From Hyaloraphidium curvatum (lineage: Eukaryota; Monoblepharomycota; Hyaloraphidiomycetes; Hyaloraphidiales; Hyaloraphidiaceae), in NCBI GenBank assembly GCA_025558095.1, contig JAIVFI010000003.1, positions 806,001-870,000 on the forward strand: a stretch of 64,000 nucleotides of DNA, in the 5' to 3' direction. The notes below the pieces were generated by a model that saw only the letters and a program-made list of their open reading frames with translations, was not told the DNA's origin and made no database searches. A program made the position numbers and the translations under genes. Shown here piece after piece: positions 1 to 64,000 of this stretch. Each line of letters begins with the position of its first letter. Positions within the stretch are counted from its first letter, which is position 1.

Positions 1-599
1 ACCAGGGCCACTGCGACCTCTGGGCCCTCGGCGCGCTGACGCATGGGCTGCTGACGGGGTTCTTCCCGTTCCGCTCCGAGGACCCCAGGGTGCTGCTCAA
101 GGAGATTGGCCCCTACGGCCCGCGCATCCGCCTGCGGGGCTGCTCGGACCTGGCGCACCACTTCGTCGGAGTCCTGCTGGACCCGCGCAACGAGGGCAAG
201 CTCTCGGCCTCCCTGCTCCTCCGGCACCCCTGGGTCGCGCCCTTTGCCGACCCCGCGCCCGGGGAGCGCGCAGCAAGGGACATCCCGCAGATCCCCTCCC
301 CCGTCGCGAACCTTGCCCTCGCGACCGCGGCCGCCGAGGCCGCGATCGACGCCGCGATGCCGCACCACCTCGCCGCCATGCGTCGCGCGCTGTTCCCCAC
401 CCCGGCACCGCCCCCGCCGTGGCGGTTCGAGCGCAAGGGGTCGCACAGCAGTGTCGCGTCGGACTCGACCGCCGTGGAGGCGTCCTCGCCGCCCCGGGCT
501 AAAGCCAAGGAGGAGGATGCCGCGTCGACGGGGAGCGGGGACACCGTCGGGAGGCTGGGAAAGGCGAGGCGTTGGTTGGAGGGGCTCCGGATGCGGTGA
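1..599 (+). CDS. Protein kinase family member, C-terminal part (cut by window edge)
   Basis: The open frame enters at base 3 without a start, so the N-lobe and catalytic loop lie outside the window. The visible part begins at subdomain IX (D-L-W-A-L-G-A-L, then G-L-L-T-G-F-F-P-F-R-S-E-D). It continues through the family block D-P-R-N-E-G-K and L-L-R-H-P-W-V. A Ser-rich linker follows, and the protein ends in a basic amphipathic tail (R-R-W-L-E-G-L-R-M-R) before the TGA at 597-599. The same blocks occur in the kinases at 2742-4122, 8112-9659, 49164-50518 and the truncated copy near 60 kb, so this is a paralogue of that family. Substrate and pathway cannot be read from the sequence. Confidence 0.85.
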   Translation, partial: QGHCDLWALGALTHGLLTGFFPFRSEDPRVLLKEIGPYGPRIRLRGCSDLAHHFVGVLLDPRNEGKLSASLLLRHPWVAPFADPAPGERAARDIPQIPSPVANLALATAAAEAAIDAAMPHHLAAMRRALFPTPAPPPPWRFERKGSHSSVASDSTAVEASSPPRAKAKEEDAASTGSGDTVGRLGKARRWLEGLRMR

Positions 600-898
600 C
601 GATCTGCTGGGCTGCTCGGGCTGTGCATATGGACGTCGGATGCGCTTGGATGCGGGCGGTTGGGCCGCCGGGGATTGGAGCTGGCTCTGAACTTCACTTG
701 GCATGGTTGTATCTCTGCACACGTTTGGAATGGACTCCTGTCATCGATGCTGTCCCCCGCCAGGTAGTGCTTCGAACACCCTGAAGGCGATCGGTGCGCG
801 GGACACACGTGGACTTGCGCGCCGATCCCGGGCGCAAACAAGCGCATCGCGTCTGAAAGTGCCATCGGGCAGCGCTCTTTGGCCCGCTCCCCGAACCC

Positions 899-2563
899 AT
901 GGTCTCGGGCGGTGCTCCGGGGGCCAACGGGGCCGCCGGGCCATCCGCCAACGGAACCTCGGGCGCTAGCGGAACACGCCCGCCCTCGCTCAGGATCGTG
1001 GCCGTGAACGATGTTTACCTGCTCGACAACCTTCCGAAGCTCAAGACGCTCGTCGATGCCGAGGCCTCGCGCGATCCGGCAGACCTGCTGCTTGTCACGC
1101 TCGCCGGGGACTTCCTGTCGCCCTCCCTCCTGTCTTCCCTTGACCACGGTCGGGGAATGGTCGACGTTCTTAACGGCGTGCCCGTCACGCACGTCTGCTT
1201 CGGGAACCACGAGGACGACTTGCACGTCGACGAGGTCCGGAAACGGGTCACGGAGTTCCGAGGGTGCTGGCTCAACACCAACATGCCCTCATTCGTCCCG
1301 GCGCTCCCAAAGTGCCAAATCGTCGAGGTCGGGAACCCGGGCGGCCGCAAGGTCCGCGTGGGGATGGTCGGCGTGGTCATGGACGACCGGCAGATCTACG
1401 CGGCGCCCCCGTTCGGCGGGACGGAGATGCTGGGGGCCAACGAGTCGGCAATTGCCGTGGCAAAGAAGCTCATCGAGGACGAGGGGTGCGCGTGCGTGGT
1501 TCCGCTCACGCACCAGGACCTGGAGGACGACCTGCTGCTGGCGCGATGGCAGGGGGAGCGGACCTTGTTCCCCGTGATTCTCGGGGGGCACGAGCACCAG
1601 CCGATGGAGGAAAAGGTCGGCCGGACGCTGCTCGTCAAAGCGGGGACGGACGCCGAGACTGCAGTGGTTATCGACCTGACCTGGCCGGCGGAGGCACCGG
1701 CGCCGGGCCAGCCCGATCTGCCCCATGTTGCGACGAGGAACGTCGACGTCACGGCACTACCTCCGGACCCGGCGCTGCAGGCCCGCGCGGAGCAACACAT
1801 GAAGCTGGTCGCGGCGCTCGAAAGGGCCACGCTGCTGTTCCTCGGGCCGGGGGAGGAGCTGTCCTCGGTGGGCACCAGGCGGCAGCAGACCAGCTTCGGC
1901 ACCGTGATCTGCAACCGCCTGCGGGACGTGATGGGGGCGGACATGTGCATGGTCAACGGCGGCGGGATCCGGGCCAACCAGACGTACGAGGCCAAGTTCA
2001 CTTTTGGCAACCTCCGCGCCGAGTACCCCTTTCCGAACATGGTGGTGGTGGTCCGGATGCCGGGCAGCGTGGTGCGGGATGCGATTTTGCACACGCGATC
2101 CAAGGGCGAGACGGGATCGTTCCTCCAGGTGGACGACGGCGTCGTGGTGGACGAGTCGCACCGGCTCGTCTCGGTCGCGGGCCAACCGTTCGATGAAAAG
2201 AAGGTGCTCCGGGTGGCGCTGATCCAGCGGTTCCTCGAAGGGATGGACAACATCGAGCCGATCGTCGAGTTCGCCAATGCAAACCCGCATATGGTTCCCC
2301 GGAAGGACGCGGGAAGGGACGTGAAGGAGGTCCTCGTGGAGGGCTTTGCGCGGTCGTTGTGGGGACAGCTGGGGACCTTCGAGGCTATGGACGCCGATGG
2401 CGACCAGAAGCTCGACGCGAGCGAGATCGCGGCGGCCGTGGAGAGGAGGGCGCGGGAGCCTGCTTCAGAAATCACGGTCGAACTGCTGATCCGGGCCTTG
2501 GACAAGAACGATGACCATATGGTTGACAAGCAGGAAGGGCGAGGGACGGTGAAAGGATTGTAG
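899..2563 (+). CDS. 5'-nucleotidase/UshA-like metallophosphatase with C-terminal EF-hands
   Basis: This is an intronless frame of 554 aa from an ATG at 899. The metallophosphatase motifs are in order: V-N-D-V-Y, A-G-D-F, G-N-H-E, a T-H pair (P-L-T-H-Q) and G-G-H-E-H, which is the dinuclear-metal set of the 5'-nucleotidase family. The 5'-nucleotidase C-terminal domain follows (V-N-G-G-G-I-R, then F-P-N). The last 70 residues hold two EF-hand loops (D-A-D-G-D-Q-K-L and D-K-N-D-D-H-M-V). There is no signal peptide; the N-terminus is Gly/Ala/Ser-rich, so a cytosolic enzyme is likely. It should hydrolyse a phosphomonoester such as a nucleotide, possibly under calcium control (inference). A spliced paralogue lies at 13600-15823. 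Confidence 0.88.
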   Translation: MVSGGAPGANGAAGPSANGTSGASGTRPPSLRIVAVNDVYLLDNLPKLKTLVDAEASRDPADLLLVTLAGDFLSPSLLSSLDHGRGMVDVLNGVPVTHVCFGNHEDDLHVDEVRKRVTEFRGCWLNTNMPSFVPALPKCQIVEVGNPGGRKVRVGMVGVVMDDRQIYAAPPFGGTEMLGANESAIAVAKKLIEDEGCACVVPLTHQDLEDDLLLARWQGERTLFPVILGGHEHQPMEEKVGRTLLVKAGTDAETAVVIDLTWPAEAPAPGQPDLPHVATRNVDVTALPPDPALQARAEQHMKLVAALERATLLFLGPGEELSSVGTRRQQTSFGTVICNRLRDVMGADMCMVNGGGIRANQTYEAKFTFGNLRAEYPFPNMVVVVRMPGSVVRDAILHTRSKGETGSFLQVDDGVVVDESHRLVSVAGQPFDEKKVLRVALIQRFLEGMDNIEPIVEFANANPHMVPRKDAGRDVKEVLVEGFARSLWGQLGTFEAMDADGDQKLDASEIAAAVERRAREPASEITVELLIRALDKNDDHMVDKQEGRGTVKGL

Positions 2564-2741
2564 TCGAAGATAAAGGACGACTAGAGGCTCCTGAAGCACG
2601 GCCCAATTCCTTTCTCTGCCAGATCTACCATTCTACACAACAGTTCAAGATCTACGTTGAATGCAACAAGCAACACAATGAATCAATCTCTACAGTACCC
2701 AGCAGATGGTATCATAGCTCAATTCCAAGAGAGTGCAGCCA

Positions 2742-4122
2742 TTAGGCAATCCGAGTGTCTGGAGCATTGTCCAAAGGATCTGGCAGGCAGCCGACAGCGG
2801 GCGTCGGTTCATCTCGCATCTTGGTGCGAAGGTGCAAAGGAAGCAGCCGCGCAAGTTCGGTGGCCGCCGCAACGCATGCCCTCTTGCAGTCCCCGTACGG
2901 GGCGGGTACCCTCGGCGGCGGCTTCCGCGGGAATAGCCTGCCGGTGGGTACGAGGCCCGCGACCCATGGATGCGAGAGCAACGATGCCGCGGTGAAGCGG
3001 CCCTCGTTGCGGGGGTCCAGCACGATCGAAAGGAAGTCCAGGGCTTCGCTGCTGGCGCCCTCGATGTGCAGCGTCCCCAGGCTCTCGATCTCGCGCTGCA
3101 GGGTAGCCATTTCCTCGGATCGGAACGGGAAGTAGCCAGTCAACAGCCCATGGGTAAGCACGCCAAGCGCCCAGAGATCAGGGTGTCCCTTGGCCCCCGA
3201 ATACGGCCTGCGCTGGTTCACGAACCGAAGCATGGCGCAGCTGGCGTAGTTGATGCAGCCGACGGCCTCGGTGAACATAGTCCGGTCGTTGAAGAAGGTG
3301 GCCAGGCCGAAGTCGATAAGCGTGAGCTGTTGCGAGGTCGGATCCCACATCACGTTGTCGAGTTTCACGTCCCGGTGCAGCACTGGACAGATCCGTCAGC
3401 GACATTGCAACGGCAATGCAGAACGGGGCGTCGGACTCACCTCCGTGGGCATGACAATGGCGGAGGACCTCGAGGAGGTTGGCGACAATGAGCCGGGCTT
3501 CACGCTCCGGGAGCCGGCCTTGAGGTTGGGAATTGACATAGCTGTACAGCTCTTGGCTTTGGCCCGGGGCTCTGGTCATGACGAGGTGCACCGTGCCGTC
3601 GGCATGCAGAAAGTCGAGGATCTTTGGCAGGGATTTGTGCGGCGGCATGTGGACGAGTGCGAGGGCCTCCCTCAGAGAATGGAAAAGAACGCGGTCGGTT
3701 GGATCGCTCGCGGGGAGCACGGTGGTTTTGGCGACAGCCTGTGCGAGACGGCCGACGACGACAATTTGGGAAACGGTGTTTTGGAGGACGACAATGCCGA
3801 GGACGAGGATGCACCGGGGGCGGAAAGGGTCAGACTCCTGGTCATTCCGGGGGGCCCGGCAAATGGGACGTACCTCCCGGCCTGCCAGCTCTCCTCGCAC
3901 TAGCCGCGCTTCCGAAAACCCGCCCTTGCCCAGGGTGTCGTTTCCGACGGGGATCCATGTGTCGACCAGGCCGCGGAGGAGGCCCCCTTTCGGCGGCGTG
4001 TCGGCGCCTTTCCCCCGGCTCGAAAACGCGTCCATGGCGCCCGGCTCGGCGCCGGGCACATCGCAGAGCGTGCGCTCGCTTGATACCCGGGCGTTGCTGA
4101 CTGCCGTGTGGTCTCTGTGCAT
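2742..4122 (-). CDS. Protein kinase family member (DFG-retaining paralogue)
   Basis: Three exons read on the minus strand: 4122-3874, 3738-3441 and 3382-2742 (395 aa). The introns of 135 and 58 bp have clean GT-AG ends, and the phases join to give R-E-A-V-A-K-T and H-G-V-L-H-R-D-V-K. Kinase features are G-K-G-G-F-S, A-V-A-K, H-R-D-V-K-L-D-N, D-F-G-L-A-T-F and D-L-W-A-L-G-V-L. The usual APE motif is replaced by Y-A-S-C-A. The N-terminus carries S-S-E-R-T-L-C, matching S-S-E-C-T-L-C of the paralogue at 8112. The start at 4122 was chosen for that match; in-frame ATGs exist upstream. The first intron, just before A-V-A-K, sits at the same place and phase as in the paralogues. The gene is convergent with the metallophosphatase, 178 bp apart. 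Confidence 0.85.
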
Positions 4123-4546
4123 GACGGCGGGAAAAGTTCGAGGAGTCACGAGCAGGGTCTCGAGCTTGCGCAGCACCGCCATGTGACTCCGAGCGGGGCC
4201 GCCGCAGCGAGTCATACCGACCTCGACATCGGGGCAGATACGGAAACGGCTTGAGAGAGGAGAGAATGGCGTTTTGGAGCCGCGAAAAGCCTGCCCACCG
4301 CTGGCAGGAAGAGGGCTGTGCGGGATCAGCACTGACGTGGCCACTAGAATCTTCCACCCCCCCGGCTCACTCCCAGATCTCGCCCCGACATTCGTGCAAA
4401 AGGCTTGAGAATAGAATCTTATTGCCGTAAACGACGTTACGGTCGTCCATCATGGTGCGAAGCCACCGATACATGGACGTGGACCGCGAATCGGACTGCC
4501 AGCGAGTCATCGTGTTGCCGCCCGCAAATGCCACGACACGATCGCG
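4123..4546. other. Intergenic, kinase 5' side to BRCC36-like 3' end
   Basis: This interval lies upstream of the kinase (minus strand) and downstream of the BRCC36-like gene (minus strand). The kinase frame stays open for another 74 codons upstream of 4122, but that extension is not conserved in the paralogues. I see no RNA gene or repeat. Confidence 0.4.
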
Positions 4547-6430
4547 CTACTTCCGCGACGGGCTGAGCTTCCGCAGCCAGCTGCCCACGGTTTCCCTCCC
4601 GCCCTTCCGCTCCCCCTCTTCCGGGGGCATCAGCTCCCCCGGCGGCGCCGAGGGCGTCTCGTCCGATCGCGGCGGAGGGGGCTGGTACTTGTTCGAACCC
4701 CCCGACGACGACGACTGCGGCGGAACCTGCTGCTGCTGGGCCCCTGGAGGGGGCTGGTACCGGTTCTGAGGCTGCGGAGGCGGACCGGCCAGCGGTGGAG
4801 GTTGGGGCGGAGGGGGTTGGTAGCGGTTCGCGGCGGTGGCGGCCTGGCCCGTTCCGGGCGGCGGCACGGAGACCCGCGGCGGCGGAGGCGGCCCGCCTGA
4901 TAGCCTGGCGACCTGTTCCGCGACCGAAAGTATCGGCTCCGAGGAAATCAGGTTCTGCGCGGGCTGCGCCAATGCGCCCTGCTGCTGGAGCTGCGAGGGG
5001 GGAGGTACCGCCAGGCGCGGCGGCGGCGGCGGTCCCGGTGCTTTCTGGGCCTGCTGCGCCGTGGGAGGCCGCTGATTCGCGGCAGGAAGAAGGGAAGCCT
5101 GTGCCGGCTGCGCTGGCGGGCTGGCCAGCGCGCCCAGCGGTTGCGCGGGGTAGCCTGCGGATGGTTGCACCGGCGCTCCCGACCCGTCGATGGCAGCCTG
5201 CACCCATGCCGGCGGCCGCGCGCTGCGGGAGGGTGGTCTCGGGGCCACATCCGCCTCCGAAGCGGGCACGGAGGCCGAGGCGCCCGGAACCGGGGCCTGC
5301 GATGCCACCATCGGCCTGACCAGCTCTTCCCGCACGCGCCTCGACCACGCGGCATCGTCCTCCTCGCCTTCCGAATGGTCCAGCAGGTTCGAAGGCCTCG
5401 CCCGATCCGGCGCCAGGCGCGCAGGATCGGGCCCGTTCGCCGGCACCTCCTCGTCCTCCTCTTCCTCGTCCGAGCTCCATTCGCCCTCCAGAATCTCGCC
5501 CCGTTCCCACCGCTTCTTCTTCTCCTCGAGCTCGCCGATCCGCCTAAGGAGCTCCTGCTTCCGCTGCAGCAGCATCGCCGCAGTGGGCCCCGTTATCCGG
5601 TCGACGACCTCGGCCAGCGTGCCCGCGTACGACGCCGCGGCGTGCACGAGCGGGAGCGTGGCGTCGCGCGGGAGGAGCTGCAACAGCGGGGTCTGGAAGG
5701 GGTCCGACGACTGCGGGTAGGTCGGCGAGGAGGGCTCGGCCTGGGCGGCCGCGGGGAGGAAGGGGCGGAGGAAGTTGGAGCGCGAGTCGGAGAGGAACAT
5801 GGAGGAAAGCCGGTGGAACTGCTCCAGGGTGTGCGGAGTCGCGGTGAGGGAGGGAAGGATCTCGAGGGGGACCTCGACGAGCCTGGCGGGAACGTTGTCA
5901 GGCGGAACAGGTCCCAAACCACAGAAACGGAGACCCACTCTGGTGGAGACGAGTTGGAAGACTGGAAGGCGATCATCTGGACGCGATCCCGGAACTGGCG
6001 ACGCGTCAGTCGGCCGAAGCCTTCGCCCAGCCCTCGGAGCCCGCACCTCCGAGTCGGCGTTGAAGCACGACATGATGAGCCCCACGAAGCGGTGGTCCAG
6101 GTACTGCATGTTCCACTGTGTCCGCAGGTCCACGTGGCTCGGCAGCACGGTGATGTGCGGGTGCGAGTGGAACCACCCCACGACGCGCAGGCCCAGCCGC
6201 TCCGCGCCCTCCGACGCGGCGACGAGCGTCTCGGGCGAGATCTCCACGCGGTCCCTGCGCTTGTCGATGCGCTTCATCACGCTCGTTGCGCGGATCGTCG
6301 CGACGTCCTCGCGCGCGCCGCCCCACTCGCCCAGCAGCAGGCACATGACCTCCTCGTCCTCCGTCGACAGCGCGTACGCGAGGTTGAACAGCTGCAGCGA
6401 CGCGTCGATGCGGACGGCCGAGAGCGGCAT
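4547..6430 (-). CDS. BRCC36-like JAMM/MPN+ deubiquitinase with long Pro/Gln-rich tail
   Basis: The N-terminal MPN domain has E-D-E-E-V-M and the JAMM metal motif H-S-H-P-H-I-T-V-L-P-S-H-V-D-L-R-T-Q (about residues 80-105). It is followed by G-L-I-M-S-C-F and A-F-Q-S-S, as in BRCC36, the Lys63-specific deubiquitinase. Likely exons are 6430-6047, 5976-5951 and 5882-4547 (about 581 aa). The 26-nt middle exon restores the conserved M-I-A-F-Q-S; the donor after it (GTCTCC) is weak, so that junction is tentative. One frame also stays open across the whole locus, which could mislead automatic annotation. The C-terminal half is disordered, rich in Pro, Gln and Ala, with an acidic stretch, and ends W-L-R-K-L-S-P-S-R-K. 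Human BRCC36 has no such tail. Start at 6430 matches the family N-terminus. Confidence 0.85.
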   Translation of the reverse strand: MPLSAVRIDASLQLFNLAYALSTEDEEVMCLLLGEWGGAREDVATIRATSVMKRIDKRRDRVEISPETLVAASEGAERLGLRVVGWFHSHPHITVLPSHVDLRTQWNMQYLDHRFVGLIMSCFNADSEVRAPRAGRRLRPTDASPVPGSRPDDRLPVFQLVSTRVGLRFCGLGPVPPDNVPARLVEVPLEILPSLTATPHTLEQFHRLSSMFLSDSRSNFLRPFLPAAAQAEPSSPTYPQSSDPFQTPLLQLLPRDATLPLVHAAASYAGTLAEVVDRITGPTAAMLLQRKQELLRRIGELEEKKKRWERGEILEGEWSSDEEEEDEEVPANGPDPARLAPDRARPSNLLDHSEGEEDDAAWSRRVREELVRPMVASQAPVPGASASVPASEADVAPRPPSRSARPPAWVQAAIDGSGAPVQPSAGYPAQPLGALASPPAQPAQASLLPAANQRPPTAQQAQKAPGPPPPPRLAVPPPSQLQQQGALAQPAQNLISSEPILSVAEQVARLSGGPPPPPRVSVPPPGTGQAATAANRYQPPPPQPPPLAGPPPQPQNRYQPPPGAQQQQVPPQSSSSGGSNKYQPPPPRSDETPSAPPGELMPPEEGERKGGRETVGSWLRKLSPSRK

Positions 6431-6534
6431 CGCTGCGACGGCGCGCTCAGCAGGGGCGGCTGCTGCACGGGGACGCCCACCGCCCGCGATCACTCCATCA
6501 CTCAACACGGCCAAACAGTGCCCCGGATCCCGCC
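6431..6534. promoter_or_regulatory. Divergent promoter region, BRCC36-like / MYND gene
   Basis: Only 104 bp separate the two divergent start codons, so both promoters must lie within this interval or inside the neighbouring coding regions. I see no TATA box. Confidence 0.45.
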
Positions 6535-7440
6535 ATGCCCGCCCCGCCAGACAGCGTGCTCCCGCGGGCCGAGCGCAACGCGTACAAAGCAGTCATCGCC
6601 GAGGCAACGCCGCCCGGTTGGCGGTGGCCCGTGCCGCTGGGCACCAATCCGACGCTCCTGCGGCCGACGTCGTTCTACGCCGTGAACATCTACAAACGCC
6701 TGGATTTCCCGCCAAAGCCTGTCGAGGAACTGCCCTCCGATGTCGTGCTCCGCGTCGACCCGGTGCCGCTGCCCATCGTGCCCACTGCCGATCCGCGGCA
6801 CTACGAGCGCGAGGTCAGCAAGGGCCCTTGGTCGCGCTTCTTTGACCGCTGCCGCAACGAGGCGCTGGCTGAACTCGTGCCGCCCGCGGAGCGCATCTGC
6901 GCCGTGCCCGGTTGCGGCAGGAAGTTTATCAACAGCTTCGCCCCGCGCGTGGCCAACGATGTCACGTTTCGATTCGAGATCACGGACCATCTGGCACCGC
7001 TGTGCGCCGGGCCCGGGTCTCGCTGCGAGCTCTGGGCAAAGCGGTGGTTCGAGACCCTCTTCTCCGGCGTCGAGGAGCAGCTCGACCACGAGGTGGCGAT
7101 CGCGGAGCAGTGCCTGAACTGCGGCCGCGAGGAGCGCAAAAACACTGTCAAGGAGTCCTTCAAGCGCTGTTCGCGGTGCCGGCGCGCGGTCTACTGCTCG
7201 GAAAAGTGCCAGCGGGAGGACTGGAAGGTGCACAAGAAGCACTGCACGCCGGCCGCGGAGCTCGCGGAGGCGCGGAAGGAACTGGGCGAGCTGCGGCGCG
7301 AGCTGAGCGGGGAGGCAGACGCTGAAGCAGCGATACAGCCTGATCTGGGCTCGGCCGTGCCCGAGATCGGCGGAGGCGGCGGAGGGCCGGTCGCGTCAGT
7401 CTTTATCGTCGGGCAAGCGGGCAGGGAGGTGAGCGGCTGA
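6535..7440 (+). CDS. MYND zinc-finger protein
   Basis: This is an intronless frame of 301 aa. Residues about 192-237 form a MYND finger: C-L-N-C, then C-S-R-C, Y-C-S-E-K-C-Q, D-W-K-V-H-K-K-H-C, the full Cys/His set for two zinc ions. MYND fingers usually bind Pro-rich peptides. Upstream are four further cysteines (C-A-V-P-G-C-G-R-K and C-A-G-P-G-S-R-C) that could form another zinc site. After the finger is a short Glu/Arg-rich helix and a Gly-rich end. It is divergent from the BRCC36-like gene, whose tail is Pro-rich; a link between the two is speculation. No catalytic domain is visible. Confidence 0.82.
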   Translation: MPAPPDSVLPRAERNAYKAVIAEATPPGWRWPVPLGTNPTLLRPTSFYAVNIYKRLDFPPKPVEELPSDVVLRVDPVPLPIVPTADPRHYEREVSKGPWSRFFDRCRNEALAELVPPAERICAVPGCGRKFINSFAPRVANDVTFRFEITDHLAPLCAGPGSRCELWAKRWFETLFSGVEEQLDHEVAIAEQCLNCGREERKNTVKESFKRCSRCRRAVYCSEKCQREDWKVHKKHCTPAAELAEARKELGELRRELSGEADAEAAIQPDLGSAVPEIGGGGGGPVASVFIVGQAGREVSG

Positions 7441-8111
7441 GCGGACTATGCGCCTTCTTATGTATCGTTGTGCCTGCCTCGTTCGCTCGAATGCGGGATG
7501 TTCCGTCAAAACTGCACCCCGTGGGCCTCTTCGTCCGCCCGACCCACCAATCGAGAGCGTGCCCGTCGGCTCCCGAGGCAGCACGCAGCTTCGTGAATTC
7601 TAGTCGGACCCTTGCCAATGCCTAACGCCTTCTTTGGCTCGCTCAAGAAGTGAGGTGGCAAACCAAAGAGACGGAGGCGGAACTTTTGGGCAATCACGTG
7701 TCGGCATACGCACTGATCCGACTGATAGGGGCACCCCCGGGTCCGGAGGCTTCCGTCGCTGGAGCCCCCGGTCAGGTCTGCGCTAGCCAGTAACCACCTT
7801 TCTGAGGTCCTTTGACGCCTTCCGGGGCGAGCAGAAGGGCAAGCGAAGCAGTGTTGGCAGAGTCGGAGCGTCCCGGACCCTTTGGCCACCCAGTCACGCC
7901 CGGCTCGTAAACAATTAGCCGGCAAGCGTTTGCCGCCAAACTTCCTCCCCGCCCCCGTACCCCTTCTATCTTCGTTCCGAGGCTGTCATTTGACGGCGGA
8001 GCTCTTTTCCTTTTCCTTCCGTGGCCGGCGCCGCTTCCCCTCGCCGCTGGGCCGAGCAGTCGGGGGTTCTCGGTCGCTGACGTGCCGAACGCCCAATCTC
8101 CGCCTGCCCCG
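7441..8111. other. Intergenic region before the third kinase
   Basis: This is a 671-bp stretch with no convincing gene. Antisense frames of 139 and 213 codons are open but match no family I recognise and have no splice or motif support. No tRNA-like or repeat structure was seen. It should contain the promoter of the kinase at 8112. Confidence 0.4.
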
Positions 8112-9659
8112 ATGGCCGCCAACCTGGTGCCCAACGCCGTGCTCTCCACGCGGAAGCGCTCTTCGGAGTGCACCCTGTGCGGCGACGACCTCGACGGCCG
8201 CGCCCCCAAGGCCGACAAGGCCGAGCCGGGTATCTTCTGCGATGACGGGGAGTGCTTCTCTCGGATCGAGGCCGTCGGCGGCACCCCCGGGGCCGTGGAT
8301 CGCTTCCTTCTCGGACGGCTTCTAGGAGAGGGCAGCTTTGCCCGCGTCCGCCTGGTGAGAGGGGAACGCAGCGGGAGCACGGTAAGGCGGAATCCCCGGC
8401 GCCACTGGCCCATCTAACGCCTCCTTCTACAGGCTGTCGTCAAGACGGTCTCGATTGTGAACCCGTCCAAGCCGCGGGCTGCCCTCTTCAGCCTGAGGGA
8501 GGCCCTCGCGCTGGTCCACCTGCCGCGACACCCCAACATCCCTTCCCTTCTGGACTTTGTCGCATCGAGCATGGCCACGCAGACCGTGCTGGAGCAGGCG
8601 ACGGGCGAGGAGCTTTTCTCATATGTCAACGCGGTGCCGATGGGCCGCCTGGGCGAGGCCGAGACCCGCAAGATCGTCGTGGGAATCCTGTCTGCGCTCC
8701 GACACGCGCATGCCAACGGCGTGGTGCACCGGGACGTCAAGGTTTGTCGCCTACTTTGCCCCTTCCATGCAGATGCTAACGAATTACGACAGCTCGACAA
8801 CGTGTTTTGGGATCCTGCGACTGAGAAGGTGTCGCTGCTCGATTGGGGTTTGGCGACGTTCTGGGACGAGCGCACAATGCTGGACGAAGCCGTCGGCTGC
8901 ATCAATTACGCCTCGCCGCAACTCCTCCGCCTCACGAACGCGGGCGTGCCCTACCGCGCCGCGCGGGGTTGGAGTGACCTCTGGGCCCTCGGCGTTCTGG
9001 CACACGGTCTCTTGACAGGTAAACCGCAAAACTTGTAATCTTTTGTGTGCATGTGCTCATCGCTGATCCTTCTATCCACAGGCTACTTCCCTTTTCGTTC
9101 GGAGGACCCCGTCGAACTCGAGCGCGAGATCCGGCAAACGTGGCAGAACGCATCCGAGTTGGAAGGCGTTCCCCGCAAGGAGGTCTCGGACGCATGCCGC
9201 GACTGGCTTCGCACTGCATTGGACCCGCGGCGCGAAGGGCGCCTGACCGCCGCCGACCTCCTCGCGCACCCCTGGCTGGCCGGAGAGCAGGTGCACCCCG
9301 TCTCGGTCACCAGCTCCCCGCTGCCCCTCCTCCCCAACTGCACCAGGGACCACCGCCGCGTCGCCCGCCTGGCCGCGGGTTACCTGCAGGCCCGCCTGCC
9401 CGTACACCGCGCGCTCGCCCGGCGGGCTCTATTCGGCGAGGACGACCCCGCGCCGGAGGTCTTGCCCAGCCCACCGAGCTTTGCATCCGACGCAACGGCG
9501 ATGGACGTGGATGCGCCTGAACCGCAGGCAAAGGCGGACTCGTTCCGTGCGCCGGTGACGGCCAGCGCATCCTTCTCCTCCGTATCTTCCAAGGGCTCCG
9601 TGGCCTCGAACAAGAGCGCAGTCAAACGGTGGCTGTCCAAGCTCTCCGGCAGGAACTAG
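8112..9659 (+). CDS. Protein kinase family member (DWG type)
   Basis: Four exons, 8112-8381, 8433-8741, 8793-9018 and 9082-9659, give 460 aa with all phases consistent. The N-terminus has a CxxC pair (C-T-L-C-G-D-D). The kinase core shows G-E-G-S-F-A, A-V-V-K-T, H-R-D-V-K-L-D-N and D-L-W-A-L-G-V-L. The DFG motif is D-W-G-L-A-T-F, and the APE region is Y-A-S-P-Q-L-L, with the conserved Glu replaced by Gln. After the family block D-P-R-R-E-G-R and H-P-W-L-A comes a Ser-rich segment and the basic tail V-K-R-W-L-S-K-L-S-G-R-N. Lys, HRD Asp and the DWG Asp are all present, so activity is possible. The ATG at 8112 is the first ATG of the frame. Confidence 0.9.
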
Positions 9660-9912
9660 AGGCGGCGATCTGGTGCGCCATCATACCCACTTCCGCGATA
9701 GACGTAGACAAAGACCTGCTAGAGCAAGACTTAGAGCTTAGAACGGATAGAACGATACCTAGCTGAGGCCGATTACCCATGTACTCTGACGCACCGCATT
9801 TGATTTTGAACACATGCATTCGAGTGCATCTTGACCGTTCCGCGGAAATCAAACAAGCGGCCGCATGATTGCCTGCGGAACCAAGTAGTGCGAAGAAAGA
9901 TCTATGTATCTT

Positions 9913-11637
9913 CTAGGCCTTCTGGCCGTACTCCTGCGCAAAGACGTCCTTGCCCACCAACTCGTCCTCGATGACCTGCCGCACCACCTTTTCCGCCTCA
10001 TGCTTGTTCCCGCCCTTGGTCCACGCCGTCACGCATCGCCGCGGCATGGACAGGAACTGTACCATGGGCGCCGGCGCAAAGTCCTCGTACTTTACGCCGT
10101 TCTCCACGGCCTCGAGAACGGCCTCGGGGAACTTTGCCGGATGGGCCGTGGCCAGCACGACCGTGTGCGTGTCGCGCGGGGGTTTGGTGGCCGCCGCGTA
10201 CGACTCGGCGGCCACCACGCCGACGGCCGTGTGCGGATCGAGGATGTACTTGCCGCCCGAAGCGGCGTAGTAACGCCGGATGGCGTCCGACGTCTCGGCG
10301 TTGCTGACGCACCGCGAGGCAAACAGCTCCCTGCAGCGCTCTAGCACATCTGCAGAGACGCTGAAGCCGCCGGTCGAGTTGAGCGCCTTCATGTGGCCCA
10401 GTACGGCCGCGGAAGCTCGCTCCGCAGCAGCGTCGCCGTCGGCACCGGCGGGCGCGTCTACGGACCGGCTGCGGTCGCCGCGCTCGAGGTACCAAAGGAG
10501 CCGCTCAAAGTTGCTCGACACGAGAATGTCCATGGCCGGCGATAGGGTCGCCCGTGCGGGCTCCACCTGCCCGGACTTGCCGTCAACGCGCTTGTTGTAC
10601 GTGCCCGTCTCCAAGAAGCGGTGCAAGATGTCGTTCTCGTTGGTCGCGATCAGGAGCTTCGAAACGCAGGGCAGACCGGTGCGAACGGCGTAGTAGCCCG
10701 CGAGGATGTCGCCAAAGTTGCCCGTCGGGACCGAGAAGACGACCTTAGGGAGCTTGGCGACGATTTCCTCGTCCGAAGCTGACGAAGCGAGGATCGCGTC
10801 GACGTCGACATCGAGCTGCTTCAGCAGCAGAAAATAGGCCGCGTAGTAGTAGGATGTTTGGGCGAGGATGCGGGCCCAGTTGATGGAGTTGATGGCGCCG
10901 AGGCGGTGGCGGGCGCGGAATTCGGGGTCCGAGAAGCACATCTTGACCACGTCCTGGCAGTCGTCAAAAACGCCCTCGACGGCCACGTTGAACACGTTCG
11001 AGTCCGTAACCGTTGTCATCTGCGCCTCCTGCACATCCGAGACGCGGCCCTTGGGGTGCAGGATGAAGAGCTTGACAAACTTCTTGCCCCGCAGCCCGTA
11101 GATGGCGGCGCCGCCCGTGTCGCCCGAAGTGGCGCCCAAAACCGTGATCGTGTGCTCTGCGGAGGTTCCGTTGGCGTGGCCGTTCGCCTGGCCCGCCGCC
11201 GCGGCGTTCTTGCGCTCGAGGAAGAACTCGAAAAGGTTGCCCAGGACCTGCAGCGCAACGTCTTTGAACGCAAAGGTGGGCCCATGGAACAGCTCCAGCA
11301 CGTAGAAATTGTTCTTTGGCGCCGCGTCGCCCAGCGACGGGTCCTTGTCCAGCCTGACCACGGGCGTCACGTCGCCGTGCGAGAAGGTTGCGAACGACCG
11401 CTGGAGCAGCGCAGCGAGATCCGCGTCCGTCATTTCGTCCGCTCCGACGTACGGCCGGACGAGCTTGAACGCCAGCTCGTGGTACGGCAGCGAGCGCCAC
11501 GAGAGCACATCCCGGAGGGCGAAGCGCGGGAGCGTGTCCTGCGGGATGTACAGGCCGCCGTCGGGCGACAGGCCTTCGAGGACAGCCTCCTCGAAAGAAA
11601 GGCCGGACGATTGGCCGCGGGTCGAGCGGTACTTCAT
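9913..11637 (-). CDS. THR4: Threonine synthase
   Basis: An intronless 574-aa protein with family-typical length. It converts O-phospho-L-homoserine to L-threonine, the last step of threonine synthesis, using PLP. The N-terminus has M-K-Y-R-S-T-R-G and G-L-S-P-D-G-G-L-Y-I-P, typical of the fungal/bacterial class. The PLP lysine lies in G-P-T-F-A-F-K-D. Other conserved blocks are A-T-S-G-D-T-G-G-A-A, S-I-N-W-A-R-I and P-T-G-N-F-G-D-I-L-A-G-Y. A 30-residue Ala/Gly/Asn insertion near residues 150-165 looks like a surface loop. Animals lack the functional enzyme, which argues for a fungus or similar organism. Confidence 0.96.
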   Translation of the reverse strand: MKYRSTRGQSSGLSFEEAVLEGLSPDGGLYIPQDTLPRFALRDVLSWRSLPYHELAFKLVRPYVGADEMTDADLAALLQRSFATFSHGDVTPVVRLDKDPSLGDAAPKNNFYVLELFHGPTFAFKDVALQVLGNLFEFFLERKNAAAAGQANGHANGTSAEHTITVLGATSGDTGGAAIYGLRGKKFVKLFILHPKGRVSDVQEAQMTTVTDSNVFNVAVEGVFDDCQDVVKMCFSDPEFRARHRLGAINSINWARILAQTSYYYAAYFLLLKQLDVDVDAILASSASDEEIVAKLPKVVFSVPTGNFGDILAGYYAVRTGLPCVSKLLIATNENDILHRFLETGTYNKRVDGKSGQVEPARATLSPAMDILVSSNFERLLWYLERGDRSRSVDAPAGADGDAAAERASAAVLGHMKALNSTGGFSVSADVLERCRELFASRCVSNAETSDAIRRYYAASGGKYILDPHTAVGVVAAESYAAATKPPRDTHTVVLATAHPAKFPEAVLEAVENGVKYEDFAPAPMVQFLSMPRRCVTAWTKGGNKHEAEKVVRQVIEDELVGKDVFAQEYGQKA

Positions 11638-12053
11638 GCTGGCGGCCGCTGAACGCGAGCGTTAGGGGCGGCCTTTTTTGTTTTGACGATGCCGAGGAAC
11701 GACAGGGGTGCTTCTCCTCCAGCACAACTCCGCCGATCAGCTGGCATACCCGACGTCTATTGCTCGCAGCCATGGTATAGCACACTTCCATGCCGCACGG
11801 TCTCTGATCCCGGGCCCGAATGGCAGAACCTTTCCTACACTGATCCTTTACTTCTTCGACAGAGCTGGGGTTGTGTGACCGGCGTTAGCATACGCGACTC
11901 AAGAGTGATCCTCGCGCTCTACAAACCCTTCTTGCGCTGGCCTGTGAAGCAAAAGGTGTGATCAGAAGAGCCATTGGAGTGATCACTGGCGGAACCTACC
12001 CATCATGTAAGTGTAGAGCTGGAGGAAGACTGTATCGCGACACGTGGCCCAGG
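11638..12053. other. Intergenic, upstream of threonine synthase
   Basis: This 416-bp interval holds the threonine synthase promoter and the 3' flank of the dehydratase gene. A plus-strand frame of 92 codons is open but has no recognisable domain. No RNA gene was seen. Confidence 0.4.
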
Positions 12054-12814
12054 TCAGGCAAAATTCCAGAAGTCGGACATGTCGCGCTCACCGGGCGGGT
12101 AGATCGCCAGGAGGAAGATGTCGAAGAGGTAGAGGAGGGTCGAGTACTTCTTGGCGTACGGCAGGCTCTTGAAGAGCAGGACCATCTCCGAGCCGGCACC
12201 CAGGGGGTAGAGGAAGTAGAAGAAAGTGTAGCGCATCCAGTTCAGGAACGCCGGGACGCCGCCGAGGAGGCCCGCCGCGTAGAACGAGTACCGGACGACC
12301 TCGGTGATCGACCACGCGACGGTCATCGTGGTGTATGGCAGGATGTTGACGACCTGGAGCAGGTCAGCACGGCCGGTTGTGGCAACGGGCGGCGACACGC
12401 ACGTCGGGGTACGGGAAGAGGTGCATGACGCCCCAGACCAGCATGATGCGGCTGAAAACCTGGGTCGCGGTGGTCCCGACGGGCGACCTCACGAAACCCA
12501 CGGCGGAGTGGACGATCTCCAGCAGGGCGCCGGTCTGCACCCATTTGGTCAGCTCGCCGGTCTGAGCGTACACGTCCGCGGGGCTGCCGCCGTTGGCGTA
12601 GTGCCGGACGGTCTTGACGAGGACGTAGCCCCAGCCCAGGAACGAGGCGACATTGTACGCGACCAGGTACGCGTTGACGGCGGGCGAGCCTAGATGCGAG
12701 GCGAACGGGCCGGGAGGTGGCGCAAGTCGCCCATCGAGCGCGGGAATCAATCAGACTTTGGGCCCGCGGCGGAGAGCTTTGACGGCGCCTGCCTTTCTTC
12801 TGCGTCGCCGCCAT
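12054..12814 (-). CDS. PHS1: Very-long-chain 3-hydroxyacyl-CoA dehydratase (HACD/Phs1 family)
   Basis: This ER enzyme performs the third step of very-long-chain fatty acid elongation. Three exons, 12814-12784, 12689-12403 and 12353-12054, give 205 aa. A 31-nt first exon encodes M-A-A-T-Q-K-K-G-R-R and joins to R-S-P-A-V-N-A-Y-L-V-A-Y-N; without it the frame has no ATG. The 49-bp second intron is well placed. Family blocks are W-G-Y-V-L, L-E-I-V-H-S, V-F-S-R-I, W-S-I-T-E-V-V-R-Y-S-F-Y and L-K-S-L-P-Y. Several hydrophobic segments fit a six-helix ER membrane protein. The donor of intron 1 (GTCAAA) is non-ideal, so the extreme N-terminus is the least certain part. Confidence 0.9.
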
Positions 12815-12927
12815 CCTGCCTTCGCGGTGCACGGTCGCGCTGGGCGGGAGTTGTCGGAGTCGCCGCCGCCCCAACAGCAGAGGAAATCCCCCCAACAAGT
12901 CAACGCGGGCATAGCCGCTCCTCCGCG
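12815..12927. promoter_or_regulatory. Divergent promoter region, dehydratase / 12928 gene
   Basis: The two ATGs face away from each other across 113 bp. No core promoter motif is obvious. Confidence 0.4.
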
Positions 12928-13536
12928 ATGCCCGTGTCACCCGGCAACCCGTGCCCCTTTCTCCGCGCGCTCGTCGAACAAGGCCTGGCGGAGGACGGCG
13001 CGAACCTGGTCTCGAAGCTCTCTGCGACCATATCCGGGCTCTCTGGGCCCGCCGGCGCCGAATCGCACATTGATGAGCGCCCCATAGCCGCCATCGCGGT
13101 CGTGGCGAACGGGTTGGGGCCGACGACGATTTACCGTTCATATTTCTACGGTGTGCGCCTGGATCAGCTCAGAGATGGCCCGTTGGACAAGCACGGAGTT
13201 GGATCCGGGATTCTTGACTCCAGTGGCCGAGTTGTCGACGAGCAGTTGGCACGCTTGGACGAATATGCTCGGACGGTGAAGGATCCAGAGACAGGATCTG
13301 AAGAACGCGGGTTGACGAGCAACGATTTGGTCAAGTACATGGATGCCAACTACGAGAGGTCGAAGGACAGGGCGAGATTCGTTGACAGGAGGCTGATGAA
13401 TGGCGAGTGGCCGGTGCTCCTGAAGCTGATGGGACGCGGCGAAGACCAGGACAAGTACCTGTCGGTCGCCGAGGTACGGACTCTCTTCGTGGAACGGAAG
13501 CTGCCGGAGCGCGTGATGCACAGGCTTGCAAAGTAG
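12928..13536 (+). CDS. Conserved protein of unknown function, P-C-P-F-L start motif and EF-like tail
   Basis: The intronless frame encodes 202 aa from the ATG at 12928; upstream in-frame codons overlap the dehydratase gene and are ignored. It begins P-G-N-P-C-P-F-L-R-A-L-V, loosely like the heme-cysteine motif (P-C-P-x-L-N-x-L) of chloroperoxidases, but the rest does not look like that family and the match may be chance. It continues with D-K-H-G-V-G-S-G-I-L-D, Y-M-D-A-N-Y-E-R, R-R-L-M-N-G-E-W-P-V-L and a D-Q-D-K-Y-L-S-V-A-E-V helix-loop-helix resembling a degenerate EF-hand. I recall similar unnamed proteins in bacteria, so transfer is possible but unproven. Function unknown. Confidence 0.75.
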   Translation: MPVSPGNPCPFLRALVEQGLAEDGANLVSKLSATISGLSGPAGAESHIDERPIAAIAVVANGLGPTTIYRSYFYGVRLDQLRDGPLDKHGVGSGILDSSGRVVDEQLARLDEYARTVKDPETGSEERGLTSNDLVKYMDANYERSKDRARFVDRRLMNGEWPVLLKLMGRGEDQDKYLSVAEVRTLFVERKLPERVMHRLAK

Positions 13537-13599
13537 CCTGAGGGGACTTTGGTTGGCACGCTTTCTCTATCTTTTTGGTGTGCGCAGTTTCGTCGTGGA

Positions 13600-15823
13600 T
13601 TACAGGGTTGATTTTGCTGGCGGTGCCTCTCCCCGTGCCGCAGCCAAGAACTTTTCCATCGTCCTCTTCGTCCCCGTGCCCAAAGACAACGCCACGCTCT
13701 CGTACTCTTCTCGGGTCACCCTGCCATCCTTGTCAGCGTCCGCGACACCCAACATGCCGTCAACCACCGAAGCAATCGAGATTTGCTGCTCTTCTGACCA
13801 TTCCTCTGGAAGCCAGATTGTAAGCGTCCATGGTAGTATAAGAGGAAAGCATTACCCACGTTCATTCCGAGACTGGTCTGGAGAGTACTTTCCACACAGC
13901 ACGTCGCAATATGCATTTCGTAGCTCCGGAAGCGATATCGACCCCGATTTGTCGACATCGAGCTGGTCAAAGGAAGGAAGGAGCCTCCACCAGAAGCCGG
14001 CAAAAAACTCGGCGATGAGCTGCTTGCCCAGCCGTGTCTGATCTGCGGTGTCGTCGTACTCTTGCGGGTGTGCATCTTTCCAGTCCGCAAGCGGCTTGAC
14101 GCCATCCATCCCGCGCAACAGTCCATCCAAGACCCCGACCCTGTATTTCTCCGCCGGATCAAACTTCTTCCCGTTTACCTCGAGGATCTCAAGGCGGTCC
14201 GGATCCATCTCGGTCCCTGGCACAAAGACGATCCCGTCGTCGGCATGCAAGAGTCCCTTGTTCCATTTTCCGGGGTCCGCCTTGCTCAGGATCCGCGAGA
14301 ACCGAAGTGCGGCGACTAGTTCAGAGCCATTCATTGGAATCGGTTGGATGGGGGTCGGGAACTGGAGGAGACCGGCGATGTCGGCATTGCGAAGCTGTGT
14401 TGTTGCGATTTGAAAGGGAGGAAACGATGGTCAGGCGGGCCGGCCGTAGAACAAGGCAGCAGACGGTACTCACGGGGATCTCATCCGCAGCGCCGCCTTG
14501 AACAGGGTCAAACGATTTGAGCAGCCTGACCGCACCTGCGTTCAGCAGAACCGCATCAACACCCAAGGCGTCTTTCATGATCGAGCATAGCATCGTATGC
14601 AAGGTGCATAGCTTCTGCATGCCACCCTCAGAACTGAGTGGCAGGTAGGACCGCGGAATTTTGTAGGCCAAGACGGTGCGACCAAGAGCGTTGACTTTGA
14701 CCATTAGCTTCGTGCACAGATCGAGGATCTCGGGGTCCTTGGGCCAGTTGTCGACGAGCACCTTCCGGTACTTGATTGAGGTCGGGATCCGGAAGCCTTT
14801 GGCTTGGTCGGATGGTTCCCAGACGAGATCTACGATCATCTGGGATCACAGCGATTAGGATTCTCCCTCGGCACCATGGACGAAGCAACGCACCGCAAAC
14901 TTGGCGTCGTATCCGCCCTTGACAACTACCCTCGACGGACTCCGGACGACGCCTGCTTCGAGCGGAATCCCCTTCTTGTCCCACCGATCCGGAAACTCGG
15001 CGTGAACCAAACCGCCCTTCCCGTCCGATTCGACAATGAACACCTCGTGCTCATGGCCCGCCAGCACCACCGGGAAGCGTGCTTCGTCCCCTGTGATCAT
15101 TTCCGAGTCCTGCGCAAGCGCCTGATGGGTCATTGGCAAAATCAAGTTGGCAGTCGCTTCCCGATCAACCAGTTTCTCGTGGTAAGACCTAGCAGCGGCA
15201 AGGCACGGCACCGCCGCCGCCACGCAGGCTTTCGGAAAGCCCGAAACGTCCTCCATGCCAGGCAGGATGGCACACAGTCCTAGCAACCCGACGGTCACAT
15301 CCCCGGCCTCCACAAACGCATACTGGGGTGTCCGTTCCCGTGCCAGAGTAACATGCGGGAGCTCCCCCGGGGTCACCGGCGGCACCAGCCCCGGGAGGTT
15401 CGAGTTGATTACGGGGAACGAGCATTCTGCGATTCGCCGAAGTAGTTGGTCGTGCGGGACGTCGCTCTCGTGGTTTCCAAGGCATGCAAAGTCGATTCCA
15501 ACGGCATTCAGGGCCTTGATCATCCCGGAACCCTTGTCCATGGCCGACAAGGCACTGGGAGAGACAAAGTCCCCGGCGAGGGTTGCGATGACCGTGTCCG
15601 GTCCATCGGGCTTGCCGATGCTTGCTTTTTCCTCCCGGATCAGCGTTGCGAGGCTGGGGAAGTGGTCAAATTCGTACACATCTGTCAAGTGAAAACGGGT
15701 CGCAGTTGGCGGGTACGCGATGAGCGACGAAAGTCAGCCATAGAGCTTTGCGGGCTCTGCCAGAGCGCGATAGGCACCGTTGATGGCCACGACCCGGAGA
15801 TGGGAGCGCCTGGGGGTCGACAT
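13600..15823 (-). CDS. 5'-nucleotidase-like metallophosphatase with C-terminal EF-hands, spliced paralogue
   Basis: Five exons (15823-15778, 15681-14894, 14839-14474, 14394-13860, 13805-13600) give 646 aa with matching phases. Intron 1 splits N-D, restoring the metal motif V-V-A-I-N-D-V-Y. The other metal motifs are A-G-D-F, G-N-H-E, P-M-T-H-Q and A-G-H-E-H. In the C-terminal nucleotidase domain, V-N-G-G-G-I-R of the paralogue at 899 is here L-N-A-G-A-V-R. EF-hand loops D-V-D-K-S-G-S-I-S and D-A-D-K-D-G-R-V-T lie near the end, separated by an intron. There is no signal peptide. It shares architecture with the intronless gene at 899-2563, so the two come from an old duplication. Substrate unknown; a nucleotide or similar phosphoester is the family expectation. 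Confidence 0.88.
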
Positions 15824-16536
15824 GACTCCGATAACGACCGCAACGGCAGGGTAGACGAAGCCCTGCGACAGTCGCCGCAGGTCCGGCGCTCTGGCTGAGC
15901 TGAGTAGTGGCTCGGAAGGTGCCAACGAGCCACGTTCGCCGGCGAGTCAGCAAGGGACGCGGAAAGGGCGGGCGGGTGGCGGGTAAGCGCCACACCACTG
16001 GATTCGTGCCTATTGCCGCTCATGGGCATGCTCATACCTATATGGATTGCTCTAGCTCACTAGTCCTCCGATCTTCCTCTTGGCGGCCTGGAGCCGTGAG
16101 GTTTGCCGTCGCCGAGCATTATAACCGATCACTCTATATTGCAGAAGCAAGACGTACAAGACGTAGTACGTAGTCAGCCGTCCACGGTGATTGAAAAGCG
16201 GAGCCGAAGTGGCGATTCGACGGACATGGCCGTGCTGCGGACGCCGTTGAGTACTTCAAGCCCCGCCCGATCCGTCGTCCCGGGATTCCCACCACCCACC
16301 GAAGGGCGGCGAATGGCACCGGGTCAGATCGCTGGCCATGCTATTGCACAACAGCATGGCCGAACGTGGCATGAGTCTCGGGCGTGGAGGGTGCATGGTA
16401 TGAGCGCCCCAAGCGCGCCGCGGGCGCGCCCACCCCAGCCCGCCGCTTCCATTTTCATTTTCTCCCTTCATTCGATACACTCCGTGGTGCCCGCCCCCAC
16501 TCCTCTCCACCCGCATTTAGCACGACCGTGAACACA
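15824..16536. other. Intergenic region with probable divergent promoters
   Basis: These 713 bp separate the divergent metallophosphatase and S-adenosylhomocysteinase genes. The central part (about 16020-16160) is locally AT-richer and has TATA-like stretches (C-A-T-T-A-T-A-A near 16120 and C-T-A-T-A-T-T near 16136). A pyrimidine-rich run sits close to the hydrolase ATG. No ORF here has family support. Confidence 0.4.
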
Positions 16537-18348
<1,812 letters not shown>

Positions 18349-18637
18349 TCGCCTCGCGCTGCGCGCGTCGCTCTCGCGGCTGAGCTTCGCACCTGCGTCC
18401 GAATCGATTCGCAATACCCCTAGCCCGCCGACGGATGGCGGGCCTCGGCAGCGGCGAGATCGGCCCGGAGCCGGGTGCCGGAGAATATCCCGATGACTAG
18501 AGTTTATACTTGTCGGCTTGGTTCCGAATACATGATGAAACGAGACCTGACTTGATCGAGGAGTGATTAGGACGAGGTTTCGCGAGTTTTTCATACCCCG
18601 AATCGCGCGATACCCCTGGCTTTCCGCGGCCCCGGCT

Positions 18638-21600
18638 ATGGAAACTGCCGCGGAGAACGATGCGTCGCTTGACGAAGCCCCGAGCCTGGGTCCGGACGCG
18701 TCTGTGGCGGACACGCACGATTCCGGCGACGGACACGAGCATAACGCGGCGGCCTTCTTCGAGGAGGCAGATGAGGCCGAAGGCCTTATTCGCGGTCTGG
18801 TAGAGAAGCTGCGCGAAGGCTCTGGTCCGCGAGCGGGACCGGACGCGTATTGTCGCGTCGACCGGGACGCGGCCGCCGAAAGCTCCGAGAACCCCTGGTG
18901 CCGGACAACGCCCGAGGAGGAAGCGGCCTGCGTCCGAATCAAGCGCATCGTAAGCATCTTGGTACCGGGTCTATGTCTTGGAATTACATGCTGACTTGCC
19001 GGGTCGCCAGTTCTTGAAGTATCAGGAGCAGCCCCACCTCCTGGATCCGTTCCTCAGCCGAATGATAACGCCAACCGTCACGTGCCTCCGCGATGTTATC
19101 TTGGAAGCCTATGAAATGGACGTTTCCAACTCGGACTCGGGGGAGGTCTCTGGATGGCCCCAGATGACGGCGCTCGTCGAGAATGCTCGGGTGCACCAAC
19201 TGCTCGAGGTTCTCTACGGCATTTGTTCCGTTCGTGGCAGCAAGACTACAGGTGGGCTCTGGAAGGCACGTTCTCGTCCTGGCGGCGACTAATGGGTGCC
19301 AGTGCGCCTCTTCACCAACTCGCCGGCGGAGCTGACGCCGCTCCTTGCGTTTCTATCGCTGATACCCCGGCCTTCGGTCGACTATCGACCCTGGGCCAGC
19401 CGTTTCGTCGTCTTGCTCTGGCTCAGCCTGGTCGTCATGGTCCCGTTTGACCTGCGAACGATCGATTCGTCTGCCGCGCTGACCGTTGAGGGAGATGAAG
19501 GCAGGCCTGGGCTCCTCCGCCAGATCATAGAGAGCTGCAAGAACATGTTTGCCCAGGCCACGGGCAAGGATGGGGAAGCCGCGGGGATCTTGCTTGCGCG
19601 ACTGCTAGGCAGGAGCGACGCTCTGGAGGACGACGAACTCAACGCTTTCCTCTCGTGGGCGGCGCGAGACGTTTTCGGCCCGAACCATGAACCCGATACG
19701 GCAAATGTGCATTTGGTGAGTGCCGTTCTTCGGTCTCGCGCCTTGTGTGACCGTTTTTGGCAGGCCAAGAACACACTCTACGCCCTGTGCCTCCTCCTCA
19801 AATACTCTCTCCGATCCCACCTTCTTCCTTGTCTGGATGCGCTATCGTCCGTATTGTTCACCATGGTCCCGAACGAAGAGGAAACGACTGGATCCTCCAA
19901 GACCGGCGGTGCGCTGCGGACCCAGGTTCTTCAGAAACTCCTAGTCAAGTACGCAGGCCGACTGGGCGAACTCTTGATGCCGCCGCGGAACAGAGATCTT
20001 CCGAGATCAGGCATCACGGCTCTGCAGGACAATCTTCGCGGCAACTCGCAAAGCACCTGCAGAGAAGGCGCTCGACCGGATCCCCATGCCGCTGACAACG
20101 ATGGAGATGAATCGGACGTCCCAGAAGCCATGGAACCGCTGCTGTCTTTCCTGCTCTCGGAGCTATCCGCACCCTCTTCGGCGGTACGGTGGGTTGCCGC
20201 CAAGGCTCTGAGCCGTATTTGCAGCCGGCTGCCAAGGGCTTTTGCGGCCGAAGTGGTGGAGGCCGCGATCGGCGGTTTTTCCGAGAATGTGCTGCCGAAT
20301 GGAGCTTCTCCAGACGCCGCCGATCTGTCTCAATGCTCGGACGCTACTTGGCATGGCACCTTGCTCCTGCTCGCTGCATTGATCCGGGCGCACGCGCTCT
20401 CTCGCCCTCTGATCTCGGCCTGCGTGCCGTGGGTGCTGCGTGCACTGACTTTTGACCACAAAAGGGGCTCCCAGATTATGGGAATCGGCGTCAGGGACGC
20501 AGCATGCTACGTGCTATGGGCGCTTGCGCGGTCGAATCCGGGCGACATTGAACGTTTGGATACGCAGAGCATTGGGCGGCACCTAGTGTGCACCGCCATG
20601 TTCGATCGCGAAGTGAACGTACGCCGAGCTGCGAGCGCAGCCTTCCAAGAGGGAGTTGGGCGTTTTCGAGACGACCAGCGGTATTCGAACGGCATCGATG
20701 TCTTGCGGGCGCTCGACTTTTGGACAATTGGCAACGTTCGCAAATGCTACAGAACAGTTGCCGTTGCGGTCGCAGCTCATGAGGCTTACCTTCCCGCTAT
20801 TCTGGCCCACTTGACAAAGCACTGCATCGGGCACTGGGACATCCAACTGCGCATTCTTGCTAGCTTGGCTTTGGAGGGACTCGCCGAGACGAGCCTTGCA
20901 CCGGTGATTGACTATTCATGGACGATGCTAATCGATCGCACCAAGGACCTCGACAGTGCGAAAGTGCACGGCGCGGTGCTCGCCGTTGCGGAGCTGTGTC
21001 TCGCCGCAGGAAAGAGTGCCTCACCTGCTGGAGCTGAAAAGCTGGATTTACTCGAATCTTGCCGCGCAACGACCATTGTTTCGCAGGCGGCAACGATCCT
21101 CGGCGGCGCTCGCATGGCGATCCTGGAGCAGGCGACGCCGACTTCCGACATGCTCCTCGCAGCATACGTTCGCCTGGTTGAATGTCTATCGCTTTCCCGT
21201 GCATCCCTTGATGGCAATGGCGTTGCCGCTGCCTTTTGCATACTGGAACTCGCTCTCTCGCGCAAACTCGAATCGCTACAGCGCAGCGCAGCTCGGGCGT
21301 ATGGAGCACTCGTGTATCTGGTTCCGGAAACCCTGGATCGCACCCGCGTGGATGAGCTCCTTCGCGGCGTTGTGCCAACAGAGGATGCGGCTGGTCTGAG
21401 TTTCTTCCGTCGTCGCGGTTGCGCGATGGTTCTGGGTCAACTGCCGTCTGCGCATGTGTTGGTATCCGCGGTAGCGATATCCCGCTCGCTCAGACTCGGA
21501 ATGCAAAAGGCCCCGTCCAAGCGAGGAAGCCGCACCGTCTACATCAGGAGCACTGTCACCGGCGAGGCAGAAGCAAAGTGCGAATGTGTTGCTTCGCTGG

Positions 21601-22868
21601 TTCGGACCTGCGTGGTTGTTCTCGAAGCCACGTTTGCCGGAGGCGCACGACCCGAAGACGTAGCTGTGGTTGTCGGCGAGACACTTTCCGCATTGACACG
21701 CGGGATGCTCGACTACTCGGTGGATTCCCGTGGAGATGTCGGCTCATGGGTCCGGGAGGCGTCCATGAGAGGCTTTGGGACCTTGCTGCCTGCTTTGCTC
21801 CTCGTACACTCCCAGGCCCCCATCAGCAGCTTTGAGGACTACAAGGTGACGGACATCTTTGGAGGTATTCTCCAACAAAGTGTGGAGAAGATCGACCGCG
21901 TGCGCACTTGTGCTGGCTCGACGTTGCGCGCCTTGCTGTCGGAGCGCCGCTGCTTGAATGCCATTGAGGATGCCGAGGCGCTGAAGGATGTCCTTCTCGC
22001 GGAACCTGGCGTGCGGTGGAACTACGCTTCCGATGTCTTCCCTCGGCTAATGCCGCTTCTCCACCTACGCCCATACCGGGGTTCCATCCTGCGGGGCATC
22101 GTAACCAGCATCGGTGGGATGACGGACAGCCTGGTGAAGAGCGCGAGCGCTGGCCTGGTCGGCTTTCTAGAAACTCTCGACGTCTTTCAGGACGGTTACG
22201 GAACTGCGGCAGCGGGGGCAACGCTCACAGAGATACTCGCGGATCTGCTTTCCATGATCAGGACATCAGCGACGCTGGAACGCATTGTCATCGCTCTTCT
22301 GCAGACCTACCATGTGCTTCTTTCGTCCGGGCTCTTTCGCAAGATTCCGGCCGTTGTGGCAGATCCGCATCACACCGAAGTCTTGCAGTTTGCGGAACGC
22401 GAAGCCAGCAAATCTCGAGATCCCAAGAAGCTCATGGGCTGCGCCACGGTTGCCATTGGGTTTCTCGGGCTCGTTCCCGTTGGCCGCGGAGTTGGTGCCA
22501 AGGAGCCTGTCGGGCACTGGACGCAGCTGGCGATCGACCTGTGCTTGCGGTTTCTCCTGCATCCCTTTCCTCGAGTTCGAAAGCATGCAGCTGAGCAGTT
22601 GTATCTCGTACTGAGCGCCCGCGATCTTGAGCTCCAGCTTGGCGAGGAGGACGTGGAGATGTTGCTGTCCGACGATGAGACGACCCCGCAGAACGATTCG
22701 GCGAATTCTCAGGGACAGGACCTTGACAGTCGAACGCTGTCGTGCTTTGCGGAAAAGATTGAGCCTTTGCTGCTTGGGACTGATTGGGACTCGGACACGG
22801 ATGTGTTGAGAACGATCGTGGACTGCTCGCTGACCCCGGCGGTCAAGGAGTTCTTGGGTCTGGATTGA
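18638..22868 (+). CDS. TBCD: Tubulin-folding cofactor D
   Basis: TBCD is a HEAT-repeat chaperone that captures beta-tubulin during heterodimer assembly and works with cofactors C and E. Exons 18638-18949, 19011-19251, 19303-19715 and 19764-22868 give 1,356 aa, close to the size of known TBCD. Diagnostic blocks are F-L-K-Y-Q-E-Q-P-H-L-L-D-P, then R-G-S-K-T-T-V-R-L-F, L-L-W-L-S-L-V-V-M-V-P-F-D-L, and a long series of alpha-helical HEAT-like repeats. Intron 3 (48 bp, 19716-19763) is a multiple of three without a stop, so its retention would add 16 residues. The N-terminal 60 residues are acidic. The gene ends 22 bp before the convergent small membrane-protein gene. Confidence 0.93.
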
Positions 22869-22890
22869 AGAGAGAGGCATGGCATTGAGT

Positions 22891-23391
22891 TCAACACAGA
22901 TAGATCCCCTTGTCTGGCAAGACGTTGCTCAAAGTCCGCTCAATGACAAGTGCTCCATACGAACGGGGCGCCACCGCTGGAACAACGTTGCGCCAAACTA
23001 GAAGTCCAATCGCCGTAACGCCCAGGAAAGTACAAGCCCCCATAGCAACGCTGAGCGCAAGGTCGCGGGGCGAGAATCCGCGAGGCTGCTGGGCTGTGGC
23101 CACCGAGTCTGACGCGTTTGCTGCTCTACGCGAGAGTCCATCAGAGTCTGAGGCAGTGTGGGGTGCTCTGCACGCCACGAGCTCGACCATGTCCGCGCAG
23201 CGGTACCGTGGGCCTTCCGTTCCGATGGCATCCATCCGGCAGTGCCGATGTAGAACGGATGGAACGGGTGGCGCAGAATCGCGGGCGCACGACCCTGGCG
23301 CTCCGTCCGCGGGCAATCCATAGAGGGTGAAGAATGTCCAAAGCAGCACGAGAGCCCGTCCCATCTGTTTGCGCACGAAGCAGCGAAGCAT
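22891..23391 (-). CDS. Small predicted membrane protein with signal peptide and one TM segment
   Basis: The 166-aa intronless frame starts with a basic stretch and a hydrophobic core (A-L-V-L-L-W-T-F-F-T-L-Y-G-L-P), which looks like a signal peptide with possible cleavage after A-D-G-A. A lumenal part with about five cysteines follows, then a transmembrane segment near residues 112-133 (A-L-S-V-A-M-G-A-C-T-F-L-G-V-T-A-I-G-L-L). The short tail ends I-Y-L-C. I do not recognise the family. It is divergent from the FAS1 gene, 106 bp between starts, and both products look secretory. An in-frame Met at codon 10 is an alternative start. Confidence 0.6.
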   Translation of the reverse strand: MLRCFVRKQMGRALVLLWTFFTLYGLPADGAPGSCARDSAPPVPSVLHRHCRMDAIGTEGPRYRCADMVELVACRAPHTASDSDGLSRRAANASDSVATAQQPRGFSPRDLALSVAMGACTFLGVTAIGLLVWRNVVPAVAPRSYGALVIERTLSNVLPDKGIYLC

Positions 23392-23497
23392 TCTTCGGTT
23401 CGGGATCGCACAGTCATCGCTTCAACAAGCCACACTGGCAACGACTCTCTCAACACCCCCCTCAGCAAACACCGCGCTGTCTATCCGACGGACCACC
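23392..23497. promoter_or_regulatory. Divergent promoter region, small membrane protein / FAS1 gene
   Basis: There are 106 bp between two divergent ATGs, both for putative secretory proteins, so co-regulation is plausible. No clear TATA box. Confidence 0.4.
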
Positions 23498-24649
23498 ATG
23501 CGCTTCACGTCGTTCTGGCTGCTCGTCGCGTGCCTCTTGGCCGCTCTTGGTGAGTCGCCGGCGGCCAGCGGCGACTGCCGGCCGTGCAGCGCGGTCCTGC
23601 TCCAGCGCTGACAACCTCCCGCCGTTGTCGCGGTGCCACACGCTCTGTCTCCAAACCGTACTATGCTATTTTCTCTACACGCGTTGACAACGCAGGCGCC
23701 ACGAACGCGGCCGTGCACCCCCTTCAATTTGCGAGGGCAATCCAGAAACGGCAGGAGCCAACGACGCCGCAAAACCAGTCGCAAACCCTCGGCCAGGTGG
23801 GAATCATCAGTTGAGCGTGCACTGGCGTCGCGTCTGACGCTTTATTCGTGCGTCAGGTGCTCGCGGCGGACGGCAACTACAGCATCTTCAACGAACTTGT
23901 TTCTAACACGACGTTCTTCTCGTTCTTGAATGAAACGCAAGGCAACTACACGGTTGGTTCGCCTTGTCAGGTTCCTTGTGCGGCGCTGATGGCTTTCTTC
24001 TCTCGCAGGTGTTTGCGCCCCGCAACGAAGCTTTCGAAAGGCTTCCGGCACAGTTCCTCGGTGCCCTCAACTCTACCTTTGGAGGACCGCTCGTTGTGGG
24101 CTTGCTTTCCTTCCACATTGTGAACGGCTCGGTGCTGAATTCGACGGATGTGCCTCTCGGCACCACCGAGCTCGCGACCCTGCTCGGCCTCCCGATCAAC
24201 GTCACGAATACTGGCGCCGCGGTATCGATCACGGGCTCGGATCCGACCCAAGTGCTGGCGGTCGTCGTCGATCCCGATCGGAACGCCACCAACGGCGTGA
24301 TCCACGGAATCAATGCTGGTGAGTCCTTAACAGTCATCTGAAGGACGCAGGTCTCGCATATCTAACTGTTCAATCCTCAGTCCTCGACCCCTTGAGAGCG
24401 CTTCGCTCCGCTACCGGGGCACCCACCGCTCCGACAGGCGGCACCGTGGCCACGGTGATCACCGGAACCCCGACAACCGGTACCGTTGGGCCTACCGTGA
24501 TCGGCACATCGGTTCCGACGGCAGGCACAGTCATCACCTCGACGGCCGGCACGATCATCACTGAGCCGACGGCGGGCACGATCATTATTGGCGGAACGAC
24601 CACCCTCGGGCCTTCGGCCACGCCGATAGCTACCATAACGGCGGCGTGA
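23498..24649 (+). CDS. Secreted or surface FAS1 (fasciclin) domain protein with Thr/Gly-rich tail
   Basis: Five exons (23498-23549, 23696-23796, 23857-23952, 24009-24318, 24381-24649) give 275 aa. Exon 1 encodes a signal peptide (F-W-L-L-V-A-C-L-L-A-A-L-G). A Gln-rich linker precedes one FAS1 domain, with the conserved Y-T-V-F-A-P-R-N-E-A-F, F-H-I-V-N-G and I-N-A-V-L-D-P blocks and several N-glycosylation sequons. The last 80 residues are Thr/Gly/Ile-rich with irregular G-T-[VI]-I-[TI] repeats, likely O-glycosylated, as in surface adhesins. No strong GPI signal is seen. FAS1 proteins act in cell adhesion or cell-wall association; the ligand is unknown. Confidence 0.88.
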
Positions 24650-24965
24650 TCGCTTTTGCCTCGCAGTACGCAGTACAAATGTTGTAGCAATATTTTGACT
24701 TTCAAACAAATACTTTCACTTCTCTCGCACGTCGTCGTTCTTGCGGGTTTCCGTGTTCCCGCCTGCATCAGGAATGCTCACTACTTCAGTGGTTCATTGC
24801 CATGGTTGCTGAGGGTTTGGAGGTCGGAATGCTTGCGCAGGGTAAAAGTGAGGCTGCGCTTGAGGACTCGACGGCTGCTGTTGATTCAGATAAACCGCCG
24901 GTAGGTTAGTTCGCCTGAAAAATGCGAGTAATGTAGACCGGTTCGAATCAAACGTGCGACCGCGC
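24650..24965. other. Intergenic, convergent 3' ends
   Basis: This 316-bp region lies between two convergent genes and should hold both 3' untranslated regions and polyadenylation sites. Short AT-rich patches occur near 24680-24720. A G-G-T-T-C-G-A-A-T-C string near 24,940 resembles a tRNA T-loop, but its flanks do not form a stem. Confidence 0.4.
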
Positions 24966-26405
24966 TCACGGTCCGAAAAGGGTCGCGATCTGTCCATCCT
25001 GGGGCGGTGCTTGCCCCGCACCCTGGCCCCAATCGCGGGCATGGCTTGGTGGCGTCATGTTGGGGCGGTAAGGTACGGCACCGTCCTGCACTGCCGGTGA
25101 CTGGCGCTGCACAGGTGTGCCGGCCCTGAAATGGTCGGGATCCTTGCCCCAGCTCGCGGCCATCATCTGTCCTTGAGGAAGGGGAGACTGCATCGGAACG
25201 GCCGCTGGTGGCGCCATTCCGCCTGGCACGGGCATGAATGAGCCCAGGTCCACCATTCCCAGGGGTGTCCATTCCCCGTTCTCTTCGTAGCGTATCAGCA
25301 TGCCCGAGGTCGGAGCAGGTTGTGCATTCGGAGGGCGGTCCATGGCTACGTCGTGCCCGAAATGCGGCTGCGAGCCAAACTGGTGGCTCTGCTGAGCATA
25401 TGCACCAGTGTTCTGAGGCGTCGGAGTGGAACTCTTCATCCCAAATCCTCCTGCGTTCTGGAGCTGGGCCAGGAGCTCCTGGTTCCGGCGGTTTGATTCC
25501 TGCAGCTCCAATTTCAGCGCCCGATTCTCATCCTTGAGATGCTGCAGGTAGTTCAGCAGCTCTGCCTGGGAAGAGAGGTAGCGGGAAGCCGGATCCTGCG
25601 CTTCCGAAGACGCGGGCGGGCGCGGCGGCGAAACTGAAGTAACGTTCCGCCGCGCACCGCCGGTCACGGCAGAGAAGTCCGGAGAAGACTGGTTTGGTGG
25701 CCCCGTCAAGGCATCTCCACCGCGGAAAAATGGAGGCGATACGTCCGGGTTTGGAGGGCGACCGTAGAGCATCGTCGGAGTGGGTTGCGAAGCACTCGAC
25801 ACCGAAGAGGCCGCCACAGGCGAATGGAAGATGCCGTCCGACATGCCGCCACCGAAAGGAGCATTGTACCCGGTTGGCTGCTGAGGCAGCGGAGGATGCT
25901 GTCCGTGCTGGAAAGCGCCCTCCTTGATCGCGGCGTGTTCGTTCTCGATGAAGGTGTTGATGGAAGAAACGGAGAACGACCCTATGGAGTTTGCGGCACT
26001 GGAGCGCCGGTGCCGGCTTCCCAACGGGGGATGGTGGTGGCCGTGGTCGGAACCATGGGGGTCAAGCAAAGCCTGATTGGCTTCGGATCCGTCCGTAGGA
26101 GCCGGAGAACCGGGGTTGTTTTGCACAAAAGGCCCCAGCATTTCGATCGTGACATTGTTGTGCGATCGCGTCTTGGGGACCGTGAAGGCGCGTTAGAGCT
26201 CCGATTCGCAAAAATGATGATGGGCGCAGAAGCTTACCCGTTTGATCGGCTCTTGAGCCTTCCGCGGCTTCGGCTGCTCGATGAACTCCTGATAGCTCAT
26301 GTTCCCGGAGATCGATTTCGGACGAGCTTGCTTGCCCGAGGCTCCGCGAGGTGGCTGCTTTCGACCGGTTCCCTGGTACGGAGCATCGTCGCTCCGCTCG
26401 TCCAT
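24966..26405 (-). CDS. Pro/Gln/Ser-rich coiled-coil protein, function unknown
   Basis: Exons 26405-26238 and 26171-24966 join across a 66-bp intron to give about 457 aa. The start at 26405 is the M-D-E-R-S codon. The N-terminal 60 residues are basic (K-P-R-K-A-Q-E-P-I-K-R-T-R-S). A long low-complexity Pro/Ser/Gly segment follows, then a short leucine-heptad coiled coil near residues 250-290 (L-L-N-Y-L-Q-H-L-K-D-E-N-R-A-L-K-L-E-L). The tail is Pro/Gln/Met-rich. There is no classic bZIP basic region directly before the zipper, so a transcription-factor label is not justified. Family not recognised. Confidence 0.65.
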
Positions 26406-27562
26406 CGGGCCGGTCGGCCCTATCCTTGCCGGCCTCCTCCGATCAGATGTTCGGCACAGTGCTGCAGCTCCACAACATAAGTGCAGGTCCCAGAGCCTCT
26501 GTTCTCTGCTTCGGTCGACAGATGGGGGACGCATGTGAAAAACGGCAAGCGAGTTAGTGGAAGCCGAGATGGTCAAATCGCAGCGCGGGACAGCGTGCGA
26601 AGCTCTGAGCAAGAGACTTCAAATGTGAACCAGCTCTTCGGCGCTGGACCGATGCCACCGCGCAATGGCGTTCGCCGGCCCGCGAATGGTCCGACGCCTG
26701 GGACCGCGCGGCGCCGCCCATTCGCGGCATCATCCCCCAAGTCCATCCTCAATCTGAAGCCGTCGTGCCAATTCATCCCTTGGCAATTAATGCGGGGCAG
26801 CGGCGGCCGGCCACCCCTCGCACAGCTCTCGGCGGAAGAAGTGCCTCGGCAAAGCTCACCTTCGGCGCGCTTCCCGAGGGAATCTCGCGCTCAAAGAGCG
26901 CGAAACATCGGCATCGGATGCCACAGGCAGGAATGTGGCGTATCCAGGCGGCCGCGATGCTTGTCGCCGGCCGGTCCAAAAGGGAGATGTTAGGGCCGGT
27001 GCACCGCCGAGCCCGCGATGATGCTGCTTGCCGTTTTGCTTGAGTTGTCCAGCCACACGCTTCCAACCTGTGCTGATTCGGAGCAACTCATGGGTTTGAC
27101 GATGTCGGATACGGGCAGCTTCGTTCCGATCCGGCATCTTTGAGCGAGTGCTATGTGACCGCGAATGACCAGATCGCAGTCTTCTCGAGGAGCAAACGCC
27201 TATCAAGAGCTACAGCGGAGATAGCTACTAAGTTCCCGCAGCTATTACTCGTTTCCGATCACTGATCGGAGCGTGATTCGCTGTTCGCAGCAGGAGGGGG
27301 AGCCGTGATCTGCGCGCCGTTGTTCAGCGGGGGCGCGTACTGGGTTGCCAACAGCTTATGAACAGGTTCAAGGAAGCCTGTACCCGGCAGCTCGGCGGAC
27401 ATCTAACCCCTCCCCTCTTCCCCGAATTCAATGTATATGGCGTGACGTGATGTATCGGGGTTGGGGGGCGCTCAGCGCCTCTGATAGAGATCCGATTGAT
27501 CATCCAAAGACGCCGCTAGGTCGGCCCCGAAAGAAAACCGCGGCGGCATCTCTCCCCTGAGC
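26406..27562. other. Long intergenic region without a supported gene
   Basis: At 1,157 bp this is the largest gap. Plus-strand frames at 26481-26993 and 26765-27043 and minus-strand frames at 26573-26776 and 26856-27206 are open, but none has a recognisable domain, paralogue or coherent splice pattern. It separates divergent genes (coiled-coil protein and Sem1) and probably carries their promoters. A lineage-specific gene or noncoding RNA cannot be excluded. Confidence 0.35.
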
Positions 27563-27972
27563 ATGGCGGCAAACGCGTCAGAGACGGTGAAGAAAGAAGA
27601 GCTGCCGACGCTGTCGTGGCTGGAGGAGGACGACGAGTTTGAGGAGTTCGACACGGAAGGTCGGACCGCCGCGGCCAGCTCGGTGGCCCGTTTCCGACGC
27701 GTTCCAACGCGCAGAATGGAACGAGACGGAGGAGGACCAGGAAGAGATCACGGCATGGAACGACAACTGGGACGACGATGAGCTCGACGACGATTTCTCG
27801 CGGCAGCTGAGGTGGGTCCTCGCCGGCTTTCCTGGGACTGAGCTGACCTTTGCTCAGGGCGGAGCTCACAAAAGCGGAGCAGCAGCAGCAGCAAGCGGCG
27901 AATCAACAAGCGCAACAGAAACCGCAGCAGGGTGGAACTGGCGGAGGGGGAGCTGCGGGCGCGAAGAAGTAG
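27563..27972 (+). CDS. SEM1: Sem1/DSS1, small acidic proteasome lid subunit
   Basis: Three small exons (27563-27659, 27715-27811, 27858-27972) give 102 aa. The two conserved acidic clusters are present: L-E-E-D-D-E-F-E-E-F in exon 1, and N-D-N-W-D-D-D-E-L-D-D-D-F-S at the end of exon 2. The C-terminal helix L-R-A-E-L follows, as in DSS1/Sem1. This protein binds Rpn3/Rpn7 in the 19S lid and also serves other complexes (BRCA2, TREX-2). The extension after the helix (poly-Gln, Gly and A-K-K end) is longer than in yeast or human. Without splicing the locus shows only meaningless frames, so automatic callers could miss it. Confidence 0.93.
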
Positions 27973-28113
27973 CAAAGAGCCGAACCTTCGCCCAGGCGGG
28001 GCAACGATCTTCAGGCATGGTGCTGCAGCCGTCGTATTACAACTTAAATCATCGTTGACAAAGCAAGGAGTCAAAATCATTCGACGCGTTTGCACTGCAG
28101 CGCATCTGTCCCA

Positions 28114-31100
28114 TCAGTCATTTCTGCGGGGGAACTCCGAAGTCGTAGGCGTGAGCGACTCGCCGTCGCTCGGCACCTGCTGGTCGAGCTCGAAACCGGC
28201 CCTGGTGGGGGTGAGGCCGGCCTCGTCGTCGATCGAGACGACCTTGCCGGGCTCGGCGTCGTCGTCCGCGTCGCCGTCAGGCCCCGTCGCGAGCCCCCCG
28301 CTGAGCCAGCCGCTGTCCATGTAGACCGGGTCGACGGAGCCGGAGGCGCCGCCTGGCAAGGGAGGCCTCATAGTGGAGTCCAGCACGCCGTCAACGTGCA
28401 GCGCAGGTGTGTGCTGGTACGTGCCCGTTCCAGACTCGGTCGACCCCGTCCCCGCCAGCGGCATGTAGGTGGTATCGTTCTCGAAATCGTCGCCGTACGC
28501 AAAGCCCTGGCCGAGCTCGCTGTCCAGATCCATGGGCTCCGACTCGATCGTGCCGGTATCATCGTCGTAGTACTCGGCCTCCATCTCCTCTTCCTCCTCG
28601 TCGAGGATCCTGGCCTTCTGCTCCTCGATGTAGTCCGTGTAGTTGAAGCTCTCGTCCAGATCGCAGAACTTGTGCTCCAGCAGCTCGGCGGCCGTGGGCC
28701 GGGCCTCGGGATCGCTGGTCGGGGAATCAGGAGCCCGGACGCGGCAGTAAAGGATCCACACTCACAACGTGAAGCACTTGTCCAAAAAGTCCTGCGCCTC
28801 GGCCGAGAGGTAGGTCGGGATCATGGGCCGCGGGTTCGGCTGTCCGAGCTGCGACGCAAAAGAGGTAAGCGGGCGAAACGGCCTCCCGGCAAACGCCGCG
28901 GACTCACCCGGTACAGCGCGGCCGTCTGGTCCTGGAACTGGCTCCACGGATGCTGTCCCGTGAACATCTCGAGGGCAAGGCAACCCAAGCTCCAAATGTC
29001 GACCTTGGCACTGTAACCCTTGCCCCGGATGACCTCGGGCGCCATCCAGTAGACGGAACCCTGCACCGACATGCGCGAGTTCCACTTGTACGCCATCTCT
29101 GCGGTACATTATCAGCCACGCTCCGAAGGAAATGGGCCAGGAGGACGCACCGCTCTTCTTGGAGATGCCAAAGTCGGTGATCTTGGCCGTCCCTTGCTCG
29201 TCGAGGAGGACTGCAAACAGGGGGGGTCAGCGAGGCCTGTCGTCGAACAAGCAATCCCAGACCCACTGTTCGCGCCCTTGATGTCCCTGTGCATGATCCC
29301 GCGGGCGTGCAGGTACTCGAGCCCGCACAGGATCTGGTACACCAGGCTCCGGATGAGGGGCTCGTCGAACTGGCCGATCTCTCCGAGCATGCTCGCGATG
29401 GACCCGCCCGACACGTACTCGAGGAACACGTTGACGTGCTCCGAGGTGACCTCGAACCCCAGGTACCGCACCACGTTGTCGTGCTGGATCCCCGTGAGGA
29501 GCTCGATCTCGTTGCGCAGGGCCTCGACGAACTTCTGGCGCTGCCGGCTGGCCGCGGTCTCGTCCTTGACCTTGGGGTGGATCAGGGGCACCTGCTTGAC
29601 GGCCATAAACTCGCCCGTGTCGAGGTTGAGCCCGTGGAAGACGGAGCCGAAGGAGCCCTTGCCGATCAGCTCGCCCTTGACCCAGCGCAGCTTGCTCGGC
29701 GAGTGCGGGATGGTGCTCAGGACCTGGCTGCGCATGCCCAGGGAGCGCGTCGAGGCGCTGCGGTCCACGGCCAGCGGCGCGGGCGAGCCCGCCGCCGGTG
29801 TCATCGACGCCGGCGTCTCGACCATGCCCGGCGCCATCGGCTTGGGGCTGAAGTAGTCCCGCTCGTACTCGGCCCCTGCGCGGCCGAAGGGCTCGTACTG
29901 CGGCGACATCTGGATCGAGTCCACCGAGGCCGAGTCCTCCGAGTCGAACGTCCCCGTCTCGGAGGGCACCTCGCCAACGCCGTGCGCCGGCGGCCGGAAC
30001 GCCGGGAACTCGGTCCCCGTGTCCACCACCACCTCCTCCTCGGCCCGGAACGCCACCGCCTTCCTCCTCCGCTCCAAGCTCGGCGTGCTCCCCTCAACCG
30101 ACCCCGCCAAGCCTTCGTGCGACGAATCGGCCTCGCTCGCCGAATCCACCTCGACGCGCACCGTCCCCGCGGGCCCCAAGCCCGCGGGCGACGGCCTGTC
30201 CGCCTCGGCCATCTCCCTCGCGATGCGCTCCGTCGAATGCAGCCCCTCCTCGGGCCCGACGACCGACGCCGACGACCCCGACTCGCGCGAAGGCAGCCTG
30301 CCGACCTCGTTACCCCCCCGTCCGTACGATGACGCATCGCTGCTCGCCAGCGCAAACGGCACCTCCCCCTCGGGCTCCACCAGCCGCGCCCACGCGTCCC
30401 GCTTCACGCTCTCGTAGACCGGATCGTGGTCCTCCTCCTCCCCGGGAAGCACGGCGTTGCGCAGGCTCGCGAACGAATCCACGCTGAACCGCGCGTCCCT
30501 GCTCCGCCCAAACGTCCCCACGGGCACGTCCTGCGCCGACCGCGCCTCGCGCCGCGCGCGCTTGAACTCGCTCAGCTGCTGCACGATGTTGACCACGTGT
30601 TTCTGCTTCTCGGTCGGGCGCCGGTCCAGCCCCGCCGCGCCCGCGGGGGCCGCGCCGGAGCGGTGCTGCCGCTGCTCGATGGCCTGCCGGATGCGGCCGT
30701 ACCGCACCGCCGCGGGATTGTGCCCGTCCTCGTGGTCCGAGGAGGCAGAGGCGATGCTGGCGTTGCTCCGCAGGCTGGCGCGGGGGTCGAAGACGCCGAC
30801 GGCCGGGGAGGGGGTGCGCGAGATCGGGGGCGGCGGGAGGTCGCCCTGACGTTCCGCCGGCTCGGGCTGCGGCTCGTCGCCCGGTGCCGCGGGGGGTTGC
30901 TCGCCCGCCGGCATCTCGGGCTGCCCCACGGTGACGGGCGACTCGAGGCTCGGGTCGCTGGCAATGTCCGGGAAGTAGTGCTCCAGGTTGTCCAGGATCA
31001 CCTCCGAGGGCGGCCGGTTGCCGACGTACAGCCCGGGCTGCCGGCCCCTCGAGAGCGACGCCGACGACAGCGTGCGGTCGATGGGCGCCGCCGTCGCCCT

Positions 31101-33053
31101 GTCCCGGATCACCTGCAGCGACGCCGACCCCAGCCGGGGCATCGTCCCCGCGCGGTGGATCCGAACCGGCTCGCCCTCGATGGTCGAGTAAAATTGCTTG
31201 TTGCCGAGCGTGCGGCGGCGGTGCAGGTCGTTGGCGCCCGGCAGGCCCGAGGGCGGGTCGTTGGGGCTCGGCGAGCGCGGCCGCGGGCGGGGGTTGGTCC
31301 CCGGCGCGCGGACCTCCGAGGCCGAGGGGAACCGGGCCATCCTCCGCGGGTCGGCGGGGGGCAGCCGCGAGGAGAGGGACCACTCCCGGGAGTGGCCGTG
31401 CGCGGGGGGCCCGTACTCCCGGAGGGAGCGGATGCGGAGGTGGTTCCGCGCGCCGGGGTTGCCCGGCGCCGTGGCCGCCGACACCGACAGCCGCCTGCCG
31501 TCCACCTCGCTGCTCCCCGCGCGCGCCAGCGGCGGGAAGGTGGGCGTGACGGGCGTCGCCACCGTGTCGATCGACATCTCGGGCACCGAGGTGTCCAGGT
31601 GCGGCGGGCCCGCGGGCTGCGACGCCGCGGCCGCCTCGTCGGGCGTCGCGGGCGACGTTGGCGGCGCCGCCGGCGGCGCGGGCTCGGCCTCCTCGGTCAC
31701 CACAGGCGACACCTTGGCCGCCTTGCCGCCGCGGATCCCCATCTGCGAGAGCATCTTGTTCAGCATCCCGCCGTCCTTCTCCCTGTCCTTGTCCTTGTCC
31801 TTCCCGGGATCCTTGTCCGCGGACTTTTCCCGCCCCTTGTTCAGCAGCCCCAGGCCGTGCAGCAGCGCCAGCGTCGCCGAGCTGGCGCCCTGCTCCCTCG
31901 GGCTCCCCGCCTCGGCCGGGCGGGGCGGCTCCTCCTCCACCGGCGTGGGCCAGTGGAAACCCGACGGCGACGCCGCGGTGCGGTACCCGCGCTCGCCGGA
32001 GCCGCCGGAGCCGCTGCCCGCCGACGCGGTGCGGAAGGAGGCGTGGTCCGAGTACATAGTCTGGGGGGTCTCGCCGACCGAGCCCGCGCTGTCGGGTTCC
32101 TGCTCGGCGGCGCCGCGGGGGGTGCCGGCCGCGGGGGGTGCGGGATCGACGAGGGAGCGGACCGAGGTGGAGCGGGGGGTGATGATGGGCGGGGGAAGGG
32201 AGGAGGCGTCGGGTGCCGAGGCGGCGGCGGTGCGGCGCGCGCGGAGGGATGGCTGCGCGGGGCGGGGGGAGGGGTTGCCCGAGGTGGTTAGGCCGGCGAG
32301 GTCCGCGGAGGTGGGGTCGGGGGAGGCGGCGGCGGCCGAGTCGACGGAGCGCGAGTCGCTGTCCGCGTCCGCGGCGGGGTCCGGCGGGGGTTCGGGGTTC
32401 TTGTCCGGTTCCGGCGCGGCGGGCAGCGTGGCGGAGGATGTGGCGCCGCGCGGCATTGTCTGCGGGCCGGGCAGCGGGACCAGCCTGGGCTCTGGCGGCA
32501 CCGCCAGGTCGGCGGCCGAGGAGCGCTGGCGCGGCAGCGGGAACGGGCGCTGCCACGCGGGGGCCGCCTGCGCTGGCGGCGGGCCCTGCCGTGCGGGCAT
32601 CGAAGCGGCGAACGGCAGCCAGTCCAGCGGGTCCTGCGGGTGCGGCAGCTGCGCCTGTGCGCGCCGCATCGCGTCCGCGAGCACGCTGCGGGCCGAGTCT
32701 GGGCTGCCCGCGGCGCCGGGGCTCCCCGGGTCGTGTGCCCGCGCCCTGCCCGCGAACGTGTGCGGCCTGACGACGTCCATGATCGGCCCCGTGGGGAGGC
32801 CGTCGGGCAGCGACAGGTCCGCGGCCGACGCCCACTCGCCCAGCGCGCCCCACCGCGGGCCGTCGCGCAGCCCCCACCCGGCGTCGACCAGCGGCGACAC
32901 GGGCGTCGGCAGCCCGACGGGCGAGCTCTCGTACTCGGGCGGCACGCCGCCCGCCGCGGCTCCCGGCTGCCCCGGCCCGGCGCCCGCACTCCCCGGGCCC
33001 CCCGCCGGCCCGCCGGCCCCAATGTTCCTCTCAGCCCCGCCGCCGCTACTCAT
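28114..33053 (-). CDS. Bck1/MEKK-like MAP kinase kinase kinase with giant disordered N-terminus
   Basis: Exons 33053-29267, 29210-29151, 29098-28908, 28848-28766 and 28714-28114 give 1,573 aa. The first about 1,110 residues are low-complexity Pro/Ala/Ser/Gly with acidic and basic patches. The kinase domain follows: W-V-K-G-E-L-I-G-K-G-S-F-G-S-V, M-A-V-K-Q-V, F-L-E-Y-V-S-G-G-S-I, H-R-D-I-K-G-A-N-I-L-L-D, D-F-G-I-S-K-K-S, W-M-A-P-E-V, K-V-D-I-W-S-L-G-C. These are the features of the Bck1 class that activates the cell-wall-integrity MAPK cascade in fungi. The tail after the kinase (about 180 aa) is acidic. Splice phases agree at all four introns (51-59 bp). The pathway role is inferred from family. 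Confidence 0.92.
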
Positions 33054-33186
33054 GCCGGCGGCGGGCTGTTTGGACTGGCCGACTCAAACGCGGGTCTTCG
33101 GGCCGAACAAATCCCTTGGAATCCCCGCCTTCGCCCAAACACGTCGTGCCGCCCCCCGTTGGACGCGTCCTCCCGCAGTCCCCGCC
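33054..33186. promoter_or_regulatory. Divergent promoter region, MAPKKK / OTU1
   Basis: The start codons of two divergent genes are 133 bp apart. A C-A-C-G-T-C core lies mid-way; its relevance is unknown. No TATA box. Confidence 0.4.
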
Positions 33187-34358
33187 ATGCGCCTCCGCAT
33201 ACGCGCGCCGTCGGGCGTGCACACGCTCGGCGCCGCGCTGCTGCCCTCGTCCCCCCTCGCCGCCCTCCGCGCAGAGGCCGCCGCCGTCGCGGGGATCCCC
33301 GAGCCCGAGCTGGTGCTCAAGGCCGGCTTCCCGCCGCGCGTGCTCGGGGGCGAGGGCACGCTGGAGGCCGCGGGGGTCAAGGACGGGGAGCAGCTGGTCG
33401 CGGAGCGGGGAGCAGGGGGCGGCAACGCGTCGGCGGGACCGGGGGCCGCGTCGGCACCTCCCGCACCCCCTCCGGCCGCCTCCAACCCGTTCGCGGCACC
33501 GCCCGCCCCTCCGGCCGCGAGCAGCCCGGCACCCGCCCCGCCAAAGGCCCCCGGAACGGACGAGGCCGTCCCCTTTGGCCACGGCTTCCTCGTCCCCCGC
33601 GAGCAGGCCGACGACAACAGCTGCCTGTTCCGCTCCGTCGCCTTTGTCTGCACCGGGTCCGCCTCGTCGCACGCCGAACTGAGGAGGGTCGTGGCGGACG
33701 CGGTGCTGAAGGATCCGGACGAGTACTCCGAGGCCGTCCTGGGGAGGACCCCGGCGGCGTACGCCAGCTGGATCACGCAGAAGAATTCCTGGGGCGGCGC
33801 GATCGAGCTGGCCATCCTCAGTGCGCACTTTCGGAGGGGTGGGACGCACGCGGTGCCCGCGCGACGGCGGGGATCTCACCCGCGTCGCTCCCAGAGATCT
33901 GCTCCGTCGACGTCAGCACGCTGCGCGTGGACCGCTTCGGCGAGGGGCGGGAGTATCCCGCGCGCGTGCTGGTCATGTACTCCGGCATCCACTGTCTGTC
34001 CCCACATTCGCCGCCCTTTCCCCGCCTGACGCCGCTCGCTCCGCTCGCGCAGACGACGCCATCGCCCTGACCCCGGACCCCGCCCTGCCCCCCGAGTTCG
34101 ACCAGCTCGAGTTCCCGCTCTCGGAAGGCGACGCCGTCGTGGACGCCGCGGCCAGGCTGGCGGCCGTGTGGCAGCGCAAGCGCAAGTTCACCGACACGGC
34201 GCGGTTCACCCTCAAGTGCGGGGTGTGCGGGAAGGGTACGGCGTGCGGCCGTGCGGGCGGGCAACATGCTGATCGGGGTGTCGGCAGGGATGGTGGGGGA
34301 GAAGGAGGCGACGGCGCACGCCAAGGCGACGGGGCACGCAGAGTTCACCGAGTACTGA
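33187..34358 (+). CDS. OTU1: OTU1/YOD1-type deubiquitinase
   Basis: Four exons (33187-33838, 33895-33993, 34053-34235, 34288-34358) give 334 aa. The order is that of Otu1/YOD1, a Cdc48/p97-associated deubiquitinase in ER-associated degradation. A UBX-like N-terminal domain (M-R-L-R-I-R) comes first, followed by an Ala/Pro linker. The OTU domain has catalytic D-D-N-S-C-L-F-R-S, W-G-G-A-I-E-L, R-V-D-R-F-G-E and the His in G-I-H-Y-D. A C-terminal C2H2 finger follows (C-G-V-C, then H-A-K-A-T-G-H). Both the finger and the catalytic His codon region are restored only by splicing, with matching phases. Length fits the family. Confidence 0.94.
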
Positions 34359-34590
34359 TGGTCGGGAGGTGGGACGCACTGATGATCGGGGGGTGGGACA
34401 GGAGATCGGGGGGCGGGGGCGGGGCGGAGCGCCGCCGGGGGACGGGATCCAGCTGTATTGTCGGTACCGCGTAATCTATGGTATTTCCCGGGCGGGCTGC
34501 CGGGGGTGGCGGCACGGCGGTCAGCCCGACCGGGGTTTGGCGCTTGGTCCATCACCGCGGTCGACCCAGCACCCCCTAATTCAGAGCAGG

Positions 34591-36531
34591 ATGCAGAACC
34601 CCGCTGCGTTCCTCGCCGAGCAGGAGGCGCTGCTGCGCAAGCGGTCGTCGCGGTCGATCACGTCGCCGCCGTCCGCGGTGCGGCTGTCCGTCGCGCCGTC
34701 CGAGGCGCGGCTGGACGGTGCCGGCAAGGACAAACCCCATGCCCCGGGGGGGGGAGCCAGCGACCGGCTGCTCAAGTGGGCGGTGTGCGCGCTCGGCGGC
34801 GTGGCGCTGCTGCTCGCGGCGGCGGTGGCGCTGCTCGCCTCGGCGCTCTCCCGCGCGCCGCCCTCCGTGTCGGTGACGGCCCCCACGCTGCTCCTCGACG
34901 GGTCGCGCTCGCTCGTCTTTGCAAACGGCTCCGCGCGCTCCTTCTCCTTCGCAAAGCGCGACGACGTGCGCGCCGCAGACGCCGCCATCGCCTACGCCGG
35001 CCTGGTCACCGTCGAGCCGCGCTACCCGACACCCGCGGACGCCGTGGTCCCGCTCGAGCCGCCCATCCCGCACGGCATCCCGGCCAGCATGATGAGCTCG
35101 CTGCCGCCCACCGTCGCGGAGTACCTGGACGGCGCGGTGCTGGTCAACGCGAGCCAGAGCGTCGGCACCGCTTCGGCGGACGGCGGGGGCGGCGGCGACC
35201 CCACCGACGGGGGCGGGCCCGAGACCGCGGGGCAGAGGCAGCCGACGACCTTCACGCGGTGCTACACGCGCGTGCTCAACCCGCCGTCAAAGACCACCGT
35301 CACGGGGACGTCGGTGTCGCCGACCATGACGGCCACGATGCCGCCGTCCAACCCGGCGAGCAACAACTGGTACTTCCAGCTCGGATCCTACTTTGGTGCG
35401 CCGTTGCCGGGCGCGGTGGTCGCAGTGTGCTGACGCCGGGCCGCCAGTCGTCCCCAACCGCGCGCAGGTGCCCGTGTACCCCTGGATCCCCGACGGCCAC
35501 CTGCCCGTGCTCCCCGACGGCAAGGGCAACTGGATGCTCTACTGGTAACCCGCCTCCCTCCCCATACGCACACCTTCTGACCCCCGTCGCAGGTCAATGT
35601 ACACCAACTTCCGCACCCTCGGCAGTTCGCCGTACCCCGAGGACCACGTGGTCAAGGAGCCCGCGACCTCGGTCTTTGGCGGGCGTTTCTCCCTGGGGCT
35701 GTACTACTCGGGCGGCATGTGGCTCATGAGCGTGTACAGGATGACGGGCAACAACCTGATCGGGTTCTACCACGCCGAGGACAGGTGGGGCGGCGTGCCG
35801 CACCGGAAGGCCGCACGGCTCACTCCGCCCGCCGCCGCAGGTGGTCCATGGACTCGGACGTGGTCTGGAAATCCATCGGCGTCGCCTACTCGGCCGACAA
35901 CGGCCTCTCGTGGCGCAACGGCGGCCTCATCCTCCGCCATCCCCAGAACAAGCCCGCGAGCCCGCAGTGGGGCGGCGTCGGGGACATGGACGTGCTCTGG
36001 GACCCGTCGAGGAGGAGGTGGATATGCTACTTTTCCGACGGGAGGATGTCGATGGCCATATCGACGGACGTGAACGCGGCGCCGGGGACGTGGAGGAAGT
36101 GGTACCAGGGAGGTCCGTCCCGCCCGCCCCTGCGCACGCCCTCGGACCGCCGACTGACGGGCATCCCCCCAACTTGCCCAGGGTTCAACGCCGAGGGCCT
36201 CGGCGGGCAGCACGACTACATCGAGCCCCTCGTGGGCGCCGCCGGCGCCAACCCCTCGGTGCACTGGAACACCTACCTCGGCCGCTGGGTCATGGTCTAC
36301 GGCTCGTGGTCCGGCGCCGTGTTCATCTCGTCCTCGCGCGACGGGACCACGTGGGACGTGCCGCGGCAGGTGGTCACGAGCCAGAGGGGCGACAGGGCGT
36401 GGTACCCCACCATCATCGGGGACCAGGGCGACCGCGTGATCGGCCAGGACGCGAGGCTGTACTACGCGGATTTCGGGGGCGGGGGGAGGGATTTCGCGAG
36501 GAGGCTGATCAGGTTCGTCCGGAACGACTGA
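34591..36531 (+). CDS. Type II membrane protein with beta-propeller (glycoside-hydrolase-like) ectodomain
   Basis: Five exons (34591-35395, 35448-35544, 35593-35784, 35841-36112, 36182-36531) give 571 aa. A basic cytosolic N-terminus of about 65 residues is followed by a single hydrophobic anchor (W-A-V-C-A-L-G-G-V-A-L-L-L-A-A-A-V-A-L-L). The ectodomain contains blade-like repeats: P-W-I-P-D-G-H-L-P-V-L, V-W-K-S-I-G-V-A-Y-S-A-D-N-G-L-S-W, D-V-L-W-D-P-S-R-R-R-W, W-V-M-V-Y-G-S-W. These resemble sialidase/GH43-type propellers with Asp-box-like turns. I cannot name the exact family or confirm catalytic acids, so enzymatic activity is unproven. All splice phases agree. Confidence 0.8.
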
Positions 36532-36709
36532 TCGCGGTGTTGCGCCTTGTGTCTGGCATGCGTTGCGGAAGGAAGGGGCTGTGTCGACGGGGCCGCGGGG
36601 CGGGCCGGGGGGTGCATATACGCCGGAAAAGCATCGGTTATAGAAAGGATACATTATGCAAGGACGCATACGTTATGCATGGAATCCGCCGGGTATCGTG
36701 CATAAGTGG

Positions 36710-37966
36710 TTAGGTGGAGGAGTCGGAAGCGTCCGAATGATCGGGCGGCCCGTTCTCCTTGTCCTCGCTCGAGTCGTCGTCTTCGCCCTGGCTATCTTCC
36801 TCCTCCGTTCCTTCTGCTTCGCCATCGAGATCGGAGCCGGCCTTGATGCCGACCACGTACGCTGCATGCATGCCCGATCAGCGTGCGAGGGGAACCGTGG
36901 ACGGTGTGTGCTCACCGTTCCAGGTCTCCATCCCGGCCATCTGCTCGCCCGAGGTCACCTCGACGTAGTCCGCCAGCTCCTGCTCCCCGTCTTCCTCGTC
37001 CGACCCCTTATCTTCCCCGGATCCGGGGCCCGACCCATCGTCCGACCCGCTCCGCCGCCGGTTCCGCCTCGTCGTGTCCCCGACGTACACCGCCACCCTC
37101 CCGAACCCCGCCTCGAGCATCGCCTCCCTGACCTCGGGTATAGAATAGCACCTGAAGTCGTATGCGAAGGCGCGGCGAAGCCTGCTCCCGTCCGGGAACT
37201 GGAACGACAGCGAGATGGGCACGACGCCCGTCACGGGGTCCAGCGGCCCTTGCTCGTAGATGTAGTCGAAGCCAGGGTGCCTTCGCCGCCGGGTCTCGGG
37301 GGTCCAGGTGCGGGAGCCGAACAGGTCCAAAACAAGCGCGCCGCGCGGTTCGAGCGAGGCGAGGGAGGAACGGAGGTACGAGAGGAGCTTCCCGCGCTCG
37401 TGCAGGTAGCATGCCGAGTAATTAAGAGCGCAGATGACGTCGGCCTTTGGTATGCCCAGTTTGGAGTGGCTCCACAGCGCGTTGCCGCGGACCACGGTTG
37501 CCCTCGACCCCTCGGGCGCGTTGGCCAGCGATTCCCGCGCGTACGCAGCCGTCGGGCCGTCGAGTTCCACCCCATATGCCCGGTTCAGCACGTGCAATCG
37601 GCACCATTCCAGCGAGATCGCCGCGGTGCCGCAGAAATCCTCGCGCAGCGTCCGCGGCGGCCTCGCGTGCCTCCCACCGAGCCGGAACGCGACGTTGTAA
37701 AGATTGCGGCATTCCGCGCGTGGGAGCTGCACCGCGGCCGCGTACAAAGCGTGCTTGTCGGCCTGCTGTGCCATCGTGGGGGCCGAGGCGCGGCGGGCGC
37801 GCTTCGGAGGGGATGCGGAGAGGGAGAGCTTCGAGAGGTCGGGAGGGGGGTCCGGCGCATCTCGCGAGGGCCGGCGCCGGTCACGGCCATCCGAGGATGA
37901 TTTGGAAGGTGGGAAATCGGTTGATTTGAGCCATTTGGACCTGCCGTGCGCGTTGGACGTGCTCAT
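36710..37966 (-). CDS. Class I SAM-dependent methyltransferase
   Basis: Exons 37966-36916 and 36861-36710 give 400 aa. After a basic, Ser/Pro-rich N-terminus of about 65 residues comes a Rossmann-type methyltransferase. Motif I is unusual (L-R-E-D-F-C-G-T-A-A-I-S-L-E-W), motif II is G-V-E-L-D-G, and then come A-L-N-Y-S-A-C-Y and G-A-L-V-L-D-L-F-G. The R-E-D-F-C-G-T motif belongs to a small-molecule/protein methyltransferase group common in bacteria and some eukaryotes. An acidic insertion near residue 310 and an acidic tail (E-D-D-D-S-S-E-D-K-E) are additions. The second exon completes W-N-A-Y-V-V-G-I-K. Substrate unknown. Confidence 0.85.
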
Positions 37967-38148
37967 TTGTCGGCGAGGCAGCGAGGGCTAGTTGCCCCGC
38001 CGATCGTCCCTCGAGTCCTCCTCGAATCTCGAGGAAGGAGGGAAGAGTGTAGAGTCTAATCATCTCCAACGAATGCAACAAATCAACCACACCATGATTC
38101 TGAATCCGAAGAGCCACCGAACATCGTCCTCCAAACGCCCGACCATGC

Positions 38149-41100
38149 TCAGTAGTAGTACGCCTCCAGCTTCACGCCCGGCCCCTTGAGCTTGTCCAGC
38201 TCAGCCTGCTTTTCGAGCGTATCCAGCACCCGCGCGACCGCGTTGGAGGGCACTGCGAGGCCGATGGCCTTGACCGTGTCGTTCTCCCCGCTCGTGCGCA
38301 CAATCTTGAGGCGCTGCTTGCCCGAGTTGTAGCTCATGGCGTGCTCGACGAGGCGCCAGATCGACATGGTACCGCCGCAGAAGAGGTGGTGCCGCCGGAG
38401 ACGGACGCCGTGGTCGCAGTGGCCCCCGACTCTCTCGATGCTGCATTTGCCGCTGGGACCGAGCTTGTGTTGGCACTTCGTCTCGGCAAACTCTGCGGGA
38501 GGAGGTCAGCGATGCAAATCCAAGCAGCGATTGGCTCTTAACCCACTGTAGCGCTCCGTCCACAGCGGCTTCATCTTGTCAGCCTTGATCTTCTTTCCGT
38601 TGCGCATGAGGGTCTTGTCCCACGGTTCGAGGGTGAAGATCTCCCCGATGTTCGGCTTGTAGACTAAAAGCCAACAGTTAGACGCACATTGCGGGATATG
38701 CCACGGTGACCGACGTTTGAACTGGTCGTTCGCAACCTCAATCGCGAGGACGTAGTGCTTGATAGAGCTGAATTCGTAAGATATGACGTAGAAACCGTCC
38801 CGCGGGCCCGGGTTCTCGGTGTCCTGCAGGATCGCGTTGGCGACCTCGAACGAGATCCCGCGGTCGGTGACGATCTCAAGGTAGCGCGTCTCCAGCTTGG
38901 TGTAGGGGTCCTGGTACACCGTGCGGACCGGCTTGCCCGGCGCGAGGGCCAGGGTTTCGTAAAGTCCGCCGACGGGCTCGATACCCTTGTCGAGCTTGTT
39001 GTGCTTGCGGGCCCAGCTCAGCACAGCGCGCAACTGTTGTTGGAAGTAGCTGAAGATGGGGTTCTGGAGGGTGAGGGGGAGGCCGAGGATCCGATTGAGG
39101 AACTGGAATGAGAAAGGAGATCAGTCAGCAATGAGAACAATCAGCAAGCACACAAACCCACCTTGGGCACGTTGGACATGTCGCTATCGTTTTGGGCCAT
39201 GTCGAGCTTGTCCACTAATTGTGTGAGAAGTGGTTGTCAGCTTGTGCATGCAAATCCATCAAATGAACACCCACTGTACTCCTGCAGTGTCGCAAAGAAT
39301 TCCTGCTGCGTCATGTTGGGCGGCAGCACGTCCGGTTTGAGGGCCTTGGTCGAGCTCTGGTAGTTGCTTTGATGGTACGAGCTCCCAATCGCGGCGTAAG
39401 TCTTCTCCAGCGCGAGGCGGCCAAATCGGGTCTCGTGGTTGAATTGGGTGAGGTTGATGCCGGTGCTGGCCTTGCGGTCGCCTGCGATGCACAATCAGCT
39501 GCGGAGGCATGCAATGCCGATCGACTAACCTTTTGTAAGCGCACCCATGCTTCCCAATCGTTTCGCAACGGAAGAGGCAAAGCGATTCTCGCCAGCAACG
39601 TCGCTGATCATGAGCACGTACTCCGGCGCCGAGGATTGGTTGCTTCGGTGAGTCCGGCCGAGTTGCTGCACGGTCTGGAAGTAGATCCACTTCAGTCCCC
39701 GGCAAGCAACGGAAAAGACCGCATCTGATTACCTTGTCCGCAGCCCATGCGAGCTCCAAAGTGATGTGCACGCGGCGGCGCTGGTTCGGCACGCGCTTGT
39801 CGGCCTGGAGCGAAATGCCGGCGCTGGCAGCGTCGCTGATGATTGCGACATTCTGTTCCGAACCAGTCAGCGCAGAAGGCATCAAGTGCAGCGAAGCTCA
39901 ACTCACCTTGTGCCCGTTCATGAATTGCTCCTTCTCCCGAAGATTCATGTTCTCGAGCGTTTTGCCCGTTCCTGGACCGTAGCGTTTCTCGAAGACGATG
40001 CGGCCGGAGGGCGAAACAACAGCGCGGATCTTGCGGCCGGTGAGCTCGGCGACTTCATCAGGCCCGCCCAGCGCCATGACGAGGTGGTCGAGAGCGTTGT
40101 CAGGAAGGTTGATGTCCTCGAGCCTTCGAAAAGGTGCGGGTCAGATGCACCATCAAGACCGGCGGGTTGCAGCGTACTTCTGCAGCAGGTTCTTCATCGA
40201 TTCGAAATGGGGCATCGCCTCGACTGCCTGCTTTGACCCCGCGAGGCGGTAGAGGGACTTCAGGTGCCGGTCCAAGTTGATCGGCCTGCGCTGGAGTTCG
40301 TCTGGGACGACATGGCGGCGAGGCACGGCGCGCGGGGACTCGTCGTCCGAATCCGCCACGACCATGCGCTTGCTCGACCGATGCTTCACGGGCTCGTCCT
40401 CGTCGTCGTCGTCCGAGACGGGTCCCTTCCGCTTGAGCGTCGCCTCCTTCTTGACCGGTCCCTGCTTCGCTGTGCCCCTTGCCTTCTTCAAGCGCCGCGG
40501 GGCAGGCAGCGAATTGTCCGATTCGGAGTCGTCGGAATCGTCCATGGTGCGTCTCGATGCACGTCCAGCGCCACGCTTCGATCCGCTGCGCGAAGAGTCA
40601 GCCGAGCCACGCTTTTCCGGCACAAAGTCGTCGTCGTCCGAAGCCGATTCCGACCCGGAATCGCTAGAATCCGAGCGACCCAGGTGGAAATCGAGCAAGT
40701 CGGCGTCCTCGTTCTTCTTGGCCTTCGGTTCCGCCTTGACCTTGACGGAAGACGGGACAGCGGGCTTGACGTCGCGCTGCGGGCTCGGCGGCGGCAGCTG
40801 ATCCATCGGAATGCGGCGCCTGGTGCGCGGCTTCTGATCTTTGGGGGACGCCGGGATAGGGGCAACGACCAGCCCAGGCTCGGCCTTGATCTTGACCGCG
40901 GGCTCGCCCTTGACGTTTGCCTCGTCCGCGGCATCCTCGTCCTTCACGTCGTGGCGGATGAGGTGTCGCCTGGGAGGCGTGGGAAGCCGGCTCGAGATGG
41001 ACGACGTGTCGTCGTCGTCCGGTTCGTCAAAGGGGTCCAGACCGAGGTCCTCGTCGTCGAGGTCCTTCTCCTCCTCGTCCTTTGGGCGACCGGCTGTCAG

Positions 41101-43498
41101 CGCGAATGTGCAAGATGGCGAGTAGACTCACGGCTTGGAAGAAGCAGTGCCTGAAGTACCAAACGATGAGCCTGATGAGGCTTTCCTTCGGCGCCGAAAC
41201 GAGTTCCGCGAGGTTGGGCTCGTCTTCCAAGCGCTTCGCCGTGTTGGACTCGCCCGTGTTCTGGAGCCCGATCACGACCGCCTTCCCCTCGCTGAGCGCC
41301 TTTTGCGCGAGCTCGATGACGGCCGGAACTTTGCTGCTCACGCAGAGGTATCTTCACGAAACAGCGATAAGGATGGCAGTCAGGATCAGAACGGATCAGG
41401 CTCATTACCTGAAGAATCGCTGTAGCGCCGGTTGCTGTCAGCCTTGACGACACCGCGGACCCAAAAGACGCTCACCTGGTGCGCCGCCCAGTACATGCGC
41501 TGCATCAGGGTGATCTTGCGCGACTGCAGCTGCGAGGAGTTGTTGGCGATCCACGAGTCGAAGACGTCCCGAGCGTCGAGCCACAGCTGCGCCGCGGAGT
41601 CGTAGTCGAGGAGCGCGGGATCCATGGTGACCTTGACGACCTCGAAAGTAGCGCCGTGGTAGCTCAGAGTGCGTGACAGGTAAGACCCCTTGAGAAAACG
41701 ACCGTCAGCTGCGAACGGGAAGGCCAAAAACCAGGAATTGCCATTGATTTCATGTCCAGGGCGAGACACTCCATGGCGCCCTCCCCGCGCTTGGAGATCT
41801 GGTCATAAAAGTCTCGAAAGCCGCTTGGGAAAGCGGTACCCGGTCCCCAGAGTCCCATCCTGCCGTAAACCAATTAGACATCATCCACAGGGGCAGTAGC
41901 AATGAACACGCACCTGGACATGTACGCAAGGTTGCGCACCTCGGAAACGCCGGTGGCGGAAACGTAGACCACGCGGGCCTTCTTGAGCCGCTCCTGCAGC
42001 GCCGCAATGACGATGCCGGTCTGCGTTGCCCCTCCCTTCTTCGTGACCGTCTTGACCTGCTGCCCGGCTCCGCGTCCGGCCTCGTTGATGAGCTCCAGAA
42101 TGACATCCGCCCGATTGCTCAAATCGATCTTGTCGTCCTCGTCGGCGTTCGGGGCTGCCGGCGTCTTGGAGCTCGGCGGAACGAGGTTCTTGGCTTTGTG
42201 CCTACCATCAAGACGCAACAATCAGTGAATGAAACCCCGAACAAGCAAGGCGGATGCGTACGATTCGTCAAAGACGATCGGTCCATCGAAGTCCTCCCCG
42301 AGCCAGTCGATCACCTGCTCCAGCCGCGAGCTCAGGAGCTTCTTGCCGCTTGCGCGCAGGGTGGTCTTCTGGGACCGCTTGGCAACGAGCGACGAGTAGG
42401 TCGAGAAGAGCACGCCCTCGTCAAAGTTGCGGATCGACTCGTAGGAAAGCTTGGCGATGTTGGTGACGGCAATGTGGTCGGCGCCGATGTCGTCCAGGTC
42501 CCGTTGCGCGTCGACGTGCAAATCCGCGGACACGCTGACCCAGAGCGCCTTCTTCCTCCCGCGGAGCGCGTTCTCGTAGATGATGCCGGCGATGGTGCGC
42601 CCCTTGCCGACCCTTTAAGCATAGGTTAACCATAAAAAAGAGAAATCTGATTCCGTAGAGATATGCTCAACTAACCCTGCCCCATCGCCGACAACGAAGC
42701 CTGCCGTGGTCTTGCCGTCCGGGCACTTTTGCTCGTGGCGCTGGCAGGCGTACACGATGCTCTCGAGCTGCACGTTCGACAGCGCACCCGAGTCGATCGC
42801 CTTGGCGCGGGCCTCGGGGTTGGTGAACATGAGCGGCGTGTAGGTGATGGGAGGCGGCGGGCAGTTGGCGAGAGAGCTGGCCTCGACCTAATGGAATGTC
42901 AAGACTTCAACCGAGTCGATGCACGCACGACGGAAAAACAACCCACCAGCGGATCGGGATGCGGCTTCCCGTAGGGGAGGCGTGGCTCGTAGTTGGTGAA
43001 GCGCTGGAGGTTCTCGAGCTCGTCCTCGATGTCTTCGTCCTCTTCTCCTTCAGGCTCCGGAGCGTTGACGACGGGCGGGGCTCCAGCCGGCTGAAGAGCG
43101 GCAGATGACCCAGCGGTAGGAGTCGTCGAGAAGAGGCCTTGAAAAAGGTAATCCTTCACCGCAGCCGCGGTCGTGTTGGGTCCGGCTTGCGATGGCGGCG
43201 GCTGAGCGCTTGAAGGCGGCCTCGCAGGCGCTTCCATGTCCACCATCCTCAGGTTTTCGGTTCCCCATATCGTCGACACGGCGTTCTTCGCCCGCGGGCG
43301 CGGGGGCGCCTTCTGGGCGGGCTGCGAGCCGGGCACCGCGGGAGACCCGGCGCCTCCTTGGGCATTCGGGCTGGCGATTAAGGACGCGTACGCCTGCGCC
43401 GCGGCGCTGGAGGACGGCGGCTGGGACGCCGGGGCCTTTGGTCCCGCGCTGGCGGCTCCGCCCGCAGCGGGCAGGTTCTCCTTGCCGCCCGACGCCAT
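38149..43498 (-). CDS. SBNO: Strawberry notch (SBNO) family helicase-like protein, 17 exons
   Basis: Strawberry notch proteins are DExH/DExD-type superfamily 2 nuclear regulators. I could place 17 exons with consistent phases: 43498-42947, 42887-42676, 42612-42262, 42201-41914, 41859-41742, 41688-41476, 41419-41409, 41351-41132, 41079-40178, 40123-39907, 39852-39733, 39674-39530, 39481-39275, 39214-39162, 39102-38715, 38663-38547, 38492-38149 (1,485 aa). Diagnostic blocks are [15 protein letters not shown] (Walker A), [39 protein letters not shown] and D-G-F-Y-V-I-S-Y. An acidic/Lys-rich insertion sits between the helicase halves. Exon 5 appears to end at a GC donor, and exon 7 is only 11 nt. 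Confidence 0.93.
41409..41419 (-). other. 11-nt micro-exon of the Strawberry notch gene
   Basis: The bases encode R-F-F plus two bases of Arg, joining A-H-Q to Y-L-C-V-S-S-K, which matches the conserved A-H-Q-R-F-F-K-Y-L-C of SBNO proteins. The flanking introns (56 and 57 bp) have GT-AG ends, and the upstream one has a GGCTGACAG branch-point region. Confidence 0.8.
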
Positions 43499-43680
43499 CT
43501 TGGCGAGCAGAGCGCGGACAGAGGGTCCGACGACTGCTGAGGCCGCTGATGGGTCTGCCGCTGTCCTGTATTCGACGTGATTCGGGGCAGCTCTCAATCG
43601 ACCAGCTCCGCCGCAACGGGGGTTGGTCGCGTCCAAACAGTCCACAACGAGCTCGATCGCGACCCGCAGCCCCAATCTCG
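43499..43680. promoter_or_regulatory. Divergent promoter region, SBNO / CGI121
   Basis: There are 182 bp between divergent ATGs of two nuclear-function genes. No TATA box is evident. Confidence 0.4.
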
Positions 43681-44460
43681 ATGCGGCGATTACCTCTGCC
43701 TGCGCTTCTCCTCCCTCCGCCTCCGCCGGACCACCCCGATCCGGCTCCCGCGCTGCGGGAACTGCCCCAAGCATACCTCTTCCTGTTCCGCGGGATCCGC
43801 GATCCCGTGAAGCTGCGCAAAGCGTTGATCGCCGGCCGAACCGAGGACGGAACGGAGGTGCCTCAGTGCTGCGCGGTCGACGCGAGGATGGTGTGTTCTG
43901 GCTGCCTCGGAACGAGATGAGCACGTTGCCGACGTGGAACGCACGACCAGGTGCTCGACGTGTCCCAGCTCCTTTGTGCATGCTCGCGGGCGGTCATGCA
44001 CGAGATCCAGGGCAAGATGAAGACGCGGACTGTTTATGCCGAGACGCTGTACAACATGTCGCCTTGGAATCCCGTGCGTAGCTGTACCTGCCGCACGAGC
44101 CGTTCTCTGGAACCTTCGTTGCCGCAGATTTCGGAGGCCATGAAGACGTGGGGCGTTCGGGACGATACGAAGGATGTGCTGGTTCTCTTTCTGGAGAAGG
44201 ACGGCGGACTCTCGGCTTGGGAGTTTGAGGACGCCATACAACGGGTGGTTGACGCCGACGAGCGCCCCTTGGAGGAACTCACACACTGCGCGGATCTGGC
44301 GGAGATCTGCTCGGTGAGTCTTGACACCTAGAAATGCAGCGCCGTCCTTAATCTCACCGACATGCAGGCGATGAAGATTCCTGTGCCCGAGGACGGCTCG
44401 CTGGATCGGGCGAAACTCCTTCGCGATGTGTTGTCTACCATGGCAATCAAGGGCCTGTAA
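43681..44460 (+). CDS. CGI121: Cgi121/TPRKB, KEOPS complex subunit
   Basis: Cgi121 binds Bud32/PRPK in the KEOPS complex that makes t6A on tRNAs (also tied to telomeres in yeast). Exons 43681-43890, 43951-44073, 44128-44313 and 44368-44460 give 203 aa. The key block is G-K-M-K-T-R-T-V-Y-A-E-T-L-Y-N-M-S-P, nearly as in human TPRKB. It is followed by I-S-E-A-M-K-T-W-G-V and V-L-V-L-F-L-E. Exon 1 gives Y-L-F-L-F-R-G-I-R-D, the usual beta-strand start after a Pro-rich leader. All junctions are phase 0. Length is slightly above the family norm because of that leader. Confidence 0.93.
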
Positions 44461-44615
44461 TTGCTTGCTCTCTTGCACGATACCCTGATGTGTAGCCTTC
44501 AAGGAGAAAGAGACGAAGAAGCTCCATTCATTCAACCTTGCCCATCGATTTACATTTGCCATGATGTCTCTCCAGCATGCATCTTCCCTGCGCCGTTCCT
44601 GGTACCGAACACCAT

Positions 44616-45248
44616 CTAGCCGGGCAACGCGCCGGCAATCACTGGCTGCGCAGCCACGTAGCTCGGAGGCAGGTACGACGGGACGTTGTCCAGGACCTCC
44701 AAGCTGCCCGTCATCCCGTCCTCGCAGTCTCGGTACAGCGTCGAAGCCTGTGGCGGTGAGCAACGGAACGTGCGCCGGCGGAGTTGACCACTCACAAAGT
44801 AGTAGGTCCCCGTTTCGAGGAAGCTGTACTCAAACACGGCGCTCGCTCCCATGTGCTGCGGCCCGATGATGTCCGATTTGAACAGCGGCTGCGCTATCGG
44901 CGTGCACGAGCCGTTGGAGGCAACCTGCACGACATTGTGCAATCCAGACTCCCAGGTCCATATCTGTTTGCGTGCCAGCGATTCGACGGCACCAAACACA
45001 TCCGTGCGAAGGGAGACAAACAATGCAGGACGGCTCGACAGTCAGATGGGGCTCAAGGCTCCCCGGCAAGGTCCGGCACCCACCACGGTGTCGCCATTCC
45101 GAATCTGGTAGTAGTTCGGAAAGAAGGAATGCTGCCCGCCCGGTCCCACGTTAATCGTGTACACGTATCCCGTCCGCCGCTGTGCCGATGCCCGTCCGGG
45201 GAGCAACAGCGTCGCCAGCAGGGCTGCAGCCAGCAGCACGAGAGTCAT
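44616..45248 (-). CDS. Secreted cupredoxin-like protein
   Basis: Exons 45248-45084, 44963-44796 and 44747-44616 give 154 aa. A signal peptide (L-V-L-L-A-A-A-L-L-A-T-L-L-L-P) is followed by a cupredoxin fold: Y-T-I-N-V-G, I-R-N-G-D-T-V-I-W-T-W-E-S-G-L-H-N-V-V, then F-E-Y-S-F-L-E-T-G-T-Y-Y-F, and D-C-E-D-G-M-T-G-S-L-E-V. The first copper His (L-H-N-V), the Cys and the Met are visible. The second His normally next to the Cys is not; Y-R-D-C replaces it, so copper binding may be altered. It is divergent from the sugar-dehydrogenase-like gene; both are secretory. Confidence 0.85.
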
Positions 45249-45480
45249 TCGCGGCCACCGCGGCGGTGCGCCACCAGTTCGTCCTCTCCACGCAGGTCGT
45301 CCCCCGGTCCAATGAGGCCGACAAAAACATGTCATTTCTGGCCCGCAACCAGCTCTCCTGTGGCCGCAGACTCAGCAGCGAGACGGTCCCCGATTTGCCG
45401 ATTTGGTCGATTTTCAATCCCTTGGCTCAGCCGCGACTTCGCGGGGGTCTTCCGCTCCGACTCACGGAGCACTGGCCGCA
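45249..45480. promoter_or_regulatory. Divergent promoter region, cupredoxin-like / sugar-dehydrogenase-like
   Basis: A 232-bp divergent interval serves two predicted extracellular proteins; shared regulation is plausible. No operator-like repeat was noticed. Confidence 0.4.
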
Positions 45481-48094
45481 ATGCGGCCGAGAAGAAGGCG
45501 ACGTCGAAGAGACGCCGGTGTTGGGCACGGCAATGGTCGGTCCCTGCTGGCGGGGCTGGTTGGGCCCGTGTGGACCTTTGCGGCGTTCGCGCTGCTCTCT
45601 CTCTGGACGGCTCTGCCCGCTATGGCGTATCCGTCGCAATTTCCACCTGGATTCTCGGTGTCCGATGTGGTCGGAAACCTGGGGTACGGAGCTTTGCGGC
45701 GTTTTGGAGCCCCTGAAGCTCACTGCTCGACTCGCGTAGGCTCGTCACCGACTTTGCCTTCCTGGACGGCTCCCGGATCCTCGTGGCCAACAAGATGGGC
45801 CAGATATTGCTAGTCAAAGGCAACTACGTGGCGGCCACGCTCTTGGATATCGGGTGGAAGCTCGGGTCCGTCGGTGGAGGTGGGCTTCGCAGGCTTCCTG
45901 TCCTGCTCTTTCTGACCCTTCCCCAGACCGCGGACTCACCGGAGTTACCGTGCATCCTCAGTGGCCGGCGTCGCCGTACATCTATGTGGGCTACGTGCGC
46001 GACGACAATCCGCCCGACTTTACGGGGCGAAAGTACAACGTCCTTTCGCGCTACACGCTCAACGCGGAGGAGTACCTGGACCCGTACTCGGAACGCGTGC
46101 TCCTGGGAGCGTGCAATGCCGGCAAAGTGATGGACTGGTACGGCGACGACTGCATGCCGCAGGACGGAACGACGCACACCATCGACTGGCTCGGTTTCGG
46201 GAAGGACGGGAACCTGTGGGTCTCGGTGGGCGACGGGGAGACGTTCGAGGGCGAATCGTGGGACGAATGGCGCGGGAGGGACTTTGTGGGGCCCATGGAT
46301 CCCAGGTTCCTCGGCGGCAAGATCCTGCGCCTCAACCCGGACACGGGGGAGGGGCTGCCGGACAACCCGTTTTGGAATGGCAACTCCTGGAGCGCAGCGT
46401 CGCGCGTGTGGGCCGTCGGGCTGCGCAATCCGTTCCGGTGCGGATGGGTTCCGGGGACGGACAATGACCTGATGGTGAGTGGGCGCCGCTTCTCGCGATG
46501 GACTCCCGGTGACCCGTTGTTCAAGTGCGGTGAGGTTGGCTGGTTCACGATGGAGTCCATCAAGCGCATTCAGCGCGGCGCAAATCTGGGTTGGCCTTGC
46601 TGGGAAGGCAACACGTATCCGGGGATGATGAACGCCGACTTTCCCGGTTGCCGCAACTTCTACTCGGGTGCGACCTCGTTCCCGGGATTTTGGGACGCCA
46701 ACGTCCCCTTCTCCTACCCGCACAACGGAGCTTCGGCGGCGGCAATCGGCGGCGTGTTCATGGGCGACAAGTATCCCGCCCCTTACCGCAACAGCTTTAT
46801 CTTCGCCGACTTCCCTTCGAGCAAGATATCCGCCCTCGAATGGGACACGTCCAAGCAGCTTGCCGCCGGCTGGGACGACCGCGGCAACAACCCGATCACG
46901 CCGCGCACCATTGCCATCAACGCGGACCAACCGGTCTCTTTCAAAATCGGTCCGGACGGGTTCGTGTGGTACATCGGACACTGCGTTTCGTGCTCGAACC
47001 TCGGCATTATGCGGCGAATCACCTTCGATCCCGCACAGGCCAGTGCCGCGCCGAGCGACGACAAGACCCTGCAGGACCAGGGTCTCCTCGGTCCGATTGC
47101 GGACCGGCCCGATTTGACCCAGAACTCGACGGCTCCGCCGCCCGCACCACCCGCCACGCCCGAGTCGTGCCGGCAGTCGGGAGCCGTCGTCATCCCCGAC
47201 CTGCCCCAAACCTGGGACTCCCAGATGTTTGTCGGCTCCTTCATCAACTCGCGGTACGCCCGCAACGGCGACGGGGGACCCGTGGAGCTCGACGCCTCAG
47301 TCGGTGGCACGCAGCCGAACGACGGCACGCAGCTCACGATCGGCGGCGTTCGTTTTGGGCACGGCATTGGAACGCGCCAGATCTCCGAGATCCACGTCGG
47401 GGTGAACAGCAACTGCTTCCGATTCCGCGCGCAGGTCGGAATCGACGACCAGGATGCCGCGTCGGGCGCTCGCGCCGAGTTCATCGTCAAGCTGGACGGG
47501 AGGGTGTTTTGGAACTCGACGCTCTGGAACTACGGAAGGCCTTTGCGGGCCGGCGATCCGCCCCTGGCTGTGGACATCAAGGGGATCCAGGGCGTTTCAG
47601 ACATTGGTTTGTACGGGTTCCATCCTTGGGATGTGGATCCGTCGACGCCCGGGAGCGCAGTCGACTGGTGAGACCGGTATCGCCGCGTCGGTGGGCTTCC
47701 ATTAATGCCATTCCGCTCCAGGGCCGACGCTCGCATTTTCTGCGGCCCCGATTCCCCCTACATGCCCACGGTCACGATCGCCAACCCCATCCCACGCAAT
47801 AGCTTCCGGGTCAACGACACCGTTGCTTTCTCGGGGTCCGCGATGGACTTCAACCGCAACGCGATTCCGCCCGAGAATCTGCACTGGTACATCAACCTGC
47901 TGCACTGCCAGGGCGCCCTATGCCACACGCACTTCTACCAGAACTTTGCCGGCATCACCAACGGGACGTTCCAGATCGCGGACCACACGCTGGCGGCGGC
48001 GGATCAGTTCATCTACTTTGAGGTGCGCTTGGTTGCCAAGGACGAGTGCGAACGCACCAACCAAGTCAGCCGCTACGTGGTCGTGCAGCTTTGA
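45481..48094 (+). CDS. Secreted glucose/sorbosone dehydrogenase-like propeller with NPCBM-like domain
   Basis: Exons 45481-45683, 45740-45879, 45927-47667 and 47722-48094 give 818 aa. An Arg run (R-P-R-R-R-R-R-R-R) precedes a hydrophobic segment (V-W-T-F-A-A-F-A-L-L-S-L-W), a signal or signal-anchor. The propeller has L-T-G-V-T-V-H-P, S-R-Y-T-L-N, V-W-A-V-G-L-R-N-P-F-R, A-N-L-G-W-P-C-W-E-G and F-K-I-G-P-D-G-F-V-W-Y-I. These are the hallmarks of the glucose/sorbosone dehydrogenase group, which uses PQQ in characterised members. A Pro-rich linker leads to an NPCBM-like carbohydrate-binding module (I-G-G-V-R-F-G-H-G-I-G-T and D-I-G-L-Y-G) and an Ig-like C-terminal domain. It probably oxidises a polymeric or bound sugar outside the cell (inference). 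Confidence 0.9.
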
Positions 48095-48430
48095 TGGAAT
48101 GAAGTCTTCATGCAACGAGATACCGCTTACACCTGGAGATGGATAGCAAGGAGCTCGTACATGTACACTATCATATTGATTTGAAATTATTGACAAGGAG
48201 ACGTGATCGCAGATTGGAGCAGTTGGATTTCGGCTTCGGCTCCTCGTTGGGCCGGCGAAAGACACTCCCCGCACTTTTCGTTCCCGCTGCCACATACTCC
48301 CATTGCGCACCACGGAAACTCGATAATTCGCGCATCGTGATCTCCACTACCGCCCCCGGGGTCCGATTCCGGCGGACGCTGTACCGCTCGCGCGGAAAAA
48401 GTCCGCCCCCCACAACGTTGCTCCGACAAC
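48095..48430. other. Intergenic, promoter of the small hydrolase
   Basis: This 336-bp interval between two co-directional genes contains an AT-richer segment near 48165-48195. No gene or RNA is supported. Confidence 0.4.
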
Positions 48431-49018
48431 ATGGCGAGAGTGCTCTTCATCCACGGACTGGAGGGTTCGCCAACCGGAATCAAATCCGTCTACCTGAAAA
48501 ACTACTACGGGTCGCCGCCGAACGCGTACTTCTGCCCTGAGATGCCTCTTATTTCAGAGCTTGGACCAGGCCTTGCGGAATCCTACCGCGAATGTATAGA
48601 GATGCAGCGCCGTGCAGTCGCCGAGTTCAAGCCCTCGGTCATCGTGGGCTCCTCCTTCGGCGGAGCGATTGCGGTGGATCTAATCGTGGAAGGGACGTGG
48701 AAAGGACCCACACTTCTCCTGGCATGTGCCCATGGCATGCTGGGCAGGGCCATGGCCAACCTGGCGCCGGGAGGAGCGCCTTATCAGGTCCCTACGCTTC
48801 CGGCCGGCGTACCGGTGCTCATGGTGCACGCGACGAAAGACCCCGTTGTGCCCTTCGCCGATTCGCTAGACTTGTTGGCCAACGCGGAGGACAAGGCTAG
48901 CGTGCGATTGCTCGAGGTGGACGACACGCATGGCCTGCGAAAGCAGGTCCAGGAGGATCTCTTGTTTGGCCACGTGGAGGAAATCAGGAAGGCGGGGACT
49001 TCGGCCTCTGCGCTGTAG
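48431..49018 (+). CDS. Small alpha/beta hydrolase (YqiA/UPF0227-like esterase)
   Basis: The intronless frame encodes 195 aa. Features are the oxyanion start F-I-H-G-L-E-G-S-P-T-G, the nucleophile elbow G-S-S-F-G-G, an acid in T-K-D-P-V-V-P-F and the His in D-D-T-H-G-L, i.e. a complete Ser-Asp-His triad. Its short length and the early H-G-L-E-G-S-P block resemble bacterial YqiA-type esterases. No signal peptide, so probably cytosolic. Substrate unknown. The lack of introns and the bacterial resemblance would fit gene transfer, but this is not shown. Confidence 0.85.
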   Translation: MARVLFIHGLEGSPTGIKSVYLKNYYGSPPNAYFCPEMPLISELGPGLAESYRECIEMQRRAVAEFKPSVIVGSSFGGAIAVDLIVEGTWKGPTLLLACAHGMLGRAMANLAPGGAPYQVPTLPAGVPVLMVHATKDPVVPFADSLDLLANAEDKASVRLLEVDDTHGLRKQVQEDLLFGHVEEIRKAGTSASAL

Positions 49019-49163
49019 GCTGACAGCAGTTCCGCTGCTGGCCGCTGGCCGCACGACCATGACAGTCCGGTGGATCGCCTGGAGCAAGGCCACTTGGGTA
49101 TCAACGGTATATGAGACAGAAGACAATACATCCAACGAATGAAGACAAAGTGCTGCGATTCCT

Positions 49164-50518
49164 TCACGCCCTGAAAAGCTTCTCAAAGAACTTCCCGAAC
49201 TTTGACCGCCTCAGCGATGCAGACCTGGCCGGCGTAGCCAAGTTCGCAGACATCCTTGACCGCGAAACCTCCGCCGAGTCCCGGGTCGAACCGAGCGTGG
49301 TGACAGAGGCAAAGCTTGCCTCGGACCCGACTCGCGGAACCGCCACAGTCCTCCCGCTTTCGCTGCTCGAGTCGTCATCGTCCTCTTCAATGTCAGCTGC
49401 GAGCTCGCGCAGGTAGAAGGGCAGACGCCGTCCAAGCTCCGCCTCGGCCGCGGTACATGCCCGCTTGGGGTTGGCGGTCACCGAAGGCAGCTTCACGATC
49501 GGCAGCCTCGAGCGCGCCGAGGCGGGGGTCGCAAAGTCGGCGACCCATCCATGGCGCAGCAGGCTCTCCGCGGTAATGCGGCCTTCGTTCGCGGGGTTGA
49601 GGATAGTCCGGAGGAAGTCGTGGCCCAGCTCGCTGAGGCCCTCGACCTCCAGCGACGGCCGGCCTTGGATTTCGAGCTCGAGCTCGAAGGTGTCCTCCGA
49701 TCGGAAAGGAAAGTAGCCAGTCAAGCAACCGAAGGCGAGGACGCCGAGCGCCCAAAGGTCCTGGTGGCCGGAGTGGGCCAGGTAAGGCGTCCTCCGGTTG
49801 ATGAACCGCAGGAGCGAGGGGCTGGCGTAGTTTGTGCAGCCCACCGCCTCGTCGAGAAGGGTGTTGCGGTCGAAGAAGGTGGCCAGGCCCCAGTCGATGA
49901 CGCTGACGTGCCCCGACGTCGCGTCGTAGAAAACGTTGTCGAGCTTGATGTCGCGGTGGAGGACGCCCATGGAGTGGGCGTGTGCCAGGGCAACGAGGAT
50001 GCCCGCGACGATCCTCCTCGTCTCGTCCTCCTCCAAATGTCCGTCTTGCTTGCCGTTGGTGTACGAGAAGAGCTCTTCGCCCGGGGCGACGGCCATTACG
50101 AGGTTCGAGGCCGTCGACGTCCGAACGTAGTCGAGGAGCGGCGGAATAGAATCATGTGCGAGGTGGGTGAGGGCTAGCGCCTCTCGCAAGGAGAAGAAGA
50201 GGTTGCGGTGGTCGTTGGCGGACATCTTGGTCTGCTTCACGACGGCCTGGGAAGGACCTGTCAGCCCCTCGCAAACGCTGGCGCGCATCACGAGGTACCC
50301 ACGATTCTGCCCGTTCGGCCCTTGGCGACGCGGACCTCGGCGAATGCGCCCTCGCCGAGCACCCGGCCGGTCGCCCAGTCCTCCGCGGCGCCGCGGACAA
50401 TGGGCCCGTCAAAGACCTCGTCGGCGGGCATCGGGCGTCCGGGCTTGCTCGCGTTGCGCTCGGCCGCCATCTGCTTCTCTTTCTCGGAGCAGAGCGTGCA
50501 GCTGCTTGCGCGGTACAT
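49164..50518 (-). CDS. Protein kinase family member (DWG type), intact copy of a recent duplicate
   Basis: Exons 50518-50303 and 50246-49164 give 432 aa. The N-terminus has C-T-L-C. The kinase core shows G-E-G-A-F-A, A-V-V-K-Q, H-R-D-I-K-L-D-N, D-W-G-L-A-T-F and D-L-W-A-L-G-V-L. The APE region is Y-A-S-P-S-L-L (no Glu). The family block N-P-A-N-E-G-R and the basic tail K-F-G-K-F-F-E-K-L-F-R-A are present. The intron sits before A-V-V-K exactly as in the paralogues. An in-frame ATG at 50545 is an alternative start. The kinase region is almost identical at DNA level to the truncated copy near 60 kb, so this looks like the parental or sister copy. It is tail-to-tail with the hydrolase gene, 145 bp apart. 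Confidence 0.88.
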
Positions 50519-50560
50519 GGCGATGCTGGGCGTCGACTCCTGCATGTTGCGTTGTGCTGT
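49690..50560. repeat. Direct repeat copy A (segmental duplication, kinase gene)
   Basis: Most of this kinase gene is repeated in the same orientation at about 59803-60690, roughly 10 kb away, with long identical stretches (for example 49801-49860 against 59926-59985). Confidence 0.85.
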
Positions 50561-51001
50561 GGGGCTGCAGTCCCGCTGACGAAAGCTCGCGAAGGGTGCT
50601 TCTCCTCTCAAGACAGTCGGCGCGGAGGAAAGTCGTGCGAAAGGCGACGTGACTTCGCGATGTGATTGTTGGTAAGGGGTGAGGGTGTTGCGGTTTGGTT
50701 TCGAAAAACTCCGGGCAGTTGTGGAGCAGCCGCGGAGCGGGAGCTTGTCGAATGGTCCGGCGCAAAGGGATACTCCGTTCAGCCATGCACACGCTCGGAA
50801 CCTGGAGCAACCAACGAGAATCCAAAATTTGGTGCGTAGAGAGCAAGGTTTTATGGTGCCACAGGGATCTGACGGACCTTGGGGGGGAGTTATGCGTTTT
50901 GCGGACGAGCAGGGGAGGGGGAGGAAGAAAGCCACAGCTGCGCTCAACTGCTTGCCTCCACAACAATCAGATTGATCCGGCTAGCTAGTTGCACTTTCGC
51001 A
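50519..51001. other. Intergenic, kinase promoter to methyltransferase 3' end
   Basis: These 483 bp precede the kinase (minus) and follow the TTLL12/methyltransferase fusion (minus). The minus frame stays open upstream of the kinase start by chance; the extension (Pro/Ser/Cys-rich) is not shared by paralogues. No other feature is supported. Confidence 0.4.
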
Positions 51002-52993
51002 CTAATCTACAATCTTTTTGATCGCCTCTGCCCGCCCCTCCCCCGTCCTCAAGATGCCCGCGACGATCTGCCATATCTCGTCCCCGACACGCACCCCCTC
51101 GACCGCGCCTTCCCCAACCCGTCCCACCAGGAATCCATTGGCGACGTTGGCTACCTTCGCCTTCCGCAGCGCCTCGGCATACGCCTGGACCCTCCGATCC
51201 GTGGCCGGCAGCCCGTCGCACACCAGGGAAGCGTACTCCGCCGCCGTCCACGCTCGCCCGTATGCTACCTTGCCCGAAAACCCGCCAGGTGCCCACTTCT
51301 CCACCCGCTTGCCAAACTCCAGGGGGTCAGCAATGTTGCCGACGACCGCGACCAGCGCCCCCGGCTCGGCATGGTCCTTTAGCCCCCTTACGATCCGCTC
51401 CGTGAGCTCGTCGCCCCGCGGCCCGCCGTCGCCAAACAGCTCCAGCGGCACCGCGCCCTCCGGGTTCGGGATGTACGGCGGGTTGGCGAGCACGGTCGGG
51501 AAGCGCCGGCCGTGCACGGCGTCCCAGAGGTTGCCCTCGAGCGCCTCCGCGCGGTCCTCCAGCGCGTTGAGCAGCGCGTTGAAGCGGCAAAAGCACGCGG
51601 CACGTGGGTTGACGTCCACGCAGGCGACTTCCGTCGCGCCAAGGCGGGCGGCGACGAGGCCCTGCACGCCCGAGCCGGAGCAGAGGTCCACGGTGGGCTT
51701 GCCTGCGAGGCGGGGGGCCAGACCCTCGGCAAGCAGGCCGGCTAGGCCGAGCGAGTCGACGCCGATGAACATGACGGGGTCGAATACGCCAGTGACGGCA
51801 CCGCCCGCCGTGTGCTGGAAGTCCGCGGCGACGTAGAGGGTCGTGCCGGCGACCGAGAGGGGGACGATCTGGATGAGCATCTGCAGCGAGCCGTCGGGGA
51901 GCTCGAGCGCCATGTTCTGGTCGAGGATAAAGTCGACGGTTTCGGCGCCAAGGACGGCTTTGGCGCGGTCCCGCGGCACCGCGGATTGAAGGAGCACCAG
52001 CTTGGCTGCGTCCAGAAGCTTGTCGGCCCCCGGAAGGGGGAGCTCCTTTGAACGGGCAGCGAGCACCGAAGCTGCCTGCGCGCGCCCGTTGGGGTGCGAC
52101 AGGTTCTGTGCCGGGAAACCGACCGCGGTTGCAGGCAGGGAGAGCAGCGAGAGCATGTTGGCGGCCGTGTAGCCGCAGTCCTCGAGCGCCTTGGCCAGCC
52201 GCCGCGTCTGCTCGCCGTACGCGGCCTTCCACCCGCCCGGCGCCTCCTCGTCCTCCTCGAAGTCCCAGAGCGAGCTGCGCATCTTGTTCAGCTTCGGTCG
52301 CCCGTTGGGCAGGCCACGCGCGGTGCACGACTCGCCCTCGCCGACGTCCGTCACGGGCCAGAATACGTTGAACGCCACCGTGTCGGAATCGGGGCGCAGG
52401 TCCACGACCAGGGCCATCTGAAACTGCGCGTCCGCCGGGTCCGGCGCGGGCGCCAGCCTGCTCCCGACCTCGTCCATGATGTAGAAGAGCGATTTGCCGG
52501 CCCCGTCCTTCTGCTGCAGTTCGTAGCTCCCGGTCACGATCCACAACTTGGGCAGGATCTCGTCGATGATCGTTTCCGCTGACTTTCCAGGGCGCTCGGC
52601 CTTGGCCTTGAGCTCTCCCGTCTCCTTGTCCTCCTCGACCACGTACATGCCCTCGTCTTTGATCCCGTCGAGCTCCAGCAGCTCCGCCACGCGATCGCGG
52701 AGGTTCGGGAGCTGTGCCAGCAGGGACGCGGCCTCCTCGGGCCGCTCAAACGTCGCCATGTGGTCGACGAGCCACACGTCGGATCCGGCGGGAATGTCTT
52801 TGGCCGCCATCAGCCCGTAGCGGCATCCTTGTGGCTCGTCGGCGTCGAACGAGAACTGGAATGCCTGGCCGGCGTCGAAGGTGCTAGAAGACACCTTTTG
52901 GAAGAGGCGCTCGAACAGGGTTTCGGGGACGCCCTGGGCGACGAGCTGGTCGCGATGCAGGCCGAGCCATTCCGAATATGCCTGCGAGACCAT
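51002..52993 (-). CDS. TTLL12-N-like (SET-like) domain fused to PrmC/HemK-like methyltransferase
   Basis: The intronless frame encodes 663 aa. Residues 1-240 match the N-terminal half of TTLL12: G-V-P-E-T-L-F-E-R-L-F-Q-K-V, F-D-A-G, a V-D-H segment, then F-Y-I-M-D-E-V-G-S-R-L and F-W-P-V-T-D-V-G-E-G-E. TTLL12 would continue with a tubulin-tyrosine-ligase domain. Here the C-terminal half is instead a class I methyltransferase: motif I D-L-C-S-G-S-G-V-Q-G near residue 435, D-V-N-P-R-A, and the catalytic A-N-P-P-Y-I-P-N-P-E near residue 503. NPPY marks the PrmC/HemK group (N5-glutamine) and some N6-adenine enzymes. Start at 52993 aligns with the TTLL12 N-terminus. It is divergent from the USP-like gene. 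Confidence 0.85.
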   Translation of the reverse strand: MVSQAYSEWLGLHRDQLVAQGVPETLFERLFQKVSSSTFDAGQAFQFSFDADEPQGCRYGLMAAKDIPAGSDVWLVDHMATFERPEEAASLLAQLPNLRDRVAELLELDGIKDEGMYVVEEDKETGELKAKAERPGKSAETIIDEILPKLWIVTGSYELQQKDGAGKSLFYIMDEVGSRLAPAPDPADAQFQMALVVDLRPDSDTVAFNVFWPVTDVGEGESCTARGLPNGRPKLNKMRSSLWDFEEDEEAPGGWKAAYGEQTRRLAKALEDCGYTAANMLSLLSLPATAVGFPAQNLSHPNGRAQAASVLAARSKELPLPGADKLLDAAKLVLLQSAVPRDRAKAVLGAETVDFILDQNMALELPDGSLQMLIQIVPLSVAGTTLYVAADFQHTAGGAVTGVFDPVMFIGVDSLGLAGLLAEGLAPRLAGKPTVDLCSGSGVQGLVAARLGATEVACVDVNPRAACFCRFNALLNALEDRAEALEGNLWDAVHGRRFPTVLANPPYIPNPEGAVPLELFGDGGPRGDELTERIVRGLKDHAEPGALVAVVGNIADPLEFGKRVEKWAPGGFSGKVAYGRAWTAAEYASLVCDGLPATDRRVQAYAEALRKAKVANVANGFLVGRVGEGAVEGVRVGDEIWQIVAGILRTGEGRAEAIKKIVD

Positions 52994-53145
52994 CGCGACG
53001 TGCGGTTCTACGCCGGATCCGTGCGTTGTTTGATTGATTGACTTGATGGAATGGGCGCGTCCCGCGGCCGTCCCGCCGCCGAGTGTCCCCTTCCCCGACC
53101 GGAACCCCCTGCCAGTGCCGGCGACGCGTCTGATCTGCCGCGGCG
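52994..53145. promoter_or_regulatory. Divergent promoter region, TTLL12-N/methyltransferase / USP-like
   Basis: The two divergent start codons are 152 bp apart. No TATA box is evident. Confidence 0.4.
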
Positions 53146-54964
53146 ATGCAGCTGATCGAGTACAAGCCGCTCGGCGCGGCCGATGGCGCGGGCGACGCGG
53201 CCGACACGGAGAAGGCGGCGCAGCTGATGGGCATCGTCGGCTGCACGGCGGAGGAGGCGGCCAACGCGCTCGCGGCGTGCGGCGGCGACATGGACCGCGC
53301 GGCGGACATGCTGACCTCGGGCGGCCCGCCGCCGTACGCACCGTACGCGCCGTACTCGGCCGCAACGCACTTCGACCCGAAGGACGCGGCCGCGACGCTG
53401 TGGGGCTTCGACGTGGGCTCGGACCTCAAGCGGAAGGAGGCGTCGCGCAAGGCGCTGGAGGAGCTGCGCAACAACGCGCCCGCAGGGCTCGTCACGGGAT
53501 CGCCCGCGTGGCTCAACGCGCTGGTGCTCGCGGTCCACCACGCGTGCCTCGCCGGGCCGGGGGCGCCGCAGGCTGCGCTCTTCGCAAAGGCAGCAAAGGA
53601 CCCGCCGTCCGGCGCGGAATCCGACGCCGTCGACGCCTCCAACCCGAACCTGAAGCCCGCGGACCAGCTCGCGAAGCTCGCACTTGCGCTGCCCCGGACC
53701 AAACGGCGCGCCCTCTCCGCCGCCCCGCTCGCCGAATCGCTGGGCGCCAGCTCGGCCAACCCCAGCATCGCAGACACGTTCACCAAGCTCATCCGTGGCC
53801 TGGATATCCCAGAGCTCGACGCGCTCTTCCGCGTCACCGTGGCCGACGTGACCGCCTTCTTGGTCGACGGCGCGGTGGTCTTCATGGACACCCGGAGCAC
53901 ACAGGCCAACCCGGCGCTGCAGTTTTCCGCCGGCGATGTGATCGGCGCCTCCTGCATTACCGACGCCTTCCGGAAGCGGTTCGGCGCTGGCGCCGGCAAC
54001 GCCAACGGCGAGGCCGACGGCCGCTTCCTCGAGGACGAGGGCGCCGAGCTGCCCGGGCTGCTCCTGGCCACATTAGACACCCAGTTCCGCGGGTTCACTG
54101 AGTCGCGGATAGCGCTGGACCCCTTCTGCAGGTCGCAGGTGATGGAGGGTTCCGGCGCGGCAGCGGCAGACATTGCGCGGCAGCTCGAGGAGGCCGAGGC
54201 AAAGAGGACCAAGCTCAAGCCGCACAGGATCAAGCACATGAGGAGCCTGCTCAATCACCTGAAGGCGGTGCAGGAGAAAGACTCGATTCCGCCGCTGGAA
54301 CGGCTTATTTCGTGGCTCGAGACCTCGGACGCTGGTGGGCTTGATGAGGAGCTTGATCGGTTGCCACAGCGATTGATCGGAACTCCGTTTGCCTTGTCCA
54401 CAGAGCTCCAAAGTCGGATTGAGGACCTCAAAGCCCGCCAGCAGAACCTCTTCAACAGCTCCAGGCACATCTATCGGTGAGCAGCCCATCTGTCGCTCAC
54501 ATCCATTCCCTGACGCCTTCGCCAGCCTCTTTGCGGTCTTCACCGACCAACCCTCCCCCAACGTCCTCATCGACCTCCCCGACCGCGGCTGGACCCGCTT
54601 TACCGACGACCTCGCCGTCGAGGAACCCTCCTTCGCCCCCGACAGCGACCGCACCCCCGCCCGTGCGGTCTTCTACGCCCGCTCCTCCCTCGGCGGCACG
54701 ATCGACCTCGACCCGCCGCCGCCGCCCGCGTGGATCGAGCGCTGGGCTGACGCGGACGACGCGCGCTTTTCGAAGCCTCCGGCGGCGGACGTGGAGATGG
54801 CAGAGGCGGAGGCGCCGGCGGCGGCGGTGCCGATACTTGTGGAGGACGAGCCGGAGACGGTGCCGATCGTGATCGACGAGGGGGAGAAGGCGGAGGAGGG
54901 GTCGGACGGGGAGCTGCCGCATCCGAGCACGCTGGCGATGCCGAGGGCGGCGAAGGAGATGTAG
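53146..54964 (+). CDS. USP-like (Ubp2/USP25/28 type) protein lacking the catalytic cysteine
   Basis: Exons 53146-54476 and 54526-54964 give 589 aa. A UBA-like helix bundle sits near residues 20-60 (A-A-Q-L-M-G-I-V-G-C-T-A-E-E-A-A-N-A-L). Then comes P-A-G-L-V-T-G-S-P-A-W-L-N-A-L-V, which lines up with the USP Cys box (G-L-x-N-x-G-N-T-C-W-L-N-A). The Cys is Ala121 and the N-T before it is S-P. A long helical arm near residues 340-440 resembles the insertion of USP25/28. Splicing then yields Y-R-L-F-A-V-F-T, the start of the His box. The G-G-H-Y motif is missing (S-P-N-V-L instead). The tail is acidic. A catalytically dead ubiquitin-binding protein is the best reading; the family assignment is moderate. 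Confidence 0.7.
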
Positions 54965-55098
54965 AGGTGCTTTGCAACAAGCCATCATACACGAAACCTT
55001 CTGTCGTCACTCACACTGCGGGAAGACGGATGACCTGCTGGCCTCCGTTCGAGCCGAGATGCTGGTCACACAAATGCACAGTAGGTGCTTGCGCGAGT

Positions 55099-55697
55099 TC
55101 AGAGGACCTCCTCCTTGGCAGAAGAGAGAGGAGTCTGGACAGGTAAGGCAGGGTTTGGTGTTTGCCTTACACTAGTCGTGGGGCCGGCATGCCAAAACTC
55201 CATTTTCTTCACCGACTTTGATGGCTGACTGTACTGCGATGCTACATCCCCCGGTGGGTGGAAATCCGTGACAAATGGCAAGATTATCCGACCGTTCCCG
55301 TACATGGGAAGTGGTGGGTTGGGCTTCACAGGCTTTTCAAACTCGGAGGCCAATTTTTCGGCCTCTCTGAGCGTCACTCCCCATGCGGTCTCGCGCATGA
55401 CTTTACTGAGCAGACCATAGGCTTGGCGGAACATGCGGTCCAATTCCCCTGCTCGATGGGTGGCCCAGGACGATTCTTCGGTACCAAGCAATGCAAGCTT
55501 GTCCAGTGCGACCAGAAATTCCGCGATCCAAGCCTCGAGGTCGTCCAGCTGTCGAAGTGCGTCCTCTTTTCTCTTCTTCTGTGCCAGCACTCGGAACCGG
55601 GAGATGTGCGCATTCAGCTTCTGGAGCCTTTCCGTCTTCGCGGGGATATGAGCTGCGCATGCTGCGTGCGAATATCAGGGCACTTAACCTGCTCCAT
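55099..55697 (-). CDS. Coiled-coil protein with QYxxP-K-KKM motif (copy 1 of a local family)
   Basis: Exons 55697-55689 (M-E-Q only) and 55635-55099 join across a 53-bp intron to give about 181 aa. The first 110 residues are helical and charged. The motif S-Q-Y-S-Q-P-S-K-S-V-K-K-M-E-F-W follows near residues 133-149, with a short extra tail after it. The helical part aligns loosely with the protein at 55896, and the motif occurs in both plus-strand neighbours. The very short first exon is a weak point: the frame upstream of M-E-Q stays helical back to a TGA, so an upstream exon is possible. The last 25 residues might be read-through of a missed intron. Function unknown. Confidence 0.65.
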
Positions 55698-55895
55698 CGT
55701 AATCAGTGCCTCCTCAAGCGCTTGATCGCGGGCCTCCCTTCACGTCCTCTGGTCCTCGTTAGCTGCGAGATATGCCTAGTCGATCGTGATCACGCGGGCG
55801 ACGCCAGACGCCAAGACCTCTCCGGCCGCCAGCAGAAACTGCTCGTTGAAAATTCTGCGAGCGAGAGTAGTGCGACTACTGGCCGTTGGAGCGAC
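55698..55895. promoter_or_regulatory. Divergent promoter region between two motif-family paralogues
   Basis: There are 198 bp between the two head-to-head starts, so the paralogues may share control. Nothing specific was recognised. Confidence 0.35.
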
Positions 55896-56530
55896 ATGGC
55901 AGCGAGCTCCCGAAAGCGGAAAGTCGTGGTCGACTCAGACTCTGGCGACTCTGACAACTACGACGACCCGGAGGAGGTAAGAAGCGGCACGGCGGTTGCC
56001 GACGCATCGTTCAAAAGTCCATCTCCATTCACTCGTCCGTCAAACACCTTGGTTCCATGCAGCGAATGTTCCAGACGTTGAAGGACAAGCTGTTCCGAGA
56101 GAAGTTCCTTCTGCGACGGGACAAAGACCGGCCTGGCGAAGTCAGGAAGAAATTCCTATCGCGAATTGAGGCTTTACAAGCAAAAGTAGTCAAGGACCTG
56201 GCTCAGCTCACGAAGGAACTTGGCACCATGCGGAAGCGAGGGGATAGCGTCGCATCGAGGAATCGGTACCGGTCGGAAAGGTTGAGGGAAATCCATACGG
56301 AGGCTGAGGCCGGGCTCAACCAGTGGGGGGACGAGCTTGATGCCTTGAGTCCCAGGAAATTTGGGCTTGTGGGGGCAATTGGACGCCGCTTCGAGGTGCC
56401 AAAGGCAGAGTTCGAGCCTGAGCCAACTATGGCAACTCAGTACAAGCAGCCCAGCAAGGGCACCAAGAAGATTGATGCGTGGGCTAAGGAAGCAAGCAAG
56501 ACGAAAGCTGGGAAAGGAAGCGGCCGATGA
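55896..56530 (+). CDS. Nuclear-type coiled-coil protein with QYxxP-K-KKI motif (copy 2)
   Basis: Exons 55896-55976 and 56063-56530 join in phase 0 to give 182 aa. The N-terminus has a basic patch like a nuclear localisation signal (S-R-K-R-K) and an acidic Asp/Ser run. Residues 30-125 form a charged helical region (F-L-S-R-I-E-A-L-Q-A-K-V-V-K-D-L). The C-terminal motif is F-E-P-E-P-T-M-A-T-Q-Y-K-Q-P-S-K-G-T-K-K, then I-D-A-W-A-K-E-A, and the protein ends in a Lys/Gly-rich tail. The same motif, in the same C-terminal position, is in the gene at 57013. No known domain. Confidence 0.72.
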
Positions 56531-57012
56531 GCTTTCTAGATTGGACTTCGGAGGTAAGGAGTTATGAGACGGACAAGCAGTGAAATTGTAGGAAGCTGAG
56601 GACTTGGAACCACAAGGAATTTTGTGACTTTCGCTGGATGGGGAATGGCAGAGCTATGCTTCAATCTACAGCCGGGTAATACCGGTTTTGCACGGCAGCC
56701 TTCGTTAGTCGAAGCGCGTTGCGCCACCTGCTTAGACTCACAAGCTGAGATATACGGAACGAATAACATTGGTCACGCCCTGGTCCCGCACCGCGCAAGA
56801 ACCGTTGCCTCTGTGTGCCACGCTTCAGAACTTGTGGCATCTCCATCTCTAGTGTGAGCAAAACACGTGCAGTGGCGTCTAGTCGACGCGAGTAATGTGC
56901 TCTGCTGACCCTTTTCAACACCTTTGCATCTGCTTTCGCGATGTCTCGTCCACTGACGACCTCGACCTTGGCATTTGAAAGTCGTACTTCTTCCCGCCGC
57001 CGCATCGTGGCA
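56531..57012. other. Intergenic between two motif-family genes
   Basis: The 482-bp interval contains an in-frame ATG at 56941 that would extend the next gene by 24 residues (S/T/R-rich). An antisense frame at 56661-57005 has no support. No RNA gene seen. Confidence 0.35.
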
Positions 57013-57192
57013 ATGGGAAACGATCAGAGCAGCCAGAACCAGAAACGCCCCAAGGACGACAAGGTGCTCATTGAGCCGTTTGAGCCCGAACCAAGCTACA
57101 GCAACCAGTACAAAGAGCCCACGAAAAACGTCAAGAAGATGGACGCTTGGAACAAGGATGCCGGGAAACAGGGGAAGAAGGGCGGCCGTTGA
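57013..57192 (+). CDS. Mini-protein with QYxxP-K-KKM-DAW motif (copy 3), possible N-myristoylation
   Basis: From the ATG at 57013 the product is 59 aa: a short N-terminus (M-G-N-D-Q-S-S-Q), then F-E-P-E-P-S-Y-S-N-Q-Y-K-E-P-T-K-N-V-K-K, then M-D-A-W-N-K-D-A and a K-K-G-G-R end. M-G-x-x-x-S is the classic N-myristoylation start, which favours 57013 over the in-frame ATG at 56941 (83 aa). The coiled-coil part of its two neighbours is absent, so it is essentially the motif alone. The strong match to copy 2 supports a real gene. Function unknown. Confidence 0.65.
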   Translation: MGNDQSSQNQKRPKDDKVLIEPFEPEPSYSNQYKEPTKNVKKMDAWNKDAGKQGKKGGR

Positions 57193-57405
57193 ACCAACGA
57201 TGACTTGAGCGCCATGAGGGGATGAAGTAGGGCTCGTATTGTATAGGACAGCTCTCTGTTGCGACGCTGAAGGAATCGATCAGGATGCCCGTTCCAGTTA
57301 GTGAAGACTTCGCTGTCCGTTGACATTTCGTGACTACGGCGTGCTGTCTCGACAGGGTGTCTGGTCGGCTGGGATAGCCATCGCCTAGGCATATCCAACG
57401 CTACT

Positions 57406-59703
57406 ATGGGTCTCTTCGAGTACTTTTTGGGATCGTCGACGACTTCTTCGCTGGCTCCGGCAAGCGGCACCTTCTGGGAGGCATGCGAGGACGGCGACGT
57501 TCATCGCGTCTCGTCGTTCTTGCGGAAGCCGGACTTTGACCCAAACGCGCCTGACGCCGAGGGTCAAACTGGCTTCATACGGGCATGTCGATCGGGTCGA
57601 AGCAAAGTGGTCGACCTTCTACTCGCGGACACGCGCGTGGATCCGTGCCGCGCCGACGTCGATGGCGCGACCGGGTTCTTGGAAGCGTGCTTAGCTGGAC
57701 AAACCGCGGTGGTCAGAGCCCTGCTCGCGTCAGGCAAAATTGATCCGAACGACACCGATGCCGTGGGCAGGACGGGTCTTATGCTGGCATGCCGGCACCG
57801 AAGGCTCGCCAGCATTTCCGCGCTGCTCGCGGACGGACGCGTGGCCGTGAACGGAACCGGTGATCGCGGTGTAACCGCGCTCTGGGAATCGTGCCGTAAA
57901 GGTCTCGTCAGTGTCGTCCGCTTGCTCCTATCGGACCCGAGAGCGGATAGGAACTTGGGTGACGAGTACGGGCAGACCCCCCTGATGCTGGCTTGCACCC
58001 TTGACGATCCGGCGACTTGCAAGCTGCTGCTCGCGGATCCCGAAGTGGATGTGATTGCAACAGACAACGACGACTGGACGGCTTTGATGTTTGCGTGCAG
58101 GAACAACCGACCGCGGACCGTTGAGATTCTTCTGCGCGACGGACGGATACCTGTCGACGCGGTGGACGACAAAGGCAAATCAGCTTTCGTGCATGCCTGT
58201 GCTGAGGGATTCGACGACGTTGTAGAGCTATTCTGCCGGGAAACGGGCGCCGACATTCTCAACCAAACTGACGTATACGGTGATACCGGCTTGATGAAGG
58301 CCTGCTTTGCCGGCCACGCGGAAGTGGTCGAGCGGCTGCTCAAGCACGACCTCGTGGACGTCAATGTTCAAAACCTGCTCAATAGCGAGACGGCTTTCAC
58401 ATACGCGTGCGCAAAGAGCGACGTGGCCGTTATCAAGCTTCTTGTCTCATGCGCGAGGGTTGACCTCTCGCTTCGTAACAAGGATGGGGAAACCGGGTTC
58501 GATCTTTGCAACTGGACTGCGAAACAGGTCGTTCAGAAGGCGATTGTCGATCGGGAACGGATCGAACGATCTAGGAAGCAGGGCGTTCCCGTCAAGCTTG
58601 AGACTGACACGGGAGCAAACAAGGAGGGTCTGGATGAGAAGTCCGAAGCCTTGCTTTCGAAGCTGCGCGTCAAGGCGGGGGATGTCAAGTACGACGATAC
58701 CACGATGATTGCCCACGGTGGATTCGGCAAGGTGTACCGTGGCACCCTGCGCAAGGTGACCAAAGTGGCCGTCAAGGTGCTTTTTGCCAGCGCCAATGAC
58801 CCCAAAGGCATCGAAATGTTCCGCAACGAGGTGGCCGTCTGGGGTGGTCTCACGCAACGCAACATCCTGCCCCTTCTTGCCTACTGCGAATCGCCTCCGA
58901 TGATGATCTCGGAGTTTGTGAGCGACGGCGACATGCGCAGCAAGCTTGAAAGCATGGGATGGAACCAGGACAAGGGGATCGAGTACCTTGCGGGCGTCGC
59001 CGCCGGGATGGCCTTCCTCCACTCCTTCAACGTCCTCCACGGTGACCTCAAGTGCGCGAACGTAATGATCGACCGAGACGTCCCCAAGATCACCGATTTT
59101 GGCTTGGCCAAGCTCCGCGAACACATTACCAGCTCATCCTCGGCAGCCGCGGTCGGCAGCGCGGAGCCCGCGGGCACGGCCGGCTTCATGTCGCCTGAGT
59201 ACTGCGAGACCGGCAAGCTGCGTCCACCGGTGGACGTGTTTGCGTTTGCGATGCAGTGCTACGAAGTGGTCAGCCGTGGCGACTACCCGTTTCGGGCCCC
59301 GAGCCGCCAGATCATAATGCTTTGGGTCATGGATGGGAAGCGGCCCAGCCGGCCATACGACTCGACGGACAGGATGTGGAGCTTGATGAAATGGGCATGG
59401 TCCCACGAGCCCAAGGACAGGCCGACGTTCGAGCAGATCCAGGACGAGATGGCGCGCTGGGCTGCGGGCGGCGGATCCGCGCCTTCGGGATGGAAAGAGG
59501 GGCAGCCGAGCATGTTGTCATACTCGGGGTCCCTGGTCGGGACGGCCGACGGGGGCGCACCGGATGACAGCCGATCGTCGGGCACGCTGAACGAGCCGGA
59601 TCCCGAGGCGGCCCCAGCGCAGGCAGGATCGTATTCGACGCTCGTCGAGCCAGCCCAGAATGGGGTGCGGATGTCGGATTCGAGCCCCATAGTGACCACG
59701 TAG
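57406..59703 (+). CDS. Ankyrin-repeat TKL protein kinase
   Basis: The intronless frame encodes 765 aa. Residues about 20-390 are roughly ten ankyrin repeats of 34-37 residues (G-x-T-G-F-x-x-A-C, then V-V-x-L-L-L). Then comes a tyrosine-kinase-like domain: A-H-G-G-F-G-K-V-Y-R-G, V-A-V-K-V-L-F, H-G-D-L-K-C-A-N, D-F-G-L-A-K-L, G-T-A-G-F-M-S-P-E-Y. HGDLKxxN in place of HRDLKxxN is a common TKL variant. Lys, catalytic Asp and DFG are intact. A disordered Ser/Gly tail follows. It resembles ankyrin-TKL kinases of plants and protists. Its 3' end overlaps the antisense read-through tail of the truncated kinase copy. Intronless structure contrasts with most neighbours. Confidence 0.93.
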   Translation: MGLFEYFLGSSTTSSLAPASGTFWEACEDGDVHRVSSFLRKPDFDPNAPDAEGQTGFIRACRSGRSKVVDLLLADTRVDPCRADVDGATGFLEACLAGQTAVVRALLASGKIDPNDTDAVGRTGLMLACRHRRLASISALLADGRVAVNGTGDRGVTALWESCRKGLVSVVRLLLSDPRADRNLGDEYGQTPLMLACTLDDPATCKLLLADPEVDVIATDNDDWTALMFACRNNRPRTVEILLRDGRIPVDAVDDKGKSAFVHACAEGFDDVVELFCRETGADILNQTDVYGDTGLMKACFAGHAEVVERLLKHDLVDVNVQNLLNSETAFTYACAKSDVAVIKLLVSCARVDLSLRNKDGETGFDLCNWTAKQVVQKAIVDRERIERSRKQGVPVKLETDTGANKEGLDEKSEALLSKLRVKAGDVKYDDTTMIAHGGFGKVYRGTLRKVTKVAVKVLFASANDPKGIEMFRNEVAVWGGLTQRNILPLLAYCESPPMMISEFVSDGDMRSKLESMGWNQDKGIEYLAGVAAGMAFLHSFNVLHGDLKCANVMIDRDVPKITDFGLAKLREHITSSSSAAAVGSAEPAGTAGFMSPEYCETGKLRPPVDVFAFAMQCYEVVSRGDYPFRAPSRQIIMLWVMDGKRPSRPYDSTDRMWSLMKWAWSHEPKDRPTFEQIQDEMARWAAGGGSAPSGWKEGQPSMLSYSGSLVGTADGGAPDDSRSSGTLNEPDPEAAPAQAGSYSTLVEPAQNGVRMSDSSPIVTT

Positions 59704-60649
59704 CATGCGGATGTATACCTGAATAAGGACCACGTGCATTCGCCTCGTTCGCTCAGAGTGTGCACAAAAGCCTCGATGTCCAATGCCAGGCCAAGTGTTG
59801 GCTCGAGCTCGAAGGTCTCCTCCGATCGGAACGGGAAGTAGCCGGTCAAGCAACCGAACGCGAGGACGCCGAGCGCCCAAAGAACCTGGTGGCCGGAGTG
59901 GGCCAGGTAAGGCGTCCTCCGGTTGATGAACCGCAGGAGCGAGGGGCTGGCGTAGTTTGTGCAGCCCACCGCCTCGTCGAGAAGGGTGTTGCGGTCGAAG
60001 AAGGTGGCCAGGCCCCAGTCGATGACGCTGACGTGCCCCGACGTCGCGTCGTAGAAGACGTTGTCGAGCTTGATGTCGCGGTGGAGGACGCCCATGCCGT
60101 GCGCGTGGGCAAGGGCAACGAGGATGCCGGCGACGATCCTCCTCGTCTCGTCCTCCTCCAAATGTCCTTCCTGCTTGCCGTTGGTGTACGAGAAGAGCTC
60201 CTCGCGCGGGGCGACGGCCATGACGAGGTTCGAGGCCATCGGGCTCCGAACAAAGTCGAGGAGGGGAGGAATCGAATCATGTGCGGGGAGGTGGGTGAGG
60301 GCTAGCGCCTCTCGCAGGGAGAAGAGGAGGGTGCGGTGGTCGTTGGCAGACATCTTGGTCTGCTTCACGACGGCCTGGAAAGGACCTGTCAGACCCCTGG
60401 CAGACGCTGGCGCGCATCACGAGGTACCACGATTCTGCCCGTTCGGATGCCCTTGGCAATGAGTACTCTGGCGAACGCGCCCTCGCCGAGCACCCGGCCG
60501 GTCGCCCAGTCGTCGGCCGCGCCGTGAAGGACGGGCCCGTCGAAGACCTCGTCGGCGGGCATCGGGCGCCCGGGCTTGCTCGCGATGCGCTTGGCTGCCA
60601 TCTGCTTCTCTTTCTCGGAGCAGAGCGTGCAGCTGCTTGCGCAGTACAT
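59283..60649 (-). pseudogene. Truncated kinase copy, probable pseudogene
   Basis: Exons 60649-60431 and 60374-59283 by analogy with the 49164 gene. The homologous part stops near 59803 within F-E-L-E; after that the frame reads antisense through the ankyrin kinase gene and ends at 59283. The C-lobe end (N-P-A-N-E-G-R block, H-G-W-V, basic tail) is lost. Further signs of decay: the subdomain IX Asp is Val (H-Q-V-L-W-A-L-G); a 4-base insertion near 60662 puts the first ATG (60681) out of frame, leaving only the internal Met at 60649; and the splice donor is weakened (GTGGTA for GTGGGT). A transcribed truncated protein is still possible. Confidence 0.8.
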
Positions 60650-60690
60650 GGCGATGCTGGCTGGGTGTCGCCTCCTCCATGTTTCGTGGT
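59803..60690. repeat. Direct repeat copy B (segmental duplication, truncated kinase)
   Basis: This is the same-orientation duplicate of about 49690-50560. The junction near 59803 is sharp on the 3' side of the kinase. Similarity fades just upstream of the start region near 60690. Confidence 0.85.
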
Positions 60691-60927
60691 GCTGTGGTCC
60701 GCTTGGACTGCGCAAACGCGTGCAGGTGCGTCTCCGGTGACTCGAAGGTGCGAAAGTTTCCTAGGCCAGGCCCCAGTCCAAGGCGGTCCTTTCCGTTGGA
60801 CTCTGGGAGTCGCAGCTGCGAGGTATGGCAAGAAGCTGTCACGACGTAGAGATTCCGCGAGGCTCGTACACCGTCGCGCAGTCCTGCACGTGGCACGGCC
60901 GCAATGAATCGCTCGGTGCCGCGACCG

Positions 60928-61376
60928 CTATTCATCCGCCAGATGCTTCGCCAGCTCCTCGACCGAAACCTTGCCGTCCGGGTTCGTCTTGTCGTCGATC
61001 TTCTTGATCATCCATGCTAGCTCGTCCTCGGACACGTGGACCTTGTCGCCGCCGGCCACGAACGCCTTGGGCTGCCGTCAAGCAAGGCTGGCGGGGAGGA
61101 CGAAGGAGGATGCGAACCTTGAGCTCGTCGCCCATGACGAACCCGTCGCCGTTCTGTCGGAACCGCCGGAAGTTGTGAATGATGCGCCATGGGGAAACGA
61201 CGACAGCGGGGGAGCCGTCGGGTACGCACCTTGTCCAGAGACCTAGCGTACTCGAGAACTTGGTCCTGCGATTGCGGGTGGAGCGTGAGGTTCGCTCCGC
61301 TGGAGCGACTCGCCTGGGCCGGCGGTATCCGGGCCGCAGCCCCAGCGCATGCCACCGAGCGCGAGGCACGCACCAT
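60928..61376 (-). CDS. Small EF-hand protein with Arg/Ser-rich N-terminus
   Basis: Exons 61376-61230, 61153-61118 and 61071-60928 give 108 aa, all junctions phase 0. Splicing creates a canonical EF loop, S-L-D-K-N-G-D-G-F-V-M-G-D-E, from exons 1 and 2. A second, looser loop (I-D-D-K-T-N-P-D-G-K-V-S-V-E-E) lies in exon 3. The first 35 residues are Arg/Ser/Ala-rich without acidic residues, which would suit a mitochondrial targeting sequence. The neighbour downstream on the map is a mitochondrial complex III gene, though gene adjacency means little in eukaryotes. Probably a calcium-binding protein; target unknown. Confidence 0.8.
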
Positions 61377-61733
61377 GGCGGGTTCGGCGGAGACTTTTCC
61401 GGGCAGGCGCCCGTTCGCAACGTCAAAGGATAGCGCGCTGCTGTGATGGGGGATTGTTGGGGACGTACAGCGGGTGCTGCTGCGGACCCTCCTGACTCCG
61501 CCCGCGCTGGACACGACTTGTCGCACGTCGACGATCCATTGGAGACAACGTTTCCATGACGGTGATCCGAGGAGATGGAACAATCTGATGGTGCGGGATG
61601 GGGAATACAAATGTCGGACTCGGGCCCCGATCGCGAAAGATTCAGATGCAGGCCTCTCGCAACAGCAAGCAATGGCGGCTTCGTTGGAGATTCGAGTTTA
61701 TTCTACCCCCTCTTCCACGGCATGTCCATCGGC

Positions 61734-63284
61734 CTAGAACTTGAGCTCGTCGGCGTAGGGCAGTTCCCGGATGTTGCCGTAGGCAACGACCGAGGTCCTC
61801 GAGTGCGTGATTTTGTGCACGATCTGTCGCAGCAAGGCGTCAGCAAATGCATCCTTTCGCACGGCCCGCCGGGGAGACCCACCTTTGCGACCTGGTCCGC
61901 GGTCACGGCGTCGATCTTGGACACGAGCTCCGCCGGCGACGAGAAGGACCCCGACGCGATCACCTGCTGCGCCGCCATGTGCAGGATGCCCTCCCTCGTC
62001 GCCTGCTCCTCGAGCTCCACCGCCGCGGCCTTCTTCCCGCGCGCGAGGTCGGCCGCCGAGGGCCCCTTGCCCGCGGCCTTGATGGCCGCCACGGCGCCCT
62101 CGACCGCCCCCCGCACCGCGGCGGCGTCGTCGGCGACGACCGAGATGCCAAACAGCCCCGTGTCGGAGTAGCTCGCGCTCACGGCCTCGACCGTGACGCC
62201 CTTGCCCGACAGCTTCGCGAACGGCGCGGCGGCCGACCCCGACGGCACGGCGTACTTGACCCTCGGCGCGCCCGAGCCCAGGATGCCCTTGAGCACCAGC
62301 GCCGCTGCGTGGTCGGCGGTGCCGAACGGCACGCCCTCGGTGGCGACGACGTAGCGCGACGGCCCGGGGGCCTCGATGCGGGCTTCGCCGCCGTGGTAGC
62401 TCGATGCGGCCTGCGCGGGCGCGCCCGAGCCGAGGTCCGCCCCGCGGAGCACGGCGTCGACCAGCGAGACGAGGTCCTCGTGGTCCACGCCGGCGCCGAC
62501 GACGGCGAGGTTCTCGGGGCCGGCGGTCTTGGCGAGGTACTCGAGCACCTTGGTGCGCGTGATCTTCTTTGCGCTCTCGGGGGCGGCGAACAGCGAGTTG
62601 CCCAGGCCGCCGCGGAAGGCGGTGCGGTGCAGCGCGTCGGCGACCACCGTGGCGGGGTCCGCGAGGGCGGCCTGGGTCTCGGCGGCCACGTCCGCGGCCA
62701 CGTCGGCGAACTGGTGGCGCACCATCAGGTTGGCGAGCACCTGCGAGAGCAGGTTCGGGACCACGTCGACGCTGTGCACAACAAGCGGGTGAGCGGGATC
62801 GCGGGGGCGGGGGGCGGGGCGACGCACAGGTTGTCGCGGAGGAAGTCTGTGCCGACGACGATGTACTCGCGGGTCAGGGCGGCGTACGGGTAGTTGCCCA
62901 TGAGCTCGGCCTCGCGGGCCTGGCGCAGCGCGGTGCCCTCTGCGGTGTCCTGCGCGAGCATTGCAGGGAGGCGTCAAATTGGGAGCGAGGCGCGCGGATG
63001 GCCCCGCCCACCTTGAAGGTGTAGTCCTTCAGGAAGTGCGACACGCCGGGCGCATCCTTCGGCTCGAAGCGCGAGCCGGCCTTGAGCACCACGGCGACCG
63101 AGCTGGATGGGCCGGGCAGGTCGAGCGTGGCGACGGTGACGCCGCCGGCCTTGGAGACGGCCTTGGGCGCGGCGGCGGCGGCGGCGGGCTGCGCGCGCTT
63201 GATGTTGACCACCAGCGGCGAGCGGGAGGAGGGCAGCACCGCGTAGCCGCGCTTTGCGACCAATTGGGCCGCGTGCCGCTGCAT
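61734..63284 (-). CDS. QCR2: Cytochrome bc1 complex core protein 2 (QCR2-like)
   Basis: Exons 63284-63012, 62949-62828, 62771-61883 and 61823-61734 give 457 aa. It belongs to the M16 (mitochondrial processing peptidase) fold. Blocks are L-K-A-G-S-R-F-E-P, A-L-R-Q-A-R-E-A-E-L-M-G, A-L-T-R-E-Y, A-F-R-G-G-L-G-N-S-L-F and the end N-I-R-E-L-P-Y-A-D-E-L-K-F. The zinc motif H-x-x-E-H of active processing peptidases is absent (S-H-F-L-K-D-Y), as in core protein 2, which is structural in complex III of the inner mitochondrial membrane. The N-terminus is a basic mitochondrial presequence. The last exon, needed for the conserved C-terminus, is recovered only by splicing. Confidence 0.92.
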
Positions 63285-63631
63285 CGTCGCGGATGGGAAG
63301 GAGGTGGCGCACAGAGCAGGAGGAGGGTTAGGAGAAAACGCTATGTATGCGGGAGGGCCGCGGCAGGGCCGCGGGCGCCAAGGTTAGAGCCCAACTAGGG
63401 AAAATCGCGCGAAACAAGCTCCGCTCGACCCCCGAATCCAACGGGTTTCCGGGCCCGCCACGGCGTCCGCACTGCGTGGGGTGGGCTACCGCGGTGCAGC
63501 TTAGCTCGCGGAGTGGCCGGCCGGGGTCCGTCAGCGGGATCCGCAGCGTGCGCGCCCGCATGCCGCGGCCGCGTGACAGGCGCATGCATTGCGGCGCGCG
63601 GGTCGGCACGCACACCGGCAACGGCGCCGCC
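63285..63631. other. Divergent intergenic region, QCR2 / right-edge gene
   Basis: This 347-bp interval, very GC-rich toward the right, should contain both promoters. Minus-strand frames through here are GC-driven and unsupported. Confidence 0.35.
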
Positions 63632-64000
63632 ATGCGCGGGGCGTGCGTCGGCGGTGCGCGGGAGGGCGGCAGGCGCGACAGGGCGCCGCGCGGGGCCGCC
63701 GGACGCACCGCGCTGCCGCCGCCGGCGGGGCTCCGAACGCTGCTGCTGCTCGCCCTGCTGGCCGCCGGCGGCCGCTCCTCCACCGTTCCGACCCTTCTCC
63801 ACGAGAGCCCGCGGCACGCGGCCCCGAGTGCCGCCCAGCCCGCCCCGCGCGGACCCCGGTCGCCCCCCGCTTGGCCGGACGCGCAGGCGGAGCCGCCCCT
63901 CCCTCCACCGCCGCCGGCCTGCGCGACCCGCTTCCGCACCGCGTCGGCGCACCTCGCCGCATACGCGCCCCCCGCGGACCCGCCGTTCGACACCCCTTCG
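63632..64000 (+). CDS. Predicted signal-anchored protein, N-terminal part (cut by window edge)
   Basis: The frame opens at an ATG at 63632 and stays open for 123 codons to the window end. An Arg/Gly-rich cytosolic stretch of about 30 residues precedes a hydrophobic segment (L-R-T-L-L-L-L-A-L-L-A-A-G-G), then a Pro/Ala-rich stem, the layout of a type II Golgi or plasma-membrane protein. The part that would identify the family lies beyond the edge. GC-rich composition also keeps antisense frames open, so confidence is limited. Confidence 0.5.
   Translation, partial: MRGACVGGAREGGRRDRAPRGAAGRTALPPPAGLRTLLLLALLAAGGRSSTVPTLLHESPRHAAPSAAQPAPRGPRSPPAWPDAQAEPPLPPPPPACATRFRTASAHLAAYAPPADPPFDTPS

Follow-up and report, generated by a model that had tools for sequence, protein, structure and literature searches.

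Two enzymes, PoyE and the aeronamide side-chain amide N-methyltransferase AerE, act on peptides, in which they methylate the side-chain amide of asparagine (PMC11285071). TTLL12 has also been connected with methylation: its knock-out lowers tubulin arginine methylation, and in vitro it gives a methyltransferase signal which depends on tubulin (PMC10883266), while no methylation of histones by it was observed in vitro (PMC3520985). In the human protein the SET domain alone shows no activity and the TTL domain is needed, and a fragment of residues 1-260 binds tubulin not significantly above the GST control (PMC10883266). The evidence on what the SET-like domain of TTLL12 does is divided, since it has no activity on histones but the full-length protein has a link to the methylation of tubulin.

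Here we describe a gene of the fungus Hyaloraphidium curvatum whose predicted product pairs a TTLL12-type SET-like domain with an AerE/GenN-type methyltransferase. Both parts are known and the domain combination appears to be new; a literature search found no paper describing a SET_TTL and methyltransferase pair, and we know of no report of a TTLL12 N-domain paired with an AerE/GenN-type methyltransferase.

The locus and its features

The window is a stretch of 64,000 nucleotides (contig JAIVFI010000003.1, positions 806,001 to 870,000). One uninterrupted frame at 51002-52993 on the minus strand, noted in the sequence-only reading of this DNA, was confirmed as a 663-residue ATG-to-TAG ORF, and the motifs named in that reading (Y-I-M-D-E-x-G-S-R, W-P-x-x-D-x-G-E, D-L-C-S-G-S-G and N-P-P-Y) are all located in it, as YIMDEVGSR at residues 171-179, WPVTDVGE at 212-219, DLCSGSG at 436-442 and NPPY at 504-507. 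The features in window coordinates are:

52994..53145, no strand: 152-bp gap upstream of the fusion ORF, separating it from a UBA-like gene in divergent orientation; probable shared promoter
51002..52993, minus: whole ORF, 663 aa, ATG at 52993 and TAG at 51002; intron not required
52322..52993, minus: TTLL12 N-terminal or SET-like (SET_TTL) domain, residues 1-224 (Pfam PF25556)
52322-52579, minus: strongest Pfam SET_TTL stretch, residues 139-224; a second matching stretch lies further upstream
52226..52321, minus: polar, acidic linker, residues 225-256; coding signal continuous
51788..52225, minus: N-terminal helical/winged part of the methyltransferase (DUF7059-like), residues 257-402 (weak PF23186; alignment to the AerE N-domain)
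51314..51787, minus: Rossmann methyltransferase core, residues 403-560 (Pfam MTS; AF2 pLDDT mostly above 90)
51767..51769, minus: F409, equivalent of AerE Tyr137
51755..51757, minus: D413, equivalent of AerE Asp141
51668..51688, minus: motif I DLCSGSG, residues 436-442, predicted to bind SAM (sequence motif)
51473..51484, minus: motif IV NPPY, residues 504-507, with N504 taken as the AerE Asn231 equivalent
51005..51313, minus: C-terminal part of the methyltransferase half, residues 561-663 (AF2 model, AerE alignment)

With the probable shared promoter in this 152-bp gap, the one upstream regulatory gap of the gene lies ahead of the SET-like half. Downstream of the fusion gene, a protein kinase gene lies at window 49164-50545 on the minus strand, starting near 50,545, with what looks like a short intron at about 50,240-50,300; the adjoining fusion gene requires none. 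The genome searched (31.9 Mb, 55 contigs) is fungal in content, with 96 Zn(II)2Cys6 matches and chitin synthase in three places. Several fungal ORFs in it carry two Zn(II)2Cys6 clusters in a single frame (C35:28125-28361, C26:535805-536101, C4:54798-55133 and others).

The first half is a TTLL12 N-domain

The whole protein matches SET_TTL (PF25556) with an E-value of 1.3e-11 and 45 bits against a cut-off of 25.6, and the first half scanned alone gives 7e-13. No second SET_TTL match was returned by the genome search, the fusion gene carrying the sole one found. Alignment to residues 25-239 of a human TTLL12 sequence that serves as a lead only, the Pfam match being the actual test, covers residues 3-224 with 27% identity over 246 columns (E 1e-14). 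Because of this coverage, the whole TTLL12 N-domain appears to be present, beyond the SET-like part. Residues 1-240 had been said to follow TTLL12 closely; the TTLL12 type stands on the SET_TTL match, whereas 27% identity to the human lead sequence does not bear out the closeness. The match to that sequence ends before the TTL half, and a Pfam scan at E up to 10 found the TTL domain (PF03133) absent from the fusion protein.

A TTLL12-type TTL gene is found on contig C42 (L004, L006), with its TTL match at 73323-74117. Its protein matches residues 224-613 of the human TTLL12 lead sequence with an E-value of 9e-29 and the solved TTLL6 with 1e-5, a rough comparison, the two values being from different searches. 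The N-terminus of the C42 protein has no SET_TTL match and no BLASTP similarity to the SET-like half of the fusion; profile comparison of the two yields a 24-column hint which is too weak. Judged by these matches, both TTLL12 halves are in the genome, in different genes; they may go back to fission of one TTLL12 or to duplication and divergence. The earlier statement that the tubulin-ligase half is replaced thus holds for the fusion, where the methyltransferase is in its place, but not for the genome, where a TTLL12-type TTL gene survives on C42.

The second half is of the AerE/GenN type

Single-sequence AF2 prediction of the whole protein gave a pLDDT of 36, and the structural results concern the methyltransferase half, modelled from 31 sequences with pLDDT 85.6 and pTM 0.88. 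The Pfam MTS profile (PF05175) matches with an E-value of 4.5e-9. Residues 1-381 of the model (residues 256-636 of the protein) align to AerE 2-376 with Z 33.1 and 3.4 Å rmsd over 354 residues, which makes AerE the nearest solved structure. GenN follows with Z 27 over ~300 residues, and scores then drop to Z 16-18 for N6AMT1, PrmC and HemK, whose alignments of ~180-226 residues cover mainly the catalytic core (PrmC: 221 residues, Z 17.3, rmsd 3.8). Profile searches with the second half agree, with 2e-46 for AerE, 2e-21 for GenN and 1e-9 for HemK. The N-terminal part of this half alone reaches DUF7059 (PF23186) at E 0.062 and 13.9 bits, below the gathering score of 27; close bacterial relatives match the same profile at 1e-7 to 4e-6 and 20-32 bits. 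By profile and model, the second half is of the AerE/GenN-type family over its whole length, including the N-terminal domain. A genome search for the methyltransferase half turned up one clear copy only.

Over its whole length the second half is a member of a bacterial natural-product family whose proteins have about 360-500 residues. The Streptomyces relative (L019) is 35% identical over 312 aa (E 9e-40); for those from Gammaproteobacteria and cyanobacteria the identity is 32-35%, and several of the bacterial sequences come from MAG contigs. Maximum-likelihood analysis groups the fungal sequence with bacterial carbamoyltransferase-linked members in a clade supported at 100/99, as sister to eight bacterial sequences which are held together at 98/94. 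A carbamoyltransferase is linked to the methyltransferase in five of these bacterial relatives: the pair is fused in L021, L022, L023 and L025 and encoded by two adjacent ORFs in L024. In cyanobacteria and Gammaproteobacteria, the methyltransferase ORFs L020-L025 share a conserved C-terminal sequence, TTPTC[LI]SSY, with the look of a peptide encoded in the tail. B12-dependent radical SAM genes adjoin L019, and sensor kinase or response-regulator genes lie near L022 and L025. Such gene neighbourhoods hint that, in the bacterial source lineages, the chemistry concerns small molecules or peptides. A lead from crocagin, which also combines a carbamoyltransferase and a methyltransferase, was dropped; CgnL is described as closest to CcbJ and KedS8 (PMC10070186).

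Scans of viral contigs with the whole protein and with the N-terminal half found no relatives, and the methyltransferase alignment gave one short match there; tblastn against plasmids and phages returned methyltransferase matches only, mostly to the core. The relatives compared being bacterial, we infer that the second half was probably acquired from bacteria by horizontal transfer; an older eukaryotic lineage of this half is an alternative which these comparisons do not separate from direct bacterial transfer.

The active site and the F409 substitution

The alignment maps AerE Y137 to F409 and D141 to D413 without gaps; these two positions and N231 are the ones altered in the AerE variants Y137F, D141A and N231A among the PDB entries. 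D413 is invariant (35/35), as is N504 in the 35 aligned sequences. Position 409 is Tyr in the other 34 of the 35 aligned relatives, and Phe in the fungal protein alone. F409 may reflect changed chemistry, another substrate, or activity that is weak or absent.

It is conceivable, though unlikely, that the gene encodes a pseudo-enzyme fusion, in which both folds are kept, catalysis is lost in both and the protein serves as a scaffold. F409, standing where all 34 other aligned relatives have Tyr, fits such a protein, as does the absence of critical catalytic residues from the TTLL12 SET-like domain (PMC3520985). However, SAM motif I, the acidic motif II, NPPY, D413 and N504 are all intact, and the coding signal is uniform.

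Proposed function

The best explanation, to which we give about an even chance, is a nitrogen-directed methyltransferase from bacteria tethered to a non-catalytic TTLL12 N-domain in a single-gene fusion. Computation shows the frame, the family to which each half belongs, how the second half folds and that the SAM and NPPY motifs are conserved; we infer that the protein is catalytically active, that nitrogen is its target atom and what the first half does. The C-terminal 400 residues would be a SAM-dependent N-methyltransferase of the AerE/GenN family, probably horizontally acquired, and its methylation target would be an amide or amine nitrogen in a peptide, a protein or a small molecule, with that nitrogen held by the conserved Asp413 and by Asn504 of NPPY. 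AerE and GenN, the top two structural matches, are both nitrogen methyltransferases. The N-terminal 224 residues would be the TTLL12 SET-like domain in the part of a non-catalytic docking or folding partner. The target is not readable from homology, because the bacterial members differ widely in substrate. What is upheld of the sequence-only reading is a class I methyltransferase that shares one frame with a TTLL12-type SET-like N-domain.

A more specific version, which we regard as doubtful, has an amide N-methyltransferase that descends from bacterial RiPP enzymes and acts on proteins in a eukaryote, with the TTLL12 SET-like domain selecting the protein substrate. If this is true, the purpose of the TTLL12 N-domain would be to present the substrate for methylation.

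It seems improbable that the protein is a tubulin- or histone-modifying enzyme in which tubulin or chromatin is reached through the TTLL12 half, with the methyltransferase in tow. The fusion has the SET-like domain, and both the knock-out phenotype and the tubulin-dependent signal of TTLL12 (PMC10883266) would agree with this. However, it lacks the TTL domain which human TTLL12 requires, and human residues 1-260 neither bound tubulin nor were active alone (PMC10883266). Since the shared part is the one that did not bind, the inference to tubulin is weak, and so is the tie between the TTLL12 N-domain and tubulin or histone modification that had been drawn for this locus. The target is probably, by analogy with the human protein, other than tubulin.

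On the preferred reading of a tethered N-methyltransferase, natural fusion to a working-looking methyltransferase suggests that the SET-like domain may be a methylation partner rather than an enzyme, and the fusion protein is a construct for testing that role. The gene is also a fungal instance of an N-methyltransferase of the AerE/GenN type.

Coding signal across the junction

At the 64% GC of the window, a second frame of the 51002-52993 stretch is open for 472 codons. An open frame alone therefore proves little and, open frames being cheap at this GC content, the fusion claim rests on homology in both halves. Codon log-odds, trained on two neighbouring genes, are positive in the ORF frame in every 60-codon window and highest of the frames throughout, junction included. 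GC3 is 0.76-0.98 across the ORF, whereas the intergenic DNA on either side, read in that phase, has 0.62-0.64. Between the halves there is no stop and no intergenic-looking gap, while genuine intergenic DNA nearby has a much weaker third-position GC bias. The junction had been placed at about 52,250-51,750; the domain boundary is instead at approximately residues 225-256 (52,226-52,321).

Two adjacent genes or a gene-model artefact, joined by the frame only through stop scarcity at 64% GC, would be in keeping with the 472-codon frame, but this is very improbable: the ORF frame has the top codon log-odds in every window over the junction, a stop and an intergenic-like gap are both absent, and only ~32 residues separate the homologous parts. 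The artefact is disfavoured by the codon signal, and the uninterrupted frame joining TTLL12 SET-like N-domain and methyltransferase is confirmed at the level of sequence.

Assignment to PrmC/HemK

The second half had been typed as PrmC/HemK. NCBIfam scores are far below the family cut-offs (TIGR03534, 46.5 against 199.1 bits; TIGR00536, 41.5 against 115.5; TIGR00537, 46.2 against 87), and a genuine HemK-family gene is found elsewhere, at C34:340396-341262. Structural modelling, which the sequence-only reading had proposed, upheld the methyltransferase when run on this half, and placed its fold nearest to AerE, well ahead of HemK. That the half is of the PrmC/HemK/N6AMT1 type and methylates glutamine (or lysine) in release factors or histones, to which the NPPY motif and the likeness of its Rossmann core to N6AMT1 and PrmC (Z 16-18) might point, is scarcely credible, and we reject the membership on the cut-offs, on the far better match of AerE and GenN to the whole half and on the separate gene on C34.

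Comparison with known systems

With PrmC/HemK and N6AMT1/Mtq2, the fungal protein shares a Rossmann core and NPPY (residues 504-507), but the sequence match is limited to the core domain. With TTLL12 of human and other eukaryotes it shares the N-terminal ~224 residues, including the YIMDE-GSR motif, and differs in having a methyltransferase in place of the TTL domain. GenN, the gentamicin N-3'' methyltransferase (PDB 5u4t, 5u18, 5tyq), has a similar overall fold and also methylates nitrogen; unlike the fungal protein, it has NSP in the alignment instead of NPPY, is stand-alone and acts on a small molecule.

The bacterial fusions of carbamoyltransferase and DUF7059-methyltransferase form the closest clade (32-35% BLAST identity) and likewise involve an AerE/GenN-type methyltransferase. 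Their partner is a carbamoyltransferase, however, where the fungal partner is SET_TTL, and their C-terminal part is longer, with the TTPTC[LI]SSY ending. AerE and PoyE (PDB 7rc2-7rc6) resemble the fungal half in whole-length fold and in the N-terminal helical domain, and the Y/F-x-G-x-D-S motif, the NPP motif and the equivalents of D141 and N231 are kept. They are only 16-19% identical to it and have Tyr137 at the position of the fungal Phe; the fungal protein, for its part, is eukaryotic and fused to a TTLL12 domain, with no RiPP cluster seen.
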